From Bacteroidota bacterium (GTDB lineage: Bacteria > Bacteroidota > Bacteroidia > UBA7662 > CANHCV01), in the NCBI GenBank assembly GCA_947459245.1, contig CANHCV010000017.1:1-42166 (forward strand): a stretch of DNA of 42,166 bases. Reading direction: 5' to 3'. The position numbers and the translations under genes were made by a program. How positions within the stretch are numbered: position 1 is the stretch's first letter; the number at the start of each line of letters is the position of its first letter. A model generated the notes under the pieces. It ran no database searches, had not been told where the DNA came from, and worked only from the letters and a program-made list of their open reading frames with translations. Of this stretch, positions 1 to 42,166 are shown piece after piece.

Positions 1-392
1 ATGGTTTCGATGTCGTTAATGGTTCGTGTGGTTAGTGTTCCAATGGGAGTTTGGTCGAAAAACCTGAGTTTGAGTTTGGTGATGTGCTGGTAAACTTGTT
101 TTCGAAGGGCCAAAACGGCTTTTTGACCTAAAAAATTTGCTGAAATGGTATAAACGTAACGAACGATTGCTTCCGCTACCAACAATCCGAGCATGGCCAA
201 GGTGAGGTCCCACAAAGCCGATTGATCTTTGTTCTGGATGAATCCATCAACGGCCTTTTGAGAAAGCATCGGACGAACGATGGACAAGTAGGAAAGGAGA
301 AGAGCGCTAAAAACGGTTCCCACCATGAGCCACTTGTAAGGGGCTATCAATTGAATTACTCGGGTAAGGTGGCTGTTTTTAGTCCTTTTCAT
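1..392 (-). CDS. ABC transporter, transmembrane N-terminal part (partial)
   Basis: The gene runs off the left edge; 130 codons are visible, starting at the ATG whose first base is 392. The start overlaps the last 14 bases of truA, so the two are probably co-transcribed. The visible protein has a basic N-terminus, a hydrophobic helix at about residues 19-36 (APYKWLMVGTVFSALLLSYL), a second helix near 66-88, then YQHITKLKLRFFDQTPIGTL followed by TTRTINDIET. The FFDQTPIGTL-x-TR-x-x-xDI pattern is the intracellular loop typical of type I ABC exporters of the MsbA/multidrug class, in which one chain normally carries a membrane domain then an ATPase domain. The ATPase half lies outside the window. 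The substrate cannot be told from this part. Confidence 0.85.
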   Translation of the reverse strand, partial: MKRTKNSHLTRVIQLIAPYKWLMVGTVFSALLLSYLSIVRPMLSQKAVDGFIQNKDQSALWDLTLAMLGLLVAEAIVRYVYTISANFLGQKAVLALRKQVYQHITKLKLRFFDQTPIGTLTTRTINDIET

Positions 393-1146
393 GCGGAAAA
401 ATTTGAGGATTTACCCAAGTTGGATAGGCAACCCGAGTGAGAAACAACCCGTGAGCAGGGGCGGAAGCGCCCGCTTGAGTTCGATCGTGTGCAAAGATAA
501 TTTGTTGGAATTGTTCTGGCGTAATTTTCTCTCTCCCCAGTTCCACCAAAGTTCCTACCATGGCCCTCACCATGTTCCGCAGAAAACGGTTCGCAGAAAA
601 ATGAAAAACCACTTTCTGCGGCAAAATCTCAAGACGAGCTTCGGTTAACGAGCAACGATAATTGTTCACCACCACGTTCGATTTACAGAAACTGGAAAAA
701 TCCTGATCTCCCAGGAGCATATCCAAACCCAATTGGATTTTTTCAAGGTTCAAGGGATAAGGAATAAACCAAGCGAGATCGGTTTGAAACGGATTTCGAT
801 GGGTGCAAATGTGGTATTCATACGAACGCGAAACGGCCGAAAATCGGGTATGGGCATCGGCATGCACTTCGAAAATTCCTTGAACCGAAATATCGATGGG
901 CAAATTCCCTTGAAGTGCCTTGAAAAATTCGGCTGGAAGATCAACCGGGGTATCGAAATGCGCAAAAAATTGAGTGGCGTGCACCCCGGTATCGGTTCGT
1001 CCTTGACCCATGCTTTGAACAGGGTGCTTCAACAGTTTGGAAAGGGCTTCATCCAAAACCTCTTGAACGGTTAAAGCGTTCGGTTGAATTTGCCAACCGT
1101 GGTAATTTTTCCCAAAATAACTCAGCTCAATGAAAAAACGCTTCAC
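379..1146 (-). CDS. truA: tRNA pseudouridine(38-40) synthase TruA
   Basis: Isomerises uridine to pseudouridine at positions 38-40 of the tRNA anticodon arm. The protein of 255 residues begins KRFFIELSYFGKNYHGWQ, the usual TruA N-terminus, and carries GQGRTDTGVHATQFFAHF, whose Asp is the catalytic residue, then RSYEYHI and, near the end, FLRNMVRAMVGTLVELG. I chose the GTG at 1146: the frame stays open upstream only to a TTG at 1212, which would add 22 residues not seen in the family and would overlap the divergent gene. There is no in-frame ATG before the catalytic motif. A TACCTTTG box ends 4 nt before this GTG. The 3' end overlaps the ABC transporter gene. Confidence 0.93.
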   Translation of the reverse strand: MKRFFIELSYFGKNYHGWQIQPNALTVQEVLDEALSKLLKHPVQSMGQGRTDTGVHATQFFAHFDTPVDLPAEFFKALQGNLPIDISVQGIFEVHADAHTRFSAVSRSYEYHICTHRNPFQTDLAWFIPYPLNLEKIQLGLDMLLGDQDFSSFCKSNVVVNNYRCSLTEARLEILPQKVVFHFSANRFLRNMVRAMVGTLVELGREKITPEQFQQIIFAHDRTQAGASAPAHGLFLTRVAYPTWVNPQIFPHEKD

Positions 1147-1150
1147 AAAG

Positions 1151-1158
1151 CAAAGGTA
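1151..1158 (-). promoter_or_regulatory. -7-like box directly before truA
   Basis: On the minus strand the sequence is TACCTTTG, a perfect match to the Bacteroidota -7 consensus TAnnTTTG, separated from the truA GTG by 4 nt. The nearest upstream TTG is 25 nt away, longer than the usual 19-21. If used, the transcript would begin at or next to the start codon. Confidence 0.45.
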
Positions 1159-1175
1159 AAACCGAATGTACCCTG

Positions 1176-1183
1176 TATTTTTG
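1176..1183 (+). promoter_or_regulatory. -7-like box for the DUF4293 gene
   Basis: TATTTTTG matches TAnnTTTG and lies 20 nt before the ATG at 1204. No TTG at the expected -33 distance is seen. It faces away from the truA box at 1151-1158, so the two divergent genes appear to share this small control region. Confidence 0.4.
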
Positions 1184-1203
1184 CAAATCAAAAAAATAAC
1201 GCC

Positions 1204-1704
1204 ATGTGGCAACGCCTACAAACCATCTATTTTTCAAGCTCCCTTTTGGCTCTCATTTTGGCCTCCTTCACCACTCTTTTTTACCGGGAATACGGCTCTA
1301 ACCAGGAATACGTTGAGCTTTTTGCAACCCATTTTCACTACGTAAGAATCGTGGATGGGATGACCAACACCCTCGATCAAAACACTCCCCTTGTGGCCAT
1401 GCTTCTTGGGTTTTCCGTTTTAGGGTCGGCTGCAGTGCTTTACTTTTTCAAAAATCGGAAAATTCAAATTAAAATTTCGGGCTGGGTGATGATCATCCAA
1501 TTGCTGTTGTTGGTATCCATTGCTGGATATTGGATGCTTTCCATGCAAAGCGATATCGAGCAAACCCGCATCAGCAGAATGACCGTGAATCACCCCGATA
1601 TGGGAACCTTTTTCATCGTTGTTTCGCTTGTAACCCTGTTCCTCGGCCGAAAAAATGTTCAGAAAGATGAAGCCTTGGTTCGCAGCATCGACCGAATTCG
1701 ATAA
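1204..1704 (+). CDS. DUF4293 family membrane protein
   Basis: A 166-residue protein starting MWQRLQTIYFSSSLLALILA. The W/IQRLQT(I/V)Y opening followed by a membrane helix is characteristic of the Bacteroidota-specific DUF4293 family; its function is unknown. Four hydrophobic stretches are visible: residues about 10-24, 61-77 (LVAMLLGFSVLGSAAVLYF), 91-110 (WVMIIQLLLLVSIAGYWML) and 135-149 (FFIVVSLVTLFLG), ending in a basic cytoplasmic tail. The frame is open upstream to 1084, but that stretch runs antisense into truA and lacks family similarity, so I start at the ATG at 1204. It is divergent from truA and is followed closely by trxB. Confidence 0.8.
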   Translation: MWQRLQTIYFSSSLLALILASFTTLFYREYGSNQEYVELFATHFHYVRIVDGMTNTLDQNTPLVAMLLGFSVLGSAAVLYFFKNRKIQIKISGWVMIIQLLLLVSIAGYWMLSMQSDIEQTRISRMTVNHPDMGTFFIVVSLVTLFLGRKNVQKDEALVRSIDRIR

Positions 1705-1713
1705 ATTAACGCT

Positions 1714-1721
1714 TAACTTTA
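1714..1721 (+). promoter_or_regulatory. -7-like box directly before trxB
   Basis: TAACTTTA (TAnnTTTA) ends 6 nt before the trxB ATG at 1728. It fits the recurrent box-then-start pattern of this window, with A instead of G at the last position. No -33 TTG at normal distance. Confidence 0.35.
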
Positions 1722-1727
1722 CCACAC

Positions 1728-2666
1728 ATGAGTAGTATTGAACACACATCCGTTATCATCATTGGTTCGGGTCCTGCCGGATACACCGCTGCCATTTATG
1801 CAGCCCGCGCAGGCCTCAATCCCGTTCTATATCAAGGTATGCAACCCGGCGGTCAATTGACCATCACCACCGAGGTGGATAATTTTCCCGGCTACCCCGA
1901 CGGAGCCATGGGTCCTGAAATGATGGTAGATTTTGAAAATCAAGCCAAACGAATGGGCGCAGACATCCGATTTGGATGGGTTTCTAAAGTAGATTTGGAA
2001 GCAAGTCCAAAGCGCATTTGGATCAATGAAGAAACCGAAATGACCGCCGATGCGGTGATCATTTCAACCGGTGCTTCGGCCAAGTGGTTGGGATTGGATA
2101 GCGAGCAACGTTTAAATGGATTTGGGGTTTCTGCCTGTGCCGTTTGCGATGGATTTTTCTTCCGCGGGCAAGAAGTTGCCATTGTAGGTGCCGGAGATAC
2201 CGCAGCCGAAGAGGCAACGTATCTAGCTAAACTCTGCAAAAAGGTAACGATGATTGTGCGCAAAGAAAAAATGCGCGCTTCCGTGGCCATGCAGCAACGG
2301 GTTTTCAATACGCCGAATATTGAAGTGTTGTGGAACACCGAAACCGATGAAATTTTGGGAGAAAAAACGGTTGAAGCCGTTCGCGTTAAAAACTCGGTTT
2401 CGGGTGAACTAACAACCATTCCCATTCAAGGATTTTTCGTTGCCATCGGCCACGAACCAAATACCGATTTGTTCAAAGGACAATTGGAGATGGATGAAAG
2501 CCGTTATTTGATGGTTCAAGCAGGAACGACAAAAACCAACCTTCCCGGGGTTTTTGCTGCGGGAGATGTAGCCGATAAAACTTACCGACAGGCGATTACG
2601 GCTGCGGGAACGGGTTGCATGGCCGCTTTAGATGCCGAACGATATTTAGCCTCAATCGGACATTGA
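1728..2666 (+). CDS. trxB: Thioredoxin-disulfide reductase
   Basis: NADPH-dependent flavoenzyme that reduces thioredoxin in the cytoplasm. The 312-residue protein has the FAD-binding GSGPAG at 13-18, the redox pair C137-A-V-C140 in the motif SACAVCDGFFFRG (more often CATCDG), the NADPH-binding GAGDTA at 154-159 and the second FAD site with GVFAAGDV near residue 271. Length and domain order are normal for the low-molecular-weight class. It precedes rlmB, whose ATG shares one base with the trxB stop (TGATG), so they are translationally linked. Confidence 0.96.
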   Translation: MSSIEHTSVIIIGSGPAGYTAAIYAARAGLNPVLYQGMQPGGQLTITTEVDNFPGYPDGAMGPEMMVDFENQAKRMGADIRFGWVSKVDLEASPKRIWINEETEMTADAVIISTGASAKWLGLDSEQRLNGFGVSACAVCDGFFFRGQEVAIVGAGDTAAEEATYLAKLCKKVTMIVRKEKMRASVAMQQRVFNTPNIEVLWNTETDEILGEKTVEAVRVKNSVSGELTTIPIQGFFVAIGHEPNTDLFKGQLEMDESRYLMVQAGTTKTNLPGVFAAGDVADKTYRQAITAAGTGCMAALDAERYLASIGH

Positions 2667-3436
2667 TGCAGTTTTCTAATCAACCCCATTATTCATCCGG
2701 AGGAAATGATAATCCGGATTTGGTTTACGGCATTCACGCTGTAGAAACCCTGTTGCAATCGAAAAACCCGGTGAATAAACTGATGGTTTCGAGGGACGAA
2801 AAGTCCAATGCAATTCAATCCATCGTTCAATATTGCCGAAAGGTTGATATTCCTGTTCAATACGTTCCAAAAGAAAAATTAAATCGGTTAACCCGGGGAA
2901 ACCACCAGGGTATCGTTGCCTTGGCCTCTCCCATATCGTACCGAAAAATTGAGGATTTGATCCCCGTTTTGAAGGCACAAGGAAAAGGAATTCGATTGAT
3001 TGCGTTGGACGGTGTTACGGATGTACGCAATTTAGGTGCGGTTGGAAGAACGGTTTATTGTGCTGGTTTAAGTGGATTAATTATTCCCGAAACTGGAAGT
3101 GGTAGCATCACAAGCGATGCCGTAAAAACCTCGGCTGGTGCTTTTTTGGAGATGCCCGTTTGTAGGGAGAAGAATTTGCGAAATACCCTTCTTTATTTGC
3201 AGGAACAAGATATTCGCATTGTTTGTATTACCGAACATGCCGAAAAAAAGATTTCTGAAGTAGACTTAACAGGAAATATTTGTTTGGTTTTTGGTTCTGA
3301 AGAAGAAGGCATTTCGGCCATTGTTCGAAAAATAGCCGATCAAGAAGCGAAGCTTCCCATGGCTGACAATGTTGTTGGTTCTTACAATGTTGGAATCGCT
3401 GTTGGAATGACCATTTTCTCAATGATGAATGCATGA
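2666..3436 (+). CDS. rlmB: TrmH/RlmB-type rRNA 2'-O-methyltransferase
   Basis: SpoU-class SAM-dependent methyltransferase, probably acting on 23S rRNA G2251. The 256-residue protein has the N-terminal substrate-binding segment VYGIHAVETLLQSKNPVNKL, then the knotted SPOUT core with DGVTDVRNLGAVGRTVYCAG, LVFGSEEEGIS and, at the C-terminus, LPMADNVVGSYNVGIAVGM. The catalytic Arg is in NLGAVGRT. The usual last motif is SLNVSVA; here it is SYNVGIA, a mild deviation. The ATG at 2666 overlaps the trxB stop, and the gene ends in ATGA shared with the O-antigen ligase-like gene. RlmB and other 2'-O-methylating TrmH relatives cannot be separated with certainty by eye. Confidence 0.9.
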   Translation: MQFSNQPHYSSGGNDNPDLVYGIHAVETLLQSKNPVNKLMVSRDEKSNAIQSIVQYCRKVDIPVQYVPKEKLNRLTRGNHQGIVALASPISYRKIEDLIPVLKAQGKGIRLIALDGVTDVRNLGAVGRTVYCAGLSGLIIPETGSGSITSDAVKTSAGAFLEMPVCREKNLRNTLLYLQEQDIRIVCITEHAEKKISEVDLTGNICLVFGSEEEGISAIVRKIADQEAKLPMADNVVGSYNVGIAVGMTIFSMMNA

Positions 3437-4926
3437 TTAAAATTCTTGAAAAAAATCATCTTTTCCTCATTTTCTTCCTGCTTTTCGGAGCGGTTGGATT
3501 AGTAGGCAACCCCATTTTCGCAGGAATTGTGGGTTACCTCATTTTCATTGTAGGATTGGTTGATGTTTTCAAGAGTAACAATAAAAATGGGGAGGCCCAT
3601 TTGTACATGGCGCTCATTGGAGTTTTTGAATTGTATTTAAGAATGACGAAATCGGTAGCCCCCCACGAGATTTCTAAATATTCCCTGATTGCTTTTTCTG
3701 CCCTTGGATTGTTTTTTTCAAGGAAAAGGAGACTTCCAAATGGGCTTTCAATCCTATTTATTCTTTTGTTTCTCCCATCCTTGGTGGCGGTAGATACCAA
3801 CCTCGAATTTTGGCGAGAAATCGTTATGACAACCGTATTGGGTCCGGTAGGATTGGGCGTATTATTGGCCTATTTTTACCAATACCAGTTGAACTCCATC
3901 GACATTCAAAATTTGTGTCGCGCAATTATCCTTCCGATTTCCAGTGTATTGGTTTACATTCAAACGAAAACCATTTCATTCGATGAGCTATCAGAGGTAA
4001 CATTTACCGCAAGTAACTCTTCCTTGTCGGGCAATTTTGGTCCTAATCAGGTTTCCATCATGATGGGCATTGGAGCAGGAATTTTACTTTACTCGATATT
4101 CTTCGGTATCAAAATCTTTAAATACAAACTTCTCGACTATGCAGTATTGGGATTTTGCGTTTTTAGAGGATTACTAACCTTTTCAAGGGGAGGCGTTACC
4201 GTTCCATTTATCGCTTTTGCACTGATCATTTTGTTGAGTTTTGTTCGAGTACGGAATCTTCAATCGTTCAAGAAAGGGATTTACTTGGTTTTGGGTGCCG
4301 GATTATTTTATCTCGTTTTCTTACTAGCGAATTCAGTAACGGGATCGGCCTTGGAGAAGAGGTATTCCGGTGAGACCGGCTTAACGGAGAAAACCGGTGA
4401 ACGAGATGTATTATCGGGAAGGGACCAAATTCTATTCATTGACTTGCAAATTTTTGCCGATAACTTTCTCATTGGCGTAGGCCCCGGAATGGCAAAACCG
4501 CTTCGTTATTATTATGGATTCTCCAACTCGGTTTCTGCTCACATTGAACTTTCCAGGATTTTCGCCGAACACGGACTTTTAGGAGTGTTTGCAATCATCA
4601 CTTATATCATCATCATTTACTCCAAAAGAAAACGATGGCGAACGTATCCCAATGAAACGTTCTTCTTGCTTTTCCTTTGGTGGATCGGATTTTTAAACTC
4701 GAATCACAATTCTTTTCGTTTAGGAATTACGGTATTTTTCCTAGGAATTATCGTTGCTAGAATCAACAACAACCCCAAGTATTTTTCAGCTTCTTCCAAG
4801 AAAAAGTATCGAAAAGAGTGGGAAGAATGGATCGGAATCAATCAAAACCCAAGTGAAGCCGCACCCAATAATGCTGCATCAGATCCAGCCAATAAACTGG
4901 GAACAAGCTCAACCTTCCCCCGATAA
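3433..4926 (+). CDS. O-antigen ligase/polymerase-like membrane protein (Wzy_C family)
   Basis: A polytopic membrane protein of 497 residues with about ten hydrophobic segments. The family marks are TFSRGGVTVPFIAF near residue 250 and the large external loop with GVGPG near 350 followed by AHIELSRIFAEHGLLGVFAI, the conserved H-x-x-x...EHGLLG of O-antigen ligases and polymerases. It likely handles lipid-linked surface polysaccharide, either ligation to lipid A core or polymerisation; the two are not separable here. The start overlaps rlmB by ATGA. After the last helix there is a hydrophilic, basic then low-complexity tail (about residues 455-497); its last 28 codons lie antisense to the 3' end of the ROK kinase gene. 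No glycosyltransferase cluster surrounds it. Confidence 0.82.
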   Translation: MIKILEKNHLFLIFFLLFGAVGLVGNPIFAGIVGYLIFIVGLVDVFKSNNKNGEAHLYMALIGVFELYLRMTKSVAPHEISKYSLIAFSALGLFFSRKRRLPNGLSILFILLFLPSLVAVDTNLEFWREIVMTTVLGPVGLGVLLAYFYQYQLNSIDIQNLCRAIILPISSVLVYIQTKTISFDELSEVTFTASNSSLSGNFGPNQVSIMMGIGAGILLYSIFFGIKIFKYKLLDYAVLGFCVFRGLLTFSRGGVTVPFIAFALIILLSFVRVRNLQSFKKGIYLVLGAGLFYLVFLLANSVTGSALEKRYSGETGLTEKTGERDVLSGRDQILFIDLQIFADNFLIGVGPGMAKPLRYYYGFSNSVSAHIELSRIFAEHGLLGVFAIITYIIIIYSKRKRWRTYPNETFFLLFLWWIGFLNSNHNSFRLGITVFFLGIIVARINNNPKYFSASSKKKYRKEWEEWIGINQNPSEAAPNNAASDPANKLGTSSTFPR

Positions 4927-5744
4927 ATTTTCAGAAGATTGCTTTCGAAGGAGTGGCGAATTTTGCCCATGACCTTCTCTCCCGATTGGGCCCAACCTCC
5001 AAACAAAACGATCATGCTGGGGGAATGAATGGTAACGAAATTGGCCAAACTCCATCCCAATATTTCAATGGTATTCTCCATAACCTCGGTGGCCATGGGA
5101 TCACCTTTTTGCCAACGATCCACCACATCTTTCGCCGTTATGGATTCCATGTTATCGGCTTTTTCCAAATACTGCTTAATCAGTGCCGTGGAAGAGGCAT
5201 AGGCCTCCAAGCATCCGTTTCTACCGCAGCCGCAAGGCCGGCCGTTCGGAACAACCATGAAATGACCCAATTCGCCGGCCATTCCATCGGAACCCAAAAC
5301 CAATTTTCCATCAACAAACAACCCCGACCCCACGCCCGTCCCAAGGGTAATCATCAAAAAATGGGGATGATTGCCCGCTTTCCCAAACACGAATTCACCG
5401 CATGCGGCGGCATTGGCATCGTTCGAAACAAAAACGGGAACGCCGAACTTCGCCTCGAAAATCTGCTTCAAAGGAACAATTCCTTTCCACGGTAAATTCG
5501 GAGCAAACTCGATGGATCCCGTGTAAAAATTCCCATTGGGAGCACCAATTCCAATTCCAACCAATTCAAATTCACAACCCATTTTTTGAGCAATCGCATC
5601 GGCCAAGGCTTCAGCCGTTGCAAACTGAACAATGGGTTCAGAATCCTTCCATAAAATCTTTTTTTCTTCTTTACCAATAAGTCCAAATGCCACATTGGTT
5701 CCCCCAATATCTATCCCTAAAATAACCTGTTTCTGCTTTTCCAT
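4842..5744 (-). CDS. ROK-family glucokinase
   Basis: ATP-dependent sugar kinase, most probably glucokinase, of 300 residues. It has the ATP-binding LGIDIGGTNVAFGLI at 9-23, the catalytic Asp in SNDANAA (D109), the GTGVGSGLF phosphate loop at 136-143 and the ROK signature GELGHF (157-162) with CGCGRNGCLEAYAS (171-184), where H161, C171, C173 and C178 would bind zinc. I start at the ATG at 5744; a TTG at 5765 is in frame but adds seven atypical residues. No repressor-type DNA-binding domain is present, so this is a kinase and not a NagC-like regulator. It is divergent from cysS with 50 bp between them, and its 3' end overlaps the upstream ligase gene on the other strand by 85 bp. Confidence 0.92.
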   Translation of the reverse strand: MEKQKQVILGIDIGGTNVAFGLIGKEEKKILWKDSEPIVQFATAEALADAIAQKMGCEFELVGIGIGAPNGNFYTGSIEFAPNLPWKGIVPLKQIFEAKFGVPVFVSNDANAAACGEFVFGKAGNHPHFLMITLGTGVGSGLFVDGKLVLGSDGMAGELGHFMVVPNGRPCGCGRNGCLEAYASSTALIKQYLEKADNMESITAKDVVDRWQKGDPMATEVMENTIEILGWSLANFVTIHSPSMIVLFGGWAQSGEKVMGKIRHSFESNLLKIYRGKVELVPSLLAGSDAALLGAASLGF

Positions 5745-5782
5745 TGGTCGACTTTTGATTTCCAATTTCCATCAACGGGCTG

Positions 5783-5790
5783 TAATTTAG
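5783..5790 (+). promoter_or_regulatory. Degenerate -7-like box directly before cysS
   Basis: TAATTTAG, one mismatch from TAnnTTTG, ends 4 nt before the cysS ATG at 5795. Its position matches the boxes before other leading genes of this window. Confidence 0.25.
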
Positions 5791-5794
5791 CTGC

Positions 5795-7258
5795 ATGAAA
5801 ACTGGCCTTCAAATTTACAACACGCTTTCCGGAAAAATGGAAGAATTCCAACCCATTCAATCCCCTCAAGTTGGAATGTACGTTTGTGGCCCTACCGTTT
5901 ACAATGAGGTGCACATTGGAAATGTTCGAACGTTCATCAACTTCGATCTCATTTACCGGTATTTGTTGAATTTAGGATACAAAGTGCGGTACGTAAGAAA
6001 CATCACCGATGTGGGCCACTTGCTTGGCGATGCCGCCGATGGCGAAGACCGCATTTCCAAACAATCCCGACTCGAAGCCATCGAACCCATGGAACTGGTG
6101 CAGAAATACACCAACAATTTCCACGATGTGCTTCAAAAATTCAACCTCCTCCCCCCGTCCATCGAGCCCACTGCTACCGCCCATATTCTCGAACAAATTG
6201 AATGGACCCAAGCACTGATCGATTTGGGTTTCGCTTACGTTTCCAATGGTTCGGTGTATTTCGACGTGATGAAATACCTTGAAAAATTCCCTTATGGAGA
6301 ACTTTCAGGAAGAAAAATTGAAGAACTTAAAGAAGTAACCCGCTCTTTGGATGGAGTGAGCGATAAAAAAAATCAGCCAGACTTCGCGCTTTGGAAAAAA
6401 GCCGAACCCGAACACCTAATGCAATGGAATTCTCCTTGGGGAAAAGGATTTCCCGGATGGCATTTGGAATGCTCGGTCATGTCAACCAAATACCTGGGCG
6501 AACAATTCGATATTCATGGAGGTGGGATGGACTTGAAATTCCCTCACCACGAATGCGAAATTGCCCAAAGCAAAGGACTTCATCAAAAAGATCCGGTGAA
6601 ATATTGGATGCACGCCAACATGCTTACGCTCAACGGCCGAAAAATGTCGAAGTCCGATGGGAATTTCTTTACTCCCCTCCAGCTTATTGAAGGAACATCT
6701 CCCATTTTTTCCAAACCCTACGCCGCCGAAGTGCTTCGATTTTTTGTGCTTCAAGCGCACTACCGCTCCACCCTGGATATTACGGAAGCCGCATTGAACG
6801 CCGCCGAAGTAGGATACAAGCGATTGTTGGAAGGCGTGAAATCCATCACTACCATCAACCCGTCCACTGAAACCAATTTCAACCTTTCTGAACTTTTAAA
6901 AGGTTGCTATGAAGCCATGAACGACGATTTCCATGCACCGAAATTGGTTGCTCAATTGTTTGAAATCATCAACCACGTTCATAAAATTCATCGGGGCGAT
7001 TTATCCATTACTTTGGAAGATAAAAACCACCTCGAGAAAGAAGTGAACCAATGGATTTTTAATGTTCTAGGTCTTTTCGAATCTGCCCAACAAAATACTA
7101 CCCTCATCGATGGTTTGATGGACATGGTTTTGCTTCAGCGAAAGAAAGCCAAAGACATGAAAGATTGGGAAACCTCCGATCAGATTCGGATCACCTTGGA
7201 AAAATTAGGGATATCCATCAAAGACACCAAGGACGGCACTACGTATTCGATTTCCTAA
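5795..7258 (+). CDS. cysS: Cysteinyl-tRNA synthetase
   Basis: Class I aminoacyl-tRNA synthetase charging tRNA-Cys. The 487-residue protein carries YVCGPTVYNEVHIGNVRTF (C31 zinc ligand; the signature is H40-I-G-N43, with Asn in place of the final His of the classic HIGH), then WHLECSVMS and GGGMDLKFPHHECEIAQS with the remaining zinc ligands, and KMSKSDGN near residue 284 in the ATP-binding loop. The C-terminal part is the DALR/anticodon-binding helical domain. Length is normal. The 3' end overlaps the convergent acyltransferase gene by 20 bp. The gene appears to be its own transcription unit. Confidence 0.97.
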   Translation: MKTGLQIYNTLSGKMEEFQPIQSPQVGMYVCGPTVYNEVHIGNVRTFINFDLIYRYLLNLGYKVRYVRNITDVGHLLGDAADGEDRISKQSRLEAIEPMELVQKYTNNFHDVLQKFNLLPPSIEPTATAHILEQIEWTQALIDLGFAYVSNGSVYFDVMKYLEKFPYGELSGRKIEELKEVTRSLDGVSDKKNQPDFALWKKAEPEHLMQWNSPWGKGFPGWHLECSVMSTKYLGEQFDIHGGGMDLKFPHHECEIAQSKGLHQKDPVKYWMHANMLTLNGRKMSKSDGNFFTPLQLIEGTSPIFSKPYAAEVLRFFVLQAHYRSTLDITEAALNAAEVGYKRLLEGVKSITTINPSTETNFNLSELLKGCYEAMNDDFHAPKLVAQLFEIINHVHKIHRGDLSITLEDKNHLEKEVNQWIFNVLGLFESAQQNTTLIDGLMDMVLLQRKKAKDMKDWETSDQIRITLEKLGISIKDTKDGTTYSIS

Positions 7259-8426
7259 ATCTGCTTTTTACTGCTTCTCTCCACTTTTCTGGCCAATCTT
7301 TGTACATGAAGGGCTTCTCGAAAAACATAAAGAAAACGGAGGAAACGACGGCTAGAACCAGCAGTGAAATCAACATAAAAGGCAGGTAAACTCCCCAAAA
7401 ATTGGGAGTGCTTCCCGCCAAAAATGGAGCAATTTTCTGACCTAATAGAAACAATATGGGATAGTGAATGAGGTAAATGGTATAACACATTCCTCCAAAA
7501 ATCACAATCCAGGGCAAGGTAAAAAACCAGGATAATATCCTTCCGCGAAAAACCGCCAAGAAGAGGGGAAATACCCAAATGTAATTGAAACTTTGGAAAA
7601 TCTTTTGAACTCCTTCTTCCAGAAATCCATCAAATTTGCCAAACAATAAAAAGAAACTTAGAATTCCAATGGCGTCGAAAAAAATTGATTTTTTACCCCG
7701 AATAAGGTCCAACCGGTGTTGATACAAATCGGCAAACAACATCCCCACACAGAAAAATCCCCAGTATCTCAACAACGACTTTTTCAAATGAAACAACTCC
7801 AAATCAACATTCTGACTCAGGAGCGTAAGGAAAATCGTAAAAACGAGGAAAACACCCCATCGAAGGGTGGATTTTGAAATTCGGAAGGCAACCGCAAACA
7901 ACGGCAACAACAGATAAAATTGTACTTCTGTTTCTAAGCTCCAGGTTACCGGATTGATGGGACTCCAATATCCATAAATCAACTGATGGGAATACGTGAT
8001 ACTGGCCAATAAATGCTTGAAATAGTCCCAATTCAACTGATGGGATTGAATTCCGGTTACAAAGAAAAGCCCGATCATCACCAAAATAAACGGAGGTTCC
8101 AAACGCGTTAAGCGCCGCAAGTAAAAATTCTTTAACGATGGAAACGGTTTCTTTTCCATGCCTGCTTTCGAAAAGGGCATGGCCAAAATAAATCCACTGA
8201 TGGAAAAGAAAATCTTTACGCCCAAATCGCCGTGATAAATGATGTAAAACAGTGGATTTTGAAGCAATTCATTTTTGTCGAATGCGCCAACAAACTCCTT
8301 AAATAGGGTGGTTTTGGCGTGCAAGAGAATCACTAAAAAAATAGCCAAGAATCTTAATCCATCAATTTCTGGAATAAAATGCTGATTCGAAACCCTTGAC
8401 AATTTCTGTCGTAATTCTTGGATCAT
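7239..8426 (-). CDS. Acyltransferase-3 (OafA/YrhL-like) membrane protein
   Basis: A 395-residue integral membrane O-acyltransferase. The family motif near the N-terminus is EIDGLRFLAIFLVILLHA (residues 20-37), with H36 the likely catalytic His; it is followed by FFSISGFILA and NFYLRRLTRLEPPF, the basic pair typical of the family, and by about eight further hydrophobic helices. Such enzymes put acetyl or succinyl groups on O-antigen, exopolysaccharide or other glycans. The ATG at 8426 is used in place of a TTG six bases upstream; TAAATTTG ends 3 nt before it. It is divergent from lpxK, whose product also acts on the cell envelope, but the promoters point apart. Confidence 0.88.
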   Translation of the reverse strand: MIQELRQKLSRVSNQHFIPEIDGLRFLAIFLVILLHAKTTLFKEFVGAFDKNELLQNPLFYIIYHGDLGVKIFFSISGFILAMPFSKAGMEKKPFPSLKNFYLRRLTRLEPPFILVMIGLFFVTGIQSHQLNWDYFKHLLASITYSHQLIYGYWSPINPVTWSLETEVQFYLLLPLFAVAFRISKSTLRWGVFLVFTIFLTLLSQNVDLELFHLKKSLLRYWGFFCVGMLFADLYQHRLDLIRGKKSIFFDAIGILSFFLLFGKFDGFLEEGVQKIFQSFNYIWVFPLFLAVFRGRILSWFFTLPWIVIFGGMCYTIYLIHYPILFLLGQKIAPFLAGSTPNFWGVYLPFMLISLLVLAVVSSVFFMFFEKPFMYKDWPEKWREAVKSRFRKSNT

Positions 8427-8429
8427 GTA

Positions 8430-8437
8430 CAAATTTA
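8430..8437 (-). promoter_or_regulatory. -7-like box directly before the acyltransferase gene
   Basis: On the minus strand TAAATTTG is a perfect TAnnTTTG, ending 3 nt before the ATG at 8426. No TTG at the -33 distance. Transcription from it would start at or within the start codon. Confidence 0.45.
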
Positions 8438-8455
8438 AGCAAGCAATAAGGCAAA

Positions 8456-8487
8456 TTGCTAAAAAAGTTTCATTTGAATTACCTTTA
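8456..8487 (+). promoter_or_regulatory. Promoter for lpxK (TTG-N21-TACCTTTA)
   Basis: A -33 type TTG at 8456-8458 and TACCTTTA at 8480-8487 are 21 bp apart, close to the Bacteroidota standard. The box ends 4 nt before the ATG at 8492. The TTG could also be read as an alternative start codon for lpxK, but its fit as a -33 element argues against that. Confidence 0.5.
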
Positions 8488-8491
8488 TGGT

Positions 8492-9472
8492 ATGCTTTTA
8501 AAATTGGTCCTTTCCCTTCGCCATTTCGCTTTCAACCGAAAAATCCTTCATTCCTCCCCCTGGCGAAACGGGAAAACCATCGTGGTGGGCAACCTGGAAT
8601 TTGGCGGAAGTGGGAAAACCCCGCACACCCTTTTCCTCCTTCACCACCTCGCAACCCAGCGCCCCCTTTTTCTCTCCCGTGGATACGGTCGAAAAACGAG
8701 CGGATTCCAACTCATTACCTCCCATTCCACCACGGCCGAAATTGGGGATGAACCAAAAATCATCGCCCACCGATTCGGGGAATCCTTTCGAGGTGGCGTT
8801 TGCGAAAACCGACACCGTGGACTTGAGCAACTACATCAGCAGTATCCCGATTCGACCGTTGCGGTGCTCGACGATGCCTTGCAACACCGCAAACTACAAC
8901 CTCATTTTTCCACGCTTCTCACCCCCTACTCCCAACCGTTTTGGGAAAACAAAGTCTTTCCCAAAGGTAGTTTGCGCGACCTTCCCCAGCGGGCTGCTGC
9001 CGCTTCCATCATCATTGTAACGGGAACACCACTGGGAACTGATCCTTCTGCATTCATACAAAAAGCACCAGAGAGCCTTCGCGAAAAAATCATTTTCTCC
9101 TCTTACCAATTGTTGGAGCCAGTTCTGTTGAACGGCCAAGGAAGCTACCGAAAAGAACTGAAAACGTTGGCCGTATCGGGAATTGCCCGCAACCACGTTT
9201 TTGGAGAACAGGAACAACCCACGTTGCACCTGCGTTTCCGCGATCACCACCGTTACACTGCTCGGGATTTGGAAGAAATGCAGCGCATCATTTCCGAAAA
9301 CCAACTCGAACAAATCATCACCACCGAAAAAGATGCCGTGAAATTGTTGGAATTGCTTCCAAAAACACCCCTTTCCGTGCCCGTTTTTTACCGCCCATTG
9401 GAAGTGGTGTTTCCCAATCCTACCCATCAACAGCGCTGGCTTTCCGAAATCGAATCCGCGTTGAAGTCCTGA
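8492..9472 (+). CDS. lpxK: Tetraacyldisaccharide 4'-kinase LpxK
   Basis: Phosphorylates the 4' position of the lipid A disaccharide at the inner face of the inner membrane. With the ATG at 8492 the protein has 326 residues: a short hydrophobic N-terminal helix (MLLKLVLSLRHFAF), the P-loop VGNLEFGGSGKTP (usual VGNLSVGGTGKTP), LSRGYGRKT at 62-69, GDEP near 85-88, LDDALQHRKL at 126-135 (usual DDAFQHR) and TTEKDAVKL near the end. The frame is open to a TTG at 8456, which would add 12 residues, but a promoter reading favours 8492. Together with kdsA further on, it shows a Gram-negative LPS-making cell. Confidence 0.93.
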   Translation: MLLKLVLSLRHFAFNRKILHSSPWRNGKTIVVGNLEFGGSGKTPHTLFLLHHLATQRPLFLSRGYGRKTSGFQLITSHSTTAEIGDEPKIIAHRFGESFRGGVCENRHRGLEQLHQQYPDSTVAVLDDALQHRKLQPHFSTLLTPYSQPFWENKVFPKGSLRDLPQRAAAASIIIVTGTPLGTDPSAFIQKAPESLREKIIFSSYQLLEPVLLNGQGSYRKELKTLAVSGIARNHVFGEQEQPTLHLRFRDHHRYTARDLEEMQRIISENQLEQIITTEKDAVKLLELLPKTPLSVPVFYRPLEVVFPNPTHQQRWLSEIESALKS

Positions 9473-9506
9473 GGATTTTCTCCCTTCCGCTTTCGTACTT
9501 TTTCCT

Positions 9507-9514
9507 TATTTTTG
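9507..9514 (+). promoter_or_regulatory. -7-like box directly before nhaD
   Basis: TATTTTTG, a perfect TAnnTTTG, ends 3 nt before the nhaD ATG at 9518. The 45-bp gap after lpxK contains no TTG at -33 distance. Confidence 0.4.
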
Positions 9515-9517
9515 TTC

Positions 9518-10786
9518 ATGCAAATTTGGCTGCTTCTCGTTTTTTTCATCGGGTATTTTTTCATTGCTACCGAACACCGCTGGGGCGTTGATAAAGCCGC
9601 CGTTGCCTTGGTTTTAGGGATGGTTTCGTGGATGATCATCGCAGCTTTTGGAGGCGATTTCCACGCCAGTTTGGAACATGCCGTTATTGAAATCGCCGAA
9701 ATCCTTTTCTTCCTCCTCGGCGCTATGACCATCGTTGGCATCATCGATGCGCACGACGGATTTTCCATCATTACCGATCGAATTGCGACGAAAAAAGTGA
9801 GTACGCTCCTGATCATCATTTGCATCATTGCGTTTTTTCTCTCGGCCCTGCTCGATAACCTCACGACCACCATTGTGATGATTGTACTGATCCGCAAATT
9901 GATTCAAGAAGAAAAACTGCGGTTCATCTTTGCGGGGATGGTGGTGGTGGCCGCCAACGCAGGGGGCGCATGGTCGCCCATCGGAGACGTAACCACCACC
10001 ATGCTTTGGATTGGCGGTCAACTTCCCGATGTTCTCCCGTTTGTCAAATCCATTTTTATTCCGTCTGTCATTAACGTTCTTCTTCCACTCTTTTGGTTTT
10101 TACGGAAATTGAAAGGACAGAAAATAGAAGCGCTTCCGACTAAAAATCAAGATTCCTTTCAAGAGAAAAAAGACCAGCAGTTGGTGTTGATCATTGGTTT
10201 AATCGGCCTTTTATTGGTTCCCGTTATCAAAGAAATCTTCCACTTGCCTCCCTTTGTTGGAATGTTGATGGGATTAGGTGGAATTTGGATCATGATTGAA
10301 ATCATCCACCGAAAAAAATCCGAAGATGTGCGCAAATCCTTGCGCGCGCAGCAAGTCCTTTCGCAAATCGATACCCCAAGCATCTTGTTTTTCTTGGGCA
10401 TTTTGATGGCGGTTTCGGCCTTGAGTTACGCAGGAATTTTGCAATCGTTTGCCGAACAACTCACCGGTTGGTTCAACGGCTCAACCGTAGGAATTACCTC
10501 CACCATTGGCGTACTATCGGCCATTGTTGATAACGTTCCTTTGGTCGCAGCCGCACAAGGCATGTATCCCATCGGAACGGAAGATTTCGCCCCCAACGGA
10601 TTTTTCTGGGAGATGTTGGCCTTCACTTCCGGCACCGGAGGCAGCATTCTCATCATCGGTTCGGCCGCCGGTGTGGCCGCCATGGGAATGGAGAAAATCT
10701 CCTTCCAACGCTATTTTAAACACTTTTCACTTCCGGTTATGCTCGGTTATTTCGCCGGCGTGCTCGCATTTTGGATCCTTTCATGA
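9518..10786 (+). CDS. nhaD: Na+/H+ antiporter NhaD family
   Basis: Inner-membrane sodium/proton antiporter of the ArsB/NhaD permease superfamily, 422 residues with about 11-12 hydrophobic segments. Recognised by the opening FFIATEHRWGVDKAAVALVLG, by ALLDNLTTTIVM at 111-121 and by NAGGAWSPIGDVTTTMLWIGG at 147-167, whose polar residues form the ion path; a second half-repeat has SAIVDNVPLVAAAQGM and GTGGSILIIGSAAGVAAMG. NhaD is common in marine and halotolerant bacteria and would fit a sodium-based lifestyle. It leads a tightly packed gene run: its stop overlaps the rfbC start by ATGA. Confidence 0.93.
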   Translation: MQIWLLLVFFIGYFFIATEHRWGVDKAAVALVLGMVSWMIIAAFGGDFHASLEHAVIEIAEILFFLLGAMTIVGIIDAHDGFSIITDRIATKKVSTLLIIICIIAFFLSALLDNLTTTIVMIVLIRKLIQEEKLRFIFAGMVVVAANAGGAWSPIGDVTTTMLWIGGQLPDVLPFVKSIFIPSVINVLLPLFWFLRKLKGQKIEALPTKNQDSFQEKKDQQLVLIIGLIGLLLVPVIKEIFHLPPFVGMLMGLGGIWIMIEIIHRKKSEDVRKSLRAQQVLSQIDTPSILFFLGILMAVSALSYAGILQSFAEQLTGWFNGSTVGITSTIGVLSAIVDNVPLVAAAQGMYPIGTEDFAPNGFFWEMLAFTSGTGGSILIIGSAAGVAAMGMEKISFQRYFKHFSLPVMLGYFAGVLAFWILS

Positions 10787-11340
10787 ACATCATTCCTACC
10801 TCCATTCCCGATTTGGTTTTGATCGAACCCCGCGTTTTCAACGATCGACGCGGTTACTTCCTCGAATCGTTTTCCCAAGAAACCTATGCCCAACTCGGCA
10901 TCAACCTGCCGTTTGTGCAAGACAACGAGTCGTGCTCGGAATTGGGCGCCATTCGTGGACTCCATTTTCAAGCCCCGCCCCACGCGCAAGGCAAATTGGT
11001 TCGGGTGATCAAAGGGGCGGTTCTCGATGTAGCGGTAGATATTCGTGTGGGGTCTCCCACCTACGGAAAACACGTTGCCGTGGAATTGAACGATGAAAAT
11101 AAACGCATTTTCTGGATTCCTCCAGGCTTCGCCCACGGCTTCCAAACCTTGGCCCAAGATACCGTTTTCGCTTACAAATGCACCGGCTATTACAACAAGG
11201 CCTCCGAAGGCGGATTGATGTGGAACGATCCCAACCTCAACATTCAATGGTTGCCGGTGGATCAACCCATCATTTCCGACAAAGATCAAATTCTGTCCTC
11301 TTTTCAAGATTTTCAATCGCCATTCGTTTACGAAAAATGA
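10783..11340 (+). CDS. rfbC: dTDP-4-dehydrorhamnose 3,5-epimerase
   Basis: Cupin-fold epimerase in dTDP-L-rhamnose synthesis for surface polysaccharides. The 185-residue protein has FNDRRGYFLESF near the N-terminus, NESCSELGAIRGLHFQAPP with catalytic H61, KLVRVIKGAVLDVAVDIR, WIPPGFAHGFQTL and YKCTGYYNKASEGGLMWNDP with the conserved tyrosines, all standard RmlC motifs. The other rhamnose genes (rfbA, rfbB, rfbD) are not in the window. It starts at the ATGA shared with nhaD and ends at the ATGA shared with crcB. Confidence 0.95.
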   Translation: MNIIPTSIPDLVLIEPRVFNDRRGYFLESFSQETYAQLGINLPFVQDNESCSELGAIRGLHFQAPPHAQGKLVRVIKGAVLDVAVDIRVGSPTYGKHVAVELNDENKRIFWIPPGFAHGFQTLAQDTVFAYKCTGYYNKASEGGLMWNDPNLNIQWLPVDQPIISDKDQILSSFQDFQSPFVYEK

Positions 11341-11702
11341 ACTGGATGAGCGTGGCATTGGGTGGAGCATTGGGCTCCTTGGTTCGATGGAAAATGAGTC
11401 ATTGGATCTCATCGTCTGAAACCTTTCCATGGCCAACGTGGATCTCCAACGTGCTCGCTTCCTTTCTATTGGGAATATTCTTCCACCACGCTCAAAAAAA
11501 CGGGCAATCGGCCTTCTTTTTATTGATGGGAACCGGATTTTGCGGCGGCTTCAGCACCTTTAGCACGTTCTCTTTGGAAGTTTTGAAGATGATCGAAACC
11601 CAACCGCTCTGGAATTCCCTGATTTATGTCATGGCCAGCATCCTTTCAACCATTCTATTTGTTAAATTGGGCTTATTAATCGCTCAACAACTCTCGTTAT
11701 GA
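11337..11702 (+). CDS. crcB: Fluoride channel CrcB/Fluc
   Basis: A 121-residue membrane protein with four helices that exports fluoride as a dual-topology dimer. The marks are GGALGSLVRWKMS at the N-terminus, TWISNVLASFLLGIFF in the second helix (with the conserved Asn), and GTGFCGGFSTFSTFSLE at 65-81, the Phe-rich fluoride path. The frame is open far upstream inside rfbC, but the ATG at 11337, overlapping the rfbC stop, gives the normal family N-terminus. No fluoride riboswitch can sit upstream, since the gene is embedded in the run. Confidence 0.93.
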   Translation: MNWMSVALGGALGSLVRWKMSHWISSSETFPWPTWISNVLASFLLGIFFHHAQKNGQSAFFLLMGTGFCGGFSTFSTFSLEVLKMIETQPLWNSLIYVMASILSTILFVKLGLLIAQQLSL

Positions 11703-12631
11703 ATCCTGAACTACAACAACGCCTCGAAAAATTGGAGGCCAAATATGCAGCAACCGGCCAAGACTGGCTTTCTTATTTGGACGGATTGATTTATTCTGAT
11801 TACCTCTCCTACTGGGATTACATTCATTTGGATGTGCTATTGAACCTTCAACAACCGAAGACGAAAATTCCCGACGAGAATATTTTCATCATTTACCACC
11901 AAATTACCGAGTTGTATTTCAAATTGGTGAGGTTGGAGTTGCAGCAAATCATTGATATGGGAACGGCCCCGAATGCCGAGTGGTTTGAGATTCGCATTCG
12001 CCGCTGCGTGCGGTATTTTGAAGCCCTCACCAAATCGTTTGCCATCATGAGCGATGGGATGGACAAAGATCAATTCTTGCAGTTTCGCATGGCATTGCTT
12101 CCCGCTTCCGGATTCCAAAGCGCTCAATACCGAAAGATTGAAATGGACACCACGCCTTTCCAAAATTTGGTCGATAAAAACGAACGCCACCGTTTCAACT
12201 CCGAGAGCAGCATCAGCGAAATGTACCCCTACATTTATTGGAAATTCGGAGCTACCGATAAGGAAACCGGGAAGAAAACCTACACCTTGATTCAGTTTGA
12301 AGAAAAGTACTCGGAAGAATTGAATTCTTTGGCAGAAAAGCGAGTTGGCAACAACGTATGGACGGTTTTTGAAGCGTTGAAACCCGAAGAAAAAACAGAA
12401 TCCATCAAAAAATCGCTGCGCTTGTTCGACCTTCAGGTGAATGCCTTGTGGCCGATGGCGCACTTCGGCACAGCCGTTCGTTACCTCAAGTCTGAACCCG
12501 AAGAAATTGCCGCCACCGGAGGAACCAATTGGATGGAATATTTACCTCCACAATTGCAGAAACGCATCTTCTTCCCTACCCTTTGGGAAGAGGCCGAAAA
12601 AGAGAATTGGGGAAAAACCACCCAAGCTTAA
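11699..12631 (+). CDS. kynA: Tryptophan 2,3-dioxygenase
   Basis: Heme enzyme that opens the indole ring of tryptophan to N-formylkynurenine. The 310-residue protein has LIYSDYLSYWDYIHLDVLLN, then ENIFIIYHQITELYFKLVRLEL with the substrate-base H67, FRMALLPASGFQSAQYRKIE with the conserved Arg, and, near the C-terminus, MAHFGTAVRYLKSEPEEIAATGGTNWMEYLPP, where the His is the likely heme ligand and TGGT binds substrate. No other kynurenine gene is near. It starts at the ATGA shared with crcB and is 6 bp from the WYL regulator, which could control it. Confidence 0.93.
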   Translation: MNPELQQRLEKLEAKYAATGQDWLSYLDGLIYSDYLSYWDYIHLDVLLNLQQPKTKIPDENIFIIYHQITELYFKLVRLELQQIIDMGTAPNAEWFEIRIRRCVRYFEALTKSFAIMSDGMDKDQFLQFRMALLPASGFQSAQYRKIEMDTTPFQNLVDKNERHRFNSESSISEMYPYIYWKFGATDKETGKKTYTLIQFEEKYSEELNSLAEKRVGNNVWTVFEALKPEEKTESIKKSLRLFDLQVNALWPMAHFGTAVRYLKSEPEEIAATGGTNWMEYLPPQLQKRIFFPTLWEEAEKENWGKTTQA

Positions 12632-12637
12632 TCCAAC

Positions 12638-13558
12638 ATGAAGCAAGACGATCCCGGGAAATTACTGCGTTTGTTCCGACTGGCTAACCTGTTGGGCAGC
12701 CGCAAACACGGGTACCTCTTGCAAGAAATTCTGGAACACACCGGCGTTTCTCGCCGAACCTACTACCGCGATATTCAAATTTTAGAAAAATGCGGATTTG
12801 AAGTCGAAAAAACCAGCTCCGGTCGGTGGTACATCGAACGGGGGCAGGACCTTTCCGACCGACTTACTTTCAGCGTTGACGAAGCCCGTTTGCTTCGAGA
12901 AACCTTGGCGGGATTACCCCAAGAAACATCCAAATTGCTTCGCCAAAAAATTGAAGCGTTGAGTGAAACGGGGACCTCCCTCCAATTGGGGTACCAAAGT
13001 AAACTCTCTCAAACGTATTCCGATTTGCAGGAAGCCATCTCCCAAAAAAAACAAGTTCAGCTGTTGGATTACCACTCTTTCAGTTCGGGAACGGTGAGCA
13101 ACAGAACCGTGGAACCTTTCAGTTTTCAATCGGCCAACGGATTGTTGAACGCTTACGAATTGAGCAGCAAACAAGTGAAACAATACAAAATCGACCGCAT
13201 TGGGTTGGTGAAACGATTGGATCAGGAATGGCAACACGAAGGGTTACACGCCGGCGTTTCCGACGATCCTTTTGGGGGAATTTTGGGAGAAGACCCGTGG
13301 TTGGTCACCATGGTGATGGACGAAATTGCGGCCGGAATTTGGAAGGAAGAACGCGGCCCGTTTTGGTTTTCCCGTCTTCAAGACTTAGGAAACAAACGCT
13401 ACCGATTAACTGAAAAATTTTCCCACCCCTTCGGCATCGGCCGATTTACCTTGGGTTTGTGGGAGCACATCGAAGTAGAAGGCAATGATGCTTTCATTTC
13501 ATACATCGAAAAAATCATCTCCAAAAAAATAAATCATGGAACCAAGCTACCTGAATAG
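12638..13558 (+). CDS. HTH-WYL transcriptional regulator
   Basis: A 306-residue DNA-binding regulator. The N-terminal helix-turn-helix of the DeoR type spans about residues 5-60 (KLLRLFRLANLLGSRKHGYL, then HTGVSRRTYYRDIQILEKCG). A WYL-like ligand domain follows, about residues 130-210, in which the W-Y-L motif is degenerate (NGLLNAYELSSKQVKQYKIDRI, with AYEL). A C-terminal WCX-like part ends the protein. WYL proteins sense nucleotides or other small ligands. The gene lies between tryptophan dioxygenase and kdsA; its last 23 bases overlap kdsA. The target is unknown. Confidence 0.8.
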   Translation: MKQDDPGKLLRLFRLANLLGSRKHGYLLQEILEHTGVSRRTYYRDIQILEKCGFEVEKTSSGRWYIERGQDLSDRLTFSVDEARLLRETLAGLPQETSKLLRQKIEALSETGTSLQLGYQSKLSQTYSDLQEAISQKKQVQLLDYHSFSSGTVSNRTVEPFSFQSANGLLNAYELSSKQVKQYKIDRIGLVKRLDQEWQHEGLHAGVSDDPFGGILGEDPWLVTMVMDEIAAGIWKEERGPFWFSRLQDLGNKRYRLTEKFSHPFGIGRFTLGLWEHIEVEGNDAFISYIEKIISKKINHGTKLPE

Positions 13559-14336
13559 TCCTCAATTTTTCTTGATTGCTGGCCCCTGCGTGGTGGAGTC
13601 GGAAGAGTTGTGCCTGGAAATTGGCGGTCGTTTGAAAACGATGTGCGAAGAATTGGGGATTCCCTACATTTTCAAGGCCAGTTACCGAAAAGCTAACCGC
13701 ACCAGTTTAAACTCATACACCGGCCCTGGAGATGTGGAAGGCTTGGAACGAATTAAAAAAGTAGGACAACTTTTGGGGGTTCCCACGTTAACCGACGTGC
13801 ATGCCGCCGAAGAATGTGCCTTGGCCGCCGAATACGTGGATGTGTTGCAAATTCCCGCTTTCCTGTGTCGGCAAACCGATTTGTTGTTGGCGGCAGGAAA
13901 AACGGGCAAGTGGGTGAACATTAAAAAAGCGCAGTTTTTGAATGGCGACGCCATGAAATTTGCGGCTGAAAAAGTAAAAAGCACGGGCAATGACCGCATT
14001 TGGCTCACCGAGCGCGGCAACATGTACGGGTACGGCGACATGGTGGTTGATTTTCGCAACATTACCGAGATGAAGAAACACGGTTTTCCGGTGGTGATGG
14101 ATGTAACGCATTCGGTTCAGCAGCCGAACAACGGAAGCGGCGTTACGGGCGGTAAACCCGAAATGATTGGTACGATTGCGAGAGCGGCAGCGGCGGTGGG
14201 CGTTCAGGGTTTCTTTTTGGAAACCCATCCGAATCCGTCGGCTGCGTTGAGCGACGGCGCCAACATGGTTCCGTTGGAGGAAGTTCGAGCGTTGTTGGAG
14301 CAGCTGTTGGCCATTCATCGGGCGGCCTCTCGATAA
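13536..14336 (+). CDS. kdsA: 3-deoxy-8-phosphooctulonate (KDO-8-P) synthase
   Basis: Condenses arabinose 5-phosphate and phosphoenolpyruvate to KDO-8-P for lipopolysaccharide core. The 266-residue protein has FFLIAGPCVVES, IFKASYRKANRTS, TLTDVH, LQIPAFLCRQTDLL, VNIKKAQFL, WLTERGNMYGYGDMVVDFR, MDVTHSVQQP and FFLETHPNPSAALSDGANM. C18, H192, E229 and D240 sit where the metal ligands Cys11, His185, Glu222 and Asp233 of the Aquifex enzyme are, all at the same offset of seven, so this should be a metal-dependent enzyme, unlike the E. coli one. It is the last gene of the run; the last codons are part of a short repeat. Confidence 0.96.
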   Translation: MEPSYLNSPQFFLIAGPCVVESEELCLEIGGRLKTMCEELGIPYIFKASYRKANRTSLNSYTGPGDVEGLERIKKVGQLLGVPTLTDVHAAEECALAAEYVDVLQIPAFLCRQTDLLLAAGKTGKWVNIKKAQFLNGDAMKFAAEKVKSTGNDRIWLTERGNMYGYGDMVVDFRNITEMKKHGFPVVMDVTHSVQQPNNGSGVTGGKPEMIGTIARAAAAVGVQGFFLETHPNPSAALSDGANMVPLEEVRALLEQLLAIHRAASR

Positions 14337-14445
14337 TAATCTCCCTTCGGTCGATTCACTCGAGGACCACCCTCATCATCGATAATCATCATTACAAGCC
14401 GGGCCCTCGATAATAATCTCACTACGTTCGATTCACTCGGGGACC
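14331..14445 (+). repeat. Two 38-bp direct repeats after kdsA
   Basis: Copies at 14331-14368 and 14408-14445 start with CGATAATAATCTC, share TCGATTCACTCG in the middle and end GGACC; 34 of 38 positions agree. A weaker partial match (GATAATCATC) lies at 14380-14389. The first copy begins inside the kdsA stop region, so the TAA of kdsA is repeat-derived. Function unknown; no stem strong enough for a terminator is seen. Confidence 0.7.
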
Positions 14446-14489
14446 GCAAAAAAAACAAATCAGCCGATGCGTATTCCCCAATGATGTGA

Positions 14490-14497
14490 TATATTCG
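14490..14497 (+). promoter_or_regulatory. Degenerate -7-like box before the T9SS thioredoxin-like gene
   Basis: TATATTCG, one mismatch from TAnnTTTG, ends 3 nt before the ATG at 14501. Weak by itself; its place matches other boxes of the window. Confidence 0.2.
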
Positions 14498-14500
14498 GGC

Positions 14501-15247
14501 ATGAAAATTTGGAAAATCTTTGCATGGGCATTTGCCCTCACCTCAACCCTGAACGGATTCTCGCAAACGGCAACCGATTTTACCGCTAACGATTGTGCCG
14601 GAACGTCCCACAACCTGTTTACCGAACTCAATGCCGGAAAAGTGGTGGTCCTTACCTGGGTAATGCCCTGCGGAAGTTGCGTTGGACCAGCGCAAATCGC
14701 CTCCAATACCGTTCGTAACCTGAATAACCCGCAAGTGGTGTTCTACATGGCCGACGATTACGCCAACTCTTCGTGCGCAACGTTGGCTACTTGGGCGCAA
14801 TCCAACTCCATCCAGCCAACGGCAACGTTTTCCAGCGCCCAAATCAGAATGACCGATTACGGCTCCAACGGAATGCCGAAAACCGTCGTGCTCGGAGGAG
14901 CCGCTCACCGGGTTTTCCTCAACGTGAATAATTCCCTCAATGCCACGTCTCTTAGCAATGCGATCAATCAAGCGTTGCAAAGTAACCCCACAACCGACCT
15001 CGTTGAAAAGGCATTCTACACCTACCCCAACCCGGCACAAAACGAAATAAAATTGGTGATGATGGATCCTCAATTGAACCAAGAAGAAATCTTGATTTAC
15101 TCCACCGCCGGTCAACTCATTAAAAAGGTAAAAGCCAACAACGCTTTCAGCAACATTCCAAGCATCAATGTTTCTGAATTGCAAAACGGACTCTACATCA
15201 TTCAAATTGGAAAGCACACCCAAGTGCTAAGCATCGCTCGCGATTAA
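14501..15247 (+). CDS. Secreted thioredoxin-like protein with T9SS type A sorting domain
   Basis: A 248-residue exported protein. A signal peptide (MKIWKIFAWAFALTSTLNGFSQ) precedes a thioredoxin-like domain, residues about 24-165, with VVVLTWVMPCGSCVGPA holding C57-G-S-C60 and a cis-Pro candidate at GMPKT (P126). A further Cys pair is C32 and C92. The C-terminal 75 residues form a T9SS sorting domain: FYTYPNPAQNEIKLVM, then IYSTAGQLIKK and LQNGLYIIQIG. It is probably released or surface-attached and may act on disulfides of other secreted proteins. The ATG at 14501 is used; a GTG at 14486 is in frame but would spoil the signal peptide. The stop overlaps the uvrA stop by 4 bp. Confidence 0.85.
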   Translation: MKIWKIFAWAFALTSTLNGFSQTATDFTANDCAGTSHNLFTELNAGKVVVLTWVMPCGSCVGPAQIASNTVRNLNNPQVVFYMADDYANSSCATLATWAQSNSIQPTATFSSAQIRMTDYGSNGMPKTVVLGGAAHRVFLNVNNSLNATSLSNAINQALQSNPTTDLVEKAFYTYPNPAQNEIKLVMMDPQLNQEEILIYSTAGQLIKKVKANNAFSNIPSINVSELQNGLYIIQIGKHTQVLSIARD

Positions 15248-18084
15248 CGCTTCTCCTGCTCCAATTCCATCGCTAAAAAGCGTGCGGTATGGTTCTCATC
15301 CTTAAGTGCCAGCATTTCCATGGGAGTGCCTTGGAAACTCACTTGCCCACCACGTTTTCCGGCTTCCGGACCCACATCAATCAGATAATCGGCGCTCTTG
15401 ATCAAATCCATGTGGTGTTCAATGATGAGCACCGTATTTCCTTTCTCCACCAATTTCTGCAATACGCCCAAAAGGATGTCTACGTCTTGGAAATGTAGAC
15501 CCGTAGTGGGTTCATCGAGAATGTAGAATGTTTTTCCGGTGTCTTTTTTGCTCAACTCGGTGGCCAATTTCACGCGTTGGGCTTCGCCCCCCGATAGGGT
15601 GGTACTGGGTTGCCCCAAAGTGATGTAACCCAATCCTACATCGTTCAATGCCTGCAATTTCCTAGAAATCAACGGAAACGCTTCGAAAAACGGAATGGCA
15701 TCTTCAATGCTCAAATTCAAAACATCATTGATGGATTTTCCCTTGTACCGAACTTCCAACGTTTCTCGGTTGTAACGACGGCCCTGACAGGCCTCGCACT
15801 TCACCTGAACATCGGGAAGGAAGTTCATCTCAATCACCCTCACTCCTGCCCCTTTGCAGGTTTCACACCGTCCGCCGGAAACGTTAAAACTGAATCGACC
15901 CGGTTTGTAACCGCGAATTTTCGCTTCGGGAAGCGTTGCATAAAAGTTTCGAATGGCTGCGAAAACCTCTACGTACGTTGCAGGATTCGATCGAGGCGTA
16001 CGACCAATGGGCGATTGATCGATTTCAATCACTTTATCCAAATGCTCCAGCCCCTCCATTCGATCGAATGGCAAAGGTTTTTTCTTGGATTCCCTGAAAT
16101 GATTTTTCAAGGCCAAGTAAAGGGTTTCTTTGATCAAGGTAGATTTTCCAGACCCTGAAACGCCGGTGACCAACACCAAGGTTCCCAAAGGAATTTGGAT
16201 GGAAACATCTTTTAAATTATTGCCTTTTGCACCAAATAAAGAGAGAACTTGTCCGTTTCCGCTTCGCGGAGAACGATTAAATCCAATGCCTTTACGACCC
16301 ACCAAATAATCGGCCGTGATCGTCTTTTGTTTTAAGAATTCTTTCGGGGTTCCTTGTCCAATGATTTCGCCTCCGTGAATGCCGGCACCCGGACCAATGT
16401 CAACCACGAAATCGGCTTCCAAAATCATGTCCTTATCGTGTTCTACTACAAGGACCGAGTTTCCTAAATCGCGAAGGTTTTTCAACGATTGGATCAACTG
16501 CAAGTTATCCCTTTGGTGAAGTCCAATCGACGGCTCATCGAGGATGTACAACACCCCCACCAACTGAGATCCAATTTGGGTAGCCAATCGAATGCGTTGG
16601 CTTTCGCCTCCGGAAAGCGTAGCCGATCCCCGATTCAAATTGAGGTACCCCAAACCGATGTCGCGCAAGAATCCCAAACGCACCTTGATTTCTTTGAGAA
16701 TTTCAAAGGCTACCAACGCGTCTTTGCCCTCGAATGCAGGAATATTTTCGAGCCATAAGGCCAAATCGTCCAATTCCGACTGAGCGAACTCGGCGATGTT
16801 TTTCCCTCCAATTTTGTAGTGAAGGGCTTCTTTTTTCAATCGACCTCCGCCGCAGGAAGGACAAGCAACGGTCGTTACAAATTCTTCGGCCCAGGTTCTC
16901 ATGGATTCATTGTCGTGCTGATCCAAGGAACGGCGAACCATGGCTACAACTCCCTCAAATTCAATCAAGTCGGTTTCCCGGAAATAATGAATGCTGGGGA
17001 TCTCCAACGGTTCTTGATCGCCGTATAAAACGATGTTCAAATGCTCGGGCTTCCAATCGGAAATGGGAGCAGAAAGGTTGAATTTATGGCGTTTGGATAA
17101 CGCTTTGAGCACCTTAAAAATCCAAATGTCGCGGTACTCGCCCAGAGGCGTAATGGCACCGGTTAAAATGGTTTTATGGGGATCTGGAATCAATGAAGAA
17201 ACATCCACTTCCGAAACGGTTCCCATGCCTTCGCATTCGGGACAAGCGCCGTAGGGAGAATTGAACGAAAACGTATTGGGTTGGGGTTCATCGTAAGCGA
17301 GTCCGTTCTCGGCATCCATCATAAACTTGGAGAACCAATGCAATTGATCCGTTTCCAAATCGAGGATTTGAAAAATGCCTTTACCGGTTTTCAGTGCCAA
17401 TTGCACGCTTTTGATGACTCTTTGATCGGTTGGGGAATCGAGAACAATGCGATCCACCACCAAATCGATGTCGTGAATTTTGTAGCGATCCACGCGAAGA
17501 TTGGGCACCAACTCGGTCATCACTCCATCGATGCGCATCCGGGTGTACCCTTGTTTGCGGTACTGTTCGAAAAGTTCTCGGTAATGGCCTTTACGTCCAC
17601 GAATGATGGGCGCGAGAATAGCAAGTTTTTTTCCGTGGAATCGAGCGCCCATTTCATCTAAAATTTGCTGCTCGGTGTATTTCCGCATAGGTAGCCCGCT
17701 GATGTAGGAATAAGCGGTTCCAACTTTAGCGAAAAGGAGACGAAGGAAATCGTAAATTTCGGTAACGGTACCCACGGTGGAACGTGGATTTCGGTTCACG
17801 GTTTTTTGTTCAATGGAAATGACGGGCATTAAGCCATCGATGCGATCCACATCGGGGCGTTCCATTTGTCCGATGAATTGCCGAGCATACACCGAAAATG
17901 ATTCCATGTAACGGCGTTGGCCTTCAGCAAAAATGGTATCGAAAGCAAGAGATGATTTTCCAGAGCCGGAGAGTCCGGTAAAAACCACCAACGCATTGCG
18001 CGGGATTTTAACCGAAATGTTTTTAAGATTGTTTTCCCGCGCCCCTTCTACCTCCAAGTACAACGGTTCCTTGCCTTTCTTCAT
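15244..18084 (-). CDS. uvrA: Excinuclease ABC subunit A
   Basis: DNA-damage recognition ATPase of nucleotide excision repair, 946 residues. Both ABC modules are complete: Walker [10 protein letters not shown] at 37-45 and [11 protein letters not shown] in the second half, signatures [13 protein letters not shown] and [13 protein letters not shown], and Walker [12 protein letters not shown] and [11 protein letters not shown]. The second zinc module is intact (GRCETCKG and [12 protein letters not shown]). In the first, only [10 protein letters not shown] (C281, C284) remains; the upstream Cys pair expected about 20-28 residues earlier is replaced by [24 protein letters not shown] box lies 7 nt before the ATG. 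The gene is separate from the oxidase operon, 36 bp away and on the same strand. Confidence 0.97.
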
Positions 18085-18091
18085 AGGGCTA

Positions 18092-18099
18092 CAAAATTA
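18092..18099 (-). promoter_or_regulatory. -7-like box before uvrA
   Basis: On the minus strand TAATTTTG is a perfect TAnnTTTG, 7 nt before the uvrA ATG. It would give uvrA its own promoter after the oxidase operon. No -33 TTG at normal distance. Confidence 0.4.
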
Positions 18100-18120
18100 A
18101 GGAAACTCAGCGGGAAGAAA

Positions 18121-18369
18121 TTAAAAATTATCGGGATTATTCAAGTTCAATTCGGCTTTGCGTTTTTCATTTCGGTAATTGTAATAAAAAACGCCACCAC
18201 CAACGATTCCAATTAAAAATGGAGTTAAAAGCAAATAAACGATGGCCTTATTCAGGTTTTTTCCTTCTCCGTTTTGGCTGTTCTCCACGGTGGTTTTACA
18301 CATGGGACACTGCGCCTGAATTTGGAGCGTTCCAAGCATCAAAAGAAGAATGAACAGTCCTTTTTTCAT
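18121..18369 (-). CDS. Small CPMC-motif membrane protein of the oxidase operon
   Basis: An 82-residue protein: signal peptide or first helix (MKKGLFILLLMLGTLQIQAQ), then CPMCKTTVENSQNGEGKNLNKA, a membrane helix IVYLLLTPFLIGIVGGGVFYY and a charged cytoplasmic tail. After signal cleavage the CPMC would sit at the extreme N-terminus in the periplasm. The frame is open 20 codons upstream, but the ATG at 18369 overlaps the DUF420 stop by 4 bp and gives a proper signal peptide. I know similar small proteins from oxidase clusters of Bacteroidota, with no assigned role. Two closely spaced Cys flanking a Met suggest copper binding, by inference only. Confidence 0.75.
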   Translation of the reverse strand: MKKGLFILLLMLGTLQIQAQCPMCKTTVENSQNGEGKNLNKAIVYLLLTPFLIGIVGGGVFYYNYRNEKRKAELNLNNPDNF

Positions 18370-18908
18370 GAATAGTAAGGAGAGATCATGAAATACACAA
18401 TCACACCCGTTACGCTTACGTACAACCACAAAGGCCAGGTGTATTTGGCTAATTTCTTGTGCTTGGAAAACTCACCGGTTAATCCGCGGTACGCTGTAAA
18501 GAGGATCAACGGAAGGATGGTTCCAGCCAACACAATGTGGGTAGATAAGATGATGTAATAAAAGACTTTGATTCCGCCTACTCCACCGAACGAGGTTTCA
18601 CCGGCGAACAAATGGTGGGCGATGTAAGAAACCAGAAAAAGAAGGCTGAAGAGCAAAGCGCCCATCATGGCCGATTTATGAGCTTGGTATTTTTTTTGTT
18701 TGACGAAAACAAGCGCCACAACCAAAAGGATGGAAACGGCGGAATTAAGCATTCCATTGATGTGAGCGAAAAGATGCGGATCGAAACCGAGGTCAACATC
18801 GAGGGTAACACGACTTAAGGCAACAACTGCGGCGAAAACAACTAGGGAAACGGAACCAATAACCCACCAAGCTTTGCGGTCGTTGATTTGAAAAGTAGGT
18901 TCAATCAT
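18366..18908 (-). CDS. DUF420 family membrane protein (oxidase assembly, CtaM-like)
   Basis: A 180-residue protein with five hydrophobic helices. Family features are FAHINGMLNSAVSILLVVALVFVKQKKYQAHKSAM, with histidines at the ends of helices, SYIAHHLF and YYIILSTHIVLAGTILPLILFTAYRGL, ending in KYTWPLWLYVSVTGVIVYFM. DUF420 proteins accompany aa3/caa3 oxidase genes, and the Staphylococcus/Bacillus relative CtaM is needed for active heme A oxidase. The histidines suggest a heme or copper role. It lies between the SCO-like gene and the CPMC gene, in the operon. Confidence 0.85.
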   Translation of the reverse strand: MIEPTFQINDRKAWWVIGSVSLVVFAAVVALSRVTLDVDLGFDPHLFAHINGMLNSAVSILLVVALVFVKQKKYQAHKSAMMGALLFSLLFLVSYIAHHLFAGETSFGGVGGIKVFYYIILSTHIVLAGTILPLILFTAYRGLTGEFSKHKKLAKYTWPLWLYVSVTGVIVYFMISPYYS

Positions 18909-18927
18909 AATGAATAAACGAGGGGAT

Positions 18928-19578
18928 TTACTTTTTGTTTTTGGCGACCTCTTCTAAATTCTTTTCCTTGGTCAAAACGGTAAGGGCACCCATCAAATCA
19001 TCAATCTCGCGTTTCTTGGTGAGGTTGAAATAACTTCGAATGCGTTGCTGATAATCCATCAACACAATTTGCCATTCTTTGGTATCCAAAAGGTAATTGG
19101 AAATGAGGTACTGTTGTTTGAGGAAAGAAGAAATGGAATCTTGAGGAATTCCTACAAAAAACACCCGATTCTCATCGAACTCATAGCGTTTCACAACCGA
19201 ATCCAATTGAGATTTGGCCATGGATTCTGTTGGATAGAAATTGATGAATTTGAGTGAAGGAGATTCGATCAAAGCATCTTGCAAACGTTTCCATTGGGTG
19301 TACGCAAAACCACAGGGCTCACCGCAAGAAGGTTGAAGAAACGATGCCATCCAGATTCGATTTTGGATGGAATCTGGGGAATACTTCTGATTGTAGGAAT
19401 CAAAAAAAGTGGAAACCTGGTGATAGATGGTATCAACCTGATTTCCACTGCTTATTACGGGAGATTTTTCTCCGTAGAAAGGTAATTTCTGATAATTATT
19501 CTTCCCGATGTTGAGGAAAATTAAAACAATAATCGCAGGGACGAAGAGGATACCTCCAATTAATGCAATTTTCTTCAC
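18928..19578 (-). CDS. SCO1/SenC-like protein
   Basis: A membrane-anchored protein of 216 residues with a thioredoxin fold, expected to help copper insertion into the CuA site of subunit II. One N-terminal helix (residues 4-23) is followed by a periplasmic domain with FLQPSCGEPCGFAY, where C85 and C89 form the C-x3-C copper pair (usual FTTCPTICP). The conserved His of SCO proteins, expected in the YLVDH-type segment, is absent: the matching stretch reads NYLLDTKEWQIVLMD, and the protein has only one His (H53), in the N-terminal part. It may therefore work as a thiol reductase rather than a copper carrier. It lies 2 bp after the subunit IV gene. Confidence 0.75.
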   Translation of the reverse strand: MKKIALIGGILFVPAIIVLIFLNIGKNNYQKLPFYGEKSPVISSGNQVDTIYHQVSTFFDSYNQKYSPDSIQNRIWMASFLQPSCGEPCGFAYTQWKRLQDALIESPSLKFINFYPTESMAKSQLDSVVKRYEFDENRVFFVGIPQDSISSFLKQQYLISNYLLDTKEWQIVLMDYQQRIRSYFNLTKKREIDDLMGALTVLTKEKNLEEVAKNKK

Positions 19579-19580
19579 AA

Positions 19581-19949
19581 TTAATGGTGTTCGGGTGCGT
19601 GATTTTCTACCTGTTCAATCTTTTGGTTGGAAGTTACGTTCTCCTTGCGAATCCCATTCCAGTAACCACCTTCGTACAACACCAAAACGATGCAGTAGAT
19701 TACGAAAACCGGTGGTAACGCGATGGAATAAACCAAATTGATTTTTTCGAATTTCAAGTGCATGAAATACGCAATGATATAAAATGCCTTGAAAAGGGTA
19801 AGAACAACGTAGGTAAGGTTAACCGCTAGTTTATAGTCGGTACGAAGGCCTTCCAATGCGGGAGTTAGTGCAATTAAAAACTCCAACACGGTAATTGCCA
19901 ACAAAATGAAAAATACTTTCCAAATTTGTTTTGTATCAAATCCTGCCAT
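19581..19949 (-). CDS. Cytochrome c oxidase subunit IV family protein
   Basis: A 122-residue protein with three helices: IWKVFFILLAITVLEFLIAL, NLTYVVLTLFKAFYIIAYFMHLKFE and LVYSIALPPVFVIYCIVLVLYEGGYW. The FKAFYIIAYFMHLKFE segment is the mark of prokaryotic subunit IV (COX4_pro/CyoD-like). It is a non-catalytic subunit that stabilises the oxidase. The C-terminus is hydrophilic and ends with histidines. It follows the second subunit III gene by 12 bp. Confidence 0.88.
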   Translation of the reverse strand: MAGFDTKQIWKVFFILLAITVLEFLIALTPALEGLRTDYKLAVNLTYVVLTLFKAFYIIAYFMHLKFEKINLVYSIALPPVFVIYCIVLVLYEGGYWNGIRKENVTSNQKIEQVENHAPEHH

Positions 19950-19961
19950 GATGATGAATGT

Positions 19962-20708
19962 TTAAACGAGGTAAAAGAAGGTGAAAACGAATACCCAAAC
20001 CAAATCAACAAAGTGCCAATAAAGACCTACTTTTTCGATCATTTCGTAGTGACCACGACGTTGGTACGTACCCGCCATCGCATTTATGGTAATGATGATG
20101 TTGATGACAACTCCGGATAAAACGTGGAAACCGTGAAAACCGGTGATGGTAAAGAATAAAGAAGTGAATTCGTAGTTGTGTGGAATTTCATTAACCGCCT
20201 TCAACGTAGCTTCGTGGTGAGACATCCCTTGAGCAACGAATTTTTCAATGTAAGGAACCAACTCGGGCGCGAATGGATTTTTGGTGATCGAAGCACCTTC
20301 AGAAAACAAGTGCGTCCATTCCCAAGCCTGACATCCTAAAAACATTGCACCACCAATAACGGTCCAAATCATCCATTTTACAACTTCAGACTTTGAATTG
20401 CGGTGACCGGCTTCTACAGCAAGCACCATGGTTACCGAGCTCATGATCAAAATAAACGTCATGATTCCAACGAACACCAAGGGAGCGCCTGATTCAATGC
20501 CGGGAGCAGATTGGAAAACGACATCGGGATCGGCCCAATTCAATGCAGAAAAGCGCAATGCGCCATAGCCCAACAAAAGGGCCGTAAATGTGAATGCGTC
20601 GGATAATAAGAAAAACCACATCATAAGCTTGCCGTAGCTCGCTCCGAATGGCTCATTACCGCCATCCCAAATTTTTCCCTCGTTTGCAGCAACAGAATGT
20701 GTTGACAT
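19962..20708 (-). CDS. Cytochrome c oxidase subunit III
   Basis: A 248-residue membrane protein, the larger of two adjacent subunit III genes. Family motifs include MMWFFLLSDAFTFTALLLGY in the first helix, FLGCQAWEWTHL and, at the end, FTITGFHGFHVLSGVVINI, then VGLYWHFVDLVWVFVFTFFYLV, the typical C-terminal helix with WHFVD-x-VW. Between helices four and five there is a hydrophilic insert, about residues 130-175 (SITKNPFAPELVPYIEKF and following), larger than in most family members. It was probably made to pair with subunit I in proton delivery and stability. Confidence 0.92.
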   Translation of the reverse strand: MSTHSVAANEGKIWDGGNEPFGASYGKLMMWFFLLSDAFTFTALLLGYGALRFSALNWADPDVVFQSAPGIESGAPLVFVGIMTFILIMSSVTMVLAVEAGHRNSKSEVVKWMIWTVIGGAMFLGCQAWEWTHLFSEGASITKNPFAPELVPYIEKFVAQGMSHHEATLKAVNEIPHNYEFTSLFFTITGFHGFHVLSGVVINIIITINAMAGTYQRRGHYEMIEKVGLYWHFVDLVWVFVFTFFYLV

Positions 20709-20721
20709 AAATGTGTTTTAT

Positions 20722-21297
20722 TTAGGAGTTACTTGATTGTCCAAAATACCATAGAAAGGCGTACAAATATAGCCAAAGAAAAGATAAAAAGTGCCAAAAA
20801 ATTGAAGTTACTTTTATGCTAAGCGTACTTTGACTGTGTAATCGAAATTGATAGGCCCGTACCAAGGTGATAATCAGGAAAATAAGACCTAAGATAATGT
20901 GTAGGGCGTGCATAAAGCTAATGACGTAAACGAAACTAACCGCCACATTGGTAAGCAAATACAATCCGTTTTCTACCAGTTCTTTGTACGCTAGAAATTG
21001 GGTTAGCAAGAAAACCAAAGCGAGAACGATGGTTGAAAACAAGAAAATTTTGGCCTTCCCTACTTCATTGTCTTTCACGAAACGAAAGGCCAAATAAAGG
21101 GTGAGCGAAGAAAGTAAAACCACCAACGTGCTCACTAAAAAGTAACTCGGAAGCGAAAAAATAATCCACTTTCTTGCAGAATCGCCTTGGGAAACAATGT
21201 AACCGGAAGTTAACCCAGCGAAAATCATGGTTGAAGAAACCACCGATAACCAGGTAAACAAAACTTTGCTATTCAATACTCTCTTTTCACCTTCCAT
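20722..21297 (-). CDS. Second cytochrome c oxidase subunit III-like protein
   Basis: A 191-residue membrane protein with five helices, also of the heme-copper oxidase subunit III family but shorter. Recognised by SSTMIFAGLTSGYIV in helix one, YVISFMHALHIILGLIFLI and IFWHFLSFLWLYLYAFLWYFG, the counterpart of the WHFVDxVW helix, here WHFLSFLW, so the usual Asp is replaced by Ser. Two tandem subunit III genes are common in Bacteroidota oxidase clusters. Both overlap closely with their neighbours and share the operon with ctaB upstream (4 bp apart). Confidence 0.88.
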   Translation of the reverse strand: MEGEKRVLNSKVLFTWLSVVSSTMIFAGLTSGYIVSQGDSARKWIIFSLPSYFLVSTLVVLLSSLTLYLAFRFVKDNEVGKAKIFLFSTIVLALVFLLTQFLAYKELVENGLYLLTNVAVSFVYVISFMHALHIILGLIFLIITLVRAYQFRLHSQSTLSIKVTSIFWHFLSFLWLYLYAFLWYFGQSSNS

Positions 21298-21301
21298 GAT
21301 T

Positions 21302-22201
21302 TCAAATTTGATCTAAAACACAAGCTATTTGAACGACCGGTAAATACAAAAACGAACCAAACATCAGTTTCTTGGCATTTTTTGCAGATCCATCCCGCAC
21401 CAATTGAATACTTAACCAGGTCATGTACATGCCCATCAAAAGTAAAATGATCGTAGATATCCAACCTAAATATCCTTCAAAATAAGGAATACCAGCCAGA
21501 GGAATAAGCATAAAGGTATAAATTGAAATTTGAATGGCCGCACTGCGGTTCGGGGAAGAGGCATGCGGAAGCATTTTGAAACCAGCCCGAGAATAATCAT
21601 CGTGCAACAACCAAGCAATAGACCAAAAGTGTGGAAATTGCCATACAAACTGCAAGGAAAACAAAATCAATCCGAGGGTCCAATCAATGGATGCCGTATC
21701 CGTTCCAAACGACGCCACGTAACCGATCAATACCGGTAACGCACCTGGAAAAGCACCGATAAAAACACTAATCGGACTGATGCGTTTCATGGGAGTATAG
21801 AAAAACCCGTAGCTGATTAAAGAGGCAAAACCCAACAATGCAGCAATGGTGTTCAACTGGGCCAACAAAACCAAACCAGTTACACCAGTAACCAAGCAAA
21901 TGAGAACCGCTTCCGTTACCGACATTCGACCGGTAGCAACGGGGCGGTTGTTGGTACGAACCATCAACTTGTCATACTCTCGCTCGATAATTTGATTGAT
22001 GCCATTGGATGAAACGACAACCAGGAAGCCACCCAACAAAAGTGGAAAATACGGGGCGTAACCCTCGTTTTCGGGGCCCATCAAAAATCCCATCGCCGAA
22101 CTGAAAACCACCAATAACGAAAGACGAAGCTTTGAAAATTGGATGTAATCTGAAAAACGTGAAGATTTAACCAATGAAGAAGTTGTAGTTGAGGTTGGCA
22201 T
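21302..22201 (-). CDS. ctaB: Protoheme IX farnesyltransferase (heme O synthase)
   Basis: UbiA-family prenyltransferase that adds farnesyl to heme b, making heme O, the precursor of heme A. The 299-residue protein has about eight helices. The first Asp-rich motif is SSNGINQIIEREYDKLMVRT (N69, E73, D77 in an NxxxDxxxD arrangement with the first Asp as Glu), followed by NNRPVATGRMS; the second is WLLHDDYSRAGFKMLP. It sits between ctaA and the subunit III genes, so heme A synthesis is built into the oxidase operon. Confidence 0.95.
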   Translation of the reverse strand: MPTSTTTSSLVKSSRFSDYIQFSKLRLSLLVVFSSAMGFLMGPENEGYAPYFPLLLGGFLVVVSSNGINQIIEREYDKLMVRTNNRPVATGRMSVTEAVLICLVTGVTGLVLLAQLNTIAALLGFASLISYGFFYTPMKRISPISVFIGAFPGALPVLIGYVASFGTDTASIDWTLGLILFSLQFVWQFPHFWSIAWLLHDDYSRAGFKMLPHASSPNRSAAIQISIYTFMLIPLAGIPYFEGYLGWISTIILLLMGMYMTWLSIQLVRDGSAKNAKKLMFGSFLYLPVVQIACVLDQI

Positions 22202-22205
22202 GGAT

Positions 22206-23234
22206 TTAACGACGCAAAATTACGCCTCGAATGAGAACATTGGTAACAGAAACAAAGAAAAGAGACGCAAATAATACATGGAACATTTGTGCCCATGCAG
22301 CCAGTCCTCCATAAACCATCCCTACACCCGTAACGCCCTGCAAAACAACCGAAGTAGGAATGCAGAACAACCAAAATAAAAACACCCCATCAATGGTTAA
22401 TTGTCTTCCCAATCGAACCAAATAAATGGAAAAAAACAACAGGAAAAGGGTTGCCGTTCGATGAACAAAAAAGGGAGTTCCAACCTGATCGAAAAGTTCG
22501 GAAGAAGGAAGGGACGATTGCAAAAGTTCTTTCAGCGAAATTCGAACATCAGTTCCAAGCGTGATTTGAAAACACGCAGCTAAAAACAACACCACAAAAA
22601 ACAAAAACGACTTGCGATCACGAAGGAACGTAGCGCCAGATTTTTGGGTAAGAAGTGGCATTGCAACCAAAACCGCAATGGCGAAAGCCAAAAAGAAATG
22701 GGCATTGAGCATGGAGGCATTTAAATTGGTGCTCACCACCAATGAACCTAAAAAGGCTTGAAAACCGGTAATGACCACCGCTAAAAAACTCCACAACAAA
22801 AACCAAGGCTTATCTTTTCGAAAAGCCAACAAAGCGAATAGGAATTGAATAAAAATAAGAAGACCTGCAATGGCACCAACGAGTCGGTTGATGTACTCGG
22901 TCCAGGTTTGCCAAACATTGAACGATTGTTCTTGGGCAATCACCGGATGACTTACGATTTCTTGAGCATACTGTTCATTCCCAAGGGCACGAAAAACTTT
23001 TGCTACGCGTTTGTTCTTTTCGATGCGCTTTTTCGCGAAATCTTCTTGGTAATTCGCGGGCAATTCGCATGAACACGTTGGAGGAATCCACAATCCAAAA
23101 CACTTCGGCCAATCGGGACAACCCATTCCAGATCCGGTTGTGCGAACAATTCCACCTACCAAAATGAGGAAAAAAACAACGGCAAGCACCAATTGCGAAT
23201 ATTTGATATACCGCAACTCGAGCTTGCCGTTCAT
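22206..23234 (-). CDS. ctaA: Heme A synthase CtaA/COX15
   Basis: Oxidises the heme O methyl group to a formyl group, giving heme A. The 342-residue, eight-helix protein shows the N-terminal GGIVRTTGSGMGCPDWPKCFG, whose C39 and C45 correspond to the loop cysteine pair, then EYINRLVGAIAGLLIF with the conserved Glu and heme-ligand region, LNAHFFLAF, VHRTATLFLL and MFHVLFASLFF with the paired His. The loop after the first helix is long and holds an extra C54-S-C56 pair (WIPPTCSCELP). It overlaps nothing but is 4 bp from ctaB. Confidence 0.95.
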   Translation of the reverse strand: MNGKLELRYIKYSQLVLAVVFFLILVGGIVRTTGSGMGCPDWPKCFGLWIPPTCSCELPANYQEDFAKKRIEKNKRVAKVFRALGNEQYAQEIVSHPVIAQEQSFNVWQTWTEYINRLVGAIAGLLIFIQFLFALLAFRKDKPWFLLWSFLAVVITGFQAFLGSLVVSTNLNASMLNAHFFLAFAIAVLVAMPLLTQKSGATFLRDRKSFLFFVVLFLAACFQITLGTDVRISLKELLQSSLPSSELFDQVGTPFFVHRTATLFLLFFSIYLVRLGRQLTIDGVFLFWLFCIPTSVVLQGVTGVGMVYGGLAAWAQMFHVLFASLFFVSVTNVLIRGVILRR

Positions 23235-23253
23235 GATAGTAACGTTAATGGAT

Positions 23254-25176
23254 TTATCCCTTGCGGAATCCTAATTTAGAAAAGAGGGAAGAAAATGCCA
23301 AAGTAGAAGTTTCTTCTTTCTTTTCTTGGTTGGCAGCCTCAGCGGCCAAAGTTTGCTCACGATTTACCGAACGAGCTGCTTCTGGAAGCTCATCATCCGA
23401 AACGTTCTGGGGAATGAAATCATCCACTGCTCCAGGAACAGAATAATCGTACGGCCAACGGTAAACGTGTGGGATATCTCCTGGCCAGTTTCCGTGCAAA
23501 CGAACATCCATGGGTGCAGTCCACTCCAAGGTATTTGCTTTCCATGGGTTTTGGCCCGACTTCTCTCCGCGGAAAATGCTATTGAAGAAGTTGTACAAGA
23601 AAACAAACTGAGCTACAGAACCCAAGATCGCTGAAATGGAGATGAATTTATTCAAATCCAACCATGGAGCCATGTATTCAAACTCGGTGAAAGAGTAGTA
23701 ACGACGAGGTACGCCATCCATCCCAATGAAGTGCATCGGGAAGAACACCATGTAAGCAGATGCCAAGGTTAACCAGAAGTGCAAATATCCCAAACGAGCA
23801 TTCATTACACGTCCGAACATGCGTGGGAACCAATGGTAAACCCCCGCCAACATACCAAAGATGGATGCGGCACCCATTACCAAGTGGAAGTGAGCAACTA
23901 CGAAATAGGTATCGTGCAGGTTAATGTCCAATGCTGCGTTACCCAACCAAATTCCGGTCAAACCACCAGAAATGAACATGGATACCAAGCCAATTGCGAA
24001 CAACATGGCTGGAGTCATGTGAATGGATCCTTTCCATAGGGTTGCCAAATAGTTGAAGGTTTTTACCGCCGAAGGTACTGCAATGACCAAGGTTAAGATC
24101 ATGAAAACGTTTCCTAGGAAAGGATTCATACCGGTCATGAACATGTGGTGCCCCCATACGATGAAGGAAAGTACAGAAATACCCAACAATGATCCAATCA
24201 TCGCGCGATAACCAAAGATTGGTTTACGAGCGTTGGTTGCAATAACTTCAGAGGTTAATCCCAATGCAGGCATCAAAATGATATAAACCTCAGGGTGACC
24301 CAAGAACCAGAACAAGTGCTGATATAGAATGGCAGAACCACCAGTTTGAGCCAATGGCGCACCGGCAATGTAAATTTCATTTAGGTAGAAAGAAGTGTGG
24401 AACAAACGATCGAACGTAAGCAACACTGCTGCAGAAAGCAATACTGGGAAAGAAAGAACCCCCAAAATAGCGGTACAAAGGAACGCCCAAATGGTCAATG
24501 GCATACGGGTCATTTTCATACCCACGGTGCGCATGTTCAAAATGGTAGCAATGTAGTTCAAAGAACCCATCAAGGAAGATGCAATGAAAATGGTCATAGA
24601 AAGCAACCAAAGCGTCATACCGAGTCCTGAACCCGACATGGCTTGAGGCAATGCGGAAAGTGGTGGATAAACGGTCCAACCTCCGGATGCCGGTCCTGTT
24701 TCAACAAAAACAGACCCCAACATAAGTACAGTAGAAACGAAGAACAACCAATAAGAAAGCATGTTAATGAATGGAGACGCCATGTCGCGAGCTCCCAATT
24801 GCAAGGGGATGAGCAAGTTCGAGAACGTACCGCTCAAACCTGCCGTTAAAACGAAAAATACCATGATGGTACCGTGAATGGTAACCAAACCCATGTAAAA
24901 TTCAGGGCTCAATTTACCACCTTTACCCCATTTGCCGAGTAAAGTTTCCATCCAAGGATACGTCCCTTCTGGCCAACCCAATTGAATTCGGAAAATTACC
25001 GACATCAACATCCCGATGAACGCCATAAGAATCCCTGTAATCAGGAATTGTTTGGCGATCATCTTGTGATCCATTGAAAATACGTACTTACTCAAAAAGG
25101 TCTCGTGGTGATGACCGTGATCGTCGTGGCCGTGGCCAGCGTGATGATCGTGATGTGCAGTTGCAGCGTGTGCCAT
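23254..25176 (-). CDS. ctaD: Cytochrome c oxidase subunit I
   Basis: The catalytic 12-helix subunit with heme a and the heme a3-CuB site, 640 residues. Motifs: TIHGTIMVFFVLT with the first heme His, HLFWFLGHPEVYILMMPALG with the CuB His and the cross-linked Tyr, WGHHMFMTGMNP with the paired CuB His, and YFVVAHFHLVMGAA with the a3 and a ligands. The first 24 residues hold 11 His (MAHAATAHHDHHAGHGHDDH and on), a possible metal-binding tail. The C-terminus is an extended hydrophilic tail of about 80 residues. It is 19 bp after subunit II. Confidence 0.97.
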   Translation of the reverse strand: MAHAATAHHDHHAGHGHDDHGHHHETFLSKYVFSMDHKMIAKQFLITGILMAFIGMLMSVIFRIQLGWPEGTYPWMETLLGKWGKGGKLSPEFYMGLVTIHGTIMVFFVLTAGLSGTFSNLLIPLQLGARDMASPFINMLSYWLFFVSTVLMLGSVFVETGPASGGWTVYPPLSALPQAMSGSGLGMTLWLLSMTIFIASSLMGSLNYIATILNMRTVGMKMTRMPLTIWAFLCTAILGVLSFPVLLSAAVLLTFDRLFHTSFYLNEIYIAGAPLAQTGGSAILYQHLFWFLGHPEVYIILMPALGLTSEVIATNARKPIFGYRAMIGSLLGISVLSFIVWGHHMFMTGMNPFLGNVFMILTLVIAVPSAVKTFNYLATLWKGSIHMTPAMLFAIGLVSMFISGGLTGIWLGNAALDINLHDTYFVVAHFHLVMGAASIFGMLAGVYHWFPRMFGRVMNARLGYLHFWLTLASAYMVFFPMHFIGMDGVPRRYYSFTEFEYMAPWLDLNKFISISAILGSVAQFVFLYNFFNSIFRGEKSGQNPWKANTLEWTAPMDVRLHGNWPGDIPHVYRWPYDYSVPGAVDDFIPQNVSDDELPEAARSVNREQTLAAEAANQEKKEETSTLAFSSLFSKLGFRKG

Positions 25177-25195
25177 ATCTCCGTTTTTTTCTTTA

Positions 25196-28477
<3,282 letters not shown>

Positions 28478-28479
28478 TC

Positions 28480-28719
28480 ATGACTTGCGATATCCTAACC
28501 CCAGATAAAAACGTTTTTTCCGGAGAAGTTACTTCGGTTAGCGTTCCTGGTTCTGAAGGTCGTTTCCAAGTTTTGAACAACCACGCACCCATCATTTCTT
28601 CCCTTGCAAAAGGAGAAATTAAGGTAGAAGGGAAAGATGGAAAACATGCTTTCCTCGTTAAAGGTGGTGTTGTTGAAGTCATTCAAAATAAAATAACCAT
28701 TCTAACCGAATTAGCTTAA
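28480..28719 (+). CDS. atpC: F1Fo ATP synthase subunit epsilon, short form
   Basis: A 79-residue subunit, only the N-terminal beta-sandwich of epsilon: MTCDILTPDKNVFSGEVTSV, VPGSEGRFQVLNNHAPIISSLAKGEI and a strand-rich end. The C-terminal helical hairpin that inhibits ATP hydrolysis in E. coli and Bacillus (about 50 residues) is missing. Bacteroidota commonly have such short forms. Two base pairs separate it from atpD; a terminator follows. Confidence 0.95.
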   Translation: MTCDILTPDKNVFSGEVTSVSVPGSEGRFQVLNNHAPIISSLAKGEIKVEGKDGKHAFLVKGGVVEVIQNKITILTELA

Positions 28720-28721
28720 CA

Positions 28722-28750
28722 AAAAAATCCCGATTCAGTCGGGATTTTTT
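28722..28750 (+). terminator. Rho-independent terminator after atpC
   Basis: The stem ATCCCGA (28727-28733) and TCGGGAT (28739-28745) with loop TTCAG is flanked by A and T runs that lengthen it, and is followed by a T run. It should work in both directions, although the gene downstream is on the same strand. Confidence 0.9.
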
Positions 28751-28757
28751 ATTTTTA
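28750..28757 (+). promoter_or_regulatory. -7-like box directly before the zinc-ribbon gene
   Basis: TATTTTTA (TAnnTTTA) begins in the tail of the atpC terminator and ends 4 nt before the ATG at 28762. No -33 TTG; the region upstream is the terminator stem. Confidence 0.3.
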
Positions 28758-28761
28758 CCCC

Positions 28762-29145
28762 ATGAGTCATTCCATCATTTTGGCGAGCAACGCTCATTTA
28801 GCCCTGATCAAAACCCATCGGTTTCGATCCTTGCCCGAATACCAAAAGGAATTGCTGAGCCATGAATTAAAAAGAAGAAAGCTCAATTCCTTGGAAATTG
28901 CAGCTTTGTCGAGCGAGACCGAAGCATTTGCTCTTTTCGAAAGCCACATACAAGTTTGTAGCCGATGCCATCAAAAGAAAACCAGTCGTTCCCAAGCTCA
29001 AAAATTAGGAATCATTGATTTTTTTAAGGATGAATTTCATTGCATCTTCTGTAATTCAACATTTCAAACTCCCCATAAATGGAAAAGAAGCATTGCTCGG
29101 CTTTTTTCATTTTTGCTGAAACCATTTTTAAAACCTAAGAGTTAG
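28762..29145 (+). CDS. Unknown zinc-ribbon protein
   Basis: A 127-residue protein not recognised. The first 60 residues are helical and charged (SLPEYQKELLSHELKRRKLN, then SLEIAALSSETEAFALFE). Two CxxC pairs, C66/C69 (QVCSRCHQ) and C94/C97 (HCIFCNST), make a zinc ribbon. The C-terminus is very basic and contains a hydrophobic stretch (RLFSFLLKPFLKP). No signal peptide is seen, so it is probably cytoplasmic and may bind nucleic acid, by inference. It lies between a terminator and the persulfide dioxygenase gene (6 bp gap), suggesting co-expression. Confidence 0.7.
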   Translation: MSHSIILASNAHLALIKTHRFRSLPEYQKELLSHELKRRKLNSLEIAALSSETEAFALFESHIQVCSRCHQKKTSRSQAQKLGIIDFFKDEFHCIFCNSTFQTPHKWKRSIARLFSFLLKPFLKPKS

Positions 29146-29151
29146 TCCAAC

Positions 29152-30567
29152 ATGATCATTGAACAAATTTACACGGGTTGTTTGGCGCAAGGCGCTTACT
29201 ACATTGAATCCGATGGTGAAGCTGCCATCATCGATCCACTTCGCGAAATCAAGCCTTATTTGGATCGTGCGGAGCGAAGCGGAGCAATCATCAAAACCAT
29301 TTTTGAAACCCATTTCCATGCCGATTTCGTTTCCGGCCATTTGGATTTGAGTAAAGCCACTGGAGCACCCATCGTTTTTGGGCCCAATGCCCATCCCGAG
29401 TTCCCCCATCATGCCGGAATGGATGGCGAGACGTTCAAAATTGGACATCTAACCCTTGAACTCCTTCATACTCCTGGACACACGTTAGAAAGCACCACGT
29501 ATTTGCTTCGAGACGAAAACAATGCGCCCTATTGCATTTTTTCTGGAGATACGTTGTTCATTGGAGATGTTGGTCGCCCCGACCTCGCAGCAAAAAGCCA
29601 TCTTTCTAAGGAAGATCTAGCCGGACTTTTGTACGATTCGCTCCGAAATAAAATCATGCCGCTCCCAAACGAAGTCATTGTTTATCCGGCTCACGGAGCG
29701 GGTTCAGCTTGCGGAAAAAACATGAGCAAAGAAACCTTCGATACCCTTGGACATCAAAAAGAAGTGAACTATGCCCTTCGGGCGAACATGACCAAAGCAG
29801 AGTTTATTGCTGAAGTAACCGACGGACTTGCTCCGCCTCCGGCATACTTCCCCATGAACGTGATGATGAATAAAACAGGATACGATGGAATCGATGAAGT
29901 GATTCACCGCGGAATGATGCCGCTTATTCCTTCTGAATTTGAATTATTGGTCAACGAATCCAACGCTTTGGTACTCGATACCCGATCGGCCGACGACTTC
30001 GCCCGTGGTTTCATTCCCAACTCCATTTTTATTGGAATTGATGGGGGCTTTGCCCCTTGGGTAGGCACATTGATTACCGATATCAAACAAAAAATCGTAA
30101 TTGTTGCCCCTGAAGGAAGGGAAGAAGAAGTTATTACCCGTTTGGCTCGTGTGGGTTACGACTATGCGCTTGGTTATTTAAAAGGCGGAATTGACGCCTG
30201 GAAAGAAGATGGTAGAGCCGTTGATACCATTCAACGCTTGCAACCCGAACAGTTGAAAACAGAAACGACCCAACATCCAGAGTCCATCGTTTTGGATGTA
30301 CGCAAACCCGGAGAATTCCAAGCCGAGCATCTGCTCAACGTTCAACATTTGGCCTTGGATACCATCAACGAAAACATGGCTGAATTGAATCGAGAACAAC
30401 GGTATTTGATCCATTGTGCTGGTGGTTACCGATCCATGATTTTTGCTTCCATCCTCAAGTCTCGCGGCTTTGAAAACATTGCCGACGTGATTGGTGGTTT
30501 TGGAAAAATAAAAACTTCAGGATTGTTTGAAACCACCAACTTTGTTTGCCCCTCTTCCAAAGCTTAA
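29152..30567 (+). CDS. Persulfide dioxygenase-like metallo-beta-lactamase with two rhodanese domains
   Basis: A 471-residue fusion. The metallo-beta-lactamase domain (1-245) has ETHFHADFVSGH with H54, H56, D58 and H63, LLHTPGHTLES with H110, FSGDTLFIGDVGRPDL with D133, and YPAHGAGSACG with H181, the pattern of ETHE1-type persulfide dioxygenases, which oxidise glutathione or protein persulfide to sulfite. Two rhodanese domains follow. The first, about 255-355, has no Cys at its active loop (VAPEGREEEV), so it is inactive; the second, about 365-465, has HCAGGYRS with C422. It is likely to detoxify sulfide or handle sulfane sulfur in the cytoplasm. It begins 6 bp after the zinc-ribbon gene. Confidence 0.9.
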   Translation: MIIEQIYTGCLAQGAYYIESDGEAAIIDPLREIKPYLDRAERSGAIIKTIFETHFHADFVSGHLDLSKATGAPIVFGPNAHPEFPHHAGMDGETFKIGHLTLELLHTPGHTLESTTYLLRDENNAPYCIFSGDTLFIGDVGRPDLAAKSHLSKEDLAGLLYDSLRNKIMPLPNEVIVYPAHGAGSACGKNMSKETFDTLGHQKEVNYALRANMTKAEFIAEVTDGLAPPPAYFPMNVMMNKTGYDGIDEVIHRGMMPLIPSEFELLVNESNALVLDTRSADDFARGFIPNSIFIGIDGGFAPWVGTLITDIKQKIVIVAPEGREEEVITRLARVGYDYALGYLKGGIDAWKEDGRAVDTIQRLQPEQLKTETTQHPESIVLDVRKPGEFQAEHLLNVQHLALDTINENMAELNREQRYLIHCAGGYRSMIFASILKSRGFENIADVIGGFGKIKTSGLFETTNFVCPSSKA

Positions 30568-30577
30568 TTCTTTTTGG

Positions 30578-30585
30578 TATTTTTG
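30578..30585 (+). promoter_or_regulatory. -7-like box directly before the rhodanese gene
   Basis: TATTTTTG, a perfect TAnnTTTG, ends 4 nt before the ATG at 30590, in a 22-bp gap after the preceding gene. No -33 TTG at normal distance. Confidence 0.4.
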
Positions 30586-30589
30586 AATC

Positions 30590-30892
30590 ATGGAACCATT
30601 TTTCAACCTGTCGAAACAAGATTTTTTTTCAAAAATAGAATCACCCAATTCCATCCTTTTGGATGTGAGAAATGCCGATGAATTTCAGGACGGACATCTT
30701 GAAAAAGCGTTGTTGGTTCCTTTTGAAAACCCTGATTTCATCTCTATGATGAGCGATTTTGATTCTTCAGCAAATTATTTGGTGTACTGCCGATCTGGGA
30801 ATCGTGGAGCAAAAGCTTGCTTAATGATGCGTTCAATGGGATTTACGGGTGAAATTTTCCATTTGGACAACGGGTACGAAGGATTAAAATAA
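30590..30892 (+). CDS. Single-domain rhodanese
   Basis: A 100-residue sulfurtransferase. It has ILLDVRNADEFQDGHLEKAL and the active loop LVYCRSGNRGAKA with C67, followed by DNGYEGLK. The lack of a signal peptide points to the cytoplasm. It can take sulfane sulfur on C67 and pass it to acceptors such as thiols. It follows the persulfide dioxygenase-rhodanese fusion by 22 bp, so the pair probably works in one sulfur pathway. Confidence 0.88.
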   Translation: MEPFFNLSKQDFFSKIESPNSILLDVRNADEFQDGHLEKALLVPFENPDFISMMSDFDSSANYLVYCRSGNRGAKACLMMRSMGFTGEIFHLDNGYEGLK

Positions 30893-30914
30893 TGAAGATT
30901 TTTTTGCCATTTCC

Positions 30915-30945
30915 TTGCGAAAGTGGATTAGAAAAATTACCTTTG
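30915..30945 (+). promoter_or_regulatory. rpmH promoter (TTG-N20-TACCTTTG)
   Basis: TTG at 30915-30917 and a perfect TAnnTTTG at 30938-30945 are separated by exactly 20 bp, the same geometry as the atpD promoter. A leader of about 20 nt precedes the rpmH ATG at 30971. Confidence 0.65.
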
Positions 30946-30970
30946 CATTCCATTCGAAATTAGTTCGGTT

Positions 30971-31129
30971 ATGAAAAGAACTTTCCAACCCTCTCAGCGT
31001 AAAAGAAGAAACAAACATGGTTTCCGTAAGCGCATGTCTGACGCGGCAGGCCGCGGTGTTTTATCAAAGCGTCGCGCTAAAGGCCGTCACAAATTAACTG
31101 TGTCCGACGAAAACCGTCATAAGCGTTAA
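30971..31129 (+). CDS. rpmH: 50S ribosomal protein L34
   Basis: A 52-residue, strongly basic protein: [20 protein letters not shown], then [20 protein letters not shown] and a short tail [12 protein letters not shown]. The first 44 residues match the universal L34 sequence (MKRT-QPS-RKR-HGFR-RM-T--GR-VL--RR-KGR--L). The location just before rnpA is conserved across bacteria and confirms the call. Confidence 0.97.
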
Positions 31130-31144
31130 TTCAGCAGAAGATTG

Positions 31145-31180
31145 ACAGAAAAAGGGGGACCAACGTTCCCCTTTTTCTGT
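31145..31180 (+). terminator. Strong stem-loop between rpmH and rnpA
   Basis: ACAGAAAAAGGGG (31145-31157) and CCCCTTTTTCTGT (31168-31180) form a perfect 13-bp stem with a 10-nt loop. The downstream T run is weak (TACCTTTAAA), so it may be a partial terminator or a processing or stability element that lowers rnpA output relative to rpmH. Confidence 0.6.
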
Positions 31181-31188
31181 TACCTTTA
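31181..31188 (+). promoter_or_regulatory. -7-like box directly before rnpA
   Basis: TACCTTTA (TAnnTTTA) starts right at the end of the stem-loop and ends 5 nt before the rnpA ATG at 31194. No -33 TTG is seen. Confidence 0.3.
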
Positions 31189-31193
31189 AATTC

Positions 31194-31595
31194 ATGATGA
31201 GGCATTTTTATCCGAAATCTACCCGCCTCCATTCGCAAAAAAAGATCGATGGACTTTACGCTGAAAAAGGGGAGCAATTCCTTATTTATCCATTGCGTTT
31301 TGTAGTTAAAAAATCGGCAGATCCCCAATCCAATAGTCGGGTACTCTTTTTACCGGTCGCTCCTAAAAAAAGATTTACAAAAGCCGTACAAAGAAACCAA
31401 ATTAAACGTCATTTGCGAGAATCCTTTCGCTTAAATTTACACCGCATTACACTTCCATCCCCTTGGGTGTGGCATTTGGCAGTGAGTTACGTTGGGCCAT
31501 CCCCATCGCAATGGAAACAAACCGAACAAGCCATGATCAAGGGACTTGAAAAATTGAATCTTGCTTCGAATGAAATCCATCCTCAAGAAATTTAA
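31194..31595 (+). CDS. rnpA: Ribonuclease P protein component
   Basis: Protein subunit that helps the RNase P RNA process tRNA 5' ends. The 133-residue basic protein has the family signature APKKRFTKAVQRNQIKRHLR followed by ESFRLN, and an N-terminal part LHSQKKIDGLYAEKGEQFLIYPLRFVV. Start at 31194 or the next ATG at 31197. Its end overlaps the protease gene by 26 bp. Adjacent to rpmH as usual. Confidence 0.92.
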   Translation: MMRHFYPKSTRLHSQKKIDGLYAEKGEQFLIYPLRFVVKKSADPQSNSRVLFLPVAPKKRFTKAVQRNQIKRHLRESFRLNLHRITLPSPWVWHLAVSYVGPSPSQWKQTEQAMIKGLEKLNLASNEIHPQEI

Positions 31596-33216
31596 GAAAC
31601 AACTTTCCGTTTCTGCATTGGCCATTTTCGTTGGCGTTACTTCCTTCTCTTTCGTCGACAACTACTTTGAAGTCAGCAAAAATCTAGAGATTTTTACCGC
31701 TGCTTACCGAGAAGTTGATCGCTCGTACGTTGATCCCATTGAACCGGGAAAAATGATTCGTACAGCCATCGAGGCCATGTTCAAATCGCTCGATCCCTAC
31801 ACCAACTTTTTCTCTGAATCGGAAATCGAAGACTTTCGATTTATGACCACTGGAAAATACGGAGGAATCGGAGCGGTGATTGGGAACATCGATGGAAAAA
31901 CCGTTGTGATTGACCCCTACGAAGGCTTTCCAGCCAACAAAGCAGGACTATTACCCGGCGATGAAATTTTAGAAATTGATGGCACCAAGGTCGCCGGGAA
32001 AGACAACGATGGCATCTCGAAATTGTTGAAAGGGTCGCCCAAAACGAAGGTTTCCCTCAGTATCTTAAAATTTGGTAGTTCCACCCCTGAAAAAATCACC
32101 ATCGAGCGGGAAGAAATTACATTGAGTCCGGTAACCTACCACGGAATGATCAATTCAGAAGTTGGATACATTCAATTTGAATCGTTCACCGAGGGTTCTG
32201 CTGAAAAAATTAAAAAGGCCTTCACCGATTTAAAAGCGAAGGGAATGAAGAAACTCATTCTGGATTTGCGCAACAACGGGGGCGGTTCTTTGGATGAAGC
32301 GGTGAACATTGTGGGAATGTTTGTACCCAAAAACTCTTTGGTGGTTGATACCCGCGGAAAAAGAGCCGAGTACTCTCAGAAATATTTCACAAGAAGCCAA
32401 CCCATCGACACCGAAATACCTTTGGTGGTTTTGGTGAATGAAAACTCCGCTTCCGCCTCGGAGATCGTTTCGGGATGTATTCAAGATTACGACCGAGGCG
32501 TGGTGATCGGGGCAAGAACTTTCGGAAAAGGATTGGTTCAAAGCGTTCGCCCATTGGTGTACAACACCCAAATGAAAGTAACCACGGCCAAGTATTACAC
32601 CCCATCTGGTCGTTGCGTTCAAGAAATTGATTACTCCAACGGAGAACACAAAAAAACCATTGCCGCCAAAAGAGAAACCTTTAAAACCTCGAAAGGAAGA
32701 ACGGTATTTGGCGGAGGAGGCGTTACCCCAGATGTTGCCGTGCTTTCCGATTCCCTTCACGAAATTTCAGCCACCTTGTTGGAGAAAAATCTGATATTCC
32801 TGTATGCCGCTCAGTTCCGCAGGAAAGAAAAATCTCCTTCCTCCCCAAAAGAGATTCACCTCAACGACCAACAATACCAACAATTCATTCAGTTTGTAGA
32901 ATCGAAAAACATCGATTTCCAGACTGAAACAGAGAAAAAACTCAATGCACTTATCGCATCAGCCAAGGATGACGATTACTACGAACGCATTTCCACCTCC
33001 ATTGAAGAACTTAAAAAGACCATTTCCAACGAGAAAAAAAGAGATTTAATCCACTTCAAAAAAGAAATCAAAGACCTTCTAGAATCTGAAATTGCATTTC
33101 ATTATTTCTACCAACGCGGACGAGTTGAACAAAGCTGGAGCAACGATGTTGTTCTTCAAAAAGGAATCAATACCCTCTCTCAATTGGAAGAATATCAAAA
33201 AATTATCCGTCCATGA
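31570..33216 (+). CDS. C-terminal processing peptidase (S41, CtpA/Prc-like)
   Basis: A periplasmic serine protease of 548 residues. A signal or anchor helix (SVSALAIFVGVTSFSFVD, about 13-30) is followed by an N-terminal helical cap, a PDZ domain (about 85-180; GGIGAVIG, AGLLPGDEILEIDGT) and the tail-specific protease core. The catalytic Ser/Lys/Gln are S295 in NENSASASEIV, K320 and Q324 in ARTFGKGLVQ; the 25- and 4-residue spacing matches known family members. The C-terminal 150 residues are helical and charged. The TTG at 31561 is rejected in favour of the ATG at 31570, which lies inside the end of rnpA. The stop overlaps the M28 gene by ATGA. Confidence 0.93.
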   Translation: MKSILKKFKKQLSVSALAIFVGVTSFSFVDNYFEVSKNLEIFTAAYREVDRSYVDPIEPGKMIRTAIEAMFKSLDPYTNFFSESEIEDFRFMTTGKYGGIGAVIGNIDGKTVVIDPYEGFPANKAGLLPGDEILEIDGTKVAGKDNDGISKLLKGSPKTKVSLSILKFGSSTPEKITIEREEITLSPVTYHGMINSEVGYIQFESFTEGSAEKIKKAFTDLKAKGMKKLILDLRNNGGGSLDEAVNIVGMFVPKNSLVVDTRGKRAEYSQKYFTRSQPIDTEIPLVVLVNENSASASEIVSGCIQDYDRGVVIGARTFGKGLVQSVRPLVYNTQMKVTTAKYYTPSGRCVQEIDYSNGEHKKTIAAKRETFKTSKGRTVFGGGGVTPDVAVLSDSLHEISATLLEKNLIFLYAAQFRRKEKSPSSPKEIHLNDQQYQQFIQFVESKNIDFQTETEKKLNALIASAKDDDYYERISTSIEELKKTISNEKKRDLIHFKKEIKDLLESEIAFHYFYQRGRVEQSWSNDVVLQKGINTLSQLEEYQKIIRP

Positions 33217-34868
33217 AATCAATAAGCAGCATCATTTTTTTCCTTTTTGCAGTTGTTTCCTTTGGGCAAACAGCCCCTGCCATCGACAAAGGTCTGGAAA
33301 AGAAAATCAAAAAGCACATCGTTTACTTGGCCTCAAAAAAATTAGAGGGTCGTGGAACGGGAACCAAAGGAAATGAATTGGCTGCTCAATACCTTGAAAA
33401 GGAATTCAAGAAGATTGGCTTAGCGGTTGAACGCCAACCGTTTGACGTTACCACTTCGGTTACCTCCATTCCTCAAAAGGTAGAAATCAACGGAGTAACT
33501 TTGCAGCACGGCATCGAATATTATCCCATCGAGCCTTCGGGCATGGGAACGGTTTCTGCCGCTACGATTTGGTTAAATTACGGCATTCAAGCGGCAGAAC
33601 ATCAGCATAATGATTTCTTAGATTCCTCCAAAATTGCTGGAAAAATTGCCGTAATGCGCTTAGGATCGCCCGGTGGTTGCAGCCCACACGGCAAATGGGG
33701 AAACTACCTCGAACCATCAGCCAAGGTAGCCCTAGCCAAAAAATACGGAGCCATTGGAGTGATCTTCCTGAAAGATTCCTGTGATGAGCCCACTTCAAAA
33801 TTTGAAACGAAATTGGTGAGCAACGAAATTCCTGTTCTTTACCTCTCCGAAACTGGTCGTAAAAAATGTGCTACCAATCCCGATTGGAACCAAGGAAAAG
33901 CCAGCATTTCCGTTTCGTTGAAAAGGAATACGGTTCCAACCCAAAACGTAGTAGCCTATTTGAACAACGATGCCCCATTTACCATTGTTCTTGGAGCTCA
34001 TTACGACCATTTGGGTCATGGTGAGATGGGTGGCTCTTTGTACCGCGGGCCTAAAGCCGTTCACTACGGAGCCGATGATAATGCATCGGGAACGGCTGCA
34101 TTGATTGAATTGGCTAGAATTTTAAAAAATAAGTCCGATTTTAAGAATTACAACGTGGTTTTTGCTGCATTCTCAGGAGAAGAATTGGGTTTATTGGGAT
34201 CAAAAAAATACGTAGAAACACCCATTTTTACCGATTTGAAGCAAGTTTCCTACATGATCAACATGGATATGATTGGAAGGCTGCAGGAAAATCAATTAAC
34301 CATCAGTGGGTTTGGAACGTCACCCCAATGGATGCAATGGGTAGATACCACCTTTGGAGGAATGAAATGCAAATTGGAATACTCGGGTGTTGGTCCCAGC
34401 GATCACACTTCGTTCTATTTGAGGGACATCCCCGTTTTGGCGTTTTTCACCAACGCGCATGCCGATTACCACAAACCCAGCGACGTTGCCGAGAAAATTA
34501 ACTATGCCGGAGAAGTTACGATCATTCAAAACATCCTCAATACCATTGAAAAAAGTCATGGAAAGGCTGGATTTACCAAAACAAAAGATCAATCCAACCG
34601 AACCGGTGCACGTTTTTCGGTTTCTTTGGGAATCATTCCCGATTATGCTTTCGAAGGTCCGGGTGTAAAAGTTGATGGGGTGAGCGATGGAAAAGCGGGA
34701 CAAAAAGCAGGAATTAAAACGGGAGATATTGTACTTTCTTTGGGAAAGCAGCCGATTACCGATATCCAGGTGTACATGAAAATTCTGTCTGGATTTAAAA
34801 AGGGAGATGCTGCCGAATTGGAAGTTCTTAGAGGGAAAGAAAACGTACGATTACAGGTTCAGTTCTGA
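33213..34868 (+). CDS. M28 family metallopeptidase with PA and PDZ domains
   Basis: An exported aminopeptidase-like zinc enzyme of 551 residues. A signal peptide (MKSISSIIFFLFAVVSFGQ) precedes a helical cap, a protease-associated domain (about 110-230) and the M28 core: GAHYDHLGHG with H263, HYGADDNASGTAAL with D288, AFSGEELGLLGS with E323 and E324, INMDMIGR with D352 and DYHKPSD with H420, all five zinc ligands and the general base. A PDZ domain ends the protein (about 475-551, DGVSDGKAGQKAGIKTGDIV). It follows the S41 protease by a 4-bp overlap, so both are probably made together for envelope proteolysis or peptide use. Confidence 0.93.
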   Translation: MKSISSIIFFLFAVVSFGQTAPAIDKGLEKKIKKHIVYLASKKLEGRGTGTKGNELAAQYLEKEFKKIGLAVERQPFDVTTSVTSIPQKVEINGVTLQHGIEYYPIEPSGMGTVSAATIWLNYGIQAAEHQHNDFLDSSKIAGKIAVMRLGSPGGCSPHGKWGNYLEPSAKVALAKKYGAIGVIFLKDSCDEPTSKFETKLVSNEIPVLYLSETGRKKCATNPDWNQGKASISVSLKRNTVPTQNVVAYLNNDAPFTIVLGAHYDHLGHGEMGGSLYRGPKAVHYGADDNASGTAALIELARILKNKSDFKNYNVVFAAFSGEELGLLGSKKYVETPIFTDLKQVSYMINMDMIGRLQENQLTISGFGTSPQWMQWVDTTFGGMKCKLEYSGVGPSDHTSFYLRDIPVLAFFTNAHADYHKPSDVAEKINYAGEVTIIQNILNTIEKSHGKAGFTKTKDQSNRTGARFSVSLGIIPDYAFEGPGVKVDGVSDGKAGQKAGIKTGDIVLSLGKQPITDIQVYMKILSGFKKGDAAELEVLRGKENVRLQVQF

Positions 34869-35521
34869 TGTTTTTTTTACTGGTAGAAACGAGTCATTCG
34901 AAGGGAAGCATCAGCTTGTTTGAGAATTCGGTTTGTTTGGAAGAAACGTTTTTGGATGGAGATTTCAAACATGCCGAACAGTTAGCTGTAGGAATTCAAG
35001 CGTTATTGGATCGGCATGAATTGGATGTGAAAAAGATCTCTGCCGTAGGCATTTCCGATGGCCCAGGTTCGTATACCGGCTTAAGGATTGGCGCTTCCTG
35101 GGCCAAGGGCTTCTGCCTCCCCACCTCTACCCCACTCATTGCCTGTTCCGAAACGAAAGCCTTGATGGCTGCAACCCAAGAATATCAAAATGTATTGTGC
35201 ATCATCGATGCTCGAAGAATGGAAGTTTTTGGAGAATGGATGGATGAACATGGAAACTCGAATGGAACCAAAGCGTGGATTTTAGACGAAGCCTTGGTTT
35301 CTGAGTGGCAACAGAAAAATCCAATTCTCGCCGGCGATGGAGTTGATAAATTGATGGAGCACTTCCCCTTTCCGTGGAAAGATTCTTTGATTCGCTTTGC
35401 CGATTCCCGGCATTTGTTTCCCGAATTTATTCAAAAGTGGGAGTTAAAACAGCATGAAAACATTTTCAGCTACGAGCCCAATTACGTAAAACCCGTTTTT
35501 TTGGTTCCCAGTAAAAAATAA
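34868..35521 (+). CDS. tsaB: tRNA t6A biosynthesis protein TsaB
   Basis: Partner of TsaD in making threonylcarbamoyl-adenosine at tRNA position 37. The 217-residue protein shows an ASKHA fold with LLVETSHSKGSISLF at the start and AVGISDGPGSYTGLRIGASWAKGFCL near 59-85, the hallmark of TsaB. The C-terminal half is divergent (FADSRHLFPEFIQ, YEPNYVKPVFLVP), the last being the usual Y-x-x-x-Y-V-K end. It starts with TGATG overlap on the M28 gene. Its stop lies in the terminator stem. Confidence 0.93.
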   Translation: MFFLLVETSHSKGSISLFENSVCLEETFLDGDFKHAEQLAVGIQALLDRHELDVKKISAVGISDGPGSYTGLRIGASWAKGFCLPTSTPLIACSETKALMAATQEYQNVLCIIDARRMEVFGEWMDEHGNSNGTKAWILDEALVSEWQQKNPILAGDGVDKLMEHFPFPWKDSLIRFADSRHLFPEFIQKWELKQHENIFSYEPNYVKPVFLVPSKK

Positions 35522-35546
35522 AAGAGCGGACATCCGCCCGCTCTTT
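35521..35546. terminator. Bidirectional terminator between tsaB and the giant T9SS gene
   Basis: AAAGAGCGG (35521-35529) and CCGCTCTTT (35538-35546) form a perfect 9-bp stem with an 8-nt loop, flanked by A and T runs on either side, between two convergent genes. Confidence 0.9.
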
Positions 35547-35552
35547 TGATCA

Positions 35553-38500
35553 TTAACGTTGGATCACCCATTTCATCACCCTCACTTCGGAAGGGGTTGT
35601 AATTCTAAGGTGATACATTCCAACCGGAACATCGGAAACATTCAGAACTTCTTGGTTGGAAACCATCTTTTTCCTTTGAATAATTCTTCCCTGAAAATCA
35701 ACCAATTCAATCAACATTTCACGGTGTGTAACTGCAGTTGGAACTTCTAAAATAATTTGAGAATGAGCTGGATTGGGATAAGCCGAGAAGGAATTGGAAA
35801 GGTATCCGGCGCTCAACGGCCCGCTAACCGAAATGCAAGAGGTGTCGTTTCTTCGATTCGCGTCGTTGCCCAATTTTGTGAAGGCACACATTTGGTAAGT
35901 ACCGTTGTTCAAGTTGATTTGGCTATTGAATTGATAAACAACGGAATCTCCGGGAAGGATGCTTCCTGCAAACGACTCGGTAAGAATTGAATCGGGGGTT
36001 GGAGTGCCAGGGCCGGTTAAACGTGTTCGGAGGGTTACATCAAAGGTGTTAACCACCGTGGTTCCATAATTCTTCAGCAACAAACGCGGTGCTACTTGTG
36101 AAACAGTACTTCCATTTGAAGGAGTGAGAAAACGACTAACACCCACATCTAATATGGAATTATTGGCTCGTTTCAACATCAATTGAATATCATCCAAGGC
36201 CACTTCGCAATTGAATCCACTTCCTCGGGTAGAAATAAATCTAACCTGAATGCTTTGATTTCGGAAAGCCGACAAATCTACCATGGAATCGGCCCAAGGA
36301 TCAGAAGCCGACAGTTGTTGTTGGCCAGGAATTAAGAGTAAAGTGGTCCAAGTATTGGAAGAAATGGGTTTGGCTTGAACGGTGAGTTGGAAAATATTAG
36401 CACCATACATGTGGAACCAGAACGAAAGGCGTGCCGTATCCCATCCTGCTAAATTGATGCAAGGACTGGTAAAAAATGAGGTATCGCCCGCTGAACCGGA
36501 AATGGAATAGGTGTACAGGTATTTACCTTGGTTGGTTCCCGTGGTTTTATCTACACTTGGACCAGAGGTAGAAAATAAGGTGTTCCCGTTACCAATTTGC
36601 CAACCGAATCCATTGGTAGCTTGGCTGGTCCATCCTTTTTCAATTTGGATGGGCGCTAAACTGTTTTCAAAAGTAATGGAGTCGGATTGCGCCATCATGA
36701 AATTGTTCACGGTTGCAGTAATGGTATCGTTGGAACGTTGACCATCGTTGGAAAGGCCGGTAAAAAGTTCAAAGTTATAGGTTCCCGGTAATGCAATATT
36801 CACTGGAACAGAGAAGGTATACCGCAAAGAATCGCCTCGGTTTATGCTTGCACGAATGGTGTCGGTAACACGGGTACCCGATGGTAGTAATCGATAGCTG
36901 ACCGGGAAATTGGATTGAGGAGCAGAACCCAAATTCATGATGATAACACGAACGGAATCCAATCCCATGGAACAACTGTTTTGGGTGATGGGCGAGGTCA
37001 TGGCCAACATGGAAACATCGTTGGCTGGATTATCGAAAATGGAGAAATCATCGATTCCCATATCGCCTTGAATTCCCGGAGATTTCAACATGAAGAATCG
37101 GATTTTAGTAGCTGTATTGCTTCCTTTGTTGAAGTTCACCCGGCGGTATGCCCAAGGATCCGTTTCGGCGGTTTGTTGTTGGCCGCTTAAACTATCGATG
37201 GTTACCCAATTTCCTTGATCAAGAAATTGAACGTAACACGGTGCCATGGACACCCCGAAACGGTGGTACCAGAATCCGATGGAAGGATTTTGTAAGGTAG
37301 AAAGCGTAAAGCAAGGGGTTTCGATCATGGCAGTATCGCGGGTATTGCCGTAACTGGCTTCGGTATAAATGTATTTTCCGGCAGCAGTACCGAGGGTATG
37401 ATCAACGGTTGGTCCTGTATTGGAAGTACCTGTTGATCCGGAAAAGAGGTACCATCCCCAAATACCATTCCCGGTTGGAGTTGCTTTCCAACCTGCAGGC
37501 ATGGTACCGGTGGAAGAACCGAAGCCGGAAATTCCAGACTCGAAATCCATGGTGTAAGGGAAGGCATTCACGAAAGAGTTGGTCACCGAGAAACGAAGGG
37601 TATCATTTCCACGGATATTGTCGATGGAATCTTGGGTAAAGAAGGTGAAGAAATACGTTCCGTTGGCCGATAAATTGGCGCGGGTTGAAAATACTACGTG
37701 AAGGGTATCTCCGGGTTGGAGGGTATCGGTTACGGTTTGGCGAACGGTTGGATTCCCGACCAAGGTGTAGCCTACTTGGAAGTTGGTTGCGGGGCCGGTG
37801 CCTTGGTTTTTCACAACCATGGAAATAACTTCATTGGAGGTAAACTGATTGCAATTTGTACCGCTTGCTGGAGTTAGAACTGCAAATGCTTCCAAATCGA
37901 TGGAAGGCGAATTGTACAATTCGATGTTGTCAATCGCCATGAATTGGTTGAAAGAAGTTCCCACTTTTTGAGCGCGGAATCTCAATCGAACCGAACCACC
38001 TGCGAAAGCATTCAAATTCACAATTCTTCTCAACCAAGGATCATTTTTCGCTGTTTGTTGCTGGCCTTTTACCGAATCAAGGATGATCCATTGGTTATTG
38101 GAAAAGGCTTCCAAGTACAAATTACCCATTCCTACTCCAAACATGTGGGTCCAATAACTGAATCGAGGTGCGGTTAGCGTTTGTAAATTAAAGCAAGGGC
38201 CTAAGAAAATAGCATCGGGGCCAGCGCCAAATCCGTAGGTCATTAAAAAGCCACCTTGCCCGGCTACACCTGTAGTTTTGTCGACACCCGGACCTGAGGA
38301 ATTGGTGTAATTGTTATTGTAATTGAACCATCTCCAAACCGTGTTATTATCGGGCAGGACGAACCAATCTTGAACGGATGAGCGTTGCGTTGGGCCGGAA
38401 CTCGTATTGGGGAAATTTTGAGAATAGGGATAATTAGAAACAATGGTATTTTGATAAATGCGAGAGCTTGAATCGTTGAAATTGAAATTATCACCTGCAA

Positions 38501-41075
38501 CTTGGGAAGAAACCAAAACGGAATGTGCCCCCGGAGCCGACAAATTAGCTCTTAAGGATGCAAAGGTGTAGGAATAGGAAGTGGATGGATTGAACGCTTG
38601 ATTTAAGGTATCTTTTCCAACCAAATTTCCATCCACAAACAAGGAGAGAATTACGGAATTGATGGTGGTTGTTCCCTGATTTCTGAGGGTCATTTTCACC
38701 GTTTCTGCTGAAGAATAGCCACAACTACCCGTACCAATAAATGGAGTATCGATGGAAAGAACGGCAAAGTCGGTTGGTGAAACAGAAAATTCGTAAGCCC
38801 CAATATCGGGCGTTGATGCACTTCTAGCCATTCCGGTAATATCCAATCCAACCGTTGTGGGAGTACCCAAATTATCGAACAACCGATTGGAAGGAACGGG
38901 TAAACTCAAACTCACCAATTGGGGATTGATGGTTACCGAGCCTATATCTTGGGCGTTCACGTTTTGCCAAGAAGCCATGGTTGTAAAATTGGTCGTCCCA
39001 ATTCGAGCGATTTGATTGGAACCCGTACCGCAGTAAAAATTATTGTTGCTTCCAGAATATACCATGCTGTAATTGGTATCGGAAAAATTGATGGCTCGGT
39101 AGGTATTTGCCATGGTAATTCCAGGTCGAGTTTGAACTACAATGTTATTATTGATCAATTCCAAGCCATTCAAAGAAGTTTGAGTAAGGTACGTAGCGTT
39201 GAATGGACGATAAATGTAAAATGCCCCCACGTTATCGTTGAAAGTGGATGAGCTACCGGATAATGCATAGATGGTATTGTGAACAAAGCGAGCATAGTCG
39301 GCAACGGTATCAAAAGTGCTGTTCGCATCTTGGCGTGGATTCAAATAGACTACTGCAGGATTGCTTCCTGTGTTGAAATTTCCCCCAATGATGTTGTTTT
39401 CGAAAACGTTGGGTTGGTTTGCATTTCCATCAAAACTATTGAGGTAAAGGGCGGTTTGTCCTTGCTCCCCTCCTATTCGATTGTTGCTAAAATTAATCTC
39501 ACGGCAATAATTGAAATAAACTCCATAACTACTGGTGGTTAATCCAGTGAAATTATCGATAAAGGAATTATTCAAAAATTGCGAATTGCGCATGTAATTC
39601 AAGTAAGCTCCATAATAACTGGTATTCCGAATGGTATTCCCCTCTATTCTATTCAATGAATCGCGGTTGGAGATACTACTTCCAAACCAATACAAGCCAT
39701 AATATCCATTTTCAATGACATTGTTCAACAATGTAATTTCGGAGGAACGCTCAATAGATACTGCACGAGCATTGAAGTTATTGGTATTGAAAACCGACTT
39801 GATGTTGCAGCCTTCAATGGTAATGGAATCTGAATTTACAATGTACAACGGGTGCTCGGTATTGGAGAAGGTTGTACCTGTTCGATGCAGGGTTAGATTT
39901 TTAAGGAAAACATTGGAGGCATTTTCAATTCGAAAAACGGAACCTGTAAGATTGGAAATGGTAACATCACTAGCTATTCCGGAACCCGATTCGAACGTGA
40001 TGGAAAAGGGACCAAGGCCTCGAATCGGGCCACGAAGGGTATAATTCCCCGTATAAGTACCAGGATCGATAGAAAAGGTAACATTCCCGGAAATTCCACT
40101 GCATCCTAGAGCGGTAAATACATCATTCAAATTAGCAAAATCGGTATTTCCGGTACCAACGGTATACGTGCCTGCAGGCAAACTCAAACAAATGGGAATG
40201 CGAATGGTGTCGTTACCTGGGCTAATATCGGGCATACTTCCATTGGCATTGGTGGCCCAAACTTTTAGAATATGAAAACCAGCATTGGGAAGAGTTAAAT
40301 TCGTGGAAAACGTAAAGGTGTCTAAGCGTCCTGTAGTAAGAGAACCTGACCAAGAATGGGTTTGAATGCTTCCATTATCCAATTGGTATCCCAAATTAGC
40401 AGAAGTTAGGGTATTGGTTCCTCCGGAACGAAAAACCAGCGAAACGGGAACCGAAGCTCCACCAACAAATGGAGTAACGGGAGAAAGAAGACCTGCTACA
40501 CCAACATCGGTTCCTGTAGCAGAATGGTAACTTACTCCTCCACAGAATTGACGTGGGGAATTCAAAGGATTGGGAATACTTCCTCCATAACCGGTATTAG
40601 GACCAGAGGTAATTTTCACATCTGCATTAACAAACGTATCCGGCAAGGAAGCATTGTAGGTAGTATAAACCGAATTCCCAGGTGAACCTGCCACCACTCC
40701 CACGTAAAATCCGTACTCTGCTCCGGCTGGAATGATTAATCCGGCCGTAATGGGGATGCCACTTTGTTGAAGATTTCCGGTTAATCCCGAATTTAAAATT
40801 TGAGCAGAGCTCGTTTGCAATAGAGTCCAGTTTGGAGAAGAAACATTCGGGGGACCACTCACCCGATTGGTTGAATACCAAACTTGAACATTGGTATTTG
40901 TACCCACCGTACCGTAAAACGGATTCCAAACCGTATCAAGAATAATGCTGACATTGGATTTAAGGTTAAAAGTAATTCCAGCAGCACCGTTTCCTCCGGC
41001 TGAATTGGTGAATAATCGTTGGGCATTAACCCCAATGGTTAAAAAAGCAAAAATCAAGAAAGTAAGATTTTTCAT
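35553..41075 (-). CDS. Giant secreted multidomain protein with T9SS type A sorting domain
   Basis: A 1840-residue exported protein. Signal peptide (MKNLTFLIFAFLTIGVNAQ); an N-terminal beta-rich domain to about 190; a CARDB-like domain (about 195-300); a right-handed beta-helix (about 380-645) full of N-N-x-I and N-x-F turns (LLNNVIENGYYGLYW, RIEGNTIRNTSYYGAYLN); then three repeats, each a CARDB-like domain followed by a jelly-roll (MAM or choice-of-anchor-J-like) domain, the latter at about 878-1052, 1166-1347 and 1460-1630, with shared marks SGPGVDKTTG, DSVKGQQQTAKNDPW and AIDNIELYN; a further CARDB-like domain; and a T9SS domain from about 1763 (YPNPAHSQIILEV to the end, MKWVIQR). It is probably a surface adhesin or glycan-binding protein; no catalytic residues are seen. 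Stand-alone gene. Confidence 0.9.
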   Translation of the reverse strand: MKNLTFLIFAFLTIGVNAQRLFTNSAGGNGAAGITFNLKSNVSIILDTVWNPFYGTVGTNTNVQVWYSTNRVSGPPNVSSPNWTLLQTSSAQILNSGLTGNLQQSGIPITAGLIIPAGAEYGFYVGVVAGSPGNSVYTTYNASLPDTFVNADVKITSGPNTGYGGSIPNPLNSPRQFCGGVSYHSATGTDVGVAGLLSPVTPFVGGASVPVSLVFRSGGTNTLTSANLGYQLDNGSIQTHSWSGSLTTGRLDTFTFSTNLTLPNAGFHILKVWATNANGSMPDISPGNDTIRIPICLSLPAGTYTVGTGNTDFANLNDVFTALGCSGISGNVTFSIDPGTYTGNYTLRGPIRGLGPFSITFESGSGIASDVTISNLTGSVFRIENASNVFLKNLTLHRTGTTFSNTEHPLYIVNSDSITIEGCNIKSVFNTNNFNARAVSIERSSEITLLNNVIENGYYGLYWFGSSISNRDSLNRIEGNTIRNTSYYGAYLNYMRNSQFLNNSFIDNFTGLTTSSYGVYFNYCREINFSNNRIGGEQGQTALYLNSFDGNANQPNVFENNIIGGNFNTGSNPAVVYLNPRQDANSTFDTVADYARFVHNTIYALSGSSSTFNDNVGAFYIYRPFNATYLTQTSLNGLELINNNIVVQTRPGITMANTYRAINFSDTNYSMVYSGSNNNFYCGTGSNQIARIGTTNFTTMASWQNVNAQDIGSVTINPQLVSLSLPVPSNRLFDNLGTPTTVGLDITGMARSASTPDIGAYEFSVSPTDFAVLSIDTPFIGTGSCGYSSAETVKMTLRNQGTTTINSVILSLFVDGNLVGKDTLNQAFNPSTSYSYTFASLRANLSAPGAHSVLVSSQVAGDNFNFNDSSSRIYQNTIVSNYPYSQNFPNTSSGPTQRSSVQDWFVLPDNNTVWRWFNYNNNYTNSSGPGVDKTTGVAGQGGFLMTYGFGAGPDAIFLGPCFNLQTLTAPRFSYWTHMFGVGMGNLYLEAFSNNQWIILDSVKGQQQTAKNDPWLRRIVNLNAFAGGSVRLRFRAQKVGTSFNQFMAIDNIELYNSPSIDLEAFAVLTPASGTNCNQFTSNEVISMVVKNQGTGPATNFQVGYTLVGNPTVRQTVTDTLQPGDTLHVVFSTRANLSANGTYFFTFFTQDSIDNIRGNDTLRFSVTNSFVNAFPYTMDFESGISGFGSSTGTMPAGWKATPTGNGIWGWYLFSGSTGTSNTGPTVDHTLGTAAGKYIYTEASYGNTRDTAMIETPCFTLSTLQNPSIGFWYHRFGVSMAPCYVQFLDQGNWVTIDSLSGQQQTAETDPWAYRRVNFNKGSNTATKIRFFMLKSPGIQGDMGIDDFSIFDNPANDVSMLAMTSPITQNSCSMGLDSVRVIIMNLGSAPQSNFPVSYRLLPSGTRVTDTIRASINRGDSLRYTFSVPVNIALPGTYNFELFTGLSNDGQRSNDTITATVNNFMMAQSDSITFENSLAPIQIEKGWTSQATNGFGWQIGNGNTLFSTSGPSVDKTTGTNQGKYLYTYSISGSAGDTSFFTSPCINLAGWDTARLSFWFHMYGANIFQLTVQAKPISSNTWTTLLLIPGQQQLSASDPWADSMVDLSAFRNQSIQVRFISTRGSGFNCEVALDDIQLMLKRANNSILDVGVSRFLTPSNGSTVSQVAPRLLLKNYGTTVVNTFDVTLRTRLTGPGTPTPDSILTESFAGSILPGDSVVYQFNSQINLNNGTYQMCAFTKLGNDANRRNDTSCISVSGPLSAGYLSNSFSAYPNPAHSQIILEVPTAVTHREMLIELVDFQGRIIQRKKMVSNQEVLNVSDVPVGMYHLRITTPSEVRVMKWVIQR

Positions 41076-41098
41076 GTCTTTTCATTTGGTTGAACTCC

Positions 41099-41127
41099 CA
41101 AAATAAAAAGAAAAGTTTAAATTCCAA
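41099..41127 (-). promoter_or_regulatory. Candidate promoter of the giant T9SS gene
   Basis: On the minus strand a TTG (41127-41125) is 19 bp from TATTTTG (41105-41099), one base short of the TAnnTTTG consensus. It would give a leader of under 20 nt before the ATG at 41075. Confidence 0.4.
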
Positions 41128-41450
41128 GGGGTTATCCATCTCAAACAACTAATAATGATTCATCAAAAACCGATTCTACTGAAAAAACCCAAAAAAACCT
41201 GAGAAGGAATATCAAAAAAATGAGAAAATGATGGTTAACCAATGGGTAAGCACCTGAACATCTTCATGAAGAAAAACTATTCTTCATTGAAGCTAAATTA
41301 CCTCTCATCCACAACCCATTTGGAAGAATAAACTTCCAAAATCAAGCAAAAATGATTTTTGCTCTTTTACTAAAATCATTTTGAAAATTGGAAACGATTG
41401 AAACGGCTCTATAACCTAACTTTACCAATGGGGAGGGGTGGGACGTAGTC
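41128..41450. other. Gene-free AT-rich interval with small inverted repeats
   Basis: No coding capacity is seen. Three short perfect inverted repeats occur: the 12-bp palindrome TCTTCATGAAGA in about 41252-41268; TTTGGAAG (41319-41326) with CTTCCAAA (41333-41340), loop of 6; and AGCAAAAA (41345-41352) with TTTTTGCT (41356-41363), loop of 3. AAAATGATTTT (41349-41359) and AAAATCATTTT (41372-41382) are also inverted copies. Role unknown; they may be binding sites or weak terminators. Confidence 0.5.
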
Positions 41451-41717
41451 CTAAAGATTTTTGAAATTGAAAAATCCTTTCAACAACTTTCCCCTCAAAA
41501 ACTCGCGACCTCTAAAACTCTTCAATTGCTTTTCTCGTTTCATTGCCATGACTTTATCGTCAAATTGCTCTTCATAAAAACAACGCCATGGCCTACAGCG
41601 AGTTGTAAATCCACGTCCAAAATCGTTGTGGGAAGCCATTCTAACTTCAAAATTAGAAGTGCAATCAATATACAATCGATCACAACGATCTGAAAACAAC
41701 GCATAAACCGTAAACAT
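41451..41717 (-). CDS. Short GIY-YIG nuclease-like protein, probably impaired
   Basis: An 88-residue protein of the short GIY-YIG family that is common and multicopy in Bacteroidota (UPF0213/excinuclease C N-terminal-like). FTVYALFSDRCDRLYIDCTS corresponds to the family's VYxLxS...YIGxTSN, but the YIG Gly is Asp (Y16-I17-D18). RPWRCFYEEQF, MAMKREKQLKSFRGREF and LRGKLLK match the rest, including the Glu near the active site. The Gly-to-Asp change may break catalysis, so the gene might be on the way to a pseudogene. A second, truncated copy lies at 41890-42040. A strong terminator precedes its start. Confidence 0.8.
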   Translation of the reverse strand: MFTVYALFSDRCDRLYIDCTSNFEVRMASHNDFGRGFTTRCRPWRCFYEEQFDDKVMAMKREKQLKSFRGREFLRGKLLKGFFNFKNL

Positions 41718-41720
41718 CTC

Positions 41721-41760
41721 AAAAAAAAGAAGGCCAACTTTCGTAGGCCTTCTTTTTTTT
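41721..41760. terminator. Strong terminator between the tRNA-like repeats and the GIY-YIG gene
   Basis: A perfect 15-bp stem, left arm 41721-41735 (AAAAAAAAGAAGGCC), right arm 41746-41760, loop AACTTTCGTA. Both ends carry A/T runs, so it can act in either direction. It would end a minus-strand transcript coming from the tandem tRNA-like units just before the GIY-YIG ATG. Confidence 0.9.
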
Positions 41761-41761
41761 T

Positions 41762-41895
41762 CGTAGCGAGGACGAGAGTTGAACTCGTGTCCGCCAGCCG
41801 GCGGATAGGAATCCGACCAACTATTTTTTTCGTAGCGAGGACGAGAGTTGAACTCGTGTCCGCCAGCCGGCGGATAAGAATCCGACCAACTATTT
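41762..41895 (-). repeat. Tandem 69-bp unit resembling a tRNA 3' half (two copies)
   Basis: Copies begin at 41762 and 41831 (period 69) and differ at one base within the shared 65 bp. Read on the minus strand each unit has CGGAT-TCCT-ATCCG, then TCCGCC-GGCT-GGCGGA, then ACGAG-TTCAACT-CTCGT, a perfect T-arm with the 7-nt TTC-type loop, followed by CCTCGCTACGA like the acceptor 3' strand, and a T run. A tRNA with a long variable arm would have the last two parts in this order. The 5' half (D-arm, acceptor 5' strand) is not found, so these are not functional tRNA genes. The one difference lies in the TCCT/TCTT loop. Confidence 0.8.
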
Positions 41896-42040
41896 CAACA
41901 ACTGTCCCCTCAGAAACTCGCGACCTCTAAAACTCTTCAATTCCTTTTCCCGTTTCATTGCCATGGCTTTATCGGCAAATTGCTCCTCATAGAAACAACG
42001 CCAGGGCCTACAGCGACTTGTAAATCCACGTCCGAAATCG
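41890..42040 (-). pseudogene. Truncated second GIY-YIG gene copy
   Basis: The minus-strand frame reads DFGRGFTSRCRPWRCFYEEQ, then FADKAMAMKREKELKSFRGR and EFLRGQLLK before a TAG. It is about 80 percent identical to the C-terminal part of the neighbouring GIY-YIG protein. The N-terminal third is missing: similarity between the two copies stops sharply at 42040, where unrelated sequence begins. Its stop codon is the first part of the downstream tRNA-like unit, so gene and repeat are directly joined. Confidence 0.85.
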
Positions 42041-42166
42041 GATCACCGCCAAAAGTTGGGGAGAAAATGAAATGAAATTCCGATTTTTGTTGAAAAAACA
42101 GCCTTGGAAAATCAACTAGAACTTTTAAAATTATTTCTTCCAGAGTTATTGGTAGAACACTTTGAG
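42041..42166 (+). mobile_element. Left end of an insertion sequence (partial)
   Basis: Sequence from 42041 (GATCACCGCCAAAAGTTGGG) replaces the N-terminal coding part of the GIY-YIG copy. It leads into a frame that resembles the N-terminal transposase protein of ISAon1-type elements. The right end and any target duplication lie outside the window, so the exact terminal base is not proven. Confidence 0.55.
42083..42166 (+). CDS. Transposase N-terminal region-like protein (partial, ISAon1-like)
   Basis: An open frame to the right edge reads IFVEKTALENQLELLKLFLP then ELLVEHFE. The LELLKLxLPExLVEHF pattern is what I remember from Bacteroidota proteins called ISAon1 family transposase N-terminal region. 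No ATG lies in frame; the frame opens after a stop at 42068-42070, and ATT codons at 42077 and 42083 or a TTG at 42104 are the only possible starts. The gene may therefore be start-less, use a rare start, or be damaged. Confidence 0.5.
   Translation, partial: MFVEKTALENQLELLKLFLPELLVEHFE

Follow-up and report, generated by a model that had tools for sequence, protein, structure and literature searches.

The window, i.e. the whole stretch of 42,166 nucleotides analysed here, carries at its right end two direct repeats of 69 bp (41752-41820 and 41821-41889, 97% identical), which a first-pass annotation of the bare sequence had described as near-identical folded units resembling tRNA 3' halves and joined to GIY-YIG nuclease genes. 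Both the repetition and the folding hold: compared with 200 dinucleotide shuffles each, one copy beats 200/200 and the other 199/200 (z about -2.9). The unit is composed of a 63-bp core and a T6 spacer (Table 1), and its tRNA sense is the minus strand, on which the core reads TAGTTGG TCGGATTCCTA TCCGCCGGCTGGCGGA CACGAGTTCAACTCTCGTCCTCGCTACGA. The T run noted after the units is this spacer, which reads as A on the sense strand and is no terminator; a terminator-like hairpin is situated between the units and the left GIY-YIG gene, in the position that terminators occupy in other loci. The right nuclease copy does end at a TAG within the unit, which is the first codon of the unit 2 core, although this copy is a 5'-truncated fragment. 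The only difference between the two units lies in a loop and had been read as a hint of selection on structure, for which two copies give no evidence.

Table 1. Features found at the right end of the window.
Feature	Position	Strand	Evidence or remark
GIY-YIG nuclease gene copy 1, 88 aa	41451..41717	-	ORF; PF01541, E 3.4e-9
Terminator-like hairpin, with the tRNA-derived units on one side and the start of GIY-YIG copy 1 on the other	41721..41760	-	Inverted repeat, 18-nt arms, 94% complementary, with T run
Unit 1, tRNA-Met remnant with a 5' part (D-loop/anticodon), a palindrome, the T-arm and the 3' strand of the acceptor	41761..41823	-	
Palindrome TCCGCC AGCC GGCGGA, unit 1	41790..41805		
T6 spacer separating the units	41824..41829		
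Unit 2, tRNA-Met remnant	41830..41892	-	Sense strand opens with TAG, the stop codon of GIY-YIG copy 2
Palindrome, unit 2	41859..41874		
GIY-YIG copy 2, 3' part, cut off at 42040	41893..42040	-	93% identity with copy 1 across 148 nt
Unrelated sequence breaking into GIY-YIG copy 2 at the contig end	42041..42166	+	Encodes ..LENQLELLKLFLPELLVEHFE

The left ORF encodes a genuine GIY-YIG domain (37.3 bits against a PF01541 cut-off of 22.6). Proteins of the family to which it belongs are about 85 aa long, consist of little more than the catalytic domain and show no module for DNA binding; the closest solved sequences to their profile are UPF0213 (1ywl, 1zg2) and SLX1 chains, and neither NCBIfam nor PHROGs contains a family that scores above its curated cut-off for the nuclease. 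In the 105 rows of the family the second Y and the catalytic R are present in 105/105, the YIG glycine in 103/105 and the catalytic E in 100/105, and with a median dN/dS of 0.094 over 125 pairs the protein is under purifying selection. In copy 1 of the window the invariant YIG glycine has become Asp and a family-invariant Lys has become Arg, which together with the truncation of the second copy suggests that the element is decaying here. The sequence that interrupts copy 2 is probably the end of an insertion sequence; its product LENQLELLKLFLPELLVEHFE presumably resembles a transposase N-terminus, and a Pfam search of the short fragment gave no match.

The annotation had also proposed that a donor tRNA gene be sought. 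ARAGORN found no tRNA in the window, the donor being on another contig. This 2.35-Mb genome has five copies of the 63-bp core. Two are those of the window; the other three lie at the beginning of contig C7, where an intact elongator tRNA-Met(CAT) gene with the same T-arm, acceptor and CGA stands directly before them. Because their T-arm and acceptor are identical to those of a real tRNA-Met gene, the units are tRNA-derived and no chance mimic. They retain the D-loop sequence AGTTGG and the start of the anticodon stem (TCGGATTC) and lack the remaining D-arm and the 5' acceptor strand, and they have the palindrome where a tRNA would complete its anticodon arm with the 3' half and form the variable loop. 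Judged by their sequence, the units would be copies of a tRNA-Met gene's 3' part that have been displaced and disabled. Contig C7 begins within a GIY-YIG 5' end, and 85 bp there match the window exactly. In the sister species G001 (L019) the end of the gene found at 34868-35521 of the window, a three-unit array, tRNA-Met and the gene downstream on C7 are contiguous. By this synteny C7 and the window end are most likely neighbours, and the order is therefore most likely GIY-YIG copy 1, two units, the interrupted GIY-YIG copy 2, three units and tRNA-Met. In G001 the nuclease gene has been lost except for its first bases, leaving tandem units without a nuclease gene. The window also carries a minus-strand ORF of 1840 aa (35553-41075) that is missing from the syntenic place in G001.

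The association of nuclease and unit is not restricted to this genome. In the class, 45 places in 30/395 genomes have the palindrome followed by a T-arm, as opposed to a single match in the control, and in other classes of the phylum 7/9 loci with this pattern show the order tRNA-Met, nuclease, palindrome remnant. Since this search was conditioned on the palindrome, a survey from the protein side was also made, in which a profile of 12 GIY-YIG proteins compared with 84,980 species genomes gave 320 relatives, the best 80 of which were fetched. All but two of these best 80 are titled as Bacteroidota taxa, the exceptions being "bacterium" and Rhizobium. The record titled Rhizobium sp. (L101) has a Flavobacterium-type tRNA-fMet with the element and is likely a mislabelled, contaminated or mis-binned assembly. 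An intact tRNA-Met lies no more than 100 bp upstream of the start of the first GIY-YIG gene in 59 of the best 80, and no more than 400 bp upstream in a further 8; of the remaining 13, 5 start at a contig or locus edge. Since a genome has only a few tRNA-Met genes, chance linkage would give essentially none. The order in the element is an intact tRNA (as predicted by ARAGORN), a terminator-like hairpin, present in nearly all loci, the GIY-YIG gene, the remnant after its stop codon, and the native terminator of the tRNA. Most of the 59 tRNA-Met-linked relatives have a palindrome-capped remnant, and in 54/76 loci the 75 nt next to the stop contain a perfect, GC-rich inverted repeat, compared with 13 for a stretch 330 nt further on, itself partly inside tandem copies, and 3 after shuffling. 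The suggestion that nuclease gene and tRNA-like tail form one composite element is thus borne out: the unit is not found only here, and its link with GIY-YIG genes recurs among relatives. Amplification can go far, as in G125 (L226, G125:C9:905200-911200), where ten nearly identical tandem GIY-YIG copies of 457 bp lie behind tRNA-Met, and in G180:C34 (L227), which has about eight more diverged copies of about 364 bp. The window locus is probably an ageing, amplified copy of this element. On an IMG/VR contig (3300026551_000083; L228/L230) a GIY-YIG gene lies between two tRNA 3' ends with encoded CCA and the palindrome TCCGCCTCAGGCGGA; the encoded CCA and the high G+C suggest a host outside Bacteroidota, and this type of element may therefore be more widespread.

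Occupied, empty and scarred alleles can be compared directly at the elongator tRNA-Met locus of Flavobacterium. Among 150 genomes the 30 nearest matches contain neither nuclease nor remnant, and many of these empty loci share one type of native terminator behind the tRNA. Three loci are occupied (L107, L122 and L111); in L107 and L122 this native terminator comes after the remnant, and a different terminator and the nuclease gene stand between tRNA and remnant. Occupied L122 and empty L185 match at 560/576 positions upstream through the tRNA and at 569/631 downstream from inside the tRNA 3' end, and they differ by a clean insertion of 373 bp which repeats the last 27 nt of the tRNA and has the GIY-YIG gene as its sole ORF; alignments of occupied and empty alleles place the insertion point no more precisely than within the 27-nt repeat. 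The element is also lost, as in G033, where a decayed remnant stands alone, so that this locus was rejected as an empty site and is considered a scar. It is possible that L186, L187 and L197, which have an element-like terminator and an apparent decayed nuclease start and no remnant, are scars as well. Of the two natures proposed for the system in the annotation, mobile or RNA-based, the former agrees with this allelic behaviour.

The palindrome is the most regular part of the remnant. Among 65 distinct perfect cases, a count that took only palindromes with outer TCCG/CGGA and perfect arms (a few, in L090, L095, L107 and L122, are imperfect), it directly follows TCATA in 49/65 and is itself followed by C in 64/65. 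Its arms are TCCGCC/GGCGGA in 57/65, and in the other 8 every change is compensated (TCCGTC/GACGGA, TCCGTT/AACGGA, TCCGCT/AGCGGA, TCCGGC/GCCGGA), while the loop varies freely. T-arms that are broken or filled by a palindrome are common among remnants. The useful structural signal is the palindrome, with arms that covary across species, rather than the tRNA fold. The segment TCATAACCC is common to 46/46 distinct associated tRNAs, initiator and elongator alike, and is followed by nn-AGGTC in nearly all of them. It is this segment, shared by both kinds of tRNA-Met, that is destroyed in the remnant, and it is mainly for that reason that we place the presumed target of the nuclease there. In the window's genome the TCCGCC palindrome is found in the units only, which rules out that such palindromes are scattered everywhere in this host, and in G403 it is likewise confined to the locus of the element. 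Other genomes have from 1 to 31, some of them within terminator loops. In G076 (L212, L224) TCCGCC..GGCGGA lies inside the loops of other hairpins, e.g. terminator stems, which suggests that in some Bacteroidota genomes the loops of hairpins are favoured places for such short palindromes.

Related nucleases are present at other tRNAs. Genes of a second GIY-YIG group, found in 35/119 class genomes, adjoin tRNA-Arg(CCT, TCT, CCG), Ser, Ala, Leu, Asn, Glu and Asp in the loci that were read, and some have no adjacent tRNA (e.g. L155, L165, L168). Remnants at non-Met tRNAs have palindromes of other sequence, situated in anticodon, D- or T-loops. Some loci (L170, L166, L154, L167) are mirror images, in which a 5' remnant including the upstream flank precedes the nuclease and the intact tRNA. 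In L152 (G054) an intact tRNA-Arg(TCT) gene supplies the end of the nuclease frame, which enters its 5' half and terminates at a D-loop TAG. In a tree of 97 proteins and 84 columns, with most forks unresolved, the Met-associated proteins group together and apart from the rest (SH-aLRT 89), joined by two long-branched Ala-associated rows; at this low resolution initiator hosts are intermixed with elongator hosts, with 33 target changes compared with 42 in shuffles.

The tRNA-Met remnants are probably the product of a minimal mobile element, consisting of a GIY-YIG gene alone, whose insertion at tRNA genes spares the tRNA. The nuclease would cut an empty tRNA-Met gene near the anticodon/variable-loop sequence TCATAACCCnnAGGTC, common to initiator and elongator genes, and repair of the break from an occupied copy would bring in the nuclease gene together with a fresh tRNA 3' end. 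The tRNA would thereby stay whole, and its old 3' end would be left downstream as the remnant. Replacement of the target core by the palindrome would make the remnant both uncleavable and useless as tRNA, and unequal recombination between direct repeats may have given rise to the tandem units of the window and to the multi-copy arrays. Against this scheme stand the small size of the protein, its kinship with UPF0213 and the structure-specific SLX1, the additional palindromes in D- and T-loops at non-Met tRNAs, and the phage and plasmid records searched, which gave no relative that would point to a vehicle. The clearest difficulty is that the intact tRNA in occupied loci, like unoccupied tRNA-Met genes of the same genome, retains the presumed target, so that something must prevent self-cutting. 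This could be control of expression, a recognition site long enough to include part of the native 3' flank, or a nuclease that recognises structure instead of sequence.

The last of these leads to the main rival explanation, that the nuclease is structure-specific and SLX1-like, binding or cutting hairpins or cruciforms such as tRNA arms, with the palindrome as substrate, and that the element and dispersed palindromes are comparable to REP/transposase systems. The relationship to UPF0213 and SLX1 as best solved relatives, the covarying palindrome arms (outer TCCG/CGGA in 65/65, for which the cases were selected, and all inner changes compensated), the similar palindromes in loops of other hairpins in G076 and the use of several different tRNAs are all in favor of it. 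Confinement of the palindrome to this one locus in the window's genome and in G403 makes a dispersed family unneeded, however, and the persistence of Met-associated proteins at CAT tRNAs argues for sequence specificity, so we regard this explanation as unlikely. A REP/RAYT system proper, with a Y1 (TnpA-REP) transposase beside its palindromes, does not agree with the occupied insertion, in which the GIY-YIG gene is alone.

A toxin acting on RNA would have no need to be inserted beside its target gene, with a duplicate of the 3' end and a precise empty counterpart, and this is one reason why it is quite improbable that the nuclease acts on tRNA-Met itself with the remnant transcript as decoy or antidote, even though the remnant has a T-arm and acceptor strand without the anticodon arm and the element adjoins the tRNA it would target. 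The damaged T-arms of many remnants also speak against such a role, as does the lack of any Rfam family for the units at the curated cut-off: the best match, tmRNA, reached 20.4 bits against a gathering score of 47, which does not identify the units as a tmRNA or another known structured RNA, and a permissive search turned up nothing beyond sub-threshold matches scattered across the repeats. The units also have no D-arm, 5' acceptor strand or anticodon arm, and the RNA-based part of the original suggestion is thus unsupported. The direct repeat of a tRNA 3' end next to an intact upstream tRNA is classical attachment-site anatomy, and could be attributed to the relic of a larger tyrosine-recombinase island of which attachment sites and a passenger GIY-YIG gene remain; with a complete insertion of only 373 bp and no integrase gene in it, remnants that reach 5' of the anticodon and nearly always have a palindrome, and mirror-image elements that restore the 5' end instead, we hold this to be very improbable. 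That slippage duplicates tRNA 3' ends and GIY-YIG genes are trapped there by chance is the least credible explanation. The nuclease-free tandem units of G001 would agree with it, whereas the linkage to tRNA-Met among the best 80 relatives and the purifying selection on the protein already refute it for the family.

The preferred reading, a mobile GIY-YIG element that leaves its tRNA host whole, has its closest parallel in the mORFs of fungal mitochondria (Allomyces, Glomus, Rhizopus), in which an endonuclease gene, LAGLIDADG or, in atp9, GIY-YIG, is inserted in conserved genes (atp6, atp9, cox2, nad3) and carries a replacement 3' end, so that the host gene stays functional and its native 3' end is displaced downstream (PMC3630166). 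The tRNA element likewise brings a replacement gene end and displaces the native one, but its targets are tRNA genes in bacterial chromosomes rather than mitochondrial protein genes, and unlike mORFs it encodes a nuclease of only some 85 aa, caps its remnant with a palindrome and also exists in a 5'-restoring mirror form. With homing endonuclease genes in general it shares occupied and empty alleles at one cognate site and, by prediction, a preserved host tRNA. The Seg family of T4-like phages consists of free-standing GIY-YIG homing endonuclease genes which lie outside introns and spread by homing. The stand-alone genes are a common trait, but Seg genes are phage genes, and phage and plasmid records searched with an approximate, consensus-like query gave no relative of the tRNA element; we know of no duplicated target fragment accompanying Seg genes. 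To our knowledge UPF0213/COG2827 (YhbQ-type) proteins and SLX1, closest in solved sequence, have no association with tRNA genes either. Integrative elements at tRNA 3' ends also have a duplicated 3' end and an intact tRNA, while here there is no recombinase. A group I intron does not fit, the tRNA being continuous upstream of the element and no Rfam intron matching. A search of the open-access literature, with subscription papers and preprints outside its scope, turned up no account of a GIY-YIG gene that inserts at tRNA genes of bacteria, which is weak evidence of novelty; the tRNA-inserting family seems to be undescribed in bacteria.

On balance we lean towards a phylum-wide, perhaps wider, unnamed class of minimal selfish elements in which a GIY-YIG nuclease of 80-90 aa colonises tRNA genes of many isoacceptors, replaces their 3' or 5' end and thereby keeps the tRNA functional, leaves a palindrome-capped remnant and may be repeated in tandem up to about ten copies. 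Such elements would explain many of the small "GIY-YIG nuclease family proteins" in Bacteroidota and the tRNA-like fragments adjacent to them, and would extend the strategy of mitochondrial mobile ORFs to bacterial chromosomes and tRNA genes. The palindrome which caps nearly every remnant, with arms that covary, is a concrete puzzle. The family would also offer a tiny nuclease whose comparatively predicted target, an essential tRNA gene, is directly testable.
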